64,000 bases of DNA, taken from the NCBI GenBank assembly GCA_036984305.1, contig BQWY01000001.1, positions 1,447,501 to 1,511,500 on the forward strand, in the 5' to 3' direction. The notes beneath the pieces are model-generated. The model made no database searches. It worked only from the letters and a program-made list of their open reading frames with translations, and was not told where the DNA came from. The position numbers and the translations under genes are program-made. Source of the stretch: Nitrospira sp. GTDB lineage: Bacteria > Nitrospirota > Nitrospiria > Nitrospirales > Nitrospiraceae. This document shows, piece by piece, positions 1 through 64,000 of the stretch; the stretch's first letter is position 1, and every line of letters starts with the position of its first letter.

Positions 1-642
<642 letters not shown>

Positions 643-700
643 TATACGGTGCTCCTGACAGACATGGGCTTCTGACACACACGAAGATCTATTCAGTTTT

Positions 701-817
<117 letters not shown>

Positions 818-820
818 TAA

Positions 821-857
821 AAAAGGGCCCGCTGATCGAAAGGTCAGCGGGCCTTTT
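821..857 (+). terminator. rRNA operon rho-independent terminator
   Basis: Near-perfect 12-bp stem (826-837 with 842-853) closed by a GAAA tetraloop, preceded by an A run and followed by TTTT and an AT-rich tail. It begins a few bases after the 5S gene and closes the rRNA operon. Confidence 0.9.
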
Positions 858-1325
858 AATTTTAAGCGGCGGCGCGCAAGGGTTCAGTCGCATACCTTGG
901 CTCCGGGGCGACCCTTCCGGACTCTGTGCCACGTCCGCTCGGGAATTTCCGTGGCCGCGACCGAGCGATCGCGATGCCGTGGTCAGTTCCCGTCTTCCGT
1001 GCCCATCGTCTCGGTGGGTTCCCCGCCCCTTCGCCAAAGTTGGCTTTGAAGCCTCGCACGCCGCCTTAAGGCCCACATTCCCTTTCACTGCTCAGCGGAA
1101 TCTTTTCCCCAGTAACCTAGAAAGCGTGCTGCTCGTCCGTGCGAAGCTCTGCTTGAACGGAACTGCGCTAGCATCTATTGGAAACATATGTGTGGCATGT
1201 CCGGTAACCACAGACCATCCTCTGCCGGGCGTTAAAGCGGTAGTATGGGTGGGTACAGAGACGGGCAGCTGAAAGACCGTAAGTGTTCAGATAGCTATCA
1301 TATCCATGAAGTCATGGACTGGGTC
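858..1325. other. Stretch without a recognisable gene between rRNA terminator and IS element
   Basis: No open reading frame here has a convincing start, ribosome-binding site or familiar protein sequence. It forms the left flank of the IS3-type element and may be degenerate DNA accumulated behind the rRNA operon. Confidence 0.5.
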
Positions 1326-1352
1326 TGGACTTCCCAGCCTTTAACGGACACC
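1326..1352 (+). repeat. IS3 left inverted repeat
   Basis: 27-base left terminus. It matches the reverse complement of 2280-2306 with only a few mismatches, including uninterrupted TGGACTT and CCAGCCTTT blocks. Confidence 0.85.
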
Positions 1353-1385
1353 TTTAGGGTGGTCGTTAGAAACCTGGGAGGGCCT

Positions 1386-2279
1386 ATGGGCAATCGGCAC
1401 CGATCGCAGGGCGTCCGAGTAAAGTATGCGTTCATCAAGGCACATCGTCATGAGTTCGATACGGCCGTCATGTGCCGGCTCCTGGACGTGTCGCGCAGCG
1501 GATTCTATGCGTGGTTGCATCACCCTCTATCTGATCGCGCGGTGGAGGATCAGCGGTTGCTCGGTCTGATCCGTGCGTCATATACCGCGAGCCACGGCAT
1601 CTACGGGGCCCCGCGTATCTTTCTCGATTTGCGCGAAGCGGGTGAGACCTGTAGCAAACATCGGGGCGCGCGAATTATGCGAGTTAATCACATCAAAGCA
1701 CGGTACGGCTATCGAGCTCCCCGATACGCCAGAGGCCCCACCTCACTCCTGACACCCAATACGCTGCAACGAGGGTTTACCGTCCCCCGGCCGAACACGG
1801 CCTGGGTCACCGACATCACGTACGTGCGCACCTGGGAAGGCTGGCTCTATTTGGCCGTCGTGATGGATCTCTACTCCCGCCGCATTGTTGGCTGGTCAAC
1901 AAAACCCACGATGGCGCGAGAACTCGTGCTGGACGCGGTCCTCATGGCCGTGCGGCGACGCAAGCCAAAGCACACACTGATTCATTCCGATCAAGGCTCG
2001 CAGTTTGGCAGCGATGCGTGGCGGCGCTTCTGTCAGGCGCATCATCTAGAGCCCAGTATGAGCCGACGTGGCAACTGCTGGGACAATGCCGTGGCCGAAT
2101 CGTTTTTTAGCAGCTTGAAGAAGGAACGGATCAAAAAGCGCATCTACAGGACTCGTGAGATGGCCACGGCCGACATCTACGACTACATCGAAATGTTCTA
2201 TAATCGCACCCGGCGACACAGCCATCTCAGCGGGGTCAGTCCGGAAGCATTTGAAGCCGCGTTGAAACAGGCTTACTAA
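1386..2279 (+). CDS. IS3-family transposase OrfB (DDE integrase domain)
   Basis: About 297 residues from the ATG at 1386, which follows a GGGAGG motif; the reading frame stays open upstream to 1245, but that part lies partly outside the IS end. The N-terminal part matches the OrfB HTH_21-type region (FDTAVMCRLLDVSRSGFYAW). The rve integrase core shows the DDE triad: D in AWVTDITYVRTW, D in LIHSDQGSQF, and E in DNAVAESFFSSLKKE. The C-terminus RTRRHSHLSGVSPEAFE is typical of the family. The protein is full length for OrfB, but the partner OrfA needed for specific end binding is absent, so the copy is probably inactive alone. Confidence 0.93.
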   Translation: MGNRHRSQGVRVKYAFIKAHRHEFDTAVMCRLLDVSRSGFYAWLHHPLSDRAVEDQRLLGLIRASYTASHGIYGAPRIFLDLREAGETCSKHRGARIMRVNHIKARYGYRAPRYARGPTSLLTPNTLQRGFTVPRPNTAWVTDITYVRTWEGWLYLAVVMDLYSRRIVGWSTKPTMARELVLDAVLMAVRRRKPKHTLIHSDQGSQFGSDAWRRFCQAHHLEPSMSRRGNCWDNAVAESFFSSLKKERIKKRIYRTREMATADIYDYIEMFYNRTRRHSHLSGVSPEAFEAALKQAY

Positions 2280-2306
2280 TGTGTCCACAAAAGGCTGGCA
2301 AGTCCA
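2280..2306 (-). repeat. IS3 right inverted repeat
   Basis: Right terminus, starting directly after the transposase stop codon. It is the inverted partner of 1326-1352. Confidence 0.85.
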
Positions 2307-2419
2307 CCCCCTCTATTTAGATCCGTCGATGACTACGTTCGACTTTATCGTTTGTTCGGGCGTACTATACGGGTCTTGCCTACTCATAGTTAGCCGCCAA
2401 GGCGTTACCGAGACATTGA

Positions 2420-3052
2420 GTGAGCCTTTTCTACAAATTCCAGTATCTGGTCGGCTTAACGCCGTGGGAACGGATGCCGTCACTTCCTATCGGCGACCAG
2501 GCCATTGCGCTCCTTGACCGAGAAGAGAGCGGTCGAGAGCCGCCCTATGGGCACAGCCTCGATCTCGGATGCGGCACCGGCTTCTGGTCGGTTCGCCTGG
2601 CTCAACGCGGGTGGGAGGTGACCGGGGTCGACATCGTGCCGAAGGCCGTGCGCCTCGCCCGCGAACGCGCACGCGGAGCCGGTGTGGAGGTTCGATTCGT
2701 CGAAGGGAGCATCACGGCGCTCACGGCTGCAGGCATCGGCTCGGGATTTCACCTCATCCTGGACTTTGGTGCGGTACATGGTCTCCCGCCCGAGCAGGTG
2801 CGGGCGGTGAGCCGTGAGGTCACGGCGGTGGCCACCGAGGATGCCACGCTTCTGATGTACGCGTTTTCACCTGGTCGCCGAGGACCGCTGCCGCGAGGAA
2901 TCAGTCGGGAGGAGATTGAGCACGCTTATAGCGGATGGAGGATCACCGACGAGAAAGCATTCGCTTTGGCGGGGGCACCTCGTTTTGTGCAGAAAGCACG
3001 CCCCCGCTTTTACTGCCTTCGCCGCACCGGTGACGGGGCAGGAGACCCGTGA
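2420..3052 (+). CDS. Class I SAM-dependent methyltransferase (probable gene-cassette gene)
   Basis: 210 residues from a GTG start. Residues about 47-56 carry the SAM-binding motif I (LDLGCGTGFW), followed by a motif II acidic residue in VTGVDIVPKA near residue 72. Overall length and motifs suit a TehB/thiopurine-methyltransferase-like enzyme, but the substrate cannot be named. The start codon lies only about 15 bases after a GGCGTTA motif, and an attC-like hairpin begins 11 bases after the stop codon. That compact layout is characteristic of integron gene cassettes. No strong Shine-Dalgarno precedes the start, also common in cassettes. Confidence 0.8.
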   Translation: MSLFYKFQYLVGLTPWERMPSLPIGDQAIALLDREESGREPPYGHSLDLGCGTGFWSVRLAQRGWEVTGVDIVPKAVRLARERARGAGVEVRFVEGSITALTAAGIGSGFHLILDFGAVHGLPPEQVRAVSREVTAVATEDATLLMYAFSPGRRGPLPRGISREEIEHAYSGWRITDEKAFALAGAPRFVQKARPRFYCLRRTGDGAGDP

Positions 3053-3062
3053 AGAACATGGC

Positions 3063-3128
3063 AGCTAACAAGCTGATAAAACGGACGGGCGTCCATGGTG
3101 CCCACAGCTTATCGGCGAGGCGTTAGGC
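3063..3128 (+). other. attC-like integron recombination site
   Basis: Layout: AGCTAAC (3063-3069, R'' box), AA, GCTGATAA (3072-3079, L''), a 29-base central part that can itself fold (GGGC/GCCC), TTATCGGC (3109-3116, L'), GAGGC, GTTAGGC (3122-3128, R' box matching GTTRRRY). L'' and L' are complementary apart from one G-T pair. R'' and R' share the CTAAC/GTTAG core. Spacer sizes of 2 and 5 bases and a length of 66 bp fit known attC sites. It follows the methyltransferase gene in the orientation expected for a cassette. No integrase gene is in the window. Confidence 0.65.
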
Positions 3129-3334
3129 GAATACCATTGAACCAAGAATAGAGGACAGGCTGATTTTCTAGAGGCATCCGATCGTCACCCGTGCGTAATC
3201 CTTAGGCCGATGGCATCGCAAGCATTCCGCTAACACTTTCTGACGCATTGCACAGGTCAGGTGCGGGTCGATTGTGAGTTGGGCGGCGCAGGTCTTCCAA
3301 GTGAGAGTGAGGCCTACATCGAAGGGAGTCCGGC

Positions 3335-3634
3335 ATGATCGGGGTATTCGTCACATTTCGCTATGCAGACAATTTCGACGAGCTAGCCGTGCGGAAAATC
3401 GCTGAGGGCGCACGCGCGAAGTTCAAGGGCTTGCCCGGACTGCGTTCCAAGGCTTTCACGGTCAATGCCGGAAAGCGTGAAGCTACGAATTTCTATATCT
3501 GGGATTCAGAGGACGCAGCGAGAGCGTTTTTCACCGACGCCCTGCTGGAGCGTGTCACGGGTCTCTACGGAGTACGCCCCAGCGTGGAGTTCGTGCAGAT
3601 AGCCGCCCTAGTGGAGAACGCTCGAAAGGGCTAA
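3335..3634 (+). CDS. YdhR-like / ABM-superfamily small monooxygenase-fold protein
   Basis: 99 residues, with 'gaagggagtccggc' as ribosome-binding region before the ATG. The sequence (VFVTFRYADNFDE, FKGLPGLRSKAFTVN, NFYIWDSEDAARAFF) resembles the putative monooxygenase YdhR family, small dimeric ferredoxin-like-fold proteins of the antibiotic-biosynthesis-monooxygenase superfamily. The aromatic 'YIW' strand and following helix are typical. Function unknown; it may handle a small aromatic substrate. Single gene, not obviously in an operon. Confidence 0.7.
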   Translation: MIGVFVTFRYADNFDELAVRKIAEGARAKFKGLPGLRSKAFTVNAGKREATNFYIWDSEDAARAFFTDALLERVTGLYGVRPSVEFVQIAALVENARKG

Positions 3635-3788
3635 AAAGGATCAGGCGTCTTTTTAAGAGAGCCAAAATCTTAGGCGCACAAACGGTCTTGCATTAGGGTA
3701 TTTTGAATGAGCAGAGTACCGTCAGCCCGGAATCAGGCACGACCTTGCGTTCCGATGACCGGACCTTGCATGATGCCGATTACGGGTC

Positions 3789-4331
3789 ATGATTTTGCAC
3801 TGCACCACCAAGTTGGCGACCAAGTTGCCCCGGAGTCTTTGGGAGGAGGCAGCTGCAGCTGGTTCTTCAGATCGGCTTCCTCAGTTCGAAGACTGGCATG
3901 GCCATCTGCTCGTGTTGGATCGTCGCCAGTGCGTAATCTTTTGTCATGATCTCACCCGCTATGTCCTTTTCATTCCGGGGCTCCGAGCGCCTCAGTTTGC
4001 CGAATTAGAGCGCTGGCATCGCGAATTGTTTACCGCTACCCTTGCCGCTCAGAGTGTGTCTTCTTTCGACCTCGAACGCCTCGAACTCGCCTTGGGTCCG
4101 ATGCGAATTGATCGGCGAACCGATCGATCAGTTCTAGGGTCGATGCGGGTGGTGGTCGATGATCTGCAACATCGGTTGCTGACACGTGTCCCGCATGTCT
4201 TCGACCTAGACCCAATCGCCACGTCACTTCAGCTCAATGAACGCCCTTGCACGGTACGCAATTCGTTGGTGTGGCCGATGCAGGCGATGCAGACACTGGT
4301 CCAGCAACAGGCACGATCAGCAACGGCCTAA
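3789..4331 (+). CDS. DUF6933-type conserved protein
   Basis: 180 residues. The N-terminus (MILHCTTKLATKLP) followed by WHGHLLVLDRRQCVIFCHDLTRYVLFIPGL matches the pattern of the DUF6933 family, small bacterial proteins of unknown function that begin with a similar MxxHCTxKL motif. No signal peptide, membrane segment or catalytic motif is evident. The C-terminal Q-rich tail (MQAMQTLVQQQARSATA) is unremarkable. The gene stands alone, convergent with the HAF-repeat pseudogene. Confidence 0.7.
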   Translation: MILHCTTKLATKLPRSLWEEAAAAGSSDRLPQFEDWHGHLLVLDRRQCVIFCHDLTRYVLFIPGLRAPQFAELERWHRELFTATLAAQSVSSFDLERLELALGPMRIDRRTDRSVLGSMRVVVDDLQHRLLTRVPHVFDLDPIATSLQLNERPCTVRNSLVWPMQAMQTLVQQQARSATA

Positions 4332-4536
4332 TCAGAGGTCTGACAACGCTCCGCACTTCATTGCCAGGGTTTTTCAGACCAACGCGGGTGCTGTACCGAT
4401 CCGGGGAAGGCAGCCTGAGGTGCGGCATCTCCTTCTGCGCAGTCGATTGGGTGGCGCACCGAACTCACCGGCAAGCTCGACAGGGGCCGCTGGCCCGCAA
4501 TGTTGGACGGCTTTGCAGATCGCCCGTCTCGTCTCG

Positions 4537-6328
4537 TTAAGGCCGTGTCACGGTCAGGGTGACTGGCACGCCGGTATTGCCGGCGGAAGAGCTCGCCGTC
4601 ACACTGACGGTCGACGTGCCGGCCGGTGTGCCGGTCGCCGCACCACCACCGGAATTCGTTGCCGGTGTCGATGAATCACTCCCGCCACAGCTCAGCAGCC
4701 CCGCGACAGCCAGCATGATCACACAGCCTGAGAGGAGGCTGAAGAGGCCTCGACCGGTCCCGCTTCGTCGCATGAGGAAACCGGCAGGGAACAGCACGAT
4801 CGGCGCGAACAGAGCGGCGAACATCGTGGCGGGTGGTCCGGAAGGGAGAGACGCGACCGGTCCGCCGTTCGTGGTGATGGTCAGGACCGTGTTGATGGGT
4901 CCGCCGGCGGGTGTCACGCTCGGCGGGTTGAAACTGCAGGCCGCGCCTGGCGGCAGGTTGCCGCACGCGAAGCTGACTGGTTGAGAAAATCCGGCATCCG
5001 GCGTGACGGTGATCGTCGCGGTGCCGCTATTGCCGGCTGACACGGTGAGTTGATTGGGAGTCGCGCCGAGCGTGAAGGGCGCCGTCCCGTCGGTCGAGCA
5101 GGGCCCCCCGATGGCCTCGTCACAGATTTGGGCGACGAAGGTCGTTTCACCGGTCGGCGCCTGCGCTTGGCCCTGTATCCATTGACCGTCCGGCGACATG
5201 CCGGTGACGGACAGCAACGTGATACCAGTCATATTGACGCCGTTGGCGATGAGCAGATCCCTCAGATCCTTGATTCCAGCGTTGCTCCCGGATTCGGCCC
5301 AGCGAAACGCGGTTCCCGGATTCCATCCCAGAACGACACCTTGATACTGGAGAAACGTGGAATTGGAGATCCCCACGACAATCTTGCCGTTGTCGCTCAC
5401 GGCGGTGGCTGCCGCGGTCGTGTGTCCGGGGAGGGGACCGATCGGTTGCATGGTCGGCTGGCCGGTTGCACTTGGAATGACCCATCGGAAGGCAGTCGAT
5501 GATGTGGACGTTCCAACCTGTCCGACGACGACCGTTCCATCGGCCGAGACTGCCGTGGCCTGCGAGGGTGCGGTTCCCGGAATGAGATCCGTGAACGAGC
5601 CACCCGTCCACCCGGAATGCCCCTTTCCGTTGAAACGCCCCGGCCGGAAATTCCGCTTCACCGACGATCACATTGCCATTGCTGCTCACGCCGTAAGCGC
5701 GAGAAGGGCCGGTTGCACTCGCCAGCGAGTTGAGATCTTGCATGCCATTGGCTTGTGTCCAGCGGAATGCATGCTCGGTCGTGCCGGCGACGACTTGCGA
5801 GTACCCTACCACGATGGAACAGTCTTGGTTCGTGTCGGTCCCGAACGACGTGCGGCTGCCGTTGTTCGCCGGATCGAGTGTGCCGAGGTCCAGGGAAGCG
5901 CCCTCCAGGAGCCAGCGAAACGCATGGTAGGGCGTACTCGTCCCATTATCCTGATAGCCGACCACGCACGTCCCAGTACTATTGAGATTGGTTCCACCGC
6001 CTTGGATATTGGGGGGATTCGCCGGCTGAAGTTGCTGAGTCGAAAAGACCTGGGTGATTTTGATGATCTCTACTTCGACGGGAACGGGCGTACCGCTGAC
6101 TTCACCGACAATGATTTGGCCTCCCGATTTGAGTTTGCCCTCGGAGATACTCTCATAGAGCCGACCTAAGGCTTCAAGGTTCTGCCCGAGGTCGGCATCA
6201 AGATACTGGGTTCTGGTGGTTTGCGCGGCCGCCATGTCAGCCGTTAGCCACGATACGAGTAGTACCAGCACACCGGCGAGCATGTGCCGGTGATGAAGAA
6301 CGGAACACGACACGGTACGTTGGAGCAT
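4537..6328 (-). pseudogene. HAF-repeat exported protein, frameshifted
   Basis: A single gene split into two frames. The 5' part starts at 6328 after AAGGAGG, with a signal peptide (LVLLVSWLTADMAAAQT) and repeats such as VGYQDNGTSTPYHAFRW and VGYSQVVAGTTEHAFRW, typical of the HAF family of extracellular repeat proteins. Around 5611-5613 (a CCC run) one extra base breaks the frame. Removing it restores AFRWTGGSFTDLIPG and joins a second open frame that runs to 4537. The second half continues HAF repeats, then an Ig-like domain (FTLGATPNQLTVSAGNSGT), a membrane segment (MFAALFAPIVLFPAGFLMRR), a Cys-containing segment and a Thr/Ser/Gly-rich tail. A true frameshift and a sequencing error are both possible. 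Confidence 0.8.
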
Positions 6329-6520
6329 GACCGACCCTCCTTCAAGTCATACGGCGGGTGAGTCTACATGTCCGTGGAAAACGGAGGCAAGACAGACCAG
6401 GGCCAAATCTGTGCACTAATACTTAAGAGGGGTGAGAAGATTTACTCCAGCAGCTGTTTGACAGATTCGCTGACGACGCAGTAGCCTGGCTCCCGTTCTG
6501 CCCCACCAAGGAGGTTCGAC

Positions 6521-7780
6521 ATGCGTGCCTCACCAACCATCCCATTGATTTCTTGCTCGAGACGGTCGGCGGCTCTGGCTCTTTTGCTGTGCTGCCCGGG
6601 CGCAGCCCTCGTGCTCCCTGTCGAGGCTCAGGCCGCTGCCTGTGAGGCTGTCGTCGGCGCATGGACTTGGTTCGTCGGGGGAGAGGTGACGATCAAGGCC
6701 GATGGGACGTTCACGCAAAAGTCAGGCAACTCGGGTACATGGGAATGCTTGGATGCGGCCAAGAGCGAGGTTGCCCTCAAATGGAAGCAAGGTGGCTTCC
6801 TCAACCGGCTCGCTCTCGCCGATGGAGGAACCAAATTAGTGAGTACCGACCCCTCCCAGTCCTTCGTGAAGGCGACCAGGATCAATCCCGAAACCCCGCT
6901 CGCCGACTTGTTGACTCCTCGTCAGGACACGAACAGTGGCGCTTCCTCTTCGTCTCGCCGGCCCAGTGGGCAGCCTGGTGGCACCGTGCCGATTAAACCG
7001 TCCACACCTCTTGCAAGTTCGAAAAAGAAAGGTCCCCCTTCATATGAATCTCCTCAAGGGTTTGTGAGCTCCGATCCGAAGGTCGAGGCGCGGTTCAAGC
7101 AAGGTTATGACTTGTTCACCACCAAGAAGGACTATGCCGCGGCCTTTCCGATCCTGGTGGAAGTGGCGAATGCCGGCCATCCCCGTGCTCAAGCGCTTTT
7201 GGGGCGGATCTATCAGGAAGGATTGGGCCGCGCAAAGGATTACAAGCAGGCCGCCGAGTGGTACGGCAAGGCGGCGGCGCAGGGCCATCGCGCCGCGCTA
7301 TTTTCGCTGGGAAATTTGTATTTCGAAGGCGACGGCGTGCCGAAGGATCAAGTCAAAGCCATCCACCTCTATCAGCAGAGCGCAGACAAAGGCTACGACC
7401 AGGCGGAGTTCATCTTGGGACTCTCTTATGAATTCGGCTGGGGTGGACTTCCCAGGGATCGTCGGACAGCGATCAAGTGGCTGGATCGAGCCGGCCGCCA
7501 CAAAAACGGCGGGGCTGGTTTTATTGCGACCTGGTTGGAGAAGCCCGACACGCCGCATTTCAAGGATGAAGTTCAATTGGGGAAATATATCGGCGCCCAA
7601 ATCAATCGAAGGGCTGCTGCGGCGTTCGGCGGTGGCGGGAGTAGTGGCGGCGATAACCCCTGCAGCAGCTATTCCGGACCTGCGGCGGCCGCCTGCAATC
7701 AGGGAGATCGAGGAGCGATCGACCGATACAGGGAGCATCAAGAAACCGGGGAGGATAAGCGAAAGTATGGTGTCCAGTGA
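6521..7780 (+). CDS. Exported Sel1-repeat (TPR-like) protein
   Basis: 419 residues after a perfect AAGGAGG. Residues about 1-39 form a signal peptide (SAALALLLCCPGAALVLP...AQA). A small domain of about 90 residues follows (WTWFVGGEVTIKADGTFTQKSGNSGTW), resembling a lipocalin-like/DUF beta sheet. After a Ser/Pro-rich linker, at least three Sel1 repeats occupy about 210-330 (AQALLGRIYQEGLGRAKDYKQAAEWYGKAA, AALFSLGNLYFEGDGVPKD, AEFILGLSYEFGWGGLPRD). The end is Gly/Ser-rich with two cysteines. Sel1 repeats bind proteins, so a periplasmic scaffold role is likely; partners are unknown. Confidence 0.85.
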   Translation: MRASPTIPLISCSRRSAALALLLCCPGAALVLPVEAQAAACEAVVGAWTWFVGGEVTIKADGTFTQKSGNSGTWECLDAAKSEVALKWKQGGFLNRLALADGGTKLVSTDPSQSFVKATRINPETPLADLLTPRQDTNSGASSSSRRPSGQPGGTVPIKPSTPLASSKKKGPPSYESPQGFVSSDPKVEARFKQGYDLFTTKKDYAAAFPILVEVANAGHPRAQALLGRIYQEGLGRAKDYKQAAEWYGKAAAQGHRAALFSLGNLYFEGDGVPKDQVKAIHLYQQSADKGYDQAEFILGLSYEFGWGGLPRDRRTAIKWLDRAGRHKNGGAGFIATWLEKPDTPHFKDEVQLGKYIGAQINRRAAAAFGGGGSSGGDNPCSSYSGPAAAACNQGDRGAIDRYREHQETGEDKRKYGVQ

Positions 7781-7918
7781 TCGTCTCTTCCGCGCCACCA
7801 CCGCGATAGGCGGTGTGCGCAGCACGCCGGGGCTCACGGCAAGGCCGGCTGCGGCGCGTCGGTTATTCGATGCAGGGGCTGTGGACTCAAACAACCTGTC
7901 GGAAGGAGACAAGAAGAC

Positions 7919-9571
7919 TCATGCACCTCTCGTTCCCATGAGTCTCAAGCATTCGTGGACGAACTGCACTGCCATGGCCCCCTCGCCCACAGCCGAGGCT
8001 ACACGCTTGGTGGAGCCGAGTCGCACGTCGCCCGCTGCGAAGACGCCAGGACGACTGGTCTCGAGGAAGAAGGGACTCCGATCGGCCGTCCAGTACGGAG
8101 AGGCTGACACCAGTGGTCCTGTCTTCACGAATCCCTTTGAGTCGGTCTCTATCTCAGCCGGCAGCCAACCGGTGCAGGGGGTGGCGCCGATAAAGGTAAA
8201 CACGGCAGGGGTCTGAACCGTGCGTGTGCTGTCGGTGCGGCAGTTCTTGATTTCGACGGCCTCCAACCGCTGGTCCCCCATCAAGCGACACACCTCCATG
8301 TCCAACAGCACTTCGATGTTGTCAGCACTTTCGATACGGTCCGCTAAGTAGTTGGACATGCCCTTACGCAGGTCTCCGCCACGAAGAAGGAGGTACACGC
8401 GCCGGGTCTCTTCCGACAGAAACATAGCGGCTTGCCCGGCAGAATTGCCCCCGCCGACGACAATCACCTCCGAGCCGCGGCAGAGCTGCAGCTCGGTCAG
8501 GGTCGCAGCGTAGTAGACGCCCAAGCCCTCGTATTGTTCGAGTCTGGGAACGCTCAGCTTGCGATAGTCGGCGCCCGTCGCGATCAACAGACATCGCGTC
8601 GAGACATGCTCGCCGTCGAACCATACGAGTGTCTGGCCCTTCTCAAACTCGAGGCGCGTCACAGGGGAGGGAGACGAGAACTGTACGCCGAATTTCTGGG
8701 CTTGCAAAATGGAACGGTTCGCGAGGTCGCTACCGGAAATGCCGGTCGGGAAGCCGAGATAGTTCTCGATTTTCGAAGAGGTGCCGGCCTGTCCTCCCGG
8801 GGCACAGGCATCGATCACGACGGTGCTCAACCCCTCCGACGATGCGTATACGGCTGCAGCCAGCCCCGCTGGCCCTCCACCGACGATCACCAAGTCATAG
8901 CTCCGTTGCGTGAGCGGCCGTCTGACGCCGATGAGGTCGGCCAACTCTCGAGTCGAGGGATTGCGCAACAGCGGCTCCGATCCAAAGACAATCACCGGCA
9001 CGTCAGCCTCGGTCAGGCCGAAGCTCTGGAGCAGGATGCCGACCTGAGGGTCATGATCGACATCGACCCACGTGAACGGCACCTGATTTCTGGCAAGGAA
9101 GTGACGGATGCGGAGGGTGTCGCGCGAGGAACCGGCCCCGACCACTCGAAGCCCTTGAAAGTCGGATGCCACAAGCAACTCACGGCGCGCAATAAACGCC
9201 CGGAACAACAGCTCGCCGAGCGCTGGGCGTTCGCTCATGATACGTCTGATATCGCCGGCTGAGATTTCGAAGACCTCGGTGTCGCCGCGAGCCAATGCAC
9301 TGATCAGAGCTGGGCGGCCGGTCATCAGGCTGACGTCACCGCCAAATGCGTGCCGTTGGTGCAAGGCCACTCGCTTTGTTTCGCCGCTCGAATGCTCGAC
9401 AATCTCCACCGCGCCGCGCTCGACGACAAAAAACTTGTATTCACGGTCTCCGGCTTTAAAGAGGTACTCCCCATCACGTAACACCCGGTGCGTCCCGAAT
9501 TTGGCCAGCGTGGCAACGTGGACGTCGTCGAGCGTGGGAAACGCGATTTTGTGCAGGTCCAATTCGGCCAT
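7919..9571 (-). CDS. cNMP-binding / thioredoxin-like / thioredoxin-reductase-like flavoprotein without CxxC
   Basis: 550 residues, start preceded by GAGGAGGTGG. Residues about 15-130 form a cyclic-nucleotide-binding-type domain (AFGGDVSLMTGRPALISALA); 140-215 a thioredoxin/glutaredoxin-like fold (FTWVDVDHDPQVGILL, VPVIVFG); 225-545 a pyridine nucleotide-disulfide reductase with FAD motif GGGPAGLAAA (231-240), NAD(P) motif VVGGGNSAGQA, and C-terminal FAD motif GVFAAGDVR. Where thioredoxin reductases carry the redox CxxC, this protein has GLGVYYAATLTELQLC, so the disulfide is absent and ordinary thioredoxin reduction is unlikely. The UBP zinc-finger gene lies 40 bases upstream in the same direction, suggesting an operon. 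Confidence 0.9.
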   Translation of the reverse strand: MAELDLHKIAFPTLDDVHVATLAKFGTHRVLRDGEYLFKAGDREYKFFVVERGAVEIVEHSSGETKRVALHQRHAFGGDVSLMTGRPALISALARGDTEVFEISAGDIRRIMSERPALGELLFRAFIARRELLVASDFQGLRVVGAGSSRDTLRIRHFLARNQVPFTWVDVDHDPQVGILLQSFGLTEADVPVIVFGSEPLLRNPSTRELADLIGVRRPLTQRSYDLVIVGGGPAGLAAAVYASSEGLSTVVIDACAPGGQAGTSSKIENYLGFPTGISGSDLANRSILQAQKFGVQFSSPSPVTRLEFEKGQTLVWFDGEHVSTRCLLIATGADYRKLSVPRLEQYEGLGVYYAATLTELQLCRGSEVIVVGGGNSAGQAAMFLSEETRRVYLLLRGGDLRKGMSNYLADRIESADNIEVLLDMEVCRLMGDQRLEAVEIKNCRTDSTRTVQTPAVFTFIGATPCTGWLPAEIETDSKGFVKTGPLVSASPYWTADRSPFFLETSRPGVFAAGDVRLGSTKRVASAVGEGAMAVQFVHECLRLMGTRGA

Positions 9572-9611
9572 CTCTCCACCTCCTCACGCCGGTAGCAAGT
9601 TCTTTCCGTCA

Positions 9612-9896
9612 CTACCGCAAGGACCGCGTGACACGCGCCGGCACGTCCAGCTCCATTTGATCCAGGTAGCACCAGGCCCACCGCTCGCCGCGCTCGAACG
9701 AGGCCATCACCGGATGAGTCGTCTGCGTGAAGTGTTTGGTGGCATGGCGATTGGGCGAGCTATCGCAACAGCCGACATGACCACAGGTCAGGCAGAGACG
9801 GAGATGAACCCAGGACGATCCAATTTTCAGGCATTCCTCACAGCCTTCAGTGCGAGCCGTCACGGGCTGAACAGAACCCACGTGTGCACACGACAT
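9612..9896 (-). CDS. UBP-type zinc-finger protein
   Basis: 94 residues after GGAGGTGACTC. The sequence has the spacing of the ZnF-UBP domain, best known in eukaryotic deubiquitinases: CEECLKIGSSWVHLRLCLTCGHVGCCDSSPNRHATKHF followed by HPVMASFERGERWAWCY, supplying Cys and His zinc ligands. The domain fills almost the whole protein. In bacteria it is found as a small stand-alone protein. It precedes the cNMP/TrxR-like flavoprotein in a likely two-gene operon. Whether it binds a C-terminal peptide, as in eukaryotes, is unknown. Confidence 0.88.
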   Translation of the reverse strand: MSCAHVGSVQPVTARTEGCEECLKIGSSWVHLRLCLTCGHVGCCDSSPNRHATKHFTQTTHPVMASFERGERWAWCYLDQMELDVPARVTRSLR

Positions 9897-10271
9897 GAGT
9901 CACCTCCGCGGCTGATCGTCATGAGAGGGTCTTATTCCCCCATGATCGTAATCCCTGGACCTTCGAGAATCCACTCTGTTCCAGTGGGACTGTTCCAAAC
10001 GCCATAGTCGGCCTGCGAAAGGAGACGGCAGGTTGAGCCAATCGTCACCTGGTGAGAGATCTCACAGCAGGTCCCCCTTTCTAGCTCGACTGTTCTAGCC
10101 CATGCCGAGAAGCTCATTGAGACGGCGATTGTCCCTTCGAATGCCTGTCGATTTTTCCTATCTCGTTCGACTACAAGATAAGAAGGGCGCCGCTGGCAAA
10201 GCCATGTCGGCGGTGCGGCGAAGCCGTCGGGCTACCTTATCAACCGTTATATGGAAAACGAGGAGAATGTC
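9897..10271. other. Divergent intergenic region
   Basis: Separates the UBP zinc finger (minus) from the SRPBCC protein (plus) and should hold both promoters. No clear sigma-70 promoter was identified by eye. It contains a 61-codon minus-strand frame listed separately. Confidence 0.4.
9932..10117 (-). CDS. Possible small protein, unrecognised
   Basis: 61 codons from an ATG without a clear Shine-Dalgarno. The sequence (VELERGTCCEISHQVTIGS, DYGVWNSPTGTEWILEGPG) has a balanced, protein-like composition with alternating hydrophobic residues, unlike most shadow frames. It could be a small beta-rich protein or the remnant of a larger gene. It ends 35 bases before the UBP zinc-finger gene in the same direction. 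No family was recognised. Confidence 0.35.
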   Translation of the reverse strand: MSFSAWARTVELERGTCCEISHQVTIGSTCRLLSQADYGVWNSPTGTEWILEGPGITIMGE

Positions 10272-10718
10272 ATGGGAACCAATACGATCCGGCTTCATCG
10301 CGTGTTTGGAGCAACGCCAGAGCGAGTGTATCGTGCGTTCTTGGATGCGGACGCCATGGTGAAATGGTTGCCGCCCAATGGCTTTACCGGCAAGGTGCAT
10401 CACATGGACCCCACAGTCGGTGGGAGCTTCAAGATGTCATTTACCAATTTCACGACTGGCAAGAGCCATTCGTTTGGGGGGCAGTATCTCGAGCTCGTGC
10501 CGCATGAACGGCTCCACTACACGGACAACTTCGACGATCCAAATCTGCCAGGAGAGATCCACGTGACCGTCACGCTGAAGCCAGTCTCATGCGGTACCGA
10601 GGTCCACATCCTGCAGGAGGGGGTGCCCGACGTCATCCCGGCGGAAGCCTGCTACATGGGTTGGCAAGAATCGCTGATCCTGCTTGGGAAGCTGGTCGAA
10701 GCGGAGATTTCAGACTGA
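10272..10718 (+). CDS. SRPBCC / AHSA1-type START-like protein
   Basis: 148 residues from the ATG at 10272, chosen over the one at 10251 because AGGAG lies six bases before it. The fold signature of Activator-of-Hsp90-ATPase-1-like (AHSA1) proteins is clear: HRVFGATPERVYRAFLDADAMVKWLPP, GGSFKMSFTNF, LVPHERLHYTDNFDD and the helix QESLILLGKLVEAE. These proteins form a helix-grip hydrophobic cavity; in bacteria they often relate to stress or small-molecule binding. Substrate unknown. Single gene. Confidence 0.85.
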   Translation: MGTNTIRLHRVFGATPERVYRAFLDADAMVKWLPPNGFTGKVHHMDPTVGGSFKMSFTNFTTGKSHSFGGQYLELVPHERLHYTDNFDDPNLPGEIHVTVTLKPVSCGTEVHILQEGVPDVIPAEACYMGWQESLILLGKLVEAEISD

Positions 10719-10865
10719 TTCGCACACAGCGCGGCGAAACGCTGTTCTGCGGTAAGCCGGTGCAGCTTATCACGGCATCAGTTGATGCTCCACTGGCTTA
10801 GACCCGAAAAGATTCTCATAACTTAATAGGCTTGATATAGTCCATTGTCGGAGCTGACTTCTTGC

Positions 10866-11747
10866 TCAGCGCTCCTTCCTCGATCGTGCCGCAATTCGCG
10901 ACTCGGCCGATGCCCAGCCGGCATCGAAGGAGCAGCCGTGGCGGTCGATGTCGATGACCAGGGGAGTATGATCCGACGGTAACGGTTTGCCCTTCCGCGC
11001 CTCGCGATCGATCTCGGCCCAGACCACACGGTGTTTCAAAGGCTCCGTGACGAGCAGGTGGTCGATGCGCATGCCGGCATTTTTGTGAAAGCTGCCGGCG
11101 CGATAGTCCCACCAGGTGTACCGCCCGGGTTCCGGGTGATGTAATCGGTACGCATCGGTGAATCCCATACGTGAAAGTCGCGCAAATGCTTCCCGCTCGC
11201 GATTGGACACGTGCGTGCCGCCGTGACAAGCGGCTGGGTCCCACACATCGATGTCTTCTGGCGCCACGTTGAAATCACCCCCGATGACGGCCGATGTCGT
11301 CGGAGCAACGGTCTCGGTAATCCAACGAACCAGCGTATCGAACCATAGGAGCTTCGCTTCATAAAAGGGCGAGTCCACCTGCCGGCCGTTCGGCACGTAT
11401 ACAGAGATGACCCGAACGCCGCCGCATAGGGCTGCGATCATCCTCGCCTCCGCCAGCGGTTCATCGTCACCGGTTTCAGACGTCCGTGCCGGCCGCAATG
11501 GCTCCCCAAAATTTGTGATCACGTCGTCAAGGCCGCACCGACTGGCGATGGCGACGCCGTTCCATCGACCCTCCCCATGGTGCGCCAGCTCATATCCAGC
11601 TTGCGTGAACGCTTCGACAGGTGCGTCCATATCCGCCAGCTTCGTTTCCTGCATCAGAAGCACGTCCGGCTTCGCTCGATCCAGCCACCACTTGACCTTC
11701 TCCAGGCGAGCCTTCAGGGAGTTGACGTTCCAGGTGGCGATCCGCAT
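10866..11747 (-). CDS. xth: Exodeoxyribonuclease III family AP endonuclease
   Basis: 293 residues from the ATG at 11747, with GGAGG ten bases upstream; a TTG three codons earlier is less likely. Conserved exonuclease III/EEP motifs run in order: MRIATWNVNSLKARL, LLMQETKL (metal-binding Glu), VYVPNGR (catalytic Tyr), GGDFNVAPEDIDV (Asp/Asn), DAYR, YTWWDYR, MRIDHLLVT (Asp) and PSDHTPL (His). It cuts DNA 5' to abasic sites and removes 3' blocking groups in base excision repair. The adjacent upstream gene, 42 bases away in the same direction, is a 2OG-Fe(II) oxygenase. Confidence 0.95.
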   Translation of the reverse strand: MRIATWNVNSLKARLEKVKWWLDRAKPDVLLMQETKLADMDAPVEAFTQAGYELAHHGEGRWNGVAIASRCGLDDVITNFGEPLRPARTSETGDDEPLAEARMIAALCGGVRVISVYVPNGRQVDSPFYEAKLLWFDTLVRWITETVAPTTSAVIGGDFNVAPEDIDVWDPAACHGGTHVSNREREAFARLSRMGFTDAYRLHHPEPGRYTWWDYRAGSFHKNAGMRIDHLLVTEPLKHRVVWAEIDREARKGKPLPSDHTPLVIDIDRHGCSFDAGWASAESRIAARSRKER

Positions 11748-11789
11748 GCCTAACAATCCTCCTATCGGCGTCGCGTCGTGTGGCGGCCC

Positions 11790-12506
11790 TTACTCGGCAT
11801 CGTGGAAGATGACGCCGAGCGTAACGCGTGAGCCGGAGCGAACCGTGCTCACGCCATGCCGCATGGTGACTCGGTAAACGCCTCGGCTGCCTTCTACGGG
11901 ACGGTATCGCGTCGCAAAGATCACGATTTCGCCTTGCTTGGGAGCCAAGACCTCGCCGCGCGATTGCGCCCTCGGTCGTTGCTCCACGAGCAGAAACTCA
12001 CCACCGGCAAAATCGCGTTCAGGACGACTCAGGAAGGCGGTGAGCTGCAGCGGGAACGTGACCGCTCCATAAAGATCCTGATGAAGGCAGTTATAACCCC
12101 CGGCAGTGTATCGAAGTAACAACGGCGTGGGTTTCGTCTGCCCATTCCGACGACAGAGGGCGAGCAACTTATCGTGGCTCAGCGGAAAACTATCGGATTG
12201 ACTCAATGCCCGTGCCCAAGCATTGGCGGTGACCGCAAGATGGGGATAGATGGCTTCGCGCAAGGTTTGCACCAGCGGCGGCAACGGATACGTAAAATAT
12301 TTGTACTCCCCTTCGCCCAATCGAAAGCGCTTCATGTCGATCCGACTTCGGAACAGGTGCTCATCGCTGCATAAGGCGGCGAGAGACTTGCACTCCTCAG
12401 CCGTAAGCAGCGGATGAGTTGTGGCATACCCTCGTTGCCATAAGGATGTTGTGATCGCCTTCCAGTTAAGCTGGGTCAGTCTGTCTTGGATGGTCGTGCT
12501 CATCAT
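11790..12506 (-). CDS. 2-oxoglutarate/Fe(II)-dependent oxygenase (Oxygenase-NA type)
   Basis: About 238 residues from the twin ATG at 12506/12503. The double-stranded beta-helix metal site is visible: H142-x-D144 in CLHQDLYG, the distal H217 in MRHGVSTV and the 2OG-binding R227 in SRVTLGVIFHD (numbering from 12503). The sequence resembles the small family annotated as 2OG-Fe(II) oxygenase (PF09859-like), which is not assigned a substrate. Placement upstream of exonuclease III, same strand, raises the possibility of a nucleic acid demethylase or DNA-damage link; this is inference only. Confidence 0.85.
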   Translation of the reverse strand: MMSTTIQDRLTQLNWKAITTSLWQRGYATTHPLLTAEECKSLAALCSDEHLFRSRIDMKRFRLGEGEYKYFTYPLPPLVQTLREAIYPHLAVTANAWARALSQSDSFPLSHDKLLALCRRNGQTKPTPLLLRYTAGGYNCLHQDLYGAVTFPLQLTAFLSRPERDFAGGEFLLVEQRPRAQSRGEVLAPKQGEIVIFATRYRPVEGSRGVYRVTMRHGVSTVRSGSRVTLGVIFHDAE

Positions 12507-12691
12507 GGCTTCTCTATTCCTGTCGGACACCGCTCTCGCCGATGTCGATTTTGGTCATCTCGAACGACTATCTGTCAAGAACAGCGCGTCACAGTTGACC
12601 TGGTCCCCTAATCCTTTTCCGGAATGGCACTCAGTGTCAGATCAAGACGCGTCGATCGTTCGTTCTTCGGGTACAACACTGGAGAGAAACC

Positions 12692-13300
12692 ATGAGAAAG
12701 ATCATTGCAATCACGCAAATCACCCTTGATGGCGTCATGCAGGCGCCCGGTAGCCGCGAAGAGGATCCGAGTAACGGGTTCACCTACGGAGGCTGGGCCA
12801 TGTCCTACTTGGACGATGGCCTGAACCGCGCCATTAGCGAGACAATCACCGGTGAGTTCGACATGCTTTTGGGGCGCCGGACCTATGAGATCTTTGCTGC
12901 CTATTGGCCGAACCAGGGCGACAACCCGATCGCCAAGGCGTTCAACAAGGCCACGAAATACGTCGTCACGCACAGCCTCGACCGCTTTGAGTGGTTGAAA
13001 TCGCAGCGTCTCGGCGGCGATGTGGTTGAAGAGGTCCGCCAGTTTAAGGGATCGGAGGGGCCGGCGTTGCATATCTGGGGCAGCAGCGAATTGCTGCAGA
13101 CGCTGATCATTGCCGAACTCGTCGACGAATATCGCATCTGGGTATTTCCGCTGGTGCTTGGAGAAGGAAAGCGGCTGCTCGAGAACGGCGTGCCGCCGTT
13201 CAGCCTCGCTCTAGTTAAGACGCGAAGCACGCCCACAGGTGTCCTCGTCAACACGTACCATCCAGATGGTCCTCCAAGAACAAGTGCGATGGCGATATAG
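12692..13300 (+). CDS. Dihydrofolate reductase-like (RibD C-terminal domain) protein
   Basis: 202 residues after GGAGAG. The order MRKIIAITQITLDGVMQAPG, GGWAMSYLDD, MLLGRRTYEIFAAYWP, KYVVTHSL, LHIWGSSELLQTLI and RIWVFPLVLGEGKRLLENG follows the RibD-C/DHFR-like family of NADPH-dependent reductases of unknown substrate, such as YwjB-like proteins. It is not a true folA. Single gene, divergent from the 2OG oxygenase with 185 bases between starts. Confidence 0.88.
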   Translation: MRKIIAITQITLDGVMQAPGSREEDPSNGFTYGGWAMSYLDDGLNRAISETITGEFDMLLGRRTYEIFAAYWPNQGDNPIAKAFNKATKYVVTHSLDRFEWLKSQRLGGDVVEEVRQFKGSEGPALHIWGSSELLQTLIIAELVDEYRIWVFPLVLGEGKRLLENGVPPFSLALVKTRSTPTGVLVNTYHPDGPPRTSAMAI

Positions 13301-13429
13301 AGAGATGTGTTGCAACATTCGCGCTCATTGCGTAGCGCTCGACGTCGGTTAGCGGCCTAGCATCACCTCCAGTGGGGAAGTGGTGCACCAAGGCAAACGC
13401 AACATTATCCCGCAGGAAGGAGATCGATC

Positions 13430-14203
13430 ATGACTATGCTGACAAAGCACAAGAGAGGGACTCGTCAAGAGTGGCTTGCCGCACGGCTTGACCTCCTCAA
13501 GGCGGAGAAGGCTCTCACGCGACGCAGCGATGAGGTTGCGGAGCAGCGGCAGGCACTGCCGTGGGTTCGCATCGACAAAGAGTATCGTTTTGAGACCGAC
13601 GAGGCAAACGCCTCCCTGGTTGACCTCTTTCGAGGGCGCTCGCAGCTCCTCGTGTATCACTTTATGTTCGGGCCGGACTACAAAGCGGGCTGTCCGTCCT
13701 GCTCGGCAATTGCGGATGGTTTCAACGGCATTGTCGTGCACCTGGCCTACCATGATGTCATGCTGTGGGCCGTCTCGCGTGCGCCGCTCGCGAAGCTGCA
13801 GGCGTACAAACGGCGGATGGGATGGACGTTTCCGTGGGCATCTTCTCTCAGCGGCGATTTCAACTTCGACTTTAACGTCTCGTTTACCGAGGACGAACAG
13901 GGTAAGGGGAACATCGAGTATAACTACGAGTTGGGCGGCCACGCCATGGACGCGACGTCAGCACCAGAGTCGGTCACCCAATTGGCGGTCGTATGTGGAA
14001 CCGACGCGTCCACGTACTCACGCGATCGGCCGGGCATGAGTGCATTCGCGCTCGAGGATGGCGTCGTGTATCACACCTATTCCACCTATTCACGCGGCGT
14101 GGATGCCATTTGGAGCATGTATCCGTGGCTCGACCGTGCCCCTCAGGGACGCAACGAGACCGGTGTCTGGTGGCGGCGCCACGATGAATATGATGAGCGG
14201 TAA
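13430..14203 (+). CDS. DUF899 thioredoxin-like protein
   Basis: 257 residues after AAGGAGATCGATC. The DUF899 pattern is clear: ARLDLLKAEKALTRRSDEVAEQRQALPWVRIDKEY, LLVYHFMFGPDYKAGCPSCSAIADGF, WTFPWASSLSGDFNFDFN and VYHTYSTYSRGVD. The GCPSCS segment is the thioredoxin-fold CxxC position and may be redox active. The family is predicted to be a dithiol-disulfide isomerase-like protein but has no proven role. Single gene following the DHFR-like gene on the same strand. Confidence 0.9.
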   Translation: MTMLTKHKRGTRQEWLAARLDLLKAEKALTRRSDEVAEQRQALPWVRIDKEYRFETDEANASLVDLFRGRSQLLVYHFMFGPDYKAGCPSCSAIADGFNGIVVHLAYHDVMLWAVSRAPLAKLQAYKRRMGWTFPWASSLSGDFNFDFNVSFTEDEQGKGNIEYNYELGGHAMDATSAPESVTQLAVVCGTDASTYSRDRPGMSAFALEDGVVYHTYSTYSRGVDAIWSMYPWLDRAPQGRNETGVWWRRHDEYDER

Positions 14204-14433
14204 ACCGATAGCCGTGAATATATGGTACGGCGGGAAAATGAGTCATGAACTCGGATGCGCTTCGATTATGCCTGGGCGCTTCTTGATGACAGCTGTAAGA
14301 AGCAAAGCTTGATCGGCAGAATGAGCGTCGCCTCGGAGAGGCATGGACTCCTATTCCTGTGGATCCAACAACCACTAGTGCTGTATGTGAGAGAGAATAT
14401 TTGGTCTCCACGCAGGAAGGGAGCAAAAGTATC

Positions 14434-15456
14434 TTACGGAAACAACAGTGTCTTGATCGCGCGACGCTCGTCCATCGCGCGGTAGCCTTCGGCCACTTGG
14501 TCGAGCGGCAGCGTCAGGTCGAAGACTTTGCCGGGGTGGATCTGTCCCATCCAGACCAAGTCGATCAGCTTGGGGAGGTAGCGGCGTACGGGGGCAGGCC
14601 CGCCGTGGAGGTGAATTTCTGCAAAAAACAACTCGTCGCCGGAGAGCTGCACGCCGTGCGCAACACCGACGTAGCCGACGTACCCGCCGGCACGCGTGCA
14701 GCGGATCGCCTGCATCATCGATTCCTGCGTGCCCACGGCTTCGACCACAGAGTGAGCCCCGAGCCCACCGGTGAGGTCCTTGATCTGTGCCACGCCCGCG
14801 TCGCCCCGCTCGCCTATGATGTCGGTCGCGCCGAACTCACGCGCGAGCTTCTGTCTCTTCTCGTGCCGGCTCATTGCAATGATCCGTTCGGCACCGAGTT
14901 GCTTCGCGGCGAGCACCGCACAAAGGCCAACCGCCCCGTCGCCGACAACGGCCACGGTCTTGCCGGGGCCGACGGCCGCCGCGTCGGCAGCAAACCAACC
15001 AGTACCGAGGACATCGGAAGTCGCGAGTAGGCTGGGAACCAGGTCTGTTGATGGAATGTCCGGCGTCGCAACCAACGTACCATCTGCCAGCGGGACGCGT
15101 AGCAGTGGCGCCTGGGCGCCGCCCGCCCCCACGTATTCGGCGTGGACGCAGCGGCTTTGATACCCCGCGCTGCAAATGGCGCAGGTATTGTCGGAGGCAA
15201 AGAACGAGCCGACGACAAACTGACCGCGCCTGACCGTCTTCACCTCGTTCCCAACTTCCTCGACGATGCCGCAGTACTCGTGCCCCATCGGCGTGGGCTG
15301 CTCCGACGCCTCGATACCGCGGTACGGCCATAGATCGGATCCGCAAATGCAGGTGGCCGAGAGGCGAAGGATGACGTCGGTCGGTGCGAGGATCTTGGCG
15401 TCTTCCCTCTCGACATAACGAATGTCGCGCGGACCATAGAGTATGGCACCTCTCAT
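14434..15456 (-). CDS. Zinc-dependent alcohol dehydrogenase family protein
   Basis: 340 residues from the ATG at 15456, preceded by GGAAGGAGGG; an upstream ATG at 15480 has no such site. Medium-chain dehydrogenase/reductase layout: catalytic zinc site in CICGSDLWPYRG and GHEYCGIVEEVG; structural zinc cysteines in ASDNTCAICSAGYQSRC; Rossmann motif VVGDGAVGLCAVLAAKQLGA. C-terminus HPGKVFDLTLPLDQVAEGYRAMDERRAIK is typical. It probably oxidises an alcohol or glutathione adduct with NAD(P). The cupin pseudogene begins 52 bases upstream on the same strand. Confidence 0.92.
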   Translation of the reverse strand: MRGAILYGPRDIRYVEREDAKILAPTDVILRLSATCICGSDLWPYRGIEASEQPTPMGHEYCGIVEEVGNEVKTVRRGQFVVGSFFASDNTCAICSAGYQSRCVHAEYVGAGGAQAPLLRVPLADGTLVATPDIPSTDLVPSLLATSDVLGTGWFAADAAAVGPGKTVAVVGDGAVGLCAVLAAKQLGAERIIAMSRHEKRQKLAREFGATDIIGERGDAGVAQIKDLTGGLGAHSVVEAVGTQESMMQAIRCTRAGGYVGYVGVAHGVQLSGDELFFAEIHLHGGPAPVRRYLPKLIDLVWMGQIHPGKVFDLTLPLDQVAEGYRAMDERRAIKTLLFP

Positions 15457-15508
15457 GATTGCCCTCCTTCCGAATGACATGCTCCTTCGTGTGCTGCGAT
15501 GTGTCGAA

Positions 15509-15920
15509 CTACTCGGCTGTTGCTCCGGCTCGGTATTGTTCGTCGCTCACTTTTTCCATCCAGTCCACAACCTTACCGTCGAGCTGCTCCTGAATGGCGA
15601 TATGCGTCATGGCCGTGGTGGATGTCGCCCCGTGCCAATGTTTTTTATTTGGCGGGCATGATATCACGTCCCCCGGCTGAATCCTCCTGATCGGACCTCC
15701 CCAGTATTGGACCAGGCCGCAGGCGGATGTGACCATCAAGTGTCTGACCAAGCGGATGGGTGTGCCACGCTGTCCGAGCACCCGGTTCGAACGTGACGCG
15801 TGCACCGGTCGAACGCGCAGGCTCATTGGCTTGAAATAAAGGATCGATGCGCACCGTGCCGGTAAACCAATCGGCCGGTCCTTTGGACGACGGTTGCGAA
15901 CCGATTCGCTTGATCTCCAT
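15509..15920 (-). pseudogene. Cupin-domain protein, frameshifted
   Basis: Starts at 15920 after AAAGGAG ([26 protein letters not shown]). The first half holds cupin motif 1 ([14 protein letters not shown]). At about 15737 one extra base shifts the frame; skipping it continues as [24 protein letters not shown] and cupin motif 2 ([19 protein letters not shown]) with a normal end ([13 protein letters not shown]). The intact protein would be about 136 residues, a quercetin-type/carboxymuconolactone-associated cupin. As read, translation stops early after a garbled tail. Not at a homopolymer, so a genuine mutation is plausible. Confidence 0.8.
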
Positions 15921-16364
15921 GTCATTCTCCTTTGACTTAGCGATTTCTGCTGTGCCTGAGCCAATAGCGGTGCGCGGTAGACCTGCTATCAGCGGCGAGT
16001 CCGTGTGATGTATCTGCGCCCATAGAGCGCTCGACCATGTCAGGCGTGCGGGCCGAGGTGGCAATTGTTACATGAGCGTACCGTCGATGACCCACCCTGT
16101 CGCCGAGGTATTACCCCAGCGACTGATCCGACCGGCGACCATCGCGACCATCATCCCATAAGAATGACCTCATTCTGCACGGAACTGATGCCTCCGGTAG
16201 ACAGGCTGTTCGTCAAGCGCTTTCTGGGCACTCGAGAATCACCGAGCAGCATTCATCGCGGCGCTACAGCCGTATACACCGATCTACTGAGGCTTGACCG
16301 TTGCCGGGTGGCGACCTTGAAACGGTCACATGTGAGTCGGCATGATGAAGCCGAGGCAATGACC
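15921..16364. other. Divergent intergenic region upstream of mutM
   Basis: About 440 bases between the cupin pseudogene (minus) and mutM (plus). The mutM frame stays open back to 16065, but that portion has no start-site support and reads as low-quality sequence. No structured RNA or repeat was recognised. Confidence 0.4.
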
Positions 16365-17174
16365 ATGCCGGAACTTCCCGACGTCGAGGTCTTCAGGAAA
16401 TATCTTCGGTCACGGGCGCTGCACCGGTGTATTCGCACGATCCAGGTTCTAACACCTCGTCTAGTCCAGAACGTTGGCGTGAAGAGCCTTCAGCGGCGCT
16501 TGCAAGGAAGACAATTCGTCTCGACCCAACGCCATGGTAAGTACCTGTTTCTCAGACTTGATCGTGGAGGATGGCTGCTGCTGCATTTCGGCATGACGGG
16601 CTATCCGGTCGTCTCCAAGGACCTAGTATGTTCCTCTGATCATGCTCACCTGCGGATACAATTCAGCGATGGAAGAACTTTCGCCTACTTCGACCCTCGC
16701 AAATTGGGACGAATCGGACTTGTAAATGAACCCTCTGAATTGATTCGAGCCAAAAATCTGGGGCCTGACGCTCGAACGGTGGATCGAGTACAGTTTCGCC
16801 GCCAGCTGCAGCAAAAGAAGGCCCACGCCAAGGCGGCACTCATGGACCAGCAGACGCTCGCAGGTATTGGGAATGTGTACGCGGATGAGATCCTATTCCG
16901 TGCCGGCGTTTCCCCGCTGGCTCGTCTGACGGATGCGACGCGGGCGACATGGAACGTGTTGTATCGCGCGATGCAGCACGTGTGGAAGGAGGCCATCCGG
17001 AAGGGAGCGGATCCTTCGCATTTGCCGAGAACGTACCTGCTTCCCCATCGCCATCCCGGCGGCCATTGTCCACGCTGCCATCGTCCGCTCCGAACCATCA
17101 AGGTACATGGGCGGACCACTTATTATTGCCCCCGTGATCAACGAAGCGTGAATCGAAAGGATTCTCGTCAGTGA
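16365..17174 (+). CDS. mutM: Formamidopyrimidine-DNA glycosylase
   Basis: 269 residues. The start at 16365 is fixed by chemistry: it gives the mature N-terminus PELPDVEV, where Pro2 is the catalytic nucleophile and Glu3 the general acid. Other landmarks are LLLHFGMTGY, the YFDPRKLGRI segment, the helix-two-turn-helix DQQTLAGIGNVYADEILFRAGVSPL, and the C-terminal zinc finger CPRCHRPLRTIKVHGRTTYYCPRDQ with four cysteines. It removes oxidised purines such as 8-oxoguanine in base excision repair. Only a weak ribosome-binding site precedes the ATG. Confidence 0.95.
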   Translation: MPELPDVEVFRKYLRSRALHRCIRTIQVLTPRLVQNVGVKSLQRRLQGRQFVSTQRHGKYLFLRLDRGGWLLLHFGMTGYPVVSKDLVCSSDHAHLRIQFSDGRTFAYFDPRKLGRIGLVNEPSELIRAKNLGPDARTVDRVQFRRQLQQKKAHAKAALMDQQTLAGIGNVYADEILFRAGVSPLARLTDATRATWNVLYRAMQHVWKEAIRKGADPSHLPRTYLLPHRHPGGHCPRCHRPLRTIKVHGRTTYYCPRDQRSVNRKDSRQ

Positions 17175-17292
17175 TCGTCGCGGCTGCCGCAGCGGAGCGT
17201 GATGTGAATAATTCGATCTTGGTCTATGAGGGACGTCGAGGCCCATCATTCTGTGATAGCCCAACGGACGAGCGCCCGATGCGCGTTGGCTG

Positions 17293-18411
17293 CTAGGGCT
17301 CCCTGTAGCTGACCCGATAGATCACGCCCGCCGAATCGTCAGAAATCAGCAGCGCCCCATCGGGCATGACCAGCACATCAACGGGGCGTCCCCAAGGTTT
17401 CTCCCCCTGAAGCCAGCCTTCCGCGAAGACGGAGTAGCGAAGGGTTCCCTGGTCATCCCGCGACGCGAGAGTAATCCGATAGCCAATTTTGCTGCTGCGA
17501 TTCCAGGAGCCATGTTCCGCAATGAAAATTTGATTGCGGTATTCCTGAGGGAACATCGTGCCCGTGTAGAAACGCATGCCCAGCGCGGCGACGTGCGGCC
17601 CCAGTCTGAGAGCGGGTGGAGTAAACTTGTGACAGGTGTGGTGGTCGCCATACTCCGGGTCTTTGATCGTGCCGCCATGGCAATAGGGATATCCAAAGTG
17701 GAGGCCGGCTTTCGTGGCATGATTCAGCTCATCAGGAGGCTGATTGTCCCCCAAATAGTCGCGACCGTTCTCCGTGAACCACAGGTTGTGCGTCTCCGGA
17801 TCCCAGTCGAATCCGACCGAGTTCCGCACCCCGCGCGCGACGATTTCGTAGCTGCTTCCATCCGGAGTGATACGGGAAAGCATCGCATAACGATCGGGAT
17901 CGGGCTCGCAGATGTTACAGGGGGCCCCGACGGGGACGTACAGCTTGCCGTCCGGACCGAAGGCGATGAATTTCCACCCATGTGCCCTGTCCTTGGGGAA
18001 TCGGTCTGTGATGGTCACGGGTGACGGTGGGTTCGTGAGCCGCTGCTCGATGTCGTCGAACCGCATGATCCGATCGACAGCGGAGACATACAGGGAACCC
18101 TTTTGAAAGGCGACACCCACGGGCATGCGCAATCCGCTGGCTATCGTCAGTACCGTATCGGCCCGGTGATCTCCATCTTTGTCGATGACCGCATAGACGT
18201 CGCCCTGCGCCTTTGTGCCAACGAAGAGCGTCCCATTCTTTCCGAGGGCCATGCCGCGGGCGTTTGGAACATTGTGTGCATAGAGCTCAATGGTGAAGCC
18301 GGGTGGTAGCTTGATGGTTTCTATTGGAAGCGCGGCCGCGAGGCTCGGGTTGGCCGTGAACAGTAGGATCAGGGAGAAGAATAACGGCAACATCATGTGA
18401 TATGGACCCAT
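17293..18411 (-). CDS. PQQ-type glucose/sorbosone dehydrogenase-like exported protein
   Basis: About 372 residues from 18411; upstream codons to 18465 are possible but lack a ribosome-binding site. A signal peptide (MMLPLFFSLILLFTANPSLAA) is followed by a six-bladed propeller with repeated motifs: ARGMALGKNGTLFVGT, GVAFQKGSLYVSAVDRI, WKFIAFGPDGKLYVPVGAPCNIC, GVRNSVGFDWDPETHNLWFTENGRD, FIAEHGSWNRS and PVDVLVMPDGALLISDDSAG. This matches soluble aldose/L-sorbosone dehydrogenases, periplasmic enzymes. PQQ use and sugar preference are inferred from family only. It lies downstream of, and in line with, the Rieske/FAD reductase. Confidence 0.88.
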   Translation of the reverse strand: MGPYHMMLPLFFSLILLFTANPSLAAALPIETIKLPPGFTIELYAHNVPNARGMALGKNGTLFVGTKAQGDVYAVIDKDGDHRADTVLTIASGLRMPVGVAFQKGSLYVSAVDRIMRFDDIEQRLTNPPSPVTITDRFPKDRAHGWKFIAFGPDGKLYVPVGAPCNICEPDPDRYAMLSRITPDGSSYEIVARGVRNSVGFDWDPETHNLWFTENGRDYLGDNQPPDELNHATKAGLHFGYPYCHGGTIKDPEYGDHHTCHKFTPPALRLGPHVAALGMRFYTGTMFPQEYRNQIFIAEHGSWNRSSKIGYRITLASRDDQGTLRYSVFAEGWLQGEKPWGRPVDVLVMPDGALLISDDSAGVIYRVSYREP

Positions 18412-18485
18412 GGTCAGATCAGGGCTGCGGAGCCGTCCCACCGGGACGCGAGACGGACGGTACATCAGTCTGTGATGAGCTGAAC

Positions 18486-20045
18486 CTATCGTCCTTGAAC
18501 GATTGCTTCGACTGCCTCGACATCACCGCGTTCCATGGCGACTTGCACGCGTAGTGAATCAAGGTCGCGGTTGATGGAAGCCACGGCCATTGTCTTGCCG
18601 TGCTTCCGGTACGCCGCGAGGCAGTCGCGATCTGGGATGCTTCCCACCACCTTCACGGCCTCCCACTCTTGAGCATATCCCACATAACCAATTGCCACAT
18701 CGTAATGCATGCTCCAGAAAAACGGAGCGGCGGTGAATGGCTCATGACGACCCAGCATATTGCGGGCAACCGCTTGGCCGTGCCGCTCGGCTACGACCCA
18801 GTGCTCGACACGAATGGCGCTACCGGAATAACGATCCGGCCATCGGGCGATGTCGCCGGCGGCCCAAATTTCCGGGACACTGGTACGCAAATATTCGTCT
18901 ACCAGGACGCCGCGGTCCATCCGCAGGCCCGCCTGTTGCGCGAGTTCAACATTGGGTTGGACACCAATTCCCACCACGACGAGATCAGCCTCCAGCTTTG
19001 TCCCGTTCTTCAAGTTGACCGAGTGCTCGGCAATCGACATCACGGTCTGCCCCAGGTGAAACCGAACGCCATGCTGCTCGTGCAGCTCTCGCACGACGCG
19101 TCCTAATTCGACGCCGAGCACCCGCTGCATGGGAATTTCATCCGGCGCCACGATATGTACCTCGACGTTCCGAGCCCGGAGCGAGGCTGCCGCCTCCAAT
19201 CCGATAAAGCTCGCGCCGATCACCACGGCTCGGCGTGCCTGCTTGGCGTGCTGAATGATGGCTCGGCTGTCGGCCAGGGTGCGCAGATAACGAACATGTG
19301 GCAATTGCGAGCCGGGAACGTCCAAGCTGGTTGGCGATGCCCCCGTGGCGAGCAACAATGCCCCGTACTCGAGGTGTCGGCCATCCTCCAGTTCAACGGA
19401 TCGAGATTCCGGCACGACCTTCACCACGCGTCGGCTTTTGATCAGCTCAACGCGCGTCTGTCCATACCACCCCGATGGGCGCAGGGGAATCCACTCCTCC
19501 GGCGCGTTACCGGCGAGGTAATCCTTCGAAATGTTCGGACGGTCGTAGGGAGCGGCCTCATCGGCCGTGATCATCGTGACCGGTCCTCGATAGCCTTCCC
19601 GTTGAAGCATCTCGGCGGCCGCAAAGCCTGCGGCCCCTCCGCCGATAATGAGGACGGACGTAGGCGCGGAGACGGGCGAAGGGTGCGTCGGAGCGGCTGA
19701 TTTCGAGCCCGTCACGAAGTAGCGGCCACCACGTTCCACAACGTTGTAGCATGAGACCGGATCGATGGCTGGGGCGTGGACGGCTTCGCCAGTTTCAGGT
19801 CGAAAACAGGCGTGGTGCCAGGGGCAGCGGACAGTCGATCCGTCGAAGAGACCCTGCTCCAGCGGGCCCCCATAATGGGTGCACTTCCCACCCATGGCAA
19901 GCACGGCAGCGCCTTTGCGAACCAATAACACCGGTTCCCCGTTGAAATGGCCGAGCGACATAGCCCCGTCGCGCAATGCGCTCGATGGCACGCCTTCGGT
20001 TGCGAAGTCAGGGCCGGACAATGTCTCGCCGTCTGTACCACTCAT
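18486..20045 (-). CDS. Rieske-domain FAD/NAD reductase (AIF-like)
   Basis: 519 residues after GGGAGGGAAC. Residues about 15-110 are a Rieske [2Fe-2S] domain with C55-T-H57 and C74-P-W-H77. Residues 130-510 are a ferredoxin-reductase-type flavoprotein with FAD motif LIIGGGAAGFAAAEML, the ATGASPTSLDVPG segment, NAD motif AVVIGASFIGLEAAASLRAR and EIWAAGDIARWP. The fusion resembles apoptosis-inducing-factor-like NADH reductases that pass electrons to mono- or dioxygenase partners. No oxygenase is adjacent, so the electron acceptor is unknown. Confidence 0.93.
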   Translation of the reverse strand: MSGTDGETLSGPDFATEGVPSSALRDGAMSLGHFNGEPVLLVRKGAAVLAMGGKCTHYGGPLEQGLFDGSTVRCPWHHACFRPETGEAVHAPAIDPVSCYNVVERGGRYFVTGSKSAAPTHPSPVSAPTSVLIIGGGAAGFAAAEMLQREGYRGPVTMITADEAAPYDRPNISKDYLAGNAPEEWIPLRPSGWYGQTRVELIKSRRVVKVVPESRSVELEDGRHLEYGALLLATGASPTSLDVPGSQLPHVRYLRTLADSRAIIQHAKQARRAVVIGASFIGLEAAASLRARNVEVHIVAPDEIPMQRVLGVELGRVVRELHEQHGVRFHLGQTVMSIAEHSVNLKNGTKLEADLVVVGIGVQPNVELAQQAGLRMDRGVLVDEYLRTSVPEIWAAGDIARWPDRYSGSAIRVEHWVVAERHGQAVARNMLGRHEPFTAAPFFWSMHYDVAIGYVGYAQEWEAVKVVGSIPDRDCLAAYRKHGKTMAVASINRDLDSLRVQVAMERGDVEAVEAIVQGR

Positions 20046-20233
20046 GTTCCCTCCCGCGCCATCTCTTGAAAGTTACATTGCTCATTATCGATCGTACGCG
20101 GCCCACCATCCTAACGCAACGAGGTGCGGACGGAGTCTTCCATGACCGGGTAGGGGATTGTGGGAAGGGAAGGCAACGAGACGATCTGCCTACAGCGCGA
20201 GCCACTTTGTCGCAATAGAGCAAAAAGCCTCGG

Positions 20234-20599
20234 CTATTCGCACCGGCAGTTCGCTTTATAGTCCGTGCAGATGGGGCCGAATGATCGAGTACAGTCGCAA
20301 CTGCATTTAGGGGTCTTGTCGGTCGGACAGGTGATCTTATATGTGTCCTTGAGCGCCATTCCGCAGGAAATGATTTCGCAGGAATTGGATCCCTCTGCGA
20401 CGAGAATCGGCATCGGGAGACAGGAGCCACGCTGTGACATCGAAAAAGCCTGCACAGGATTAGGCAAAGGAAGTGTTCGCTGAAAAAATGAAGACGATGA
20501 GTTAGTGCCGGCTATGACAGATTCGTCAACAACCAACTGCACGGAGAAGAGCACGAATACAGTCAGAGTCAGACGAAGAAAATGCCGACATGTTCTCAT
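20234..20599 (-). CDS. Small exported cysteine-rich protein, unrecognised
   Basis: About 121 residues from the Met at 20599 (frame open to 20629). A signal peptide (FLRLTLTVFVLFSVQLVV) precedes a mature part with at least ten cysteines, concentrated at the end: CPTDKTPKCSCDCTRSFGPICTDYKANCRCE. Such clusters suggest disulfide-stabilised periplasmic or secreted protein or a metal-binding tail. No family was recognised. Stands alone between the Rieske reductase and the hydrolase, same strand. Confidence 0.6.
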   Translation of the reverse strand: MRTCRHFLRLTLTVFVLFSVQLVVDESVIAGTNSSSSFFQRTLPLPNPVQAFSMSQRGSCLPMPILVAEGSNSCEIISCGMALKDTYKITCPTDKTPKCSCDCTRSFGPICTDYKANCRCE

Positions 20600-20865
20600 A
20601 GAGGGCGCCTGGCAGAACGTTGAGGGCACCGAGCGCTACGTTGCACCGGCTAGGAAACGGTCGTTGCTTGGCGTCGTACGCCAGGTTCGAGCAATCAGGA
20701 CGCGGAATTGTGCTGAAATGCGCTGTTAATTGCAATGGGCTGAATGCCCCTTATGGCGACTGACGGATTTTAGTCGAGGGTCGCAATCTGAACGGTGGGC
20801 CTCTACACGGAAGGTCCACGAGGTCCCGGATCTACGGTCCGTGCACCGAGAATCTCCTTCGGCCC

Positions 20866-21831
20866 TCACGATCCGTGCAGTGCGCGGTACAGGAGTCGGG
20901 TGTGTTCCGCCGTAAAGCGCTGTGCCGTATCGGAATCAGCCGCAAACCCATCGAAGCCATGAAAACCGTCTGCATAGACGTGCAGTTCGGTTGGGACGCC
21001 GGCTCGCATCAAACGTTGCGCGTACGCAATATTCTCGTCGCGAAATAAGTCCGTCGTCCCAACACCAATGTAGGTCGGCGGCAAGTCGCTCACGTTTTGA
21101 GCACGGATGGGTGCCGCATATTCCGAGACGCCGTCGCTGCCTGGCTCCTGTCGAAGATAGGCCCGCCATCCCGCCAAGTTGCTCGCCCGTGTCCAAACCG
21201 GCGAATCCGGCATGTTGGGTCCAGCCGGTTGTACGTTTGAGTCATCGAGCATCGGGTAAAGTAGCAGCTGGTAGCGGACCGTAATCTCTCCTCGGTCTCG
21301 TGCCAGCAAGGCGAGCCCTGCCGCCAGGCCACCCCCTGCACTGGCGCCGCCAATCGCGATGCGCGACTGGTCGATGCCAATTTGAGGTGCCGTTCGCGAC
21401 AGCCATGCGAGCGCTGCGTAGCAATCATCAAGGGCTGCGGGGAAGGGGTGCTCCGGTGCGAGCCGATATTCCACTGAGGCCACCACACAACCTAACGCGC
21501 GTGCCATCGTCTTTGCCTGTAGATCGGTTGCTTGGACACTCCCGAGGACGTACCCGCCACCGTGAATCCAAAGCAGTGCCGGCAACGGTTCAGGACGGGT
21601 TTCAGGTCGGTAGAGGCGTACCATTACATCCGGTGCCCCCTCCGGCCCTGGGACAGAGTGATCGCGACTGTCCACACCGGGAATGTTGGGCGCCGCCGTA
21701 GCCATAGTGGCCCGCAGGTCGTCCATCTTCTTGCGAGCTGCGGGAATATCATCGAGGGCAATCCCGCCAGGAAGCGCTCGCTCGAAACCAGCTAGCCCCG
21801 CAGCTAATTGCGGGTCCGTAATCGGGTGCAT
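20866..21831 (-). CDS. Alpha/beta hydrolase, hormone-sensitive-lipase family
   Basis: 321 residues from the ATG at 21831, chosen because GGAGG lies eight bases upstream; the frame stays open to 22056 without comparable support. HSL-family features: oxyanion motif WIHGGGYVLGS, nucleophile elbow IGGASAGGGLA, the acid in VGTTDLFRDEN and the His in YADGFHGFDGF. The family hydrolyses short-chain acyl esters. The substrate is unknown. Single gene. Confidence 0.92.
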   Translation of the reverse strand: MHPITDPQLAAGLAGFERALPGGIALDDIPAARKKMDDLRATMATAAPNIPGVDSRDHSVPGPEGAPDVMVRLYRPETRPEPLPALLWIHGGGYVLGSVQATDLQAKTMARALGCVVASVEYRLAPEHPFPAALDDCYAALAWLSRTAPQIGIDQSRIAIGGASAGGGLAAGLALLARDRGEITVRYQLLLYPMLDDSNVQPAGPNMPDSPVWTRASNLAGWRAYLRQEPGSDGVSEYAAPIRAQNVSDLPPTYIGVGTTDLFRDENIAYAQRLMRAGVPTELHVYADGFHGFDGFAADSDTAQRFTAEHTRLLYRALHGS

Positions 21832-22076
21832 CGAACCATCCTCCAGTATAAAACGATGTTGAACATACTGCTCTGTGTGCCAATAGGGATCGCACACAGG
21901 CCCTGCTGAATGTCGACCTGCGCCATCGGACCGTGATCCTCCGGCGACGGGCTTCCAGTAGGTTTGACCATCAAGGATTGTGACGGGAAGGCTCTGATGG
22001 GTCGGAGACCGCAAGCCCGGGGACGCTCTCAGGGTGAGTCGAGGACGTGAGGGCAAACGCGTCGAAAGCGAGCGGA

Positions 22077-22349
22077 CTACTTCTTCCCTTTCTGCGAATC
22101 CTGAGGCGAGGTCTTGTCGGACTCCTTTCCAGCGATTTTATTCAACGTGGTCCCTATCGCCGGGCCGATCTTCGGGATTTCCTTTTCGACATTCTGGACC
22201 GCGCTTTTCAGGCCTCGCTTAATATCCTCGAGACTCGTCCCTTTGTTTTCAGTGTCCTGCTTTTTCGATTCTGCTACCGCTGGATTGAGCCCTAGTACCC
22301 AGCAGAGACTGAACGACCCCAGGCAGAGACCGATCATTCCCCGTGTCAT
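22077..22349 (-). CDS. Small exported lysine-rich protein, unrecognised
   Basis: 90 residues after GGGAGGTGGCAT. A signal peptide (MIGLCLGSFSLCWVLGLNPAVA) is followed by a hydrophilic helical part (SLEDIKRGLKSAVQNVEKEIPKIGPAIGTTLNKI) and a Lys/Ser/Gln tail. No family is recognised. The strong ribosome-binding site and signal peptide support a real gene, probably a periplasmic small protein. Confidence 0.65.
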   Translation of the reverse strand: MTRGMIGLCLGSFSLCWVLGLNPAVAESKKQDTENKGTSLEDIKRGLKSAVQNVEKEIPKIGPAIGTTLNKIAGKESDKTSPQDSQKGKK

Positions 22350-22581
22350 ATGCCACCTCCCTGTTCGTATTGAAGGGTACCACGAAACAGGAAATTGAGA
22401 ATGGATCGATCTTGGGCCCGCTTGTCCAGGATGTTATGGAACTCCGTATGCCGTCCAATGTCGATAGGTCATAGGTTTGCCTGGCTGTCTCGTGTTAGTG
22501 ATGCAACGTGTCGTTCGCTCTCACTTTTACCGCGGAGTCGAGGCCGGCGGGCCGGTCGACACGGGAACATAAAGCCGGACT

Positions 22582-22941
22582 CTAGCTCTCCATCATTTCA
22601 AGCCGTGCGTCCAGTTCCTGCCCGCACTGGATGCACCGGATACAATCCCGCTCAATGGACACTTCCTCGGTTCGGATGCCCATTCCGCCGCACTCGGGGC
22701 ATCGCGCCAGATGAAGCTGCCGGTCGTCGAGCGTCTCGTATCGCACGCCATGCAAGCAGTACACCGGCTGCCCCTCGAATTCCCACGGTTTCCCCTGCTT
22801 GTCGGTTTGGGGTAACACGAGATAATGATGAGCGGCGTAGTCCTCCAGCGCTGCTCGGTCCGGAAAACTATCTCGGATGGCTTTTCCTGTCTTCGCGTCA
22901 CATATGGCATTGCCTTTGACGAGCGCTTTGGTCGGTCCCAC
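22582..22941 (-). CDS. Zinc-ribbon-containing hypothetical protein
   Basis: 119 residues after GAGGAGG. The C-terminal half carries two pairs of cysteines in zinc-ribbon spacing (RCPECGGMGI and CIRCIQCGQEL), plus another Cys near the middle (VYCLHGV). The N-terminal half has no recognised domain. A nucleic acid- or protein-binding role is possible but unproven. Single minus-strand gene facing away from the DUF3422 gene. Confidence 0.7.
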   Translation of the reverse strand: MGPTKALVKGNAICDAKTGKAIRDSFPDRAALEDYAAHHYLVLPQTDKQGKPWEFEGQPVYCLHGVRYETLDDRQLHLARCPECGGMGIRTEEVSIERDCIRCIQCGQELDARLEMMES

Positions 22942-23178
22942 TAGGTACCTCCTCGTTTGGGCGTGATAGGTGACCGGACAATGGGAAGGAGGATACGCCG
23001 GACGTGACTGGACATCAACCTAGGGAAGCCGCCAGTAGGGCTGCGGCGAGCTTCGGTCCGTGGTCCGCGGACAGCAATGCGGCATTGCACTGTTACGACG
23101 CTGGCTTTCCGATAGCCAATTCCAATAGCGATGGGTTATGATCCCTCCTTACGTCGATTCCAGATTCCTTGATTGCCA

Positions 23179-24567
23179 ATGACGATGGCTCAGAAACCGG
23201 CGGCACAATCGGACCCTGCAGAACTCATCCGTAGGCTCCACGAACGCCCTCAAATGCCGTTGGCGGAATGGCTTCGAGCGCCCGCTCATGTGCATTTTAA
23301 AGCATTTCGCATGGCCGATCCGCCGGTTCAACGTCCCGCGAGCCGCGACGAATTTCTGGCGATGCTGGAGGTCTTTCAAGTTCCCTCGGAAGCGAGAGTC
23401 ATCCGTGACGGGTTCGGGTATGGTGTGAAAGTCGCTCCCAGCGGGGATCGTCTCATCCTCGTCTGGCAAGCTCACACCGAATACTATGCGTATCAGGTTT
23501 GGCATGTCCCGCCGCCGAATCAGGGCCATGTGGCCTTTGGGCCGATGGGCTATCCCGGTTATCAGTTCCCGATCAAGCCGCTCGGCGGTGAGGTCTGCCG
23601 GCTCGATATCGTGATCACCGCACATCCGCTCCCCGATCGCGAGGCGCTACGGGACGAGATGCCCGGGCCGGTCATCTACGGCAGCCGCATCTTCGACGAT
23701 GAGACGTCGGTCGTCGCCAGTTTCACACACGATGATTTCGGCCGGGAACGCTACCGAGTGAGTGTGGGGGCAACGCGATCTCGAGCCTCGCATCTGAAGG
23801 ACATCGTTGACGCGATCGTCCGCATCGAAACCTACTATCACTTGTTGCTGATGCAGAAGCCGCTTTTCTCTGCTGCGATCGATCAAGTTCACAAATTCGA
23901 ACAGGTCCACCTCAAACAGCGGGAAATCATCGCCAGCCATATCGGTCATGCCGATTCGGTGACGTTGGAGCGATGGCTCAATGGGTTGACGCAGGATCTT
24001 TTGAAGACCAACCGACTTGCCGGGACTCTACACTTCGAATTGTCCGCTTCGGTACCCTATGACAAAATCGTGCATACGACTTTGACTGCACTTGAGGAAC
24101 GGCCGCTGGCAACGTATCGTCCGCTGTCTGACTATGTCTTGAGCGGTGTCACGGGCGTCGCGGAGGGATATCAACAGTTGTTGAAGCGGATCGACACCCT
24201 CCGCGCCGGATTCGAGGGGATTATTTCGATTATCCGAGCGCGCGTCGACCTGATGCTCGAGGCTCAAAACCTGAGTTTGCTCCGTAGTGTCGATAAGACG
24301 ACCAAGAGCCAGGTGATCCTGCAACATACGGTCGAAGGGCTGTCGGTTATCGTAATTGCCTATTATCTGAGCGGGTTGATGGGGTACGTGTTCAAGGGAC
24401 TGAATGAAATCGGATGGCTTGCGAATCCCACGCTTGCTTCGGCGATATTTGTTCCAATAGCCATTGGCCTGGCGTTTGCCATCACGGTCGTGAGTCGAAA
24501 GTTTCTCCGTAAAAAATTGGCACCTGCCGAATTGTCAGAGCCGCGTGTTGAGTCCCCGAAGGTATGA
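23179..24567 (+). CDS. DUF3422 family membrane protein
   Basis: 462 residues from the ATG at 23179; a second ATG at 23185 and an in-frame TTG at 23173 are alternatives, none with a clear ribosome-binding site. The N-terminal domain shows family sequences (HERPQMPLAEWLRAPAHVHFKAF, WQAHTEYYAYQVWHV). The middle is helical and predicted coiled (IETYYHLLLMQKPLFSAAIDQVHKFEQ; YQQLLKRIDTLRAGFEG). Two membrane helices close it (LSVIVIAYYLSGLMGYVF and TLASAIFVPIAIGLAFAITVV). The family is conserved, likely inner-membrane, and uncharacterised. Confidence 0.9.
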   Translation: MTMAQKPAAQSDPAELIRRLHERPQMPLAEWLRAPAHVHFKAFRMADPPVQRPASRDEFLAMLEVFQVPSEARVIRDGFGYGVKVAPSGDRLILVWQAHTEYYAYQVWHVPPPNQGHVAFGPMGYPGYQFPIKPLGGEVCRLDIVITAHPLPDREALRDEMPGPVIYGSRIFDDETSVVASFTHDDFGRERYRVSVGATRSRASHLKDIVDAIVRIETYYHLLLMQKPLFSAAIDQVHKFEQVHLKQREIIASHIGHADSVTLERWLNGLTQDLLKTNRLAGTLHFELSASVPYDKIVHTTLTALEERPLATYRPLSDYVLSGVTGVAEGYQQLLKRIDTLRAGFEGIISIIRARVDLMLEAQNLSLLRSVDKTTKSQVILQHTVEGLSVIVIAYYLSGLMGYVFKGLNEIGWLANPTLASAIFVPIAIGLAFAITVVSRKFLRKKLAPAELSEPRVESPKV

Positions 24568-24582
24568 TTCCATGCCACTCTG

Positions 24583-24600
24583 CCCCCCTGTTTTGGGGGG
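24583..24600 (+). terminator. Possible terminator hairpin after DUF3422 gene
   Basis: CCCCCC (24583-24588), loop TGTTTT, GGGGGG (24595-24600), 15 bases after the stop codon. The stem is strong, but no T run follows, so rho-independent termination is uncertain. Confidence 0.4.
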
Positions 24601-24862
24601 ATAATTATGGACTAGCCTCTGGGTCCGTTGTCATGGGTCCCAGGATGGCGTCTTTCGCTAGGGGAGAACGGATTCGTGCGTTGACCACGCCGGAGGCCTC
24701 CGGTAGGATGGTCGTTCATGCTGATCTCGTGGTGGAGTGACGGTTTGGTCGGGGGGCAGGGCAAACACTTTGGGGAGGCAAATCCGGCAAACCTAGACGC
24801 GTGAGCCAGGGCGAGGGGCAGTAGTAAGCAATCGTTAACCGCTACAAGGAGTCTGGAACATC

Positions 24863-25195
24863 ATGACAGATGGATTGCGGGATGGAGCAACAAAGCCTTG
24901 GGTGCGGATACCAAATGGTACATTGGTCCGCCATCGGGAGGGTGGACGTCAAGGCTATATCGATGGTTTGACGGAACTGGTCATCGGTCCGCTTCGAAAT
25001 CCAGATGGACGGACCCAGTATCGGGTTAATATCGGGGAAGCGGAGCGGTTCCTTGCTGTTGAAGATGATCTCTTTATCCTTACCGATGAGCATGGAATGG
25101 TGCTCATCCAGAAACAGAAACCGCCCTACAGGTCGCTGATTAGCACACAGCTCCGTAATGCGTTCCCGGCCGATCGCTTTGTCGTTTCAAGCTGA
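24863..25195 (+). CDS. Small conserved-looking protein, unrecognised
   Basis: 110 residues with AAGGAG eleven bases before the ATG. Sequence (WVRIPNGTLVRHREGGRQGYIDGLTELVIGPLRNPDGRTQYRVNIG) has an SH3-like beta pattern with KOW-like 'G..GYIDG', followed by FLAVEDDLFILTDEHGMVLIQKQ. Cytoplasmic by composition. No family can be named with confidence. Confidence 0.65.
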   Translation: MTDGLRDGATKPWVRIPNGTLVRHREGGRQGYIDGLTELVIGPLRNPDGRTQYRVNIGEAERFLAVEDDLFILTDEHGMVLIQKQKPPYRSLISTQLRNAFPADRFVVSS

Positions 25196-25229
25196 TCTCG
25201 CACGACTACATTTTCAATCTGGGGATCGC

Positions 25230-25418
25230 TCAATAGACCGGCGGCTGCGGTCCCCAGGTTAGTCCCGCAAGATCTGGATCCCCTCCATCGACTGGGGTCG
25301 GTTTGACGTTCTTCTGCTCCTTCCGGAGTGCGCGGCGGGCTTCCTTATCACGTTGTTTCTGTTGGCGGGCCTTTTCGCGGTCCCGCTTGGCTAGCGTCGT
25401 TTTGGCTGCTCGTGCGAT
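25230..25418 (-). CDS. Small charged coiled-coil protein with ATC at the expected start
   Basis: 62 codons: a highly charged helical stretch (AKRDREKARQQKQRDKEARRALRKEQK), then a Pro/Gly tail ending TWGPQPPVY. GAGAGGAG lies at the correct distance, but the codon there is ATC (25416-25418), and no in-frame ATG, GTG or TTG is found for many codons upstream or near downstream. Either ATC initiates, or the start has mutated from ATG. The protein could bind nucleic acid or ribosomes by charge; unproven. Confidence 0.45.
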   Translation of the reverse strand: MARAAKTTLAKRDREKARQQKQRDKEARRALRKEQKNVKPTPVDGGDPDLAGLTWGPQPPVY

Positions 25419-25882
25419 GGTGTACTCCTCTCTAGACGACGGTCTGGACGTGCCTGCTACCCAACATGGCCTATTCCGTATGGGGCTGTACGTCGTCTTC
25501 GTTGGTAGTAATTAGTGTACCAATCCCAGCCTAACATATCCCTTCACAGGTTGTATCTCCGTTTGGTAGTCGACGAAATTTTGCAGGACAAGGCCGTTCC
25601 ACCCTTCACGTCACATGTGAACTGGGTTAGCCGGCGAGTGCACGCCATCCGCTTGTCAATCATGCGGGGTAGGTGCCCACTCTGAGGATAGGAGGCAGAC
25701 GTCATTAGGACGAGAATGAACAAGCAGAGCCGAGGCGACCGCGCCGGCTGGAAACTCGATTCTAAAGTGGCCAGGCAAACGCTATCACGTGAAGGCGATG
25801 GAGTCAATTGGGACAATGTAGACGGAGCAGGACACAATGGGGAGAAACCCTTAGTGCCTTACGACGTATCTCTGTACGTCAG
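25419..25882. other. Stretch without a confident gene
   Basis: A minus-strand frame from about 25718 to 25544 could encode a small exported peptide (LFILVLMTSASYPQSG signal-like, then TRRLTQFTCDVKGGTALSCK). It has no good ribosome-binding site, so it is only a weak candidate. Nothing else recognised. Confidence 0.3.
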
Positions 25883-26212
25883 TTACTCGAATCCTCCCAG
25901 TGCGTAGGTCAGAAATTCACGACTATCTTGCCCGAGCGATAGGATCTCGATTCCAAACGTTTTCCCTGTACTCCAACGCACGACCGCCTTATCGACCCAA
26001 AACCAGTCATCCCCAAGGTCGTCTGGGAGTTGGATGTGGACGATCAGTTCGGCTCCTATGGGGACGGCAGTACTCCCACACGCCCGCCCACCTTTCAGGG
26101 AAAGATCCCAAACTGTGCCGGTACCCAAGTAGTCTTTGCCGAAATAGCGAATGGAGCAATGGCAGGACGAACGGGGTGTACTGCGTACTGTATACGGTCG
26201 ATTCATGGTCAT
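25883..26212 (-). CDS. PilZ-domain protein (putative c-di-GMP receptor)
   Basis: 109 residues. The sequence fits a short PilZ domain: an N-terminal arginine region (RPYTVRSTPRSSCHCSIRY), the D-S-x-G-G position in WDLSLKGGRACG, the strand AELIVHIQLPDD and KAVVRWSTGKTFGIEIL. The canonical RxxxR and [D/N]xSxxG motifs are partly changed (WDLSLKGG), so c-di-GMP binding needs testing. It is one of two PilZ proteins within 1.2 kb and lies near a PilB-type ATPase. Confidence 0.8.
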   Translation of the reverse strand: MTMNRPYTVRSTPRSSCHCSIRYFGKDYLGTGTVWDLSLKGGRACGSTAVPIGAELIVHIQLPDDLGDDWFWVDKAVVRWSTGKTFGIEILSLGQDSREFLTYALGGFE

Positions 26213-26551
26213 ACTGCCCCCCAGGATTCAGAGAACTTTCCGGTTCTGTTTGTTACGGTAGCAGCGACTACTCAATCCAGAAACCCCAACGCCTGGTGTC
26301 CCCCGAATGGCGGGAATCACGGTCGGCGTGAGCAATCCTTCATAACTGATGGAAAACATATGAAGAAATCATTCCTCCGAGATGTCGATGTCTACATGAA
26401 GATTATGTGGGAGACACTGGGCTCAGAGATGACCGGGGTGTCAAAGACCGGGTCGCTCGGCGATACAATCTGTCAGCCTGCGCTGGTTGGTCTCGCCAGT
26501 AGCGCAAATGATAGATTGTAGATCCATCGGAAAGCTAGAGGGGGAGAGGAT
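26213..26551. other. Divergent intergenic stretch
   Basis: Lies between the minus-strand PilZ gene and the plus-strand TPR gene. A 53-codon plus-strand frame from about 26360 (MKKSFLRDVDVYMKIMWETL) is present, with only a weak ribosome-binding site; not called as a gene. Confidence 0.35.
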
Positions 26552-26869
26552 ATGGACACGGACGCATTTCGTCAAATGGTCGCTAAATATCCAAACGGTT
26601 TCTTGGGGCGCTATGGGCTTGGGAACAAACTTTTAGAGGATGGAAAATATCTGGAAGAAGCCGTGGAGCATTTGCAGGTTGCGGTCAGGCTGGACCCACT
26701 GCACGTCGCCTCCCATTTATCCCTGGGGCGAGCGTTAGTGGCACTCGGACGAAAGGATGAGGCGAGAACAATTCTGCAGGCAGGGATTGCGGCAGCGCGA
26801 TCCGGCCGCTCCAGCGGCGGTGGAGACTTGGTTCCAGAAATGCAATCGTTGTTGGCGAGTTTCGGGTAA
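26552..26869 (+). CDS. Small TPR-repeat protein
   Basis: 105 residues after GGGGGAGAGGAT. Two TPR-type helix pairs: FLGRYGLGNKLLEDGKYLEEAVEHLQVAVRLDP and HVASHLSLGRALVALGRKDEARTILQAGI. Typical of a soluble protein-protein adaptor. It sits between two PilZ genes and is followed 101 bases later by the second, same strand, so the two may be cotranscribed. Confidence 0.82.
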   Translation: MDTDAFRQMVAKYPNGFLGRYGLGNKLLEDGKYLEEAVEHLQVAVRLDPLHVASHLSLGRALVALGRKDEARTILQAGIAAARSGRSSGGGDLVPEMQSLLASFG

Positions 26870-26970
26870 GCCCGATCCTGTCATATCGATGTGGGGCGGC
26901 ACGAAATGACAATTGGGTTCGCCCTCGTAAGAGGCTGGTGTAGAGTGGGTGAGAGAAGGAGAGCGCCCCC

Positions 26971-27384
26971 ATGGAAAACACCATCCGTTTGGATCTCGAA
27001 GGCTCGTTCTTGGATCTTCGGCGACACCCTCGGGTGCGCGTCGATGCACCTTTCACCTGCGCGGTAGCTCGGAAGGGGATCCGGTCTTGGTGGTCATCGG
27101 ATAACAGAAGCCTGGGCGTGGTCTTCGACGTATCTATGAACGGCGCTAAGGTCCTGACCGAATCACCGGTACGACCAGGGGAACGAATGAGCCTCACGCT
27201 CAACTTGCCGCGACAGGCCGCTCCCACCCAGGTCGAGGTGGCTGCCGCACGCTGGGTCGCCGGACCGACGATGGGTGTGGAATTCCTATCACTCTCGCCT
27301 GAGTCAGAATGGCGGTTGCGCAAGTTTTTATCTCAGGCCATTAAGTCGAGTTCGCTCAGTCCATCATCTATCTCCATCACATAG
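26971..27384 (+). CDS. PilZ-domain protein (putative c-di-GMP receptor)
   Basis: 137 residues after GAGAGAAGGAGAGCG. The PilZ motifs are well preserved: RRHPRVRVDAPFTCAVA (RxxxR region), VFDVSMNGAKVLT (the [D/N]xSxxG motif as DVSMNGA), then RMSLTLNLP and ARWVAGPTMGVEFLSL. A c-di-GMP effector role is therefore likely from family knowledge. Downstream of the small TPR protein and convergent with the exported protein at 27543. Confidence 0.88.
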   Translation: MENTIRLDLEGSFLDLRRHPRVRVDAPFTCAVARKGIRSWWSSDNRSLGVVFDVSMNGAKVLTESPVRPGERMSLTLNLPRQAAPTQVEVAAARWVAGPTMGVEFLSLSPESEWRLRKFLSQAIKSSSLSPSSISIT

Positions 27385-27542
27385 CCCGCGGTTTGTCCAT
27401 CCGGCGTCACTGGGTTGTTGGTCCGTCCGAATATGTCCCGGCCAAACCGGACTTTGATGCGAACCTATTCTGATCGCGGTTCGGTATCCACACGTCTCGG
27501 TGGCATCATGCCTTGGTGTGCCGAATATCCCGCCCAGGTCGA

Positions 27543-27971
27543 TCAGGGAACCATCGGTCCATAGACTCGAAGCAGGTATTCGAAGACTGCCGGAGCCTCT
27601 CGAACCAGACGTTGTTGTGCCTCTCGATCTGGACACAGCCCCGCTTGCAACCATCCCATGGCATGCTCGTGGTCGCCACGCCGATACTCACGCACGGCCA
27701 GCGTCATACAATCGTGGGGCGCGATTCGGCCACGGAGTACATTCTCCGCCCAGGCCTTGACGACGAAGTAGAGACAACGGTCGTGGGCGATGGGGTTGCT
27801 GTCCGCCCACATCGCATCGAGCAGAGCTATGGAGGGGGTTTCCGCCCAAAGGGGCGCCGAAGGGTGGGTGAACCAGAGCAGGGCGGAACACAATAACAGC
27901 CCTATGTTGGCCGACCGCGCGCTGCAACGCCTTTGATTGCCGCAAGCTTTGATCATGTCGACCGCGGTCAT
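27543..27971 (-). CDS. Exported hypothetical protein, possible Sel1/TPR-like
   Basis: About 142 residues from the Met at 27971 (another at 27956). A signal peptide (SANIGLLLCSALLWFTHPSAPLWA) is followed by a helical part with paired cysteines (AHDRCLYFVVKAWAENVLRG, HDCMTLAVREYRRGDHEHAMGWLQAGLCPD). The 'YRRGDHEHAMGWLQ' segment resembles a single TPR-like helix pair. No family was recognised. No clear ribosome-binding site. Confidence 0.6.
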   Translation of the reverse strand: MTAVDMIKACGNQRRCSARSANIGLLLCSALLWFTHPSAPLWAETPSIALLDAMWADSNPIAHDRCLYFVVKAWAENVLRGRIAPHDCMTLAVREYRRGDHEHAMGWLQAGLCPDREAQQRLVREAPAVFEYLLRVYGPMVP

Positions 27972-28162
27972 TATGCGGGGTCCTGGCGGCGCGGGCAAAC
28001 AGTAAAACTTACCTATGGTTGATGCCGGGCGGGGAGGCTTTGCGAGGCCCCTGCCCGCTTAGATGGTTTGGGTGATGTACGTTGAAGCGAGGGGCGTGGG
28101 GAGCACCTGCGGACTACATTGCTTCGTCTGGCTGTCCATATCACTGCAAATATGGCGGCGAG

Positions 28163-30496
28163 CTATTTGATGGCGACGGCTTTGACCTCGAGATAGGTGG
28201 TTTGTCCCTGAAGCACTTTCGCGATACCGTCCTGCACCAGGGTTGTCATGCCGTCTTCTATGGCAGCCTTCAACATCTCTTCGGTCTTTGCCTTTTGCTG
28301 GATAAGGCGTTTCATTCCGTCGGTCCCAAGCAGCAGCTCATGGAGAGCGATTCTTCCCTTATAACCGGTTCGCGAGCAGGTCTCGCAACCCTTGCCCTTC
28401 CAAAGCTTGAATTTGGGATCGTAAGTGGTGCCAATCTGTTTATCCCATAAATCCGGGCCGTAGCCGTTCCGTAGTTCCTGGAATTCACGCTCCTCCGGAT
28501 GATACTCCTCCTTGCATTCCTTGCAGATGCGCCGCGTCAAGCGTTGCGCCAGCACTCCCAACATGGCATCCGCAAAGCTAAAAGAATCGCAGCCCATATC
28601 CAGCAAGCGGGTAACGGTTTCGACGGAACTGTTGGTATGGAGGGTGCTTAACACCAAGTGGCCGGTGAGCGAGGCTTCAATGCCGATCTCAGCGGTTTCC
28701 TTGTCTCGCATTTCGCCGACCATGATGACGTCCGGATCGGCGCGGAGAAACGCGCGCATGGCTTTGGCGAAGGTGAAGTCGATCTTTGGTTGCACCTGCA
28801 CCTGCCGGAGCCCCACCTGTGTGATTTCGACCGGATCCTCAGCGGTCCAAATCTTGATATCAGGAGTGTTGATGTAGCCCAACACCGAGTGGAGCGTGGT
28901 CGTTTTTCCCGAACCGGTGGGTCCCACACAGAGAATGATCCCGTATGGCTTTTCAGCTATCTCCTTCAGCTCCCGCAGGTTACGTTCCGAGAACCCCATT
29001 TTTTCAAGCGGTAACGGTTCGCTGGCCGCCAAAATACGCATGACGACGTCTTCGTTGTAGCCGGCCGTAGGAATAGTCGCGACGCGCAGCTCGATCTCTT
29101 TGTTTTCGCCAAGCCGAAATTTAATCTTTCCGTCCTGTGGTTTGCGGCGTTCGGCGATATCGAGACTAGCCATGATCTTCAGTCGGCTGACGATGGCCCG
29201 GCGGTAACTGGGTGGAATTTTCATGTACTCGAAACAGCTGCCATCGACTCGGAAGCGCACCATGGTGTCACGCTTTTCTCCATACGGCTCGATGTGAATG
29301 TCCGAGCAGTTCATCTTGTACGCGTCAAAGATAATTTGATTGGCCAGGCGAACGATGGCGCTATCATTTTCGTCCAGCCCAGTGCCCCCGCCGGCATCGG
29401 CTGCTGCCTCTTCCTGGGCCTCATTGACGAGGTCTCCCAGGATGTCCGAAATGTTTCCGTCGCCCATCGTGCTCTTGCCCGAATCCGAACCGCCGCCCAT
29501 GGCGTTGTTCAGGAAACTGGCGATGTCGCGTCGCAGGCTGACTGCAAAGCGGATATTCAAGCCGGGAAACGTTCGTTTGATGTCCTGTACGCGGTCCAGA
29601 TCGCTGGGGTCGTCGGTGAGCACCTCCACGGAGAGCCGGTCACGCTTGAGGGGCATCCAGTGATGGTTTTTCAAGTAATCTACGTTGAGGTTCTTGAGCA
29701 GCTCGATGTCGACGAGGGTGCGTTCGCTGTATTCGATATACGGGCACTTGTAGTACTGGCTGAGAGACTTGCCAAGGTCCGCCTTGGACACCTTGTATTT
29801 GTCGATGAGAAGAGCCTCGAGCTCTTGAGCCCCCTTTTTGGCCTCGGCGATGGCATTGTCGAGGTCATTTTGCGAAATCCGATTCGATGTCAGCAGGTAG
29901 TCAAATCTACTCGGAGCCTTCTTGCCGCGCTTCTTGAGGTTGTGAAAGGCCGCTCCGAGCGCTTTGGCAATTTCGGCGACGAATTCCTCGTCCTTGCGGG
30001 TGAAGCGCGATCCAGTCTTCTTGTTGGCGAGTTGAATCACACCGACCAAATACTTGTTTTCCGCTACCACCGGATAGGTGAGAACCTGTTTCGTTCGAAA
30101 TCCCGTCTTTTTGTCCGATGTGGTATCGAACGTGAGAGCCGGGTGAATGCCGGCCAATTCCGATGGGTTGTACGCGTCGATGATGTTAACCGGACGAAGA
30201 TACTTCGCCGTGAAGCCGGGCAGGCTCTGCTCCGTGATCGGAAGCCGGGTGACTTCAACGGCGTCCATCCCAGGCTGTTTGGCGACAATCTCCTTTTTTT
30301 CGGTGTCGACGGCGTAGAGCGTCAAATCCTCGGCATCGAAAATTCCAAGGATGTCCTTGTGCAGGTCCAGGAGGATTTCGTCGATGTCGAGCGCCGCATT
30401 GATGCGAATGGAGAGCCGCTTAACAATTTCAGCCTGTTCTGCTTTTTGCTGGGCCAGACCGGTGGGTTCGGGTGTCGGCTTCGATTGCAGTGTCAT
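28163..30496 (-). CDS. GspE/PilB-type assembly ATPase with N-terminal GAF domain
   Basis: 777 residues from the ATG at 30496 (MTLQSKPTPEP); the frame extends upstream without support. Domains: GAF about 20-180 (IDEILLDLHKDILGIFDAEDLTLYAVD, LTYPVVAENKYLVGVIQL); a MshEN/T2SSE-N-like region about 200-330 (NRISQNDLDNAIAEAKKG); and the secretion ATPase: IHIEPYG Asp-box region, Walker A GPTGSGKTTTLH, Asp box TAEDPVE, Walker B PDVIMVGEMRD, His box TLHTNSSVE, and four zinc cysteines (CKECKEEY, CETCSRTGYKGR). It powers type IV pilus or type II secretion. The GAF domain is an unusual addition. The nearest neighbours are PilZ proteins, not pilus structural genes. Confidence 0.92.
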   Translation of the reverse strand: MTLQSKPTPEPTGLAQQKAEQAEIVKRLSIRINAALDIDEILLDLHKDILGIFDAEDLTLYAVDTEKKEIVAKQPGMDAVEVTRLPITEQSLPGFTAKYLRPVNIIDAYNPSELAGIHPALTFDTTSDKKTGFRTKQVLTYPVVAENKYLVGVIQLANKKTGSRFTRKDEEFVAEIAKALGAAFHNLKKRGKKAPSRFDYLLTSNRISQNDLDNAIAEAKKGAQELEALLIDKYKVSKADLGKSLSQYYKCPYIEYSERTLVDIELLKNLNVDYLKNHHWMPLKRDRLSVEVLTDDPSDLDRVQDIKRTFPGLNIRFAVSLRRDIASFLNNAMGGGSDSGKSTMGDGNISDILGDLVNEAQEEAAADAGGGTGLDENDSAIVRLANQIIFDAYKMNCSDIHIEPYGEKRDTMVRFRVDGSCFEYMKIPPSYRRAIVSRLKIMASLDIAERRKPQDGKIKFRLGENKEIELRVATIPTAGYNEDVVMRILAASEPLPLEKMGFSERNLRELKEIAEKPYGIILCVGPTGSGKTTTLHSVLGYINTPDIKIWTAEDPVEITQVGLRQVQVQPKIDFTFAKAMRAFLRADPDVIMVGEMRDKETAEIGIEASLTGHLVLSTLHTNSSVETVTRLLDMGCDSFSFADAMLGVLAQRLTRRICKECKEEYHPEEREFQELRNGYGPDLWDKQIGTTYDPKFKLWKGKGCETCSRTGYKGRIALHELLLGTDGMKRLIQQKAKTEEMLKAAIEDGMTTLVQDGIAKVLQGQTTYLEVKAVAIK

Positions 30497-30753
30497 GGGT
30501 GTGCGTGCCAGGCTCCTGTCGCGATGGCGCTGGTAGAGGAAGGCCGGAATGCGCGTGCAATCGGGCGTCCTCCACTGTCTCGTCCAGTCTAGCGCAGTCT
30601 CTGCAAGAGGCAAGGAGATTGTCCTTTTTGGGAATCTGAGAAGAGCGTCCCGGTGGATGGCGTACGACGCAGTCCGAGCGTGATCCTGAACCGTGGGACA
30701 AGGTCAGTTTTAGGGGACAGAGATGGGATGTTGCGGGCGGGAGAATCTGTAAA

Positions 30754-32457
30754 CTAAGTATTGATCTGGTCCCGTGCATGGGCCAGTACTTGATCTGGCG
30801 CAACTTTCATCGTCCGACCGGTACGCCGAGATTTCCATTCCACCAGCCCCTGCGCCAGGCTCTTGTCGCCGATCAGAAGATGAAACGGCACGCCAACCAA
30901 GTCGGCGTCATTGAACTTCACACCGGCGCGTTCGTCGCGGTCGTCCCACAAGACGTCGATTCCCGCCTCACTGAGCGATTCGTACAACTCTTCGGCGAGC
31001 TTCAGAACCTGCGCGGACTGGCTCAACGGGAGCAGTTGAATGTGGAAGGGTGCGATGGGAACCGGCCAGATGATGCCTTTTTCATCGTGATTTTGTTCGA
31101 TGGCGGCCGCGGCTGTGCGGCTGACGCCGATGCCATAGCAGCCCATCACGGCGAGGCACTCTTGGCCCTGGGCATCGAGAAAGGTGGCCTTCATCGATTG
31201 GCTGTATTTGGTCCCCAGCATGAACACGTGCCCCACTTCGATACCCTTGGCGACTTTCAATTCCCCGTCGCCGCGAGGCGAGGGATCGCCGGCTTTGGCA
31301 TTACGCAGATCTGCAAAGCGAGGTGTTGAGAAATCACGCTCGAAGTTGGCGTTGATGTAATGGGTGTCGGCCTTGTTTCCGCCAATGACCAGGTTTCGAG
31401 TGTAGCGGAGTGCCTGGTCGGCGAATACCCGATATCCGTCCAAACCGATCGGCCCGGCAAAACCCACCGGGGCCCCAGTGGCGGCGGTCACTGCCTCGGG
31501 CGAGGCCAAGGTCACTTCCACGACGCCGAGGAGCCGCGCCACTTTGATGGGATTGACCTCGTGGTCGCCACGCACCAACACCGCTACCGTTTCCTTGCCG
31601 GCCGTGTACAGCAGGGTTTTGACCACCTGTTGAGGGGCTACCTTGAGAAATCCCGTCACCTGCTCAATGGTCGTCGTTCCCGGCGTAGCCACGGCCTGGA
31701 TCGGCGCAAGGGGAGGAAGCGTGGGCGGTTCCGGTTCGGGTGACAACTCAGCTCGCTCGACGTTCGCCGAGTAGCGGCCTTCGTCGGTGTACACGATCGT
31801 TTCTTCACCGGTGTCGGCCAGGACCATGAACTCGTGCGATGACGATCCGCCGATCAGCCCCGTGTCGGCTTCCACGGCGCGAAATGTCAATCCGCATCGC
31901 GTGAAGATTCGTGAGTAGGCGTCATACATTTTTTGATAGCTGACACGCGCGTCCGACTCGTCCCGGTCGAAGCTGTAGGCATCCTTCATCAGGAATTCCC
32001 GTCCGCGCATGAGTCCGAAGCGAGGACGAATTTCGTCCCGAAACTTTGTTTGGATTTGATAAAAGTTCACAGGGAGTTGTCGATAGGATCGAATCTCGCG
32101 GCGGAAGAGATCCGTGATGACTTCCTCATGCGTCGGGCCGAGGCAAAAGTCTCGTTCGTGTCGATCCTTGAAGCGCAGCAATTCTTTCCCGTAATACTCC
32201 CAGCGCCCCGTTTCCCTCCAGAGTTCGGCAGGGGAGGCGATGGGCATCAACACTTCTTGGGCTCCGGCCCGGTTCATCTCTTCCCGGACGATGTGCTCGA
32301 TCCTTCTGATGACGCGCAACCCGACTGGGAGAAACGTGTAGATGCCAGCCGCGACTTTCCGGATCATACCCGCCCGAAGCATGAGCCGATGGCTGACAGT
32401 TTCAGCTTCACCGGGATCGTCGCGCAGCGTGGGAATCAGAAGTCGAGAAAACCGCAT
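30754..32457 (-). CDS. proS: Prolyl-tRNA synthetase (bacterial type)
   Basis: 567 residues. Class II motif 1 (IVREEMNRAGAQEVLMPI), motif 2 with FRDEIRPRFGLMRGREFLMKDAYSFD, the inserted YbaK-like editing domain (TPGTTTIEQVTGFLKVAPQQVVKTLLY to NANFERDF), motif 3 (CYGIGVSRTAAAAIEQ) and the anticodon-binding domain (VLWDDRDERAGVKFNDADLVGVPFHLLIG). It charges tRNA-Pro and clears Ala-tRNA-Pro. It follows rseP by six bases, as the last gene of the envelope operon. Confidence 0.97.
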   Translation of the reverse strand: MRFSRLLIPTLRDDPGEAETVSHRLMLRAGMIRKVAAGIYTFLPVGLRVIRRIEHIVREEMNRAGAQEVLMPIASPAELWRETGRWEYYGKELLRFKDRHERDFCLGPTHEEVITDLFRREIRSYRQLPVNFYQIQTKFRDEIRPRFGLMRGREFLMKDAYSFDRDESDARVSYQKMYDAYSRIFTRCGLTFRAVEADTGLIGGSSSHEFMVLADTGEETIVYTDEGRYSANVERAELSPEPEPPTLPPLAPIQAVATPGTTTIEQVTGFLKVAPQQVVKTLLYTAGKETVAVLVRGDHEVNPIKVARLLGVVEVTLASPEAVTAATGAPVGFAGPIGLDGYRVFADQALRYTRNLVIGGNKADTHYINANFERDFSTPRFADLRNAKAGDPSPRGDGELKVAKGIEVGHVFMLGTKYSQSMKATFLDAQGQECLAVMGCYGIGVSRTAAAAIEQNHDEKGIIWPVPIAPFHIQLLPLSQSAQVLKLAEELYESLSEAGIDVLWDDRDERAGVKFNDADLVGVPFHLLIGDKSLAQGLVEWKSRRTGRTMKVAPDQVLAHARDQINT

Positions 32458-32463
32458 GCGGGC

Positions 32464-33861
32464 TTAGCGAAGGAAGAGACGCTCGATATCGTTCCAGAAG
32501 GCAAACACCATGATGCAGACCAACAAGACGAGCCCCACTTGTTGGGCAATCTCCCGTTGCCGCTCGCCGAGGGGCTTTCGAAGAATGCCTTCTAGAGCGA
32601 AGAAAAACAAGTGTCCCCCATCTAGGATCGGAATTGGGAGCAAGTTCAAGACGCCCAGATTGATGGAGAGCATGGCGATGAGGAAGACTAAGCTGGACGT
32701 GCCTTGGGATGCGGCTTCGCCCGAGATATTCGCAATCGTCAAAGGACCACCGATGTTCTTACTGGAAATCTCTCCGGTGAACATCTTGTAGATACCGACG
32801 GTGGTCAGTTCCGTCCATCGCCATGTTGCGACCGCGCCGTATACGGGGATTTCCCAGAGGGTTTCGGCACGAATGATCGACTGGCTTTGGGCGGAAATAC
32901 CAATGCGTCCGAATTCGATTGGCTTACCGGCGGCGGTGCCCTTTTCAACGGCCGGTACGACCGTGAGCGTCACGGGGTGTCCCTCTCGCAAAACCTCAAA
33001 CTCCAGCGGTTGACCGGGATGGTCGCGTACAATGGATGTCATTTGGGACCAGGTGTGGATTGCCTCGCTGGCGATCCTGGTCACCCGGTCACCCTCGGCG
33101 AAACCGGCCTGAGCGGCGGGCGATCCAGAGAGGATTCCAGTGACGACCGGCGCTCGTTCTTCAATGCCCAATCGGTAGGCGGGCCCTCCGTCGGCGCTCT
33201 CCGGGCCTTCCACGATCGCCGGGGCGACCACGAACGTCTTCACGGCGTCGCGGCGGCGTACGTCGATCGTCAAGGCCTTCCCGTTGCTCTTTGCGACCGC
33301 TTCGTGGAGTTCCGTCGTGGTTGAAACATCGCGATCGTCGATACGGATGATGCGATCACCGGCCTTGAGGCCGGCTATGTCGGCCGGCGAACCCGGAAGG
33401 ACCGCCTCAATTTGCGACACGATATCCTTGAACGATGGGACCGGTACCGAAAAACCGGCCGCAAGCACACCGGAATACACCAGGTAGGCCAGAATGAAGT
33501 TGAATCCTGGACCCGCGGCGACCACCAGCATTTTTTTCCAAAGGTCTTGATGCACGAAGGACCGGCGACGGTCGTCCGGCGTGAGGGCTTCCGCCTCTTC
33601 CTCACCGAAAAGCTTGACGTAGCCGCCCAATGGAATGGCCGAGAGCAGATATTCAGTCTCGCCGAATTGTCTCGAGAACAGCCGTGGCCCGAATCCAAGG
33701 GAAAACTTCAAGACCTTGACACCGACCCAGCGCGCAGCCAGAAAATGTCCAAGCTCGTGAAAAGCAACCAACACACCGAGGACGACCAGAAACCACCAGG
33801 TCTTCTGGATCAGAATCCACAGCGTGTCGGGCGACCAGGCTGGCAATGAGGTAGGTATCAT
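32464..33861 (-). CDS. rseP: RIP zinc metalloprotease RseP (site-2 protease)
   Basis: 465 residues. The zinc site HELGH lies in the first membrane helix (VLVAFHELGHFLAARWVGVKV). Two periplasmic PDZ domains follow (LPGSPADIAGLKAGDRIIRIDD and LSGSPAAQAGFAEGDRVTRI). The C-terminal membrane region has the conserved LPIPILDGGHLFF with the catalytic Asp. It performs intramembrane cleavage of anti-sigma factors in envelope stress. It sits between dxr and proS, a common bacterial arrangement. Confidence 0.96.
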   Translation of the reverse strand: MIPTSLPAWSPDTLWILIQKTWWFLVVLGVLVAFHELGHFLAARWVGVKVLKFSLGFGPRLFSRQFGETEYLLSAIPLGGYVKLFGEEEAEALTPDDRRRSFVHQDLWKKMLVVAAGPGFNFILAYLVYSGVLAAGFSVPVPSFKDIVSQIEAVLPGSPADIAGLKAGDRIIRIDDRDVSTTTELHEAVAKSNGKALTIDVRRRDAVKTFVVAPAIVEGPESADGGPAYRLGIEERAPVVTGILSGSPAAQAGFAEGDRVTRIASEAIHTWSQMTSIVRDHPGQPLEFEVLREGHPVTLTVVPAVEKGTAAGKPIEFGRIGISAQSQSIIRAETLWEIPVYGAVATWRWTELTTVGIYKMFTGEISSKNIGGPLTIANISGEAASQGTSSLVFLIAMLSINLGVLNLLPIPILDGGHLFFFALEGILRKPLGERQREIAQQVGLVLLVCIMVFAFWNDIERLFLR

Positions 33862-33930
33862 TGTGACTTCGTGATCGAGGAATCTCTTCTCACCTTACCA
33901 TTATCGATGCCAAAACCGAAATAGACTGCA

Positions 33931-35091
33931 CTACCGCGCCAAGGCGCTGACGAGCGCGCCAGCCTTTTCTCGCGCCCATCGGTCTGCCTCGAGTGCGTCC
34001 TGGAGCTCCTGAAGTTCCCGCCGGCAATGGGCTTCCATGGTGGCGCGGATGACCCCGGCGATTTCACCGAATCGAATGCCGTGCTGGAGATAGGCATCGA
34101 CCGCGATTTCATTGGCGGCGTTCAAAGTAGCGGGCATAGTACCACCGATCTCCAAGGCCTCGTATCCGAGCCGCAGGCACGGGAAGCGCGCATGGTCCGG
34201 GCGATCAAACGAGAGTTTTCCGATCTCTGCCAAGTCGAGGCTCGGCAGCTCCAGTGGCAAACGCTCCGGATACTTCATCGCATAGGAGATAGGCGTCCGC
34301 ATATCCGGGAGTCCCAGCTGTGCGATTACCGACCGATCGGTATATTCTACCAGAGAATGGACGATGCTCTCCCGGTGAATCAGCACTTCGATCCGATCCG
34401 TCGGGATATCGAAGAGCCAGCGGGCCTCGATGACTTCGAGCCCTTTGTTCATGATGGTGGCTGAGTCGATCGTAATCTTGTCTCCCATTTTCCAATTGGG
34501 GTGTTTCAGCGCGCGCTCCGGCGGAACGTTCTGAATGGCTTCGGCCGACATGTTCCACAGTGGCCCGCCCGAAGCCGTGAGGATCAACCGACGGACATCT
34601 CCGATCCGATGGCCTTCGAGAGACTGGAAAATGGCGCTGTGCTCGCTGTCGACGGGAAGGATCCTGACGCCGTATTCTCGCGCCTCCTGCTGCATTAATT
34701 GGCCGGCCATGACCATCGGTTCCTTGTTTGCCAGTGCAACATGTTTGCCCGTTCGGATGGCTGACAGCGTGGGGACGAGGCCGGCTGCGCCCACGATTGC
34801 CGAAATGGCAAGTTCTGCAGTCGGTAGTTCGGCGATCCGAGCGAGGCCGTCTGGTCCGGACAGGACTTCGACCGGTAGGTCCCGGCATCGCTGGCGTAGG
34901 CGGGCGGCCGCCTGTGGATCCGAGAGGGCCACAGCCTCAGGGCGAAACTGCCGAAGTTGTGCTTCGAGCTTTTCGTCGTTACAACCGGCCGTCAAACCGA
35001 CCACCCGAAATTCACCTGGAAAGCGAGCCACGATGTCGAGTGTATTCGTACCGATCGATCCGGTCGAGCCGAGGATGATGAGGTTTTTCAT
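33931..35091 (-). CDS. dxr: 1-deoxy-D-xylulose 5-phosphate reductoisomerase
   Basis: 386 residues from the ATG at 35091 (MKNLIILGSTGSIGTNTLDIV). NADPH motif GSTGSIG, ALANKEPMVMAGQLM, the metal and substrate residues in ILPVDSEHSAIFQSLEG, LTASGGPLWN and the flexible-loop region LKHPNWKMGDKITIDSATIMNKGLEVIEA are all present. It commits 1-deoxyxylulose 5-phosphate to the MEP isoprenoid pathway. Its product supports UppS and the squalene enzymes HpnD/HpnE elsewhere in the window. Confidence 0.97.
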   Translation of the reverse strand: MKNLIILGSTGSIGTNTLDIVARFPGEFRVVGLTAGCNDEKLEAQLRQFRPEAVALSDPQAAARLRQRCRDLPVEVLSGPDGLARIAELPTAELAISAIVGAAGLVPTLSAIRTGKHVALANKEPMVMAGQLMQQEAREYGVRILPVDSEHSAIFQSLEGHRIGDVRRLILTASGGPLWNMSAEAIQNVPPERALKHPNWKMGDKITIDSATIMNKGLEVIEARWLFDIPTDRIEVLIHRESIVHSLVEYTDRSVIAQLGLPDMRTPISYAMKYPERLPLELPSLDLAEIGKLSFDRPDHARFPCLRLGYEALEIGGTMPATLNAANEIAVDAYLQHGIRFGEIAGVIRATMEAHCRRELQELQDALEADRWAREKAGALVSALAR

Positions 35092-35122
35092 GCGTGTGAT
35101 TTCAGTATTATGGCCGAACGCC

Positions 35123-36010
35123 TCAGAGTCCAGGGATACCGTTGAAAGCGACATAGTAGTAAAACGCGGGACCGGTGAACAAGAGACTATCGATACGGTC
35201 GAGCATGCCACCATGCCCCGGCAGGAGTCCACCGGAATCCTTTGCGCCGACGCTGCGCTTGATGGCGGATTCGACTAAATCACCGGCCAGACCCGCTAAG
35301 GTCAGGATCATTCCGAGCGCGATTGCATCCAACAGCGTGAAGTCGAGATACGGCAGCCAGGAGCGACCGATGTAAGTCGCCGTGACGGCCAGGACTAATC
35401 CTCCAAAGAGCCCTTCGATGGTCTTATTGGGGCTGATGGAGGCGGCGAGGGCATGCCGTCCGAGCATTTTCCCGACGTAGTAGGCACCGGTATCCGCGGC
35501 GAAGGTGACGAGCAGCACGAAAAGGAGAAGGAACTGACCGTCAGTAAGACTTCGGAGGAGAATCAAATAGCTGAGGCCGAGTCCAATATACACGATGCCG
35601 AGGATCGTCACGGCGCTGTCGACGGCATGACACTCCCGATAGGTGCCCGCAATCATCGGGAGCAGCAGGACCGCGACGACCCCGAGGAACAGCGTCTCTA
35701 TGCTGGGCCCCTGCCAATGGCACTCGGCAAACCACGCGCCGGTGGTCGCCAAGCCGACCAGGACATAGACGTGATTCGACCGCCCTCGAAAGCACAGGCG
35801 ATACAGCTCATGGAGCGCGAGACCGCTCGTCAGGTACACAAGCAGGGTGCAGGCGATCGGAGGCAGATATCGGATAATCACGTACAGCGTGGGGATGAGA
35901 AGCAGTCCGGTGTAGACCCGCTTGACGTCGAATTTCGATAGTGCGGCATCACTGCCCGTGGGAGTCGTGGCATGAGAAGGGGAGGCGTGGTCCACGGATC
36001 GCGCGCTCAC
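35123..36010 (-). CDS. cdsA: Phosphatidate cytidylyltransferase
   Basis: 295 residues with several membrane helices (VYTGLLLIPTLYVIIRYLPPIACTLLVYLTSG onward). The C-terminal CDS signature is clear: LAGLAGDLVESAIKRSVGAKDSGGLLPGHGGMLDRIDSLL. It makes CDP-diacylglycerol for phospholipid synthesis. The start overlaps the uppS stop by four bases (36007-36010), indicating translational coupling. Confidence 0.95.
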   Translation of the reverse strand: MSARSVDHASPSHATTPTGSDAALSKFDVKRVYTGLLLIPTLYVIIRYLPPIACTLLVYLTSGLALHELYRLCFRGRSNHVYVLVGLATTGAWFAECHWQGPSIETLFLGVVAVLLLPMIAGTYRECHAVDSAVTILGIVYIGLGLSYLILLRSLTDGQFLLLFVLLVTFAADTGAYYVGKMLGRHALAASISPNKTIEGLFGGLVLAVTATYIGRSWLPYLDFTLLDAIALGMILTLAGLAGDLVESAIKRSVGAKDSGGLLPGHGGMLDRIDSLLFTGPAFYYYVAFNGIPGL

Positions 36011-36798
36011 CGTCCGTTGGATGGCGATATCGCGGGGGCGACACGGCCGAAGCGGCGGTCGCGGCCCTGGAATTCATGCAACGCCAAGAGCGTTTCACGG
36101 CGTCGGAAATCGGGCCAGAGGGTCGGCGTGAAATACAACTCGGTGTAGGCCAACTGCCAGAGCAGGAAGTTGCTAATGCGGCTTTCCCCGCTGGTTCGAA
36201 TGAGGAGGTCGGGGTCGGGCAGTTCCGACGTCGAGAGGTAGCGGTGAAAGGTTGCCTCATCGAGTTGTTCCGGCCGCAGCCGTCCTGCCTGCACATCCTG
36301 CGCAATCTGACGGGTCGCCTCCACGATCTCCGAACGTCCGCCGTAGCTAAGCCCGACCGTGAGGTTGAGCCGCGTGCATGGATACGTGTCTCGCTCCGTG
36401 GCACGGATACGCTCTAAGGCGCTCTTTGGCAGCAGTTCCAGGCGACCGATTGTGCGCAGGCGAATGCCCCGCTTCACGAGTTGGTGCTGCTCGTTGGAGA
36501 GATATTGCTCGAGCAACCCCATCAATGCCGTGACTTCGCTGGCTGGCCGGTTCCAATTTTCTTGGGAAAAGGCATAGATTGTGAGCGCCGGGATACCGAG
36601 ATCCAAAAAGACGTCCAGTACTTCCTTCAGTGAATTGATGCCTTCCCGGTGTCCGGCGATCCGCGGCAGCCCCCGTGCGCGCGCCCAACGGCCATTACCG
36701 TCCATGATGACGGCCACGTGTCGCGGGAGTGTCTCGGCATTCAAGCCGGCCAGGAGGTCCTGGTCTGAAATACTGGCGGCCGGTGCGATGTTCGCCAT
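36007..36798 (-). CDS. uppS: Isoprenyl transferase (undecaprenyl diphosphate synthase)
   Basis: 263 residues. Family signatures: HVAVIMDGNGRWARARGLPRIAGHREG (catalytic Asp and P-loop-like region), IYAFSQENWNRPASEV, and the C-terminal LIRTSGESRISNFLLWQLAYTELYF. It elongates farnesyl diphosphate to the lipid carrier for cell-wall and O-antigen synthesis. First gene of the envelope operon; the 180 bases to tldD should contain the divergent promoters. Confidence 0.97.
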   Translation of the reverse strand: MANIAPAASISDQDLLAGLNAETLPRHVAVIMDGNGRWARARGLPRIAGHREGINSLKEVLDVFLDLGIPALTIYAFSQENWNRPASEVTALMGLLEQYLSNEQHQLVKRGIRLRTIGRLELLPKSALERIRATERDTYPCTRLNLTVGLSYGGRSEIVEATRQIAQDVQAGRLRPEQLDEATFHRYLSTSELPDPDLLIRTSGESRISNFLLWQLAYTELYFTPTLWPDFRRRETLLALHEFQGRDRRFGRVAPAISPSNGR

Positions 36799-36979
36799 GC
36801 AAATAGGTACGGAAGGGTCTCGCGTCAGAATGTCGGGGAGGTTGCGGCCAGTCTAAAGAGAACCCCAGGAAATGTCAAACTAGCAGCGGACTTATGTCAG
36901 GCCGACGGGTCTGTCCATTGCGGTTGCAAAGACGCCTCGGCTATACTCCGAAGACTGACCGACGAATGTCGCGACTCTC

Positions 36980-38419
36980 ATGCCCAGCCATACCACCCCA
37001 GCGTTGGCGCAATTTGGATTTACGGACGGGGAAGTCCAGCAAGCCCTGGCCCGGGTAAAAGTACGGGATGTCGATTATGCTGATCTCTATTTCGAGGCGT
37101 CTCGAGGCGAGTCTGTCGCCATGGAAGAAGGACTGGTCAAGCGCGCGACCACGAGTATTTCGCAGGGGGTGGGGGTCCGGGCGATTGCCGGGGAAAAAAC
37201 GGGGTTTGCGTACTCCGACGAGCTGACCAAAAAGGATCTGGAATTGGCTGCCGATGCGGCGCGCTACATCGCCGCCAGTCCACAGCAGAGCGGGCCGGTT
37301 CCGGTCGCACAGCAAGGGAAGCTCAACAGAAATCTATACCCCATCGTTGAGAACGATCGAGCCGTATCAACTGAGGAGCGCGTCGCATTGCTCAATCTCA
37401 TCGATGCGGAGGCGCGGCTGTACGATCCTCGCATCAAGAACGTGATGGCCTCTATTAACATGGAACACAAGGTCGTCCTGGTTGCCAACCACGAAGGACG
37501 TATCGTGGGGGACATCCAGCCGCTTGCCCGGCTTCAGATCACGTGTATTGCCGAAGAGAATGGAAACAGGCAAATCGGCAGTTACGGGGGTGGCGGGCGC
37601 ATCGGGTTTGAATGGTTCAAGGATGAAGAGCGGTTCAAGCGCTACGCAAAGGAGGCGGCGCGGCAGGCCATTCTCAATCTCCATGCCGTCGACGCGCCTG
37701 CTGGCGTGATGCCCGTGGTGTTGGGCGGTGGGTGGCCCGGCATTCTCCTGCACGAGGCCATCGGACACGGCTTGGAAGCCGACTTCAATCGCCGGAAAAC
37801 GTCCGCGTTCTCGGATCGTATCGGTCGTCGGGTGGCCTCGGAACTGTGCACGATTGTCGATGATGGAACCATCCCGTACCGACGCGGCTCGCTCAATATG
37901 GACGATGAAGGCACGCCGACCAGCCGGACGGTCCTCATCGAAAATGGTATTCTCCGCGGCTACATCACGGACCGCTTGAATGCACGGTTGATGGGCATTC
38001 CGCTTACCGGAAACGGGCGACGAGAGAGTTATCAAAGCGTGGTACTTCCTCGCATGACGAACACGTTCATGTTGGCGGGGCAGGACGACCCCCAAACCAT
38101 CCTTCGCTCGGTCAAGCGTGGTCTCTACGCAGTTTCGTTCGGCGGTGGGCAGGTGGATATCACCAGCGGCAAGTTCGTCTTCTCCGCCAGCGAGGCCTAT
38201 TTGATTGAAGACGGACGGGTCACAAAGCCGGTCAAGGGAGCGACCCTCATCGGCAACGGACCTGACGTGCTCACAAAGGTTTCGCGGGTGGGACACGACA
38301 TGCAGCTTGACGAAGGGGTTGGAACCTGCGGCAAGGAAGGGCAATCCGTGCCGGTCGGCGTGGGCCTCCCGACCATTCTGGTCGACGAACTCACGGTCGG
38401 AGGAACACAAGCCTCATAA
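36980..38419 (+). CDS. tldD: Metalloprotease TldD
   Basis: 479 residues. The zinc motif HEAIGH (GILLHEAIGHGLEADFNRRKTSAFSD) is the TldD HExxxH. Other family parts: DYADLYFEASRGESVAMEEGLVKRA, GVGVRAIAGEKTGFAYSDEL and the C-terminal NGPDVLTKVSRVGHDMQLDEGVGTCGKEGQSVPVGVG. It forms a heterodimeric peptidase with PmbA that processes natural peptides such as microcins in known cases. pmbA follows 128 bases downstream. Confidence 0.96.
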   Translation: MPSHTTPALAQFGFTDGEVQQALARVKVRDVDYADLYFEASRGESVAMEEGLVKRATTSISQGVGVRAIAGEKTGFAYSDELTKKDLELAADAARYIAASPQQSGPVPVAQQGKLNRNLYPIVENDRAVSTEERVALLNLIDAEARLYDPRIKNVMASINMEHKVVLVANHEGRIVGDIQPLARLQITCIAEENGNRQIGSYGGGGRIGFEWFKDEERFKRYAKEAARQAILNLHAVDAPAGVMPVVLGGGWPGILLHEAIGHGLEADFNRRKTSAFSDRIGRRVASELCTIVDDGTIPYRRGSLNMDDEGTPTSRTVLIENGILRGYITDRLNARLMGIPLTGNGRRESYQSVVLPRMTNTFMLAGQDDPQTILRSVKRGLYAVSFGGGQVDITSGKFVFSASEAYLIEDGRVTKPVKGATLIGNGPDVLTKVSRVGHDMQLDEGVGTCGKEGQSVPVGVGLPTILVDELTVGGTQAS

Positions 38420-38547
38420 CCCTCTCCACGTCAGGGCGTAAAGCGACAGAAGGGATCCAAGCGGAATAACCAGCGTGTATCGGCTGTAATCAGGCGGAAC
38501 CGCATCATTGAGGCATCGTGACTCTCTCGCTATAGGCAGGGCCCAAA

Positions 38548-39915
38548 ATGAGCACCGATTTGACACGATCCGCGTCGTATCCGCAGCTGGCCTTGTCGCT
38601 GCTGGATCGCGCCAAGCAACAGGGCGCCACGGACGCGGAAGTCATGGTCGCCGACGGGGAAACCCTCGCCGTACAAGTCAGGTTGTCGGCGGTCGATCGA
38701 CTCACGAAGGCCCGCGAAAAACGACTTGGGCTCCGTGTGTTCGTGGGGCACCGTTCGGCCGTCACCTCCACATCTGATTTCTCTCGTGACTCTCTCGCCC
38801 AGCTCGTATCCGACACCTGCTCACTGGCCCGCGCCGTCGTCGAAGATGATAAGTCGGGTTTGCCTGATGCCTCCCAGTTGGCGAAGGATCTCCCTGACTT
38901 GGACCTGTACGACGACACGCGTTTGTCGATTGAGCAGCAGATAGAGCTGGCCCGCACGTGCGAGCAGGCCGCTCTCTCCGCCGATCCTCGAATTACAAAC
39001 TCCGAGGGCGCCGATTTTGACTGGTCCACGGGGCGTGTCTTTTTGGTTAGTACGCGGGGGTTTGCGGGTGACTATCAGGCGTCAAACTATTCGCTCGCTG
39101 TCTCACCTGTGGCTCGGGATGGGGAAACGGGCGGCATGCAGCGAGATTCCTGGTATGCAGTGCAGCGTAAATTTGCCAAGATGGAGAGTGCCGAGTCCGT
39201 GGGGCTGGAGGCCGCACGGCGCACGGTTCGTCGATTGGGGGGACGCAAGGGACCAACCAAGCGCGTGCCGGTGGTCTTCGATCAGGAGTGTGCGGGAAGT
39301 CTGCTTGGGAATTTGTGCGGCGCCGTTTCCGGCTATGCCTTATACAAAGGGGCTTCGTTTCTAGTGGGGCGCCTCGGGGAACGGCTGGCGCCGGACTATG
39401 TGACGGTACATGACGACGGCCGAATGGTTGGTGGGTTGGGCTCTAAACCCTTCGATGGAGATGGGCTGCCGACGCGCAAGAACACCATACTGGACCGAGG
39501 CATGCTCAAGAGCTATCTGCTCGACACCTACTCGGGGCGAAAGTTGGGTATGCCGTCGACAGGCAATGCGGCCCGTAGCGTGGGTGATAGTCCCGGAGTG
39601 GGTCCAACGAACTTCTACATGGTTCCCGGAACGAAAACGGCGGAACACATCATCGAATCGGTAAAGGACGGACTGTACGTCACGGAACTCATCGGTTTTG
39701 GCATCAACATGGTGACCGGTGACTACTCGCGAGGCGCGGCCGGTTTTTGGATTGAGAACGGTGAGCTGGCCTATCCGGTGGAGGAGATCACGATAGCAAG
39801 CAACCTCAAGAACATGTTCGCCAATATCGAACTGGTCGGCAGCGACCTGCGGTTTCGCGGGAGAATTGCGTGTCCGACGCTCAAGATTGCAGAAATGACT
39901 GTGGCGGGAAGCTAA
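38548..39915 (+). CDS. pmbA: TldD/PmbA partner protein PmbA (TldE)
   Basis: 455 residues. It follows the TldE pattern: GATDAEVMVADGETLAVQVRLSAVDRLTKAREKRLGLRVFVGHRSA, VVFDQECAGSLLGNLCGAVSGYALYKGASFL, GDGLPTRKNTILDRGMLKSYLLDTYSGRKLG and LKIAEMTVAG. As in other TldE subunits, it lacks the HExxxH zinc motif, so catalysis resides in TldD. Same operon as tldD. Confidence 0.95.
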   Translation: MSTDLTRSASYPQLALSLLDRAKQQGATDAEVMVADGETLAVQVRLSAVDRLTKAREKRLGLRVFVGHRSAVTSTSDFSRDSLAQLVSDTCSLARAVVEDDKSGLPDASQLAKDLPDLDLYDDTRLSIEQQIELARTCEQAALSADPRITNSEGADFDWSTGRVFLVSTRGFAGDYQASNYSLAVSPVARDGETGGMQRDSWYAVQRKFAKMESAESVGLEAARRTVRRLGGRKGPTKRVPVVFDQECAGSLLGNLCGAVSGYALYKGASFLVGRLGERLAPDYVTVHDDGRMVGGLGSKPFDGDGLPTRKNTILDRGMLKSYLLDTYSGRKLGMPSTGNAARSVGDSPGVGPTNFYMVPGTKTAEHIIESVKDGLYVTELIGFGINMVTGDYSRGAAGFWIENGELAYPVEEITIASNLKNMFANIELVGSDLRFRGRIACPTLKIAEMTVAGS

Positions 39916-40047
39916 GCGCGTTTTTTCGCTCGGGTAAATATGGCCGTCGAACAAGTGAAGCGCGCGACGACAAAGATTTGCGGTGCCTGTACGTCGCAAG
40001 TGACCTGGGGACGACGAAGAACGGCTCTCGCGCACGGATATGGATCG

Positions 40048-40065
40048 TATAATGGTAGTTACCAT
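40048..40065 (+). promoter_or_regulatory. TATAAT box overlapping a palindrome
   Basis: TATAAT at 40048-40053 overlaps the perfect palindrome ATGGTAGTTACCAT (40052-40065), about 48 bases before the dienelactone hydrolase gene. A palindrome at this position would suit a repressor operator. The -35 region is not a good TTGACA match. Confidence 0.35.
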
Positions 40066-40112
40066 ATGGCTATGGCTGTAGGTTTGCTCTGAGCCCGCCG
40101 TTTGGACGCCGG

Positions 40113-40817
40113 ATGTCGGATCTGAATGAACGGATGGTGGAGTTCTCCAGTGACGGGATTGCGGTGACGGCGTATCTCGTGACCCCTACGGGCGCGCGGC
40201 CAAGGCCAGCCATCATTGTTATCCAGGAGTGGTGGGGGCTTAACGAACACATCAAGGACATTGCGCGGCGCTATGCCCGAGAGGGGTTTGTCACGATCGC
40301 TCCGGACCTCTACTCCCGCTTGGGGCACCCGGTGACGACGAATTCACAGGATGCCAGCCGGCTTATGCAAACACTGCAACAGCAAGATGGTCTGAAGGAC
40401 GTCGCGGCCACACTCGCGTACTTGAAAACGAGGCCGGAGGTGGATTCCACGTACATCGGTATCACTGGGTTTTGTATGGGCGGTACGTACGCGCTGCTGT
40501 TCCCTTGCGTGAACTCCGGGCTGAAGGCTGCTGTGCCGTTTTACGGGCAAATTCCAGATCCTGATACGCCGATCCGAACGCTATCCTGTCCGATCTTGTT
40601 TATCCAAGGTGAAGACGATACGTGGATTACCACTGCGGAAGTACAGCGTCTCGCGGATGCTCTTTCCAAGTACCGGAAACCCGGTGAGATCAAGACCTAT
40701 CAAGGAGCCGCGCACGCCTTTTTCAACGACACGCGAAAAGACGTCTACCGTGAGAATCAGGCCCATGATGCATGGGCCCGGGCAGTGAGCTTTTTCAAAC
40801 AGCATTTGCACGCGTGA
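40113..40817 (+). CDS. Dienelactone hydrolase family protein
   Basis: 234 residues. Alpha/beta hydrolase with the dienelactone signature: IVIQEWWGLNEHI (Glu39), the Cys nucleophile in GITGFCMGGTYAL, the Asp in FIQGEDDTWI and the His in YQGAAHAFFND. Carboxymethylenebutenolidase is the typed activity, but many members act on other esters. A hypothetical gene follows within nine bases, so the two are likely cotranscribed. Confidence 0.92.
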   Translation: MSDLNERMVEFSSDGIAVTAYLVTPTGARPRPAIIVIQEWWGLNEHIKDIARRYAREGFVTIAPDLYSRLGHPVTTNSQDASRLMQTLQQQDGLKDVAATLAYLKTRPEVDSTYIGITGFCMGGTYALLFPCVNSGLKAAVPFYGQIPDPDTPIRTLSCPILFIQGEDDTWITTAEVQRLADALSKYRKPGEIKTYQGAAHAFFNDTRKDVYRENQAHDAWARAVSFFKQHLHA

Positions 40818-40826
40818 GGGATACCG

Positions 40827-41300
40827 ATGGCACTCAATACCGAGGATGGTCAAAAGATGTTGCAACTGGTCACGTCACGCTACAACGACTGGCGGTGGCG
40901 GAAAAAGATCGAGAAGACTTTCAGCCTTCCTCATTCGGGCGTGGGGGACGAGAAGCAACAGGCAATCTTCCTCTATCTGAAACAGAATCTGAAGGCATAC
41001 AAGTCGCGTCGGGCGGACCCCGACGCGTGGATGGTCGGTGGATTTGCCACCAAACAAGTGGTGGATCGCATCAAGGGCTCGCCAATCGTAGTGGGCGCCG
41101 ATTTTACGTCGGCGGATACAGCGTACATCGGGATCGATCCGGGAGAGGGCGTGACCGAGGCTTGGTGGGAAGAGATGCTCGTGTCCTGGTTCGATCAACC
41201 CGAGCCTGAGGCGTCCGGTGCGGAGGAATCTCCAGAATCGACCGATGCCGGGTCTGGTGATCCATCGGCAAAGGAGCCGCGCGAGGGTCAGCGAGTGTGA
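40827..41300 (+). CDS. Conserved-looking protein with acidic tail, unrecognised
   Basis: 157 residues, start nine bases after the dienelactone hydrolase stop. An N-terminal helical part (DGQKMLQLVTSRYNDWRWRKKIEKTF) is followed by VVGADFTSADTAYIGIDPGEGVTEAWWEEMLV and a Glu/Ser/Pro-rich tail (about 125-157). No signal peptide, membrane segment or known motif. Convergent with the uracil-DNA glycosylase gene. Confidence 0.65.
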   Translation: MALNTEDGQKMLQLVTSRYNDWRWRKKIEKTFSLPHSGVGDEKQQAIFLYLKQNLKAYKSRRADPDAWMVGGFATKQVVDRIKGSPIVVGADFTSADTAYIGIDPGEGVTEAWWEEMLVSWFDQPEPEASGAEESPESTDAGSGDPSAKEPREGQRV

Positions 41301-41325
41301 CCAGATCAGACGTGCCGCGGGGCGA

Positions 41326-41973
41326 TCAAAACAAGCTCATTTGACTGGCCGCTTCCTGCCCTTTGTCCGGGCTGCTGCTTGGGCTTGAGCCCGTGGCACC
41401 GGCGTCCGCCTTCTGCATTTTTTCCAGGTACTCTTTCAACTTCTTGAAATCCTCTTTGAGCGTCGGGAGAAGATTGCCCTGATGAAGGGCCGCAGCCGGG
41501 TGAAAAAGCGGAAACATCACGAAGTCCTTCATGTAGAAAGCCTGCCCTCGAACTTTCGTAATCCCGACCCTGCGTTCCATTAACGTTTGCGTAGCCCAAT
41601 TCCCCAACGTGCAGACCAATTTGGGTTTAATGAGCGCGATTTGCTCCATAAGAAACGGCTTGCAGGTTTCGACCTCGTCCAATTCGGGATCTCGATTGTT
41701 TGGCGGACGGCACTTAATGACATTGGCGATATAGATTTCTTCACGCGACAAACCCGCCGATTGAAGTAAGTCGGTTAGGAGTTTCCCTGCCGCCCCCACG
41801 AACGGTTCGCCCTTTTGATCTTCGTTAAACCCTGGTGCCTCGCCCACGAACATGATCGAGGCATGTGGGTTGCCGACACCGAAGACCACCTGGGTGCGTC
41901 CCAGCTTGGCGAGCTTGCAACGCTGGCAGTTGTGAAGCGAGGCCTGAAGATCTTGAAGCGTCGAGTTCATCAT
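41326..41973 (-). CDS. Uracil-DNA glycosylase, family 4 (iron-sulfur)
   Basis: About 215 residues from the twin ATG at 41973/41970; a GTG at 42060 would add 29 residues, and neither start has a strong ribosome-binding site. Family 4 motifs: iron-sulfur cysteines in [10 protein letters not shown] and two more downstream ([18 protein letters not shown]), active-site motif [24 protein letters not shown] and motif 2 [10 protein letters not shown]. It removes uracil from DNA. The Ser/Pro-rich C-terminal tail ([23 protein letters not shown]) ends with a beta-clamp-like QMSLF motif. Confidence 0.92.
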
Positions 41974-42140
41974 CGGATGGCAGGAGGGTAGAGCGGCATC
42001 ATAGAAATCCCATTCGGAGAAGTCAACGACGCCCTGGACAACATGAAAATACAGCGCCACTTCGCTGGCTTACGGCTACCGTGACAAATCTCGTAGCCGC
42101 GCTATAGTTAGAGGAAGTTCCTGTAGCCGAAGGGATCCCT

Positions 42141-42605
42141 ATGAGGCCGCACCATTGTCGAATAGTGGGAGGATTGTTAATTTTGGCCGGCGGTCTGCTT
42201 GCAGATGGGCTGGTTCGGGCTCAGTCGGCCGTGCCGATCAAAGACATACTCATGAATCCCCCTGCGTACCACCGGCAGGCCATCGTCGTCCATGGCAAGG
42301 TCGTGATGCCGGGTGAAGTACGCGGAGTCAATGCGTGGGGACAGCAATTGTGCGGGCAGCAGTTTCTTCTCGATGACGAGACCGGTCGGATGCTGATGAG
42401 AAGTCTCATGATTTGCCAACCCGATAACGTGTCGGAATTACGCGTGAGGCACGGGGAAACGGTCACGATCGAAGCGACGGTCGAGGCTGCTCCGGCGAAC
42501 ATGCAAACGGTGACGGGCCGGGGTCTTGGCTTCGGCGCCATGGTTACCCACGTCACTCACGAAGATCTCGGCGGCACCCGCATCAGCATAGACCCGACCC
42601 GGTAG
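42141..42605 (+). CDS. Exported hypothetical protein with OB-fold-like character
   Basis: 154 residues. Signal peptide (IVGGLLILAGGLLADGLVRAQ) followed by AIVVHGKVVMPGEVRGVNAWGQQLCGQQFLLDDETGRMLMR and VRHGETVTIEATVEAAP, a pattern like bacterial OB-fold proteins of the YgiW/tRNA_anti type. Periplasmic location likely; partner and role unknown. Single gene divergent from the uracil-DNA glycosylase. Confidence 0.7.
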   Translation: MRPHHCRIVGGLLILAGGLLADGLVRAQSAVPIKDILMNPPAYHRQAIVVHGKVVMPGEVRGVNAWGQQLCGQQFLLDDETGRMLMRSLMICQPDNVSELRVRHGETVTIEATVEAAPANMQTVTGRGLGFGAMVTHVTHEDLGGTRISIDPTR

Positions 42606-42794
42606 AGATCTCTCCACCCTCCGCGCATAGGACAGCCCCTTCAGGTCTTAGAGGCTTGGTACAATTGCCTCGACAATAGGTGCCCTGACCGCTCTCCTAG
42701 CCGCGCCCGCCTAGCGGCTCCCCTCGAACGTGCCTTGTGCCGCGCGATCCTGGCAGGCTAGCGGCCTGCGTATCACAAGGAAGAGAAGGGGCGT

Positions 42795-43004
42795 ATCAGT
42801 TTCGAGCAATTCATCGACAAGGTGGTGGCTCTCGTTCCCGACGCGATGGCAGAGTATGCCATTATGGGGAAAACTATCTATCACGCGCGGCGCGATTCCG
42901 ATGACCAGGGGGCGCCCAACAGCCCGGAGCAAAAAAATGGCCGAAACGAGTCGTGTCCATGCAGCAGTGGACGCAAATTCAAACGGTGCTGCGGCGCGTC
43001 GTAG
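42795..43004 (+). CDS. Small SEC-C motif protein, start uncertain
   Basis: 69 codons if read from 42795. The C-terminus GRNESCPCSSGRKFKRCCG is a classic SEC-C zinc motif, as found at the end of SecA and in small proteins. The N-terminal part (ISFEQFIDKVVALVPDAMAEYAIMGKTIYHARR) looks genuine and extends upstream of the first standard start (GTG at 42822). The codon at 42795 is ATC, preceded by AAGGAAGAGAAGGGG at good distance. Start at ATC or at GTG 42822 are the two choices. Confidence 0.6.
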   Translation: MSFEQFIDKVVALVPDAMAEYAIMGKTIYHARRDSDDQGAPNSPEQKNGRNESCPCSSGRKFKRCCGAS

Positions 43005-43347
43005 CCAGTCGGATTGAACTGCGGTGCACGACATGGGGTCGGGTCTTGCAATCCAATATCAGTGATTTCCCTGTCGACGGAGGTAATCGCTGGAGACGTA
43101 GAATCCCGGCGGCACTAATGAAGAAAGGGTATGCCTGAAGAGCTTACGACGTGTGACGACCTGTACTGAGAGTCCCTTTAGTCTAGAGCTACCAACGGAG
43201 GTATGCGAAGGTGAGCACAACGGCTGGCAAGAGGGATCTGCCGCCCAGATGAGCCTGGGTGGGTAGGAAACCGATGTTTTCGTGACTTTCCGTCGGCCTT
43301 GGCTATGATGGTGGCTGGCTTTTCACCACAAATGGAACTCCGGCGTC
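43005..43347. other. Intergenic stretch upstream of the type I secretion genes
   Basis: 343 bases. Holds GGAGG near 43197 followed by a 13-codon GTG-initiated frame, perhaps a leader peptide, but without further support. The secretion operon promoter presumably lies here. Confidence 0.35.
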
Positions 43348-45546
43348 ATGTCGACAGCAGCTCCCTCTTCCGGCCCCGGAGCCACCCAGGCACACGAGTC
43401 TGCCTCGCGGCCCTCCGCTCCTACTGGTACCGACACCGGGCTCGTTAGTCTACTCATCCTCGCGCGTTTCTTGGGGGTTCCCGCCGACGGCGGTCAACTT
43501 CGGCATCAGTTTGGCCAGACCGGGCGTTGCTTTACCGAGGCCGACCTGCTCCGTGCGGCCAAGCATCTTGGGCTGAAAGCCGGTCTCATGCAAGTTGACT
43601 GGTCGAAACTGAGCGGCATCGCCTTGCCCACGCTGGCCCAACGGAAGGACGGTGGTTATGTCGTGCTTGCCAAAGTGGAAGCCGACAAGATCTTGGTGCA
43701 AGATCCCGTGGCCGGCCGGCCACTCGTTTTGACCCGCGAGCAGTTTGAAGCCATCTGGTCGGGTGTGCTGGTCCTGTGCACCAAGCGGGCGAATCTCCGA
43801 CTCCAAGACCTTACGTTCGACTTCACCTGGTTCATCCCATCACTCGTCAAGTACCGATGGCTCTTGGGCGAGGTGGTCATCGCCTCGTTCTTCTTGCAAC
43901 TCTTTGCGCTCCTCACGCCGTTGTTCACCCAGGTGGTGATCGACAAGGTCCTGGTCCACAAGGGCTTCACCACGCTCCACGTGTTGGCCATCGGGATGGT
44001 CGTGCTGGCGGTCTTTGATGCGCTGTTGGGCGGGCTGCGGACATATCTGTTTTCGCATACCACGAACCGCATCGACGTGGGTTTGGGCGCACAACTGTTT
44101 CGCCATGTGTTGGCGCTCCCGCTCGCCTATTTCGAGGCGCGGAGGATCGGCGACACGGTGGCGCGGGTGCGGGAGTTGGAGCATATTCGACAGTTCCTGA
44201 CGAGTAACGCCGTGACCGTGGTGCTCGATCTTCTGTTCACTATCGTGTTCTTGGCTGTCATGTGGATGTATAGCCCCCTCCTGACCGGCGTCGTGATTGT
44301 GTCCTTGCCGCTGTATGCGGTGCTCTCGATGTTCATCACGCCGATCATTCGAACCAGGCTCAATGAGAAGTTCACTCGCGGCGCCGAGAATCAGGCCTTC
44401 TTGGTCGAGGCCATCAATGGCATCCAAACCGTAAAGGCGCTGGCCGTGGAGCCACCCTTGCAACGTCGGTGGGATGAGCAACTCGCCGACTATGTGCGGA
44501 CGAGCTTTCGGGCGACCCGCTTAATGACCATTGCGAGCCAAATCGCGTTGCTGATCCAGAAACTGACGACAATCGCCCTCCTGTGGGTGGGTGCCTATCA
44601 GGTGATCGGCGGTGGGCTGAGCATCGGGCAGTTGGTCGCCTTCACCATGTTGTCCGGCCAAATCACCGGCCCCTTGCTCAGGATCGTGAACCTCTGGCAG
44701 GAATTTCAGCAGGTCGGCATTTCGATGGCCCGGCTCGGCGATGTGCTCAATACTGCCCCGGAGGGCTCATATAATCCAAATCGGACGACGTTGCCGCGTC
44801 TTGCCGGACAGGTCCAGTTCGAGGAGGTGACGTTTCGCTATCGGACGGATGGGTCGGAAGTGCTGCGCAAGGTTTCATTCTTGGTGCAACCAGGGCAGGT
44901 CGTCGGAATCGTGGGCCGCTCCGGTTCGGGCAAGTCCACCATCGCCAAGCTGATTCAGCGTCTGTACGTGCCGGAGCGCGGTCGAGTCTTAATCGACGGA
45001 GTGGATCTCGCGCAGGTCGACCCTGCTTGGCTGCGGCGGCACGTGGGGGTCGTCCTTCAGGAAAACTTTCTTTTCAATCGATCGATTCGAGACAACATCG
45101 CACTGACCGATCCGGGGCTGTCCATGGATGCTGTCATTCAGTCAGCCAAGCTGGCCGGGGCCCACGACTTCATCCTGGAGCTGCCGGAAGGGTACGACAC
45201 CCGCGTCGGTGAGCACGGCTGCGCGTTCTCGGGCGGGCAGCGGCAGCGGATTGCCATTGCCCGCGCATTGGTGGCTAATCCGAGAATCCTCATTTTTGAC
45301 GAGGCGACAAGTGCGCTCGACTACGAGTCCGAAGCGATCATCCAGCAGAACATGGCGCAGATCTGCCAAGCCCGGACGGTGTTCATCATTGCCCATCGGC
45401 TGAGCATGGTGCGGCCCGTGCATCGCATCCTGGTGATCGAAAAGGGGCAGATTGTCGAGCAGGGAACACACGATGACCTGCTGCGCAGCAATGGGATCTA
45501 CGCGAGGCTCTCTCGATTACAGGCCGGGCTCCAGCCTGCGGCCTAG
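43348..45546 (+). CDS. Type I secretion ABC transporter (HlyB/LapB-like, C39-like domain)
   Basis: 732 residues. Residues about 25-150 form a C39-peptidase-like domain (TDTGLVSLLILARFLGVPAD), but the catalytic Cys expected in this segment is replaced, marking an inactive chaperone-like domain as in RTX exporters. Membrane region about 160-450 (FLQLFALLTPLFTQVVIDKVLVHKG). Nucleotide-binding domain: Walker A GRSGSGKST, signature FSGGQRQRIAIARAL, Walker B ILIFDEATSALD, H-loop AHRLS. It exports an unprocessed C-terminal-signal protein, probably RTX type. The HlyD gene follows 35 bases after the stop. Confidence 0.93.
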   Translation: MSTAAPSSGPGATQAHESASRPSAPTGTDTGLVSLLILARFLGVPADGGQLRHQFGQTGRCFTEADLLRAAKHLGLKAGLMQVDWSKLSGIALPTLAQRKDGGYVVLAKVEADKILVQDPVAGRPLVLTREQFEAIWSGVLVLCTKRANLRLQDLTFDFTWFIPSLVKYRWLLGEVVIASFFLQLFALLTPLFTQVVIDKVLVHKGFTTLHVLAIGMVVLAVFDALLGGLRTYLFSHTTNRIDVGLGAQLFRHVLALPLAYFEARRIGDTVARVRELEHIRQFLTSNAVTVVLDLLFTIVFLAVMWMYSPLLTGVVIVSLPLYAVLSMFITPIIRTRLNEKFTRGAENQAFLVEAINGIQTVKALAVEPPLQRRWDEQLADYVRTSFRATRLMTIASQIALLIQKLTTIALLWVGAYQVIGGGLSIGQLVAFTMLSGQITGPLLRIVNLWQEFQQVGISMARLGDVLNTAPEGSYNPNRTTLPRLAGQVQFEEVTFRYRTDGSEVLRKVSFLVQPGQVVGIVGRSGSGKSTIAKLIQRLYVPERGRVLIDGVDLAQVDPAWLRRHVGVVLQENFLFNRSIRDNIALTDPGLSMDAVIQSAKLAGAHDFILELPEGYDTRVGEHGCAFSGGQRQRIAIARALVANPRILIFDEATSALDYESEAIIQQNMAQICQARTVFIIAHRLSMVRPVHRILVIEKGQIVEQGTHDDLLRSNGIYARLSRLQAGLQPAA

Positions 45547-45581
45547 CGGACACTCGCGCCCCTTTGTTCGAGGATCGGATT

Positions 45582-46976
45582 ATGCTCAGGTTTGTATCAA
45601 AACATCTGGCGCTTTGGCGTGCGGCATGGCAGGCAGAAGCTGGGTGGCCTAGTGGCACGGCACCTTCCGGTCAGGCTGTCGAGTTCCTACCAGCGGTACT
45701 GGAGATCCAACAGGCGCCCCCGTCGCCGATCGGCCGAGCGATCTTGTGGACGATCATGGCGGTGTTTATCTCCGTCGTTCTGTGGGCGTCGTTCGGCTGG
45801 GTGGATATCGTGGCCGTGGCGCCGGGGAAAATTATCCCCAGCGGCTACTCGAAGGTGATCCAGCCCTACGAGACAGGCGTGGTGGCGACGATCCATGTGC
45901 AGGACGGGCAGATCGTTCGGAAAGGTGAGTTGCTAATCGAACTGGACCCGACACAAAACCGAGCCGACCAGGAGCGGGCTGCGAACGAATTGCAGGCCGC
46001 GCAGGTCGAGGCGGCTCGATTGCGCGCGCTGATTGCCGGGGAAAACGCTTTCGAGGCGCCGGCTGGCGCAGAGCCCAGATATGTCGCGCTGCAGCAGCAG
46101 CTGCTCCGCGACCAGTTGACGGAGTACCGGGCACGTCTGGATGCGGCTGACTACTTGATCGACCAGCGCAAGGCGGTGTTGGGCCAGACAAAAGAGAACA
46201 TCCGTCGCTTGGAGGCGACCGTGCCGATCGAAGTAGAACGGGCGGCCGCCTATAAGAAACTCCTGGACGATCAATACGTCTCCAAGATGGACTATCTCCA
46301 GTTCGAGCAGCAACGGATCGACAAGGCTCAGGAACTGGCCCAACAGCGGAATAAACTGGTGCAGGATGAGGCCGCCCTGTCGGAGGCACAGAAGAACTTC
46401 CATGCGTTCGTTTCCGAGTTTCAGCAAAGCAAACAAGCGGAACTGTCCGCAGCCGAGACCAAGGCGGTATCGGTTTCTCAAGACGTTGTGAAGGCCGGAC
46501 AAAAGGCAGACCTTCAACGTCTCACGTCGCCCATCGACGGCGTGGTCCAACAATTGGCCGTTCATACGGTTGGCGGAGTCGTCACGCCGGCGCAGCCATT
46601 ATTGATCGTTGTGCCACAGGATCATCCGGTGGAGGTCGAAGCACAGGTTGAAAACAAAGACGTGGGCTTTGTGCAAGAAGGCCAATCGGTCGAGATCAAA
46701 GTGGAAACCTTTCCTTTCACGTTGTATGGCACCATCTCGGGCAGGGTGCTGAGTGTCTCGGATGATGCGGTTCCCCTTGACAAGCAGAGTGGCGGTTTGG
46801 TCTATGCGACGCGGGTGAGCCTGGATCGCTCAACGCTACAAGTCGAGGGAAGGCACGTCCATTTATCGCCAGGAATGGCTGTGGCGGTGGAGATCAAGAC
46901 CGGTCAACGGCGCATTGTCGAATACCTACTCAGCCCTCTTCTCAAGTCTGTGAAGGAGAGTCTGCATGAGCGGTAA
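45582..46976 (+). CDS. HlyD-family type I secretion membrane-fusion protein
   Basis: 464 residues from the ATG at 45582 after GAGG; a TTG at 45564 is possible. One membrane helix (IGRAILWTIMAVFISVVLWASFGWV), then lipoyl half (VAPGKIIPSGYSKVIQPYETGVVATIHVQDGQIVRKGELLIELDPT), long coiled hairpin, second lipoyl half (SPIDGVVQQLAVHTVGGVVTPAQPLLIVVP) and beta-barrel. It bridges the ABC exporter to an outer-membrane TolC-type protein, which is not encoded nearby. Confidence 0.93.
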   Translation: MLRFVSKHLALWRAAWQAEAGWPSGTAPSGQAVEFLPAVLEIQQAPPSPIGRAILWTIMAVFISVVLWASFGWVDIVAVAPGKIIPSGYSKVIQPYETGVVATIHVQDGQIVRKGELLIELDPTQNRADQERAANELQAAQVEAARLRALIAGENAFEAPAGAEPRYVALQQQLLRDQLTEYRARLDAADYLIDQRKAVLGQTKENIRRLEATVPIEVERAAAYKKLLDDQYVSKMDYLQFEQQRIDKAQELAQQRNKLVQDEAALSEAQKNFHAFVSEFQQSKQAELSAAETKAVSVSQDVVKAGQKADLQRLTSPIDGVVQQLAVHTVGGVVTPAQPLLIVVPQDHPVEVEAQVENKDVGFVQEGQSVEIKVETFPFTLYGTISGRVLSVSDDAVPLDKQSGGLVYATRVSLDRSTLQVEGRHVHLSPGMAVAVEIKTGQRRIVEYLLSPLLKSVKESLHER

Positions 46977-47220
46977 GTTCGCCCCGGGGGCTGCCCGCTT
47001 CGAGCGAGGCAAGGCCGCGTTAGTGCGGACGCGGATTTAATCTCAGACCGTCTGCTTAAGCCTACAGTCCCATTGACTGATTTCTCCGATGATCGAACCC
47101 GATCGCTAATGTTTCGCGTGGTTGCCTGAAACAAATTATTTGAAGTCACGGCCTGTCACTTGCTCTTATTCTTATGGTAGATCTGAACGGCTGATCAATC
47201 ACCCAGGGGCAGCCTCAGTC

Positions 47221-47694
47221 ATGAAATACAGCTCGCATCTCGCGCTCGTGAAAACCCAGTTGGGTCCGACACAGTTCGACGTCTTGCACAGCGAAATGTA
47301 TCGGCTTGGGCGCAATACGATGACTGCTTATGTTCTCTGGGCTTTTCTGGGGTGGGCCGGCATTCACCTGTTTTACCTCGGAAAACGTTGGAAGGGCGTG
47401 ATGTACTTGGCATTCGTCCTCCTGAGCATGGCGGCTTTGACAGCAAGCTTTCTGCTACCCGTCGAATTTGAGGAACCGTATGTCTTGATTTTGCGGGCGG
47501 TCAGTCTCCTTGCGGGAACCATTTTCCTGTTCCTCATGGTTGTGGACATGTTCAGTTTGCACCGTCAGGTCGACCTCTGCAATGAACGCATCGAGGACCA
47601 AATCATTATGGCCTTGGTCGATAACGTTCAGGCGGCAGAGCAGCCGACAACTCGGTCTCATCGTCCGCAAGCCCGCCCGCTCTATTTTGAGTAA
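47221..47694 (+). CDS. TM2-domain-like membrane protein
   Basis: 157 residues from the ATG at 47221. Membrane segments near residues 40-65 and 70-90 carry the TM2 pattern (TAYVLWAFLGWAGIHLFYLGKRWKGVMYLAFVLL), followed by further hydrophobic helices (VLILRAVSLLAGTIFLFLMVVDMF). TM2 proteins are common in bacteria, function unclear. The next gene starts inside its last codons. Confidence 0.82.
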   Translation: MKYSSHLALVKTQLGPTQFDVLHSEMYRLGRNTMTAYVLWAFLGWAGIHLFYLGKRWKGVMYLAFVLLSMAALTASFLLPVEFEEPYVLILRAVSLLAGTIFLFLMVVDMFSLHRQVDLCNERIEDQIIMALVDNVQAAEQPTTRSHRPQARPLYFE

Positions 47695-48355
47695 CCGAGT
47701 CCTCGCGCGTCGAACTCGCTGCGGTGCCTCCGTGCTGCTTCCCGCACTTGCCTGTGTGTTGATCGGTGTGGCACGTGCTGCAACTGTCTCTTCCATTGCC
47801 ATTCTCCCATTGGATCACCACCTCTGCGCCCGTTTGGCCGGTGCCTTGGATACGGCGCAGTTGATCCGGGGCCGGCTCCACTTTTCGGCAGGGGAAGTCG
47901 CGTCCGTGGACTGGTCTCCCGTCAAATTGAAAGGGGATGGGCCCAAAGAGACAGTGTGCTCCACATTCGAGCAGGCCCGGGTTGACCTTCGTCGCAACGG
48001 GACGACCGATCTCGTCATCCGCTCTAGTTTTTGCATGAAGCGAAGGCCCAGCGACAGCTTGTACGTGTTCCCGGCGGAAAGCGACGTGCTGGCACGTGCA
48101 ACCTGGCAAGAACTCGGTCCGCTGCATGAGACGCAGATCAAGGTCGAGCACACTGGAGGGAGCTATTCCTTGAATCAGTTGCAGGACTCCGAGCAGACGG
48201 TCGAGCTGAGGGAAGTCTTTTCCCTCAATGTCGTGCAGGTCGAGGAGCAGGCGTTGATTGCCTTGACTGCCCCGCCCTTCGAATGGATCGTTGTGGCGCG
48301 GCTACGGGGTGCCGGCCCGCTGGAGGATGTCTGTTATCTTCGACGGGATAAATGA
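47687..48355 (+). CDS. Exported hypothetical protein, overlapping the TM2 gene
   Basis: About 222 residues from a TTG at 47687 that overlaps the TM2 gene end by eight bases, suggesting translational coupling. A signal peptide (SVLLPALACVLIGVARAA) precedes a soluble part with paired cysteines (DHHLCARLAGALDTAQ, KETVCSTFEQARVDLRRNG, IRSSFCMKRRPSD, LEDVCYLRRDK). No family was recognised. An alternative start further upstream is less likely because it would lie within the TM2 coding region. Confidence 0.6.
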   Translation: MSNRVLARRTRCGASVLLPALACVLIGVARAATVSSIAILPLDHHLCARLAGALDTAQLIRGRLHFSAGEVASVDWSPVKLKGDGPKETVCSTFEQARVDLRRNGTTDLVIRSSFCMKRRPSDSLYVFPAESDVLARATWQELGPLHETQIKVEHTGGSYSLNQLQDSEQTVELREVFSLNVVQVEEQALIALTAPPFEWIVVARLRGAGPLEDVCYLRRDK

Positions 48356-48510
48356 GCAGTCCTCAGGCTTCCTAGTTTTCGTGGTCGAAGGCGCCGACGC
48401 CAAGATGGCCTCATCGCTCCCTGTAGGAACCGGAGACCGTCCTTCATGAACAGAATGAGGATGGTAAGGGGAAAGATGCTCAGCAACAGGTACCATCCAG
48501 ACCATACCAT
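48334..48510 (-). CDS. Small single-pass membrane protein
   Basis: 58 residues from the ATG at 48510 after AAAGGAGG. One membrane helix (WSGWYLLLSIFPLTILILFM) followed by a strongly basic tail (MRPSWRRRLRPRKLG), which predicts the tail in the cytoplasm. It overlaps the end of the convergent exported-protein gene by 22 bases. No family recognised. Confidence 0.6.
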   Translation of the reverse strand: MVWSGWYLLLSIFPLTILILFMKDGLRFLQGAMRPSWRRRLRPRKLGSLRTAHLSRRR

Positions 48511-48735
48511 GGTCGGGCCTCCTTTCGCGCTGAGATAGAGTAATCCTCCGCAAACCTCGTGCCCGCCCACTGCTCAATGAGACTCAACGTCGCAAGTCTG
48601 ACAACCCGTTGGAATGACACGATCGGGAGACATGAAAAACGGTTGTCCGCACAATTGGGCGCCATTGGGCAGGCCGTTGCGCGTGGCGGAAAAGAAACGG
48701 TTGTCGGATGAACGACACGAGATTCGTGGGACGTG

Positions 48736-49893
48736 TCAGCTTAGACGGGTGAGACGGTCACAGGCGTCCGCGAGGTCTGCCGCCGTCTTGGCATAGCAGA
48801 AGCGGATGAAGCGGTGCCCGGTATCCCCTCGGAAGAAGGCCTCGCCGGGTACCCCAGCTACTCCGGTTTTCTCGAGCAGGTACATCGCCCGGTCTTTGCT
48901 GGTTTTCCCCGGTAAGCGGCTCACATCCGCCAGGACGTAATAAGCCCCTTGCGGTATCGAAGGGGTGAGCCGTGCTTGCTTGAGTGCCTCGCAAAACTGA
49001 TCCCGTTTGGCTTGGTATTCGATGGCCAAACCTGTGTAGAAATCGGTCGGTAGTTCGTTGATCCCAACCGCGACTGCATGCTGAAGGGGAGATGGGGCAC
49101 AGACGTAAAGCAGATCGTTCATCGAACCAATCGCCTGAGCCCATTGGGGTACCGCCACCGTATGGCCAATGCGCCAGCCGGTAATCCCGAAGGTCTTCGA
49201 GTAGCCGGAGATGGTAATCGTTCGTTCGCACATGCTTGGCAACGAGGCCATACTGACGTGGCGTCGTCCGTCGTATATGAAGTACTCATAGATTTCATCG
49301 GTGAAGACGAACAGATCCTGTTCCTGTGCCACCTCGGCAATGGCCTCCAACTCAGCCCGGCCGAATATCTTCCCGGAAGGATTGGCGGGCGTATTCACGA
49401 CAATGGCCTTCGCGCGTGGCCCGAGTGCCCGCTCCAGGGACGCGAGATCCAATGTCCAGTCCGGCGGTTCGGTTGGGACGATGATTGGGACGGCACCCAC
49501 CGCCATAAGAGCCTGAATATGGTAGGCATAGTAGGGTTCGAAGACCACGACCTCGTCCCCGGGGTTGAGCAGCGCCATGCAGGTACTATGAAAGGCACCT
49601 GTCGCGCCTGCCGATACGGTGACGTCCGATTCGGGATTGACCACCATTCCATTAAATGTTGCGCTCTTACGGGCGATAGCCTCGCGCAATTGTGGCAAGC
49701 CGTCGAATCGCGTGTAAATGTTGTAGCCCAGATCGACGGCCTCCTGCGCAGCACGGCTGACGACGGACGGAACACCAGTGTCGCATACGCCTTGAGCCAT
49801 GTTGATGCCCCTCAGTTTGGTGCAGGCTTGGGTCATGGCGCGTATTTCCGATTGGCCCAACCCCGCAATACGATGACTCAACTTTCTGGCCAT
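48736..49893 (-). CDS. Pyridoxal-phosphate-dependent aminotransferase (class I/II)
   Basis: 385 residues. Fold type I aminotransferase: ATGAFHSTCMALLNPGDEVVVFEP, NTPANPSGKIF, the Asp in FVFTDEIYEYF, the PLP lysine in SGYSKTFGITGWRIG and the carboxylate Arg in HRFIRFCYAK. Close to aspartate/kynurenine-type enzymes; substrate unknown. Its start overlaps the end of hpnE by 16 bases in the same operon. Confidence 0.9.
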   Translation of the reverse strand: MARKLSHRIAGLGQSEIRAMTQACTKLRGINMAQGVCDTGVPSVVSRAAQEAVDLGYNIYTRFDGLPQLREAIARKSATFNGMVVNPESDVTVSAGATGAFHSTCMALLNPGDEVVVFEPYYAYHIQALMAVGAVPIIVPTEPPDWTLDLASLERALGPRAKAIVVNTPANPSGKIFGRAELEAIAEVAQEQDLFVFTDEIYEYFIYDGRRHVSMASLPSMCERTITISGYSKTFGITGWRIGHTVAVPQWAQAIGSMNDLLYVCAPSPLQHAVAVGINELPTDFYTGLAIEYQAKRDQFCEALKQARLTPSIPQGAYYVLADVSRLPGKTSKDRAMYLLEKTGVAGVPGEAFFRGDTGHRFIRFCYAKTAADLADACDRLTRLS

Positions 49894-51248
49894 GACCCTA
49901 ATCCTTCCTTCCTGGTGCCGATCCGCCCCGTCGTCAGAAGAGCCGCGCAGCGATCCGCGCTGACGACGGCGCTCTCAATCGAATCCGGCAGTCCGGTGTC
50001 AGTCCACCCTCCCGCCAACAGCAGATTTGGGATGGGCGAGGCGGTTACGGGGCGGAATGCGGTCGCGCCAGGGCGGGTGACAAGGCAGGCCCGCTCCCGC
50101 CTGATGACGTGGGTGCGTAGGGCGGGGACTCCCGTCAAGTCAGGAATGGCGGTGTGAACGTCGGTCAAGGCGAATTCGCCCAAGGCCTCGTCGGTATGGT
50201 GCAACAGGTCGGCACGACCGGTTGCGACAAGAGTAACCACGATAGCCTGGTCGGCGTGCCGGACGACCAGCCAGTGAAAGGTATGTCCGACGAGGAGGAG
50301 GAGCCGCGGAGTGGAGAGTCGAGTCTTGAACCAGACATGGACGGTCAGGCCCGCTGCGTCGGACAGTTTACTCAGCTGATGAAACGTCGCATAGTGAGTG
50401 ATCACTGGTTCGGGCAGCAGCGCGGACAGCCTGCGTGGCGGTGTGGCCGCGACGTACCAATCGGCTGTCACCGTCCGCCGATCCTCAAGGCGGATGCCGT
50501 TAATGCGGTTGTGACGCATGGTGAAATGCTCGAACCGGGTTCCCTTGCAGACCGTCACGTGGTGCTTGTGGAGCCAAGCTTGTGCCGGATTGAGAAACAG
50601 TTGATCCCACGAATGATTGGCGATGCCGATGCGCGAATCCGCACGTCGAGTGAGAAAACTGCGTGTGAGAACATCGACGAGCATTCCGGCCGAGACGCCG
50701 GAGAGTTCGCTGTTAAGCAGGAACCTGGCCAAGGGAGCCCAGACGTTGACCTGGGCCCCCTCGGATTGCCGGATTTCACTCAGCCATTGATCGGCGCGGC
50801 GGGCCTCCAAGTCCAACGGGAGAGCGGGATTGTTCTCCCAGGTTTGTTCGAGAAACACGAGCGCTCGCCAGAGGTCTCGAATAGTCAGGCCGCGTGAGGC
50901 GGCTAGGCCCAAGATGCTATGTAGTGGGGCAGGCAGCCACAGATATCGAAGCCGCTTCGTGCCGTGCCCGCGCTGACGAAATTCAATATGACCGGGTGTC
51001 CTGAGTTGGGTCAGGCGCGCTGTGCCGAGCTCTCTGAGCAAACGGAGTGTCGCGGTCTGGTGTCCAAATACGATGGGGGGTAAGGCATCGAGCAGGTCTC
51101 CATCCGGACTTTGAGCCACCATGGCTCCGCCGAGACGATCGCGTTCCTCGAGCAAAGTCACCGCGTAGCCGGCTTGGCTCAGTCGTATAGCGGCGGCCAG
51201 TCCGGCAGGGCCCGCTCCGAGCACGACGACTGTCTGGCGTGTTGTCAT
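49878..51248 (-). CDS. hpnE: Hydroxysqualene dehydroxylase HpnE-like FAD protein
   Basis: 456 residues from the ATG at 51248, overlapping the hpnD stop (TGATG); a GTG one codon earlier is possible. FAD motif VVVLGAGPAGLAAAIRLSQAGYAVTLLEERDRLGG, amine-oxidase-like internal regions, and the C-terminal LLLAGGWTDTGLPDSIESAVVSADRCA. With HpnD, and HpnC elsewhere, it completes squalene synthesis from farnesyl diphosphate. Assignment rests on neighbourhood and motifs. Confidence 0.88.
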   Translation of the reverse strand: MTTRQTVVVLGAGPAGLAAAIRLSQAGYAVTLLEERDRLGGAMVAQSPDGDLLDALPPIVFGHQTATLRLLRELGTARLTQLRTPGHIEFRQRGHGTKRLRYLWLPAPLHSILGLAASRGLTIRDLWRALVFLEQTWENNPALPLDLEARRADQWLSEIRQSEGAQVNVWAPLARFLLNSELSGVSAGMLVDVLTRSFLTRRADSRIGIANHSWDQLFLNPAQAWLHKHHVTVCKGTRFEHFTMRHNRINGIRLEDRRTVTADWYVAATPPRRLSALLPEPVITHYATFHQLSKLSDAAGLTVHVWFKTRLSTPRLLLLVGHTFHWLVVRHADQAIVVTLVATGRADLLHHTDEALGEFALTDVHTAIPDLTGVPALRTHVIRRERACLVTRPGATAFRPVTASPIPNLLLAGGWTDTGLPDSIESAVVSADRCAALLTTGRIGTRKEGLGSWPES

Positions 51249-52123
51249 CACGAGAATGGTCTCGAAGCCCAGCGGGACCGAATCCAGGTTGCAGCCGCGA
51301 CTCCGAGCCGATGGGGCGACGACAATCGAATTCGTGGTCCGAATACACGGTAGTGCGACGTTTCAATCCGTTGCAAAATGCGGCTGTATACCCCGCGCAT
51401 GATTTCTGCGACGGTCAAGGCTCGGCGATCCGCGGCCGGCAATGCCTCCAGCGACGCGCGTGCCTGATCGTAGTAGTCATGCGCTCGAGCACACTCGAAC
51501 CGCATGAGTTCCAGAAACGCCGGGGTCTCTCGACGGGCCAGCAAGTCATCCTCCGTGTATCCGAAGCGTGCGAGATCGTCCAGCGGCAGATAGATGCGCC
51601 CCTGTTCAGCATCCACGCCGAGATCACGAAGGATATTCGTGAGTTGGAAGGCCAAGCCAAGCTGCACGGCATACTCCTCGGCTCGCGGGGACTCGGTTCC
51701 AAAAATGCGGAGGCAAATGAGGCCGACGACAGAGGCGACACGGTAGCAATACTGGTAGAGCTCCTCGAATGTCCGATACCGGGAGATCCTAAGATCCATC
51801 TCTACGCCTTGGATGAGTTCCTCGAACAGGGTCTGAGGAATATGAAACCGCCGGGCATGCTTGGCCAGGCTGACCGTGACGGGCAAATGCGGCGCTCCGC
51901 TATACGCGGCTGCCAGCTCGGCTCGCCAGCGAGCAAGCTCGTCCTGCGGGCGACTGCCGGGAGGGGGCTCGTCGACGGCACTGTCAACTTCCTTACAAAA
52001 GGCGTACACGGTGTACATTGCCTCTCGCCGTTCTCGCGGGAGAAACAAAAACGAGTAGTAGAAGTTACTCCCACTCCGTTTGGTGACGGCGGTGCAATAA
52101 TCTTGGGCTTGCAGCGCGTCCAT
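51248..52123 (-). CDS. hpnD: Presqualene diphosphate synthase HpnD
   Basis: 291 residues. Trans-isoprenyl diphosphate synthase family: aspartate-rich region YAFCKEVDSAVDEP and the second in QLTNILRDLGVDAEQGRIYLP. Family start SGSNFYYSFLFLPRERREAMYTVYAFC is typical of squalene/phytoene synthases; the pairing with hpnE supports HpnD. It joins two farnesyl diphosphates to presqualene diphosphate. It starts three bases after the cobalamin-binding gene stop. Confidence 0.92.
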   Translation of the reverse strand: MDALQAQDYCTAVTKRSGSNFYYSFLFLPRERREAMYTVYAFCKEVDSAVDEPPPGSRPQDELARWRAELAAAYSGAPHLPVTVSLAKHARRFHIPQTLFEELIQGVEMDLRISRYRTFEELYQYCYRVASVVGLICLRIFGTESPRAEEYAVQLGLAFQLTNILRDLGVDAEQGRIYLPLDDLARFGYTEDDLLARRETPAFLELMRFECARAHDYYDQARASLEALPAADRRALTVAEIMRGVYSRILQRIETSHYRVFGPRIRLSSPHRLGVAAATWIRSRWASRPFS

Positions 52124-52126
52124 CGG

Positions 52127-53065
52127 TCAGGGTTCCATTTCTATGTGTCGGCGAGAACTTGGGCACCGTTGCGATCCCTGCGGCGGAGACGCGGCGCTTG
52201 AAGCGGTAAGCAGGTCCGCCAAGATCTCGAGGCCATGGAACAGCCGCGGCCCGGGACGGCTGAAGTAGGCGTTGGCGTCGACGGCAAAGACCCGCTCCGA
52301 TCGTACGGCGGGAAGGGTGCCCCAGGGCCATCGGGATTGGAGGCGCGCATACTCCACGCTGGCCTGCAAGGCTGAGAATCCGCACGGCATGAGAATGAGA
52401 ATGTCCGGTCGGCTGTTCACGACCTCACTCCACTCGACCCGACGCGACGGAGCTCCGGCTTCCCCCAATAACTCCCGACCGCCGGCCAATTCGATCATCT
52501 CGGGGATCCAATGACCGGCCGTGTAGAGTGGATCCAGCCATTCGAGGCAGATGACACCAGGAGGTGTCCCGTGTACGCGGCTCTCCTGCCGCACGGTCTC
52601 TCGGCGCGCGCGTAAATCCTCGATGAGTCCCGCTGCGGGATCCGGCGCGCCGATCGCATCCCCTATTCGAACAATGTCCGTCAAGACATCCTCCAGGCAT
52701 GATGGACTGGAGGCGAGAAGTCTTGGCGGCCGATCGTACAGTGGACCTGCGTTCTCCACGTGCGATGGCGTAATGCCACAGACGTGACACAGTTCCTGGG
52801 TGATGACGAGATCAGGTGCCGCCGCCGCGAGGGCCGCAATATCGACAATGGACAAGGGGAGTCCCGAGGCGACACGGGCGCGCACTGCGGAGTCAACGTC
52901 GGCCGAAGAGTCTGGTGCCGGCTGCAGGGTCGAACGGCTTAGCACAGGTACAGAGGCGAGATCTGGTGGGAAGTCGCATTCGTGACTTCGTCCCACGAGT
53001 GAGCCACCCAGGCCGACGGCGGCCACGATTTCGGTTGCTCCCGGGACGAAAGAGCAAATGCGCAT
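52127..53065 (-). CDS. Cobalamin-binding (BtuF-like) periplasmic-binding-fold protein
   Basis: 312 residues from the ATG at 53065, five bases after the HAD stop. Sequence MRICSFVPGATEIVAAVGLGGSLVGRSHECDFPPD, APDLVITQELCHVCG, RVFAVDANAYFSRPGPRLFHGLEILADLL is typical of the BtuF/TroA-like cobalamin-binding group, but no signal peptide precedes it, so a cytoplasmic form is possible. It may help B12 supply for the class II ribonucleotide reductase nearby (inference). Next gene hpnD. Confidence 0.85.
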   Translation of the reverse strand: MRICSFVPGATEIVAAVGLGGSLVGRSHECDFPPDLASVPVLSRSTLQPAPDSSADVDSAVRARVASGLPLSIVDIAALAAAAPDLVITQELCHVCGITPSHVENAGPLYDRPPRLLASSPSCLEDVLTDIVRIGDAIGAPDPAAGLIEDLRARRETVRQESRVHGTPPGVICLEWLDPLYTAGHWIPEMIELAGGRELLGEAGAPSRRVEWSEVVNSRPDILILMPCGFSALQASVEYARLQSRWPWGTLPAVRSERVFAVDANAYFSRPGPRLFHGLEILADLLTASSAASPPQGSQRCPSSRRHIEMEP

Positions 53066-53070
53066 GGCGT

Positions 53071-53778
53071 TTACGACGGTTCCACATCCGGTGCCGAACG
53101 CCACAGCCGCCGCTGGATCTCATCGAGGGTGACGTCGGCCAATGAATAAGCGATGGCATCCGCTTCTCCCAGTTCTTGGATTGTATGAGTATTGGCCACC
53201 GCCAGTACCTTCATGCCGGCCGCGCGCGCTCCTCGGATACCTGGCAGTGAATCTTCGATGACCAGGCATTCGCTGGCTGTGATCGGTGTGCTATGGGTAG
53301 TGCGGTTCAGAGCATCAAGAGCGAGGCGAAAACCTTGGGGATGCGGTTTGCCCTGAGTCACGTCCTCCGCGCTGGTGATGTGCCTGAAACACGGTCGAAA
53401 TCCTGCGACGTCGAGAATCAACTCGATTTCGCCCCGCAGGGCTCCCGAAACAATAGCCAATGGAAACCGAGACGCCGCCAATCTCACGAACGGCTCGACG
53501 CCCGGGAAGATCCTGATGTGGTCACGCACGGTTTGCAAATACACGGAGGCCTTTTTCTTTACCAGTTCGGTGATCGCGTCCGATGGAGCAGCGCGGCCAC
53601 TTGATCGCAGGGCTTCCGTGAATGCTCCCCTATCGTCAAACCCCAGATAGCGTGCATAGTAATCAGCCTCGGTCAGGGGGATGTCGATGTCGGACAGGAT
53701 CTGTTGGAACCCACGAAAATGAAGCGGTTCGGTATCGGCAATGACGCCGTCAAAATCAAAAAGAATCGCCCGTAACAT
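53071..53778 (-). CDS. HAD-superfamily phosphatase (beta-phosphoglucomutase-like)
   Basis: 235 residues. HAD motif I LFDFDGVIADTEPLH, motif II VSGALRGE, motif III lysine TQGKPHPQGF, motif IV CLVIEDSLPGIRGARAAGMKVLAV. The cap type and the FDGVIADTE signature fit the GmhB/PgmB/phosphoglycolate subgroup; substrate unknown. First gene in a tightly packed five-gene run with the cobalamin-binding protein, hpnD, hpnE and aminotransferase. Confidence 0.92.
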   Translation of the reverse strand: MLRAILFDFDGVIADTEPLHFRGFQQILSDIDIPLTEADYYARYLGFDDRGAFTEALRSSGRAAPSDAITELVKKKASVYLQTVRDHIRIFPGVEPFVRLAASRFPLAIVSGALRGEIELILDVAGFRPCFRHITSAEDVTQGKPHPQGFRLALDALNRTTHSTPITASECLVIEDSLPGIRGARAAGMKVLAVANTHTIQELGEADAIAYSLADVTLDEIQRRLWRSAPDVEPS

Positions 53779-53891
53779 GGCTGGGGTGTCCGCTCAAAAG
53801 TCTCTCAGTATATCACAGGAGCGCGAGTGATTCGGAGACGGATCTTCGTGCCGAGGTAGGATTGAGGAAACATCAATCTGTCAGACGATTG

Positions 53892-53921
53892 TGCACGGCT
53901 GCCCGAAGGGACAGCCGTGCA
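53892..53921. terminator. Inverted repeat between SH3-like and HAD genes, possible terminator
   Basis: TGCACGGCTG (53892-53901) pairs with CAGCCGTGCA (53912-53921) around a CCCGAAGGGA centre. The stem is strong, but no T run follows on either strand. It sits downstream of the minus-strand gene at 53973. Confidence 0.45.
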
Positions 53922-53972
53922 GGCGGGCACTGTGAATGAGAGGTCCACCCAAGTGTGGACGGACGGTCTGAA

Positions 53973-54695
53973 TCAAGGCGCAACGCGCAACTGCTTTTCG
54001 GTCACCCACCCTTTCGCGCCGGCCTCGGTGCGCACCTGGTACATCCAACCACCTGCTTGTAATTCCCCGTCCAACACGATCAGGATTGATCCCGGTTTCA
54101 CCGACGGGCCAGGCGCGGAACCAGCGGCGTTCTGAGAGAGGGTCATCGATCCAAGCCCGGACACCGTCACCCGTTGGCCCTCTGCAAAGAGCGGCGTCGT
54201 TGATTTTTGCGCCAACGGCGCAGAAGTGACCGGTGTGGTCGCCGACGATGGAGCAGGGGCCATAGGAGCGGGAGTCGGTGCGGGCGACGGCGTCATGGTT
54301 GGTGGCGGGGTTGTCGATGGTGCTGCGGGCCCGGAACCCGAGGATGGTGGCGGTGTGGAGGCTACAGGCGGTGCTGGCATTGGGCGAGGCGGTGCCTGTG
54401 CCACGGGCTGGGCGGGTTCGCCCGTCAACGTATTGATCATTACCATGAAGCCGTCGGGGTCCACCGCAAAATATCCACCGATCCCGATCAACGCAAGAAG
54501 CAAGATCCACAGGAGTGGGCTGGTCCCTTTCTTCTTCGGAGGCTTTCCTGGACCGGGACTCTGACCGCCGATTTGCTGTGTGTCCTCGGCGAGATCCTCC
54601 TCAAAGTCCAAGTCCGGCTCTGGTTGCCGGGCGAATAGCAGGCTCCAGTGGCCGAATGGATGCTGCGTAGGGATAGACGCGGCATGCGCGAACAT
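53973..54695 (-). CDS. Single-pass membrane protein with SH3-like C-terminal domain
   Basis: 240 residues. Acidic N-terminus (EPDLDFEEDLAEDTQQ), one membrane helix (PLLWILLLALIGIGGYFAV), a long Pro/Ala/Ser/Thr-rich linker (about 95-165), and a C-terminal SH3-like domain (EGQRVTVSGLGSMTLSQNAAGSAPGPSVKPGSILIVLDG, WMYQVRTEAGAKGWVTEKQL). Bacterial SH3 domains often bind cell-wall peptides; target unknown. Confidence 0.8.
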   Translation of the reverse strand: MFAHAASIPTQHPFGHWSLLFARQPEPDLDFEEDLAEDTQQIGGQSPGPGKPPKKKGTSPLLWILLLALIGIGGYFAVDPDGFMVMINTLTGEPAQPVAQAPPRPMPAPPVASTPPPSSGSGPAAPSTTPPPTMTPSPAPTPAPMAPAPSSATTPVTSAPLAQKSTTPLFAEGQRVTVSGLGSMTLSQNAAGSAPGPSVKPGSILIVLDGELQAGGWMYQVRTEAGAKGWVTEKQLRVAP

Positions 54696-54890
54696 GAGTC
54701 ACCTCTTGTCAACGTGAAGAGCGAAAGGGATCACGAGTATCTCTTCACAGATAACACCAAAGGGACACTCTGTCAAACTTTCGCTGGATTCGTGCGGGCT
54801 TAGCAATTTCTTCATCCTACTCTGCCGTCGACATATGGTCAGTATGATCAAATCGCTGAACTCCAGGGTTTACGTCTTCCCGGGAATCAG

Positions 54891-56660
54891 TCAGCAGAAC
54901 TGAATATTCGCACAGGACAGGACTTGCGTCTCCCGGCTCCCGTCTCGGAACACGGTCAGTCCCTTACAGCCCAACCGGTAGGCTAAGCGATAGGCGTCGG
55001 CCACGTCCTGCACGGTAGCCGTGTGCGGCATATTGATAGTCTTGGAGACGCCGCTGTCGCTATGTTTCTGAAATGCCGCTTGCATGCGGACGTGGTACTC
55101 GGGGGAGACGTCGTGGGCGGTGACAAATAGACGTCGAAGGTCGGCCGGGATCTGCCCAAGGTGCTGGATCGAGGCATTCGCGGCGACCTGGCGGAGCAAT
55201 TCGTCGCTGTAGATCCCCGCGGCCCGCGACCGACGGACGAACTCCGGGTGTACGGTTACCAAGTGAACGTCCTCCATAACCGTCCGGGCGAAACTGACAC
55301 CATAAAGTGGTTCAATGCCGGGTGAGCAATCGGCAATGATGCTGATCGTGCCGGTTGGTGCGATCGTCGTCACGGTGGCGTTCCGACGTCGGTGTCCCTG
55401 AGGCTTCAAACGAGAGCGATGGAAGTTCGGAAACGTCCCCCGCTCCTGAGCCAGGTTTTCGGAGGCCGCATAGGCCTGCATTTGTAGGAAGTGCATGAGC
55501 CCCTCGCCGATGCGTATCGCTTCGTCCGTGTCGTAGGGAACGTCCATTTGGAGCAGTAGATCGGCAAATCCCATCACACCGAGTCCGATTTTGCGATTCC
55601 GGCGCGTCAGCGCTTCAATTTGTGGAAGCGGGTAACGATTCATGTCGATGACGTCATCGAGAAACCGCACGGCGTCGGGGATGACGGAGGCGAGGCGGTC
55701 ATGGTCGAGCCCGCGGTGCCCTGGAGGGCCGGTGACGAACTTTGCGACGTTGATCGATCCCAGGACGCACGACTCATAGGGAAGGAGGGGCTGTTCCCCA
55801 CACGGGTTCGTGGACTCGATCGGCCCCAAGGACGGGGTAGGTTGCGCACGATTGACGGTATCCAGAAAGACGACACCCGGTTCGCCACTAAGCCACGCCG
55901 ATTCGACGAGATGCTCGAAGACCGACTGTGCCGGTACGCGTCGCACCGCTTTGCGTGTGTGCGGATTGATCAGCGGATAGAGACCGTTTCGCTCGACCGC
56001 GCGCATGAAGGCGTCCGTGACGCCGACGGAAATATTGAAGTTGGTCAACTCATGGGCGCGCCGCTTGGCCTCGATGAATTCGAGAATATCCGGATGATCG
56101 ACGCGCAGTATCCCCATATTGGCCCCACGGCGCGTCCCTCCCTGTTTGATGACGTCCGTCGAGGCGTTAAAAATGCGCATGAACGAAACGGGTCCGGACG
56201 CGATACCGTGGGTGGAGGCCACCACGTCGTCCTTCGGACGCAGGTGGGTGAAGGTGAAGCCGGTCCCGCCGCCAGATTGATGGATCAGCGCCTGGTGCTT
56301 GAGCGCGTCATAGATCGATTCGAGTGAATCTTCGACGGGTAGGACGAAGCATGCGGATAGCTGTTGCAACGGTGCCCCGGCATTCATGAGGGTCGGGGAG
56401 TTGGGCAGAAACTCGAGTGAGCGTAACAGCCGGGCGAAGCGTTCGGCGACCTCCACGTGGCGTCCACGCGCCCGATACCGACGCTCCGCCTGTGCGATGT
56501 TCGACGCGACACGGTGAAAGAGTAGGTCTGGCGTCTCGATATGGGCGCCGGCGGTGTTCCGTCGCAAATAGCGTCGCTGGAGCACCGTCAATGCGTTCTT
56601 GGACAGACGAGGAAACGGTGGTTGAGCAGGGGATCCCGATGTTCGACGGTGCATCACCAT
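54891..56660 (-). CDS. nrdJ: Adenosylcobalamin-dependent (class II) ribonucleotide reductase
   Basis: About 589 residues from the Met near 56660; other in-frame Mets to 56750 exist, and a TATAAT box just upstream hints at a short or absent leader. Features: FLPNSPTLMNAGAPLQQLSACFVLPVEDSLESIYD, SGGGTGFTFTHLRP, GTRRGANMGILRVDHPDI, ESTNPCGEQPLLPYESCVLGSINV (catalytic Cys with NPCGEQ), IAPTGTISIIADCSPGIEP. It makes deoxyribonucleotides using B12. The C-terminus is short, with two cysteines (SCANIQFC). Confidence 0.9.
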   Translation of the reverse strand: MVMHRRTSGSPAQPPFPRLSKNALTVLQRRYLRRNTAGAHIETPDLLFHRVASNIAQAERRYRARGRHVEVAERFARLLRSLEFLPNSPTLMNAGAPLQQLSACFVLPVEDSLESIYDALKHQALIHQSGGGTGFTFTHLRPKDDVVASTHGIASGPVSFMRIFNASTDVIKQGGTRRGANMGILRVDHPDILEFIEAKRRAHELTNFNISVGVTDAFMRAVERNGLYPLINPHTRKAVRRVPAQSVFEHLVESAWLSGEPGVVFLDTVNRAQPTPSLGPIESTNPCGEQPLLPYESCVLGSINVAKFVTGPPGHRGLDHDRLASVIPDAVRFLDDVIDMNRYPLPQIEALTRRNRKIGLGVMGFADLLLQMDVPYDTDEAIRIGEGLMHFLQMQAYAASENLAQERGTFPNFHRSRLKPQGHRRRNATVTTIAPTGTISIIADCSPGIEPLYGVSFARTVMEDVHLVTVHPEFVRRSRAAGIYSDELLRQVAANASIQHLGQIPADLRRLFVTAHDVSPEYHVRMQAAFQKHSDSGVSKTINMPHTATVQDVADAYRLAYRLGCKGLTVFRDGSRETQVLSCANIQFC

Positions 56661-56773
56661 ATTATAAGAGAACCCATGCGGCGAGACCATCTGGTATTGT
56701 TTTGTACGCGGAGACTTTCTGGCTTGCAACGAGCGGCATCGGTGAGGCATGATTCCTTTCCGCTAGCCTTTCC

Positions 56774-57187
56774 ATGAAGCATTTTCGGAAAGAATTGTCG
56801 TTCGAGACGTTCACTCGTCGCGCATATCTCAACATCACGCCGCAGGTTGCCGAGGCCGTGCGCCTCAGTGGAGTGCAAGAGGGGCTCGTGCTCGTGAACG
56901 CAATGCACATTACCGCCAGCGTCTACGTCAATGACGACGAGCCGGGACTCCTGCGGGATTATGATGAATTTTTGGAACGATTGGCCCCCCAGGTTGGGGT
57001 CTATCGGCACAACGAAACCGGAGAGGACAATGGCGACGCCCATATCAAGCGCCAGCTGATGGGGCGCGAGGTGGTCGTGGCGATTACCCAGGGCAAGCTG
57101 GATTTTGGGCCGTGGGAGCAGATTTTCTACGGTGAGTTCGATGGGCGTCGACGCAAGCGAGTACTCGTGAAGATTATAGGTGAGTGA
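56774..57187 (+). CDS. YjbQ family (UPF0047) protein
   Basis: 137 residues. Typical family sequence: [121 protein letters not shown]. Conserved His and Asp suggest a metal-dependent fold; family members are reported to have low thiamine-phosphate synthase activity. Divergent from the ribonucleotide reductase. Confidence 0.92.
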
Positions 57188-57274
57188 GCGCTGCCCCGAA
57201 TCCTCGAGACGCTTGCCTCCCGTCAAATTCTTTGGCAACATCAGTTAAGCGAAGTCCTCACGTATCCGACCACC

Positions 57275-58291
57275 ATGTTTAATCTCAGCCGACCGGACCC
57301 GTTGACTCGCGATCTCATTCATTTGATCAATGCGCGGCGTCACGACCACGGCGACAACGGCGCGGCGGTCGAGACCCTCCAGGCGTTTCTGGATCAAGGG
57401 CGTGAGCAGGAACTGCTGATGGTCATGGCGGCTCTGGACGAGGAGATGGCCGAGTGGTTATTCGACCTCCTCGCGGAGGCCGCCTGTTCCGTTCTCGTGG
57501 ATCATCCTGACCCGGATGAAAAGCCCAACTATGCCGTGATGGGAGCATTGGCGTTACCCCTTCAAGCCAATCTAAACCTCCCTCTCGGGCTGAAGATTGA
57601 TCCGGTCACGACTGCGGATCTGCTGCACCGCCATTTGCGTGTCCCGCCCGGGACCGTGGTGACGGTGGAGCCGCGGTTGCTGACGGATGCGACGCTGGAT
57701 CTGTTGTCACTGCAATCCATTCACGATCATCTCTCTCTCCTGTCGGACTCGCAACGGCCGCAGCCGATTGCCGCGAGATTGCATCCACCGGTGGAGAATA
57801 CAGCCTTCCTACTGTTCGAGTTGATCGGAACCACTGAGCCGGGGCTCCCTGAGGACTTGGAAGAAGAGGACCGGCGAGGCTTGTTGCACGGCCTTGCCGA
57901 GCAATGCGCCGAATTGACACTGGCTCCGCAGATGCTCGAAGCGCCCGTGTATGCGGCCTATGCGATGTTCGATGCGCAAAATGCGGTCCGGCTCCACCGA
58001 CTTGCCGACGAAACGGCCGCCGTCTGGCGGGAATTGGACGCCGCTGTGCGTGGCCGAGCGATCGTCCATCTCCACACACAGTGTGGAAACGGTGTCTATA
58101 TGCCCGTATGGACCGACCTTTTGGATCCAGAACTGCCCGACGACCATGGGCCGATTTGGACCTCCCCGGATGTCTGGGTGTTCACTGCAGATCTGCCGAT
58201 CGAATGGCCCGGTGAAATGCTCACGAACCGTCTGTTGGCCGAAGGGTGCACAAAATTTGAAAACCACATTGTCGAGACACCTGAGAATTAA
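57275..58291 (+). CDS. Hypothetical protein, unrecognised
   Basis: 338 residues, all soluble. Helical N-terminal part (LINARRHDHGDNGAAVETLQAFLDQGREQELLMVMAALDEEMAEWLFDLLAEA) and mixed C-terminal part (AIVHLHTQCGNGVYMPVWTDLLDPELPDDHGPIWTSPDVWVFTADLPIEWPG). No signal peptide or catalytic motif was recognised. It lies between the YjbQ gene and a cysteine-rich-repeat gene, all on the plus strand. Confidence 0.7.
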   Translation: MFNLSRPDPLTRDLIHLINARRHDHGDNGAAVETLQAFLDQGREQELLMVMAALDEEMAEWLFDLLAEAACSVLVDHPDPDEKPNYAVMGALALPLQANLNLPLGLKIDPVTTADLLHRHLRVPPGTVVTVEPRLLTDATLDLLSLQSIHDHLSLLSDSQRPQPIAARLHPPVENTAFLLFELIGTTEPGLPEDLEEEDRRGLLHGLAEQCAELTLAPQMLEAPVYAAYAMFDAQNAVRLHRLADETAAVWRELDAAVRGRAIVHLHTQCGNGVYMPVWTDLLDPELPDDHGPIWTSPDVWVFTADLPIEWPGEMLTNRLLAEGCTKFENHIVETPEN

Positions 58292-58333
58292 CCGCTCGCA
58301 CCACCGTATGCGCCCCCAAAGGTAGGCTGCGCT

Positions 58334-58981
58334 GTGAAGCGTTTAGGACCATCTCATCGTACAGAATCGGGCCGGTCGTTGGCCGCCTTGCTCGTCACGC
58401 TGGTCGCGCTCGCCTCAGTATGGGCCGTCGTCTGGCTCAACGTGCCAAGGGTTATGACTCAGCCACCACCGCGACCCTCGCCTCCCGCGGCGTCTGAAGA
58501 CATCTCGACGCTGATCCCGCCCTCGTTGCTCAAATCGTCGAGTGGGACCGCGCCTTCTCCTCCGCCCGCGGTGTCCGAAGGCCACGCTATCGATCAAGGC
58601 ACAAGTGAGCCAGCAGGAGATAGAGCCCAACTGGATCCCCCGCTAGCTCGAGCAGAGCCTGGGCTTACTCCTGCACTCAACTGTCGAGAGGAAGCACGCA
58701 AGCTCTGCGGAGAAGCGGAGCCCGGGAGCGGACGGTTCCGCGATTGCATGCGTCAGCATCGTGAGCTGATGCCGGTTGCATGTCAGCATAATGGGGAGGA
58801 CACCGTTGCGGGGCGGCGCCTGGGCGCCCGCGCCATCTTGACGGCTTGTCAGGCGGACTTGCGCCGCTGGTGTCCGAGTAGCCCGCTGAAGGGGGCTCCG
58901 ATCATTCGCTGCCTGCGCGAGCACGCTTCGTCATTGTCAGCGGAGTGCAACGAGATTTTGGTAGAGGAACGCGTGTTATAG
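58334..58981 (+). CDS. Cysteine-rich-repeat (GLG1-like) membrane-anchored protein
   Basis: 215 residues from a GTG start after AAAGGTAGG. An N-terminal membrane helix (SLAALLVTLVALASVWAVVWLNV) is followed by a Pro/Ser-rich linker and two cysteine-rich repeats: LNCREEARKLCGEAEPGSGRFRDCMRQHRELMPVACQHN and ILTACQADLRRWCPSSPLKGAPIIRCLREHASSLSAEC. This is the Golgi GLG1-type repeat also seen in bacteria. Function unknown; likely periplasmic. Confidence 0.85.
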   Translation: MKRLGPSHRTESGRSLAALLVTLVALASVWAVVWLNVPRVMTQPPPRPSPPAASEDISTLIPPSLLKSSSGTAPSPPPAVSEGHAIDQGTSEPAGDRAQLDPPLARAEPGLTPALNCREEARKLCGEAEPGSGRFRDCMRQHRELMPVACQHNGEDTVAGRRLGARAILTACQADLRRWCPSSPLKGAPIIRCLREHASSLSAECNEILVEERVL

Positions 58982-59057
58982 GATGCGGCTGGCGGCAATG
59001 GAGCCACGAAGCCAACACCCGGCAGAGTGGGAGATGGTGATTCGGTCCAACGAATGG

Positions 59058-59771
59058 TCAGGCCGCTTTCTTCTCCGTCTTGAATGAAACACGGAATATG
59101 ATACCGGCCACCTCGATTCGGTCCCCTTCTTCCAACTGCAATGGCTCCTTGACTGGCTGGTCGTTGATTTTAATTTTCCTGCCCGAACCTGCGGGGGTGA
59201 AGACATAGCCGGTCCCGCGACGGGCAATCAGAGCAGCCACTTTCGGTGTAAACCATCCGGTCAGTCGAATCGCAGCATCTTCCTTCGATCCGATCACGGT
59301 GACTTGCTCCGTCAACTCGTAGCGGTCCTGCGCCGTTCCGCCGGATAACACGTGGACCGTGGCGTAGGGTATAGGCTTCTTCGGAGCAGCCTGACCACCT
59401 TGGCCCGTAAACGCTATGGTCTGATCGAGGTCCGTTGCAGCGGTCGTGCGGGAGGCTTCGGTAGCGACCTCGCCTCGGTAGACCAATCGGAAGGGGCCTA
59501 TCGCGATGACGTCGGCATCCTGCAATTGGCGTCGGTCTGTCCGTTGTCCGTTGACGTGCGTGCCGTTCGTGCTCTTGCAATCTTCTATGAAATAGGCAGC
59601 CTGGATCCTGGCGATACGAGCGTGATGGCCGGAAACGGTCGGGTCGTCCAGGACGAGGTCATTGTCGGACTTTCTCCCGATGGTCAATCCGTCTTCGGTC
59701 AGGCCATGCTCCTCGCAAGTCCCATCCTTTCCACGAACCAGTAATCGCGGTGTGCTCCTCGTATCCGACAT
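59058..59771 (-). CDS. Double FHA-domain protein
   Basis: 237 residues from the ATG at 59771 after AAGGAGG. The first FHA domain shows GLTIGRKSDNDLVLDDPTVSGHHARI and CKSTNGTHVNGQR; the second, weaker, begins near TVIGSKEDAAIRLTGWFTPKVAALI and ends NDQPVKEPLQLEEGDRIEVAGIIFRV. FHA domains bind phosphothreonine peptides. The upstream gene on the same strand, ending about 120 bases away, is a Ser/Thr kinase, so the two probably form a kinase-reader pair. Confidence 0.9.
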   Translation of the reverse strand: MSDTRSTPRLLVRGKDGTCEEHGLTEDGLTIGRKSDNDLVLDDPTVSGHHARIARIQAAYFIEDCKSTNGTHVNGQRTDRRQLQDADVIAIGPFRLVYRGEVATEASRTTAATDLDQTIAFTGQGGQAAPKKPIPYATVHVLSGGTAQDRYELTEQVTVIGSKEDAAIRLTGWFTPKVAALIARRGTGYVFTPAGSGRKIKINDQPVKEPLQLEEGDRIEVAGIIFRVSFKTEKKAA

Positions 59772-59894
59772 CACCATCCTCCTTGTTGGGGCGAGCCCCA
59801 GCCATGATACCGGAGTAGACGCAGATACCACCGCTTCCACCACCGGCTTGAGCCTGATCCATCGTCTGTGATGAGCAACGCGGGGCGCATCGGA

Positions 59895-61322
59895 TCACGC
59901 AGCTGCGGCCTGCAGCGACACACGTAGGGCTTGCGCGAAGTCGCCGGCCCTGGCGTATCGATGGGCAGGCTCCTTTTTTAACGCTTGATCGATGGCCTGG
60001 ATCAGTCCAGGTGGAACATCCGATCGATAGGTCGAGATCGGTGGATGGGGCTCCTTGCAGATTTGAAACAGAAGGGAGACGACGTCCTCCCCCTGAAAGG
60101 GGCGCCGTCCAGCGACCAATTCGTAGAGGACGATGCCGAGCGAGAAGACATCGGCACGGCCGTCGACCTTCTTCCCGGACGCTTGTTCCGGCGACATGTA
60201 CGAAGGGGTGCCCAGAATGACGTTGGTATGGGTCTTCGTGGAACTCGCCATCTTGGCAATCCCGAAGTCGGTCACCTTGATGCGGTGATCCTGAGTGAGC
60301 ATGATATTCGCCGGTTTAATGTCCCGGTGAACGATACCCTGACGGTGCGCATAATCCAGAGCATCTGCCACCGTGAGGACGAGATTGACTGCCTGTGAGA
60401 GCGGCAGCAACTTTCCCGGCTGACATACGCTTTTGAGCGTGACGCCTTCCAAAAATTCCATCGCGATATAGCCGAGACCGTCTTGTTCGCCGGCATCGTA
60501 GATCGTGACGATATTGGGGTGCGACAGTCGACCGGCAGACTCCGCCTCACGAAAAAAACTCTTTTTGATCTCTCTGTCGGCTTCCTCGTCATCACCCGTA
60601 TCGAGCGGCACGGTCTTGATCGCGACGAATCGCTGAATGGTTGGGTCCTTCCCGAGGTAGACCACGCCCATCGATCCATGGCCGATCTCTTTCAAGATCT
60701 TATAGCGGCCAAGTGTGTTGCCGACGACTTCCTCGCCGACTGCCGTGGAGACCTGGACTTTGACCGTGCCCTGTAGCGCGGGTGGCGACGAGGACTCGTC
60801 TGCACCTGCTGGGCCGAGAGGTTCGCGGACGGCTACGGTTCGTTTTGGAGCCGGTAAGCTATGCCTCTCTAGGAGACGTGAGAGAGCCGGGAGGTTCTGA
60901 AGCCATGCCACGGTGATCCAAAGTCCGGTTCCGATCAGTCCCCCGAGCAATGCCCATTGGCCGTACCGGTGCATGTCCACGCTCACGTGGGGGATAAGGA
61001 GATCGCCGACTCTCCGGCCGATGAATACGCCGAGAGCCAGTGCCGCCACTGGCCGCAGGACCGCTCGGCCAAACGTGCCAGCACCGCCGTCATCGGGAAA
61101 CTGATTGGCCAGACGATGTACGACCCAGAAGACCAGCACGAGGTTGAGCAGATTGGTCAATAGGTGAATCGCGACGGTCGCCGGCAGACCCGAGGAACCA
61201 AACTCGATCCCTTGCAATTGCGATCGAGTGCTGATGAACGGTCCCGCGACTAGGGTGCCGACGATAGCCAAACTGTAGGGAGTGAGCCACGCCCACCCTT
61301 GAGGCGACGATTGGGATTGCAT
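59895..61322 (-). CDS. Membrane-anchored serine/threonine protein kinase
   Basis: 475 residues. Residues about 12-145 hold four predicted membrane helices (LTPYSLAIVGTLVAGPFI, LLTNLLNLVLVFWVVHRLA, RPVAALALGVFIGRRVGDLLI, ALLGGLIGTGLWITVAWL). The Hanks-type kinase occupies about 205-470: P-loop IGHGSMGVVYLG, Lys in FVAIKTVP, catalytic loop YAHRQGIVHRDIKPANIML, DFG in VTDFGIAKM, APE-like PSYMSPEQ. Most bacterial PknB-type kinases have a C-terminal membrane anchor, so N-terminal placement is unusual. Upstream partner of the FHA protein. Confidence 0.92.
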   Translation of the reverse strand: MQSQSSPQGWAWLTPYSLAIVGTLVAGPFISTRSQLQGIEFGSSGLPATVAIHLLTNLLNLVLVFWVVHRLANQFPDDGGAGTFGRAVLRPVAALALGVFIGRRVGDLLIPHVSVDMHRYGQWALLGGLIGTGLWITVAWLQNLPALSRLLERHSLPAPKRTVAVREPLGPAGADESSSPPALQGTVKVQVSTAVGEEVVGNTLGRYKILKEIGHGSMGVVYLGKDPTIQRFVAIKTVPLDTGDDEEADREIKKSFFREAESAGRLSHPNIVTIYDAGEQDGLGYIAMEFLEGVTLKSVCQPGKLLPLSQAVNLVLTVADALDYAHRQGIVHRDIKPANIMLTQDHRIKVTDFGIAKMASSTKTHTNVILGTPSYMSPEQASGKKVDGRADVFSLGIVLYELVAGRRPFQGEDVVSLLFQICKEPHPPISTYRSDVPPGLIQAIDQALKKEPAHRYARAGDFAQALRVSLQAAAA

Positions 61323-61633
61323 CGAAGTCAGCTCCAGTCTAGCTGACGCCGAAGAGCTGTCAACGAATTGACTCTTTTTGTGCTCGGTGTCGGGCAGACG
61401 TGGATTCTCCCGGCGAATCGTTCGCCAAGCTTGTACTCAGGCCAGGTTGGAAGCGGGGGATGCTGACTTGATGGACGTCGCCGCGCAGTTGCTATTTCGT
61501 TCCGCGGTGGGCTGACTGTCAGCGGCAGAGTGTTCCATGATCAGTCAGGACGAAAGGATGGCGCGTATCACGCATCGAAACCGGATACCCCGGTCACCAT
61601 GTCGATACAAATGGAACGAGCGGCTTTACGACT
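61323..61633. other. Intergenic stretch with no recognised feature
   Basis: Lies between the kinase start and the exported protein gene. No convincing ORF, RNA or repeat was seen. Confidence 0.4.
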
Positions 61634-62065
61634 TTACGGAAGCAGCTGGTTCGGATGAATCCAGGGGGAGGGCTGCAACAGTGGTCGAGTCGCTTCCGTC
61701 GGGTGCAGCGCCGGGTGCGGGTCGGACTTCAGGATTGGAAATGGTACGAAGTCCAACGATGCGGTGTCGGATTCCAATGGAATCCGATGACCAAATGTGA
61801 GGTTGCCGTTCGGCAACGTAATCGGGTCATCGAACCGTGCGGCGCCCCGGGGCAGGATGGGAGTATGGATCCCGTGCGCGTTCGAATAGATTTGGACGTT
61901 GTTACCTAAATCGGACAGATGGCCTTGAAGGCCATCCCGGCTCCTAAAGGGCCCACTCTCGGCATGCACGATCGAGCCGATGGCAAGGATGATGATGAGC
62001 CCGCCGCAAATGGATGCGGTGCCTGTGGCCTGTCTACGGTACTGGTCTGAGGGAGCCATCACCAT
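61634..62065 (-). CDS. Exported hypothetical protein
   Basis: 143 residues, ATG at 62065. A signal peptide (ASICGGLIIILAIGSIVHAES) is followed by a Pro- and His-rich mature part (PFRSRDGLQGHLSDLGNNVQIYSNAHGIHTPILPRG) with no cysteines and no known motif. The signal peptide supports a real gene; no family was recognised. It is on the same strand as the kinase. Confidence 0.5.
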   Translation of the reverse strand: MVMAPSDQYRRQATGTASICGGLIIILAIGSIVHAESGPFRSRDGLQGHLSDLGNNVQIYSNAHGIHTPILPRGAARFDDPITLPNGNLTFGHRIPLESDTASLDFVPFPILKSDPHPALHPTEATRPLLQPSPWIHPNQLLP

Positions 62066-62118
62066 CGACTAATAGAAGATCTAACTGGGGCAAAGAGTTA
62101 TTCTGCGAACAGAACCAA

Positions 62119-62973
62119 TTAGGAAAGTGCTGCCGCCTGAAGGGGGCCCAGCAGCTCTAATGGGATTGTGAGATCGCCCCGGCCCACCCCCACATTGATG
62201 TCGGGTTTCGCAGTCCCATGGAAGTCGCTGCCTCCTGTGGGCTGCAGCCCGACCTGCCGGGCAAGGGCCAGATACTCGCCTGTTTGTTTTGCCGTATGGG
62301 TGCTGTAGTAAACCTCAATTCCGCCAAGCCCGGCAGTTTTCAGTTCACGGCACAAGTCTACCAGCTCTTGTCCGGAAACCGGCGCCCAGGTTGGATGCGC
62401 CAATACCGGCACTCCTCCTGCCTCGCGTATCCATTGGATTGCTGTCCCAGGATCGGGTAACTCGCGTGCCACATAGGCGGGCTTTCCGTTGGCCAGATAA
62501 CGGTCAAAGGCTTCCTTCGTGGTCCTCACGTATCCTTTCTGCAGCATCACACGCGCTATGTGTGGACGTCCCACAGCATCGGTTTCCGACAGTTTGATCA
62601 CTTCGTCGTAGGTGAGTTCAAGCCCCAGGTCATTGAGTTTTTTAACGATCTGAGGGTTCCGTGCATGCCGGCTTGCACGCAACCGAGCCAAACGGTCGTT
62701 CAGAACAGGATCCTGCCAGTCGAAGAAATAACCTAGGATATGCAGCTCCGAGTCGCGATAGTGGGAACTGATCTCGACCCCGGGAACGACGTCTATCCCT
62801 AATTCGACTCCTGCTTCGAAAGCCTCGGGAATGGCGGCGGTGATGTCGTGGTCCGTAATGGCCAGCGCCTTCACACCGGCTCTGTGGGCCAACGCACACA
62901 CCTCGCGCGTGGAGAGGCTTCCATCCGAATGGGTCGTATGAAGATGAAGATCGAGGCGCTGCGCTTGAGGCAT
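62119..62973 (-). CDS. PHP-domain phosphoesterase
   Basis: 284 residues from the ATG at 62973 (MPQAQRLDLHLHTTHSDGSLS). PHP motifs: DLHLHTTHSDGSLS (His metal ligands), ALAITDHDITAA, GVEISS, LHILGYFFDW, PVLAHPTW and GGSDFHGT. Similar to TrpH/5'-3' exoribonuclease (RNase AM) and nucleoside 3',5'-bisphosphate phosphatases. The upstream frame to 63324 lies over the fusion gene and is excluded. Starts 16 bases after the FolB-methyltransferase stop. Confidence 0.9.
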   Translation of the reverse strand: MPQAQRLDLHLHTTHSDGSLSTREVCALAHRAGVKALAITDHDITAAIPEAFEAGVELGIDVVPGVEISSHYRDSELHILGYFFDWQDPVLNDRLARLRASRHARNPQIVKKLNDLGLELTYDEVIKLSETDAVGRPHIARVMLQKGYVRTTKEAFDRYLANGKPAYVARELPDPGTAIQWIREAGGVPVLAHPTWAPVSGQELVDLCRELKTAGLGGIEVYYSTHTAKQTGEYLALARQVGLQPTGGSDFHGTAKPDINVGVGRGDLTIPLELLGPLQAAALS

Positions 62974-62989
62974 GACATGAGGTGCCGGG

Positions 62990-63925
62990 CTATCCCGCCG
63001 GCGACTCCTTTTTGGCGAGCAGCTGCGCGGTACATAGCGGAGTCGCGCCATCGCTGCCCTGATGCTCACCTTCATCATAGAACATGACGTGAAGCGGCGA
63101 CAAGAGCCGCAGCAGTTCATTCGGTTCCAGGCAGAACTCCCGCCGCTTGGGATGCTGATGTTTGAGGTGATTGGCGACGGTGAAGGTTTCGTAGACGAGG
63201 ATTCCGCCCGGTTTGAGAGCCTGAATGAACCGAGGAAAGAGCGGGCGGTAGAGATAGAAAAAGACCATGATGACTTCGTATTGTGCGGTACCCAGATCGG
63301 GAATGTGAGCGGGATCGGTTTCAAGGTCGATCGTGCGCGTAGAGAGCGTCGACGACAGGCTTCGCGCCTGCGCCATCGAGTTGAGGGCGATCAGGGCCTG
63401 CTCGTCGCGATCGATACAGTCCACCTGAAAGCCGTTTGCGGCCAGGTACATGGCATTGCGGCCGGCGCCGCTGGCCACGTCGAGGGCGCGACCTCTCGGC
63501 AAGCGGTACAACTGTTCGACGAGAAAGCGTGCGGGTAAGGGGTCGTGCTGCTGCATCATATGCGTATGCCTCGTGCGTTTGATCTGGATGCCGACGGAGC
63601 CCTGCACGGACTTCACAGGCGGATTGAGCTTCCGTACCCACACGTAAGCGGCCTCCACCGGAAACTCGAGAAAAAGAGTCGCGAGCAACCGCTCGGCCAA
63701 CGTTTCCAGCAGCTTGTCCTGCTGCCGGCCTGCGGCCTGAATCAGTCGTTCGGCCACCTTGGCATAGTCGATCGTATCGCGCAAGTTGTCGGTCACACCG
63801 GCCTGCTCGGCAGGGCATTCCAATTCAACATCGACGCCAATCAACTGCGGCACGCGGCGTTCTTCCGGCGTCACGCCGATACACGCATGAAATTCCAGTC
63901 GCTCGATGACGATTCGTCCGGGCAT
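62990..63925 (-). CDS. folB: Dihydroneopterin aldolase-methyltransferase fusion protein
   Basis: 311 residues in one uninterrupted frame. Residues about 1-118 match dihydroneopterin aldolase FolB: IVIERLEFHACIGVTPEERRVPQ, GVTDNLRDTIDYAKVAERL, LLETLAERLLATLF, VRKLNPPVKSVQGSVGIQI. From about residue 123 comes a class I methyltransferase (PARFLVEQLYRLPRGRALDVASGAGRNAMYLAANGFQVDCIDRD, GGILVYETFTVANH), like TehB-type enzymes. No stop separates them, though a MetMet (HTHMMQQHDP) sits at the junction and could allow internal initiation. The first part works in folate synthesis; the methyltransferase target is unknown. Confidence 0.88.
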   Translation of the reverse strand: MPGRIVIERLEFHACIGVTPEERRVPQLIGVDVELECPAEQAGVTDNLRDTIDYAKVAERLIQAAGRQQDKLLETLAERLLATLFLEFPVEAAYVWVRKLNPPVKSVQGSVGIQIKRTRHTHMMQQHDPLPARFLVEQLYRLPRGRALDVASGAGRNAMYLAANGFQVDCIDRDEQALIALNSMAQARSLSSTLSTRTIDLETDPAHIPDLGTAQYEVIMVFFYLYRPLFPRFIQALKPGGILVYETFTVANHLKHQHPKRREFCLEPNELLRLLSPLHVMFYDEGEHQGSDGATPLCTAQLLAKKESPAG

Positions 63926-64000
63926 GCCGGCATTCTTGCGGATCGCTTGAGTGGAGTCAACGTACTGGAAACATGTGATTGTTTCGCAGGGAAGTACACC

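Follow-up and report, generated by a model that had tools for sequence, protein, structure and literature searches.

The window, a 64,000-nucleotide stretch of contig BQWY01000001.1 from a 4.35 Mb Nitrospira sp. genome (G000; nearest relatives Nitrospira MAGs), contains two adjacent genes on the reverse strand, one for a stand-alone UBP-type zinc finger and the other for a flavoprotein of the thioredoxin reductase (TrxR) type. A preliminary description had placed both in one operon; the genes are indeed there, the UBP gene lying 40 bp upstream of the flavoprotein gene on the same strand, and they likely form one operon. The NCBI pipeline already names the products, each separately, 'UBP-type zinc finger domain-containing protein' and 'cyclic nucleotide-binding domain-containing thioredoxin-disulfide reductase'. 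The locus comprises:

9901-9907 (-), Shine-Dalgarno-like GGAGGTG 5' of the UBP start (sequence)
9612-9896 (-), stand-alone UBP-type zinc finger gene, 94 aa (PF02148 E 9e-16; PDB 2IDA E 8e-36)
9645-9842 (-), zf-UBP domain, residues 19-84 (Pfam zf-UBP match)
9765-9770 (-), vicinal Cys43-Cys44 of the UBP, followed by Asp45 where HDAC6 has its tail-binding Arg (C43 and C44 in 95/95, D45 in 93/95 distinct UBPs)
9576-9585 (-), Shine-Dalgarno-like GAGGAGGTGG 5' of the flavoprotein start (sequence)
7919-9571 (-), gene for a cNMP-type / glutaredoxin-like / CxxC-less TrxR-type flavoprotein, 550 aa (ORF with Pfam, TIGRFAM and PDB comparison)
9230-9487 (-), cNMP_binding domain, residues 29-114, with A88 in place of the presumed phosphate-binding Arg (PF00027 E 6e-15)
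8915-9163 (-), degenerate glutaredoxin-like domain, residues 137-219, without CxxC (PF00462 E 0.004; site columns of the family alignment)
7979-8899 (-), FAD / NAD(P)H TrxR-type core, residues 225-531 (PF07992, Pyr_redox_2, E 2e-30; TIGR01292 below cut-off)
8498-8509 (-), CxxC-equivalent site A355-A356-T357-L358 (alignment with the genome's own TrxR, CATC)
8480-8482 (-), Cys364, kept only within the cNMP-fused subfamily (78/81)

The pair is flanked downstream by a Sel1-repeat gene and upstream by an AHSA1/SRPBCC gene, both on the opposite strand. The only one of the window's neighbours seen again is AHSA1, a homologue of which lies ~4.7 kb from the pair in the relative L002. A scan of 7700-10300 found no sigma-70-type promoter, and a weakly terminator-like hairpin at 7895-7913 (-) is no better than chance. 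Elsewhere in the window, a HAF-repeat (TIGR02913) gene at 4537-6328 (-) has an apparent frameshift near 5610, its repeats passing from the ORF at 5147-6328 into an ORF in another frame at 4537-5661, which may reflect a pseudogene, a sequencing error or a phase change.

In the flavoprotein core, Pyr_redox_2 matches over its full length, the motifs GGGPAG and GGGNSAG are present, and the best PDB matches are all TrxRs. The TIGR01292 score is 224.3 bits, below the equivalog cut-off of 343.45; a canonical TrxR encoded elsewhere in the genome reaches 409.9 bits and carries the motif CATC. Alignments with the PDB TrxRs and with this own-genome TrxR agree in placing the CxxC site at A355-L358. The YYAATL that had been read as a replaced CxxC does occupy that position, because the canonical C-A-T-C aligns on A355-A356-T357-L358. 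The CxxC is missing in all 81 family members compared (the window protein and 80 relatives selected with the flavoprotein as sole criterion), and the relatives have Y-A/G-A-T-x-x-E or a close variant at the site. Judged by these alignments, CxxC loss is a trait of the whole family, and the active site does not bear out the name 'thioredoxin-disulfide reductase' given by NCBI. Glu360, Arg397, Ser406, Tyr408 and Leu409 do not vary, even when the distant short and receiver-fused forms are included. Cys364 is present in 78/81 of the cNMP-type members; several short and receiver-fused forms with an otherwise retained core have Thr, Leu, Tyr, Phe or Ile there instead. Conservation of this residue thus ends with the cNMP-type subfamily, and the family as a whole shares no cysteine. 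One genome scan gave 507 relatives among its candidates.

The domain layout proposed earlier stands for the reductase core and for the cNMP_binding domain, which is above its Pfam cut-off, and more weakly for the thioredoxin-like fold, which holds by sequence because residues 137-219 match glutaredoxin or thioredoxin. The Glutaredoxin match (PF00462) is weak in the window protein (E 0.004), reaches 6e-5 in the relative L017 and exceeds the Pfam cut-off in one family member (23.5 vs 22.9 bits); the CxxC of this domain is also absent in the family alignment. Like TrxB (TIGR01292), the flavoprotein has FAD and NAD(P)H domains across the full core, but it lacks the CxxC, adds cNMP and glutaredoxin-like domains and coexists with a separate canonical TrxB. 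AhpF (TIGR03140) likewise places a thioredoxin-fold module ahead of a TrxR core; here, however, neither module has a CxxC, the score is 156 bits vs a cut-off of 503, and no AhpC lies alongside. TrxR-type ferredoxin/flavodoxin-NADP reductases and YpdA/Bdr share the fold and the lack of the TrxR dithiol, and pass electrons to an external partner, as is proposed for the flavoprotein. Matches to the ferredoxin-NADP reductase type are nevertheless much weaker (1e-16 to 1e-10 vs 4e-43 for TrxR), and the motifs of the window family, YYAATxxE and MSxYL, are different.

The N-terminal cNMP_binding domain scores 55.4 bits against a Pfam cut-off of 27.5 and retains the Gly-Glu/Asp of the phosphate-binding cassette. 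Residue 88, which we take from the PF00027 consensus to be the phosphate-binding Arg position, is A, I, S, V, K or another residue and is Arg in 0/81. A search of the genome for nucleotidyl cyclases of class III (PF00211) found none. The cyclic-nucleotide-type sensor announced earlier is thus present as a domain, and classical cNMP sensing by it appears disfavoured. The front end of the flavoprotein is swappable, being cNMP-like, a receiver or absent. Sensorless cores are found in L086, L088 and L167, and L159, L160, L161 and L163 carry a response-regulator receiver instead (Response_reg E 8e-16 in L161), with a cNMP-histidine kinase gene adjoining the receiver-flavoprotein forms. The kinase of the actinobacterial locus L159 (7777-9441 (-), 555 aa) combines cNMP_binding, HATPase_c and a C-terminal zf-UBP in one protein, and it is encoded next to another UBP gene and the gene of a CxxC-less flavoprotein with a receiver.

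The small protein is the product of the genome's sole UBP gene in a profile search. It scores 58 bits for zf-UBP (Pfam cut-off 22.7) with the zinc-ligand residues kept, and chance or annotation error is excluded by its match to a solved structure, 2IDA, at E 8e-36; this R. palustris protein, deposited as 'hypothetical protein', matches strongly over 90 residues. C19, C22, C35, C38, C43, C44, H51, H55 and H61 are invariant in a 34-row UBP alignment, and Cys19, Leu32, Arg33, Cys35, Cys38, Cys43, Cys44, Ser47, His51 and His55 across 95 distinct bacterial UBPs. The ZnF-UBPs of HDAC6, USP5, USP16 and USP49 belong to the same Pfam family and share the zinc-ligand layout. The bacterial form differs in a WVHLR insertion, in the vicinal cysteines, in Asp or Ser at the tail-anchoring Arg, and in occurring by itself or as part of antiporter or kinase fusions. 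Among such fusions, a Na+/H+ antiporter/exchanger with a C-terminal UBP occurs in Actinomycetota (L127; L145/L168, L168:6003-7865 (+)). A UBP-type zinc finger with the CCDSS kept is also encoded by the Tunturiibacter phage Tunturi_3 as gp86 (L089:3962-4312 (+)), among small unknown genes and an RNA 2'-phosphotransferase gene.

HDAC6 cannot bind the tail of ubiquitin without R1155 and Y1156 (PMC12000391). The R1155 position aligns with either Asp45 or Ser46 of the bacterial protein, according to which alignment is used, and is Arg in 0/95 bacterial UBPs; pocket residues Trp75 and Tyr77 are largely retained. Reading of Pup/UBact tails was a tempting alternative, since Nitrospira and Actinomycetota have such systems. 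The Pup ligase family (PF03136) was found in only 9/54 genomes and is absent from most UBP-bearing ones, all five pseudomonadotal genomes included, and a role as Pup/UBact-tail reader was rejected on this ground. The preliminary suggestion of protein-tail sensing in the ubiquitin mode is accordingly not borne out: such reading is unlikely because the anchoring Arg is never present and the UBP does not track the Pup ligase. Another ligand is possible, Trp75 and Tyr77 being largely kept. The window's genome itself has four Pup-ligase-family genes in two pairs (G000:C1:935922-940918 and 2723457-2727821), an apparently duplicated UBact/Pup-like pathway. Eukaryotic relatives have Cys-Gly at the position of Cys43-Cys44, and the unusual vicinal pair is a candidate redox site. 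It is also invariant in UBPs without an adjacent flavoprotein, and therefore need not serve this enzyme.

The association of the two genes was followed across bacteria, adjacency being counted in the 80 loci picked by the flavoprotein alone (the window sequence makes 81) and UBP genes in GC-rich loci being sought by six-frame profile searches. An intact UBP gene adjoins the flavoprotein gene in 25/80 loci and does not in 55/80; among 39 genomes whose flavoprotein has no UBP nearby, 21 carry one elsewhere. Adjacent pairs are assigned by record title to Nitrospirota, Acidobacteriota, Planctomycetota, Verrucomicrobiota, Cyanobacteria, Actinomycetota, Dadabacteria and Gammaproteobacteria, and the pairing spans at least seven phyla, with the UBP on either side and in various orientations. 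UBP genes above the family cut-off are infrequent, occurring in 2/148 Nitrospirota, 27/119 Actinomycetota and 5/200 Pseudomonadota genomes, some of the sampled genomes being incomplete. Both genes are present in 20 of the 119 actinomycetotal genomes (27 with UBP, 30 with the flavoprotein; Fisher p 5e-10, kinship ignored; p 1.5e-9 without the centre genome). The flavoprotein was sought with a profile of the glutaredoxin-like and Rossmann parts at E<=1e-25, and one actinobacterial match, G271, spans the Rossmann part only. The flavoprotein occurs in all five pseudomonadotal UBP genomes, each time adjacent, and in 18/200 overall (p 3e-6, kinship again ignored), while Nitrospirota are uninformative (2/148 and 2/148).

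On a 101-row tree the UBP gene is upstream in 21 cases, downstream in 17, convergent in 4 and divergent in 1, with gaps often <100 bp; adjacency must have been gained or lost at least 16 times, and counting arrangement as well gives 21 changes. As the tree includes loci chosen for carrying a UBP, the proportion of UBPs on it is biased, but the diversity of arrangements is not. Pairing is thus conserved in many phyla, the two genes co-occur significantly, and their arrangement has changed repeatedly. The lack of conserved pairing that would have refuted the preliminary description was not observed, and its view of an uncharacterised pair with a redox half is supported. A search of the open-access literature found no description of the pair. 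The two proteins are not obligate partners, because an intact UBP is missing beside the flavoprotein in 55/80 loci, and many UBPs stand in unrelated contexts. A decayed UBP-like remnant lies just downstream of a Nitrospira flavoprotein gene that has no intact adjacent UBP (L007:2368-2757 (+)). A long frame in L038 (846 aa), considered as a UBP-flavoprotein fusion, proved to be an out-of-frame artefact, and no true fusion was found.

Several neighbourhoods contain stress genes. The order dnaJ-cbpM-clpB-trxA-UBP-flavoprotein recurs on Rhodococcus and Streptomyces plasmids, in Mycobacterium gordonae and in one randomly sampled actinomycete; ClpB genes lie close to the pair in L038, L041 and L065 as well, and this context is essentially that of one actinobacterial clade. 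A Paraburkholderia plasmid (L088) carries PsiE, a short flavoprotein, the UBP, Hsp20 and a ClpK-like disaggregase, whose best NCBIfam match is the ClpK model at 1286 bits, under the cut-off of 1900. This set is reminiscent of the tLST heat-resistance island, although the passages on tLST that were consulted mention neither a UBP nor such a flavoprotein (PMC8290217). On an Agrobacterium plasmid a PhyR/EcfG-like sigma gene lies two genes upstream of the pair, and in close Nitrospira relatives an OpuAC-type osmoprotectant ABC transporter follows directly downstream. These contexts point to stress and protein quality control, osmotic and general stress. Of all these neighbours the window itself has none, neither chaperone, sigma and OpuAC genes nor the tLST core (hsp20-clpG(K)). 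Two further arrangements were seen: in one genome of Pseudomonadota the pair is immediately preceded by an Abi_C (abortive infection C-terminus) gene (L165:332-1114 (+)), and an orphan UBP of Bryobacterales is followed by apparent ABC transporter ATPase and permease genes (L096:1444-3122 (+)), which resembles the OpuAC-type arrangement of the Nitrospira relatives.

The reading that we favour, at roughly even credence, is that the pair would be a conserved, horizontally mobile stress-response redox module in which the UBP acts as a dedicated partner or adaptor and not as a ubiquitin reader. From its family, the flavoprotein is expected to bind FAD and NAD(P)H, and the N-terminal sensor would gate the catalytic core. 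In TrxR the flavin is normally discharged through the CxxC (PMC12796991); as the flavoprotein lacks this dithiol, its reduced flavin would have to pass electrons to an acceptor outside the core. The most likely acceptor would be a partner thiol or zinc-thiolate (the UBP, the neighbouring thioredoxin of Actinomycetota or a stress-damaged client), followed by a quinone, a metal or oxygen, and lastly by nothing at all, the protein then being a pure sensor. The UBP would bring the flavoprotein to its target.

A different reading, doubtful in our judgement yet a real contender, takes the flavoprotein as an NAD(P)H oxidase or a flavin redox sensor of oxygen, peroxide, quinone or metal with a signalling output or input, the UBP being co-regulated without contact. 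It would account for the absence of any cysteine conserved across all subfamilies, for the receiver fusions, which put the core at a two-component output, and for the many flavoproteins without a nearby UBP; yet shared stress regulation does not usually produce adjacency this often and independently, or such co-occurrence with a gene this rare. A narrower version of the partnership, which we think unlikely, is a split thioredoxin reductase: the dithiol-less flavoprotein would reduce the Cys43-Cys44/zinc centre of the UBP, which would serve as a redox-switchable targeting factor for ClpB/DnaK-type machinery.

Slightly less probable still is that the UBP recognises free C-termini of proteins (ubiquitin-like, Pup/UBact or an exposed peptide) and that the flavoprotein then works on the client so bound, in a system like the aggregate recognition of HDAC6. 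The ZnF-UBP of HDAC6 binds free diglycine tails in aggregates (PMC12000391), and the kept zinc-ligand pattern with W75 and Y77, the disaggregase operons and the Pup-ligase-type genes of the window's genome would fit; against this stand the R1155 equivalent, which is not Arg in 95/95 (PMC12000391), and the UBP-bearing genomes, most of which, the five pseudomonadotal ones among them, lack the ligase. It is very improbable that the protein is an ordinary disulfide reductase in which Cys364 does the work of the CxxC, as in single-Cys YpdA/Bdr: the residue is near the lost CxxC in sequence and well conserved in the cNMP-type subfamily, but a catalytic role was rejected since it is replaced in several receiver-fused and short subfamilies. 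Equally remote is the absence of any functional link, with two mobile stress genes hitch-hiking, which the plasmid-borne and patchy distribution (UBP in 2/148 Nitrospirota genomes) would suit but which is opposed by four relative arrangements, the short gaps and the UBP fused to a cNMP-kinase whose gene adjoins that of a receiver-flavoprotein.

Relatives of the flavoprotein are present in hundreds of bacterial genome records, often under the annotation 'thioredoxin-disulfide reductase'. This annotation misleads, because a protein without the CxxC cannot act as a thioredoxin-disulfide reductase by the known mechanism. If the redox module works as proposed, it would provide a first testable role for bacterial UBP fingers, and it may show what the UBP domain did before, or does apart from, ubiquitin.
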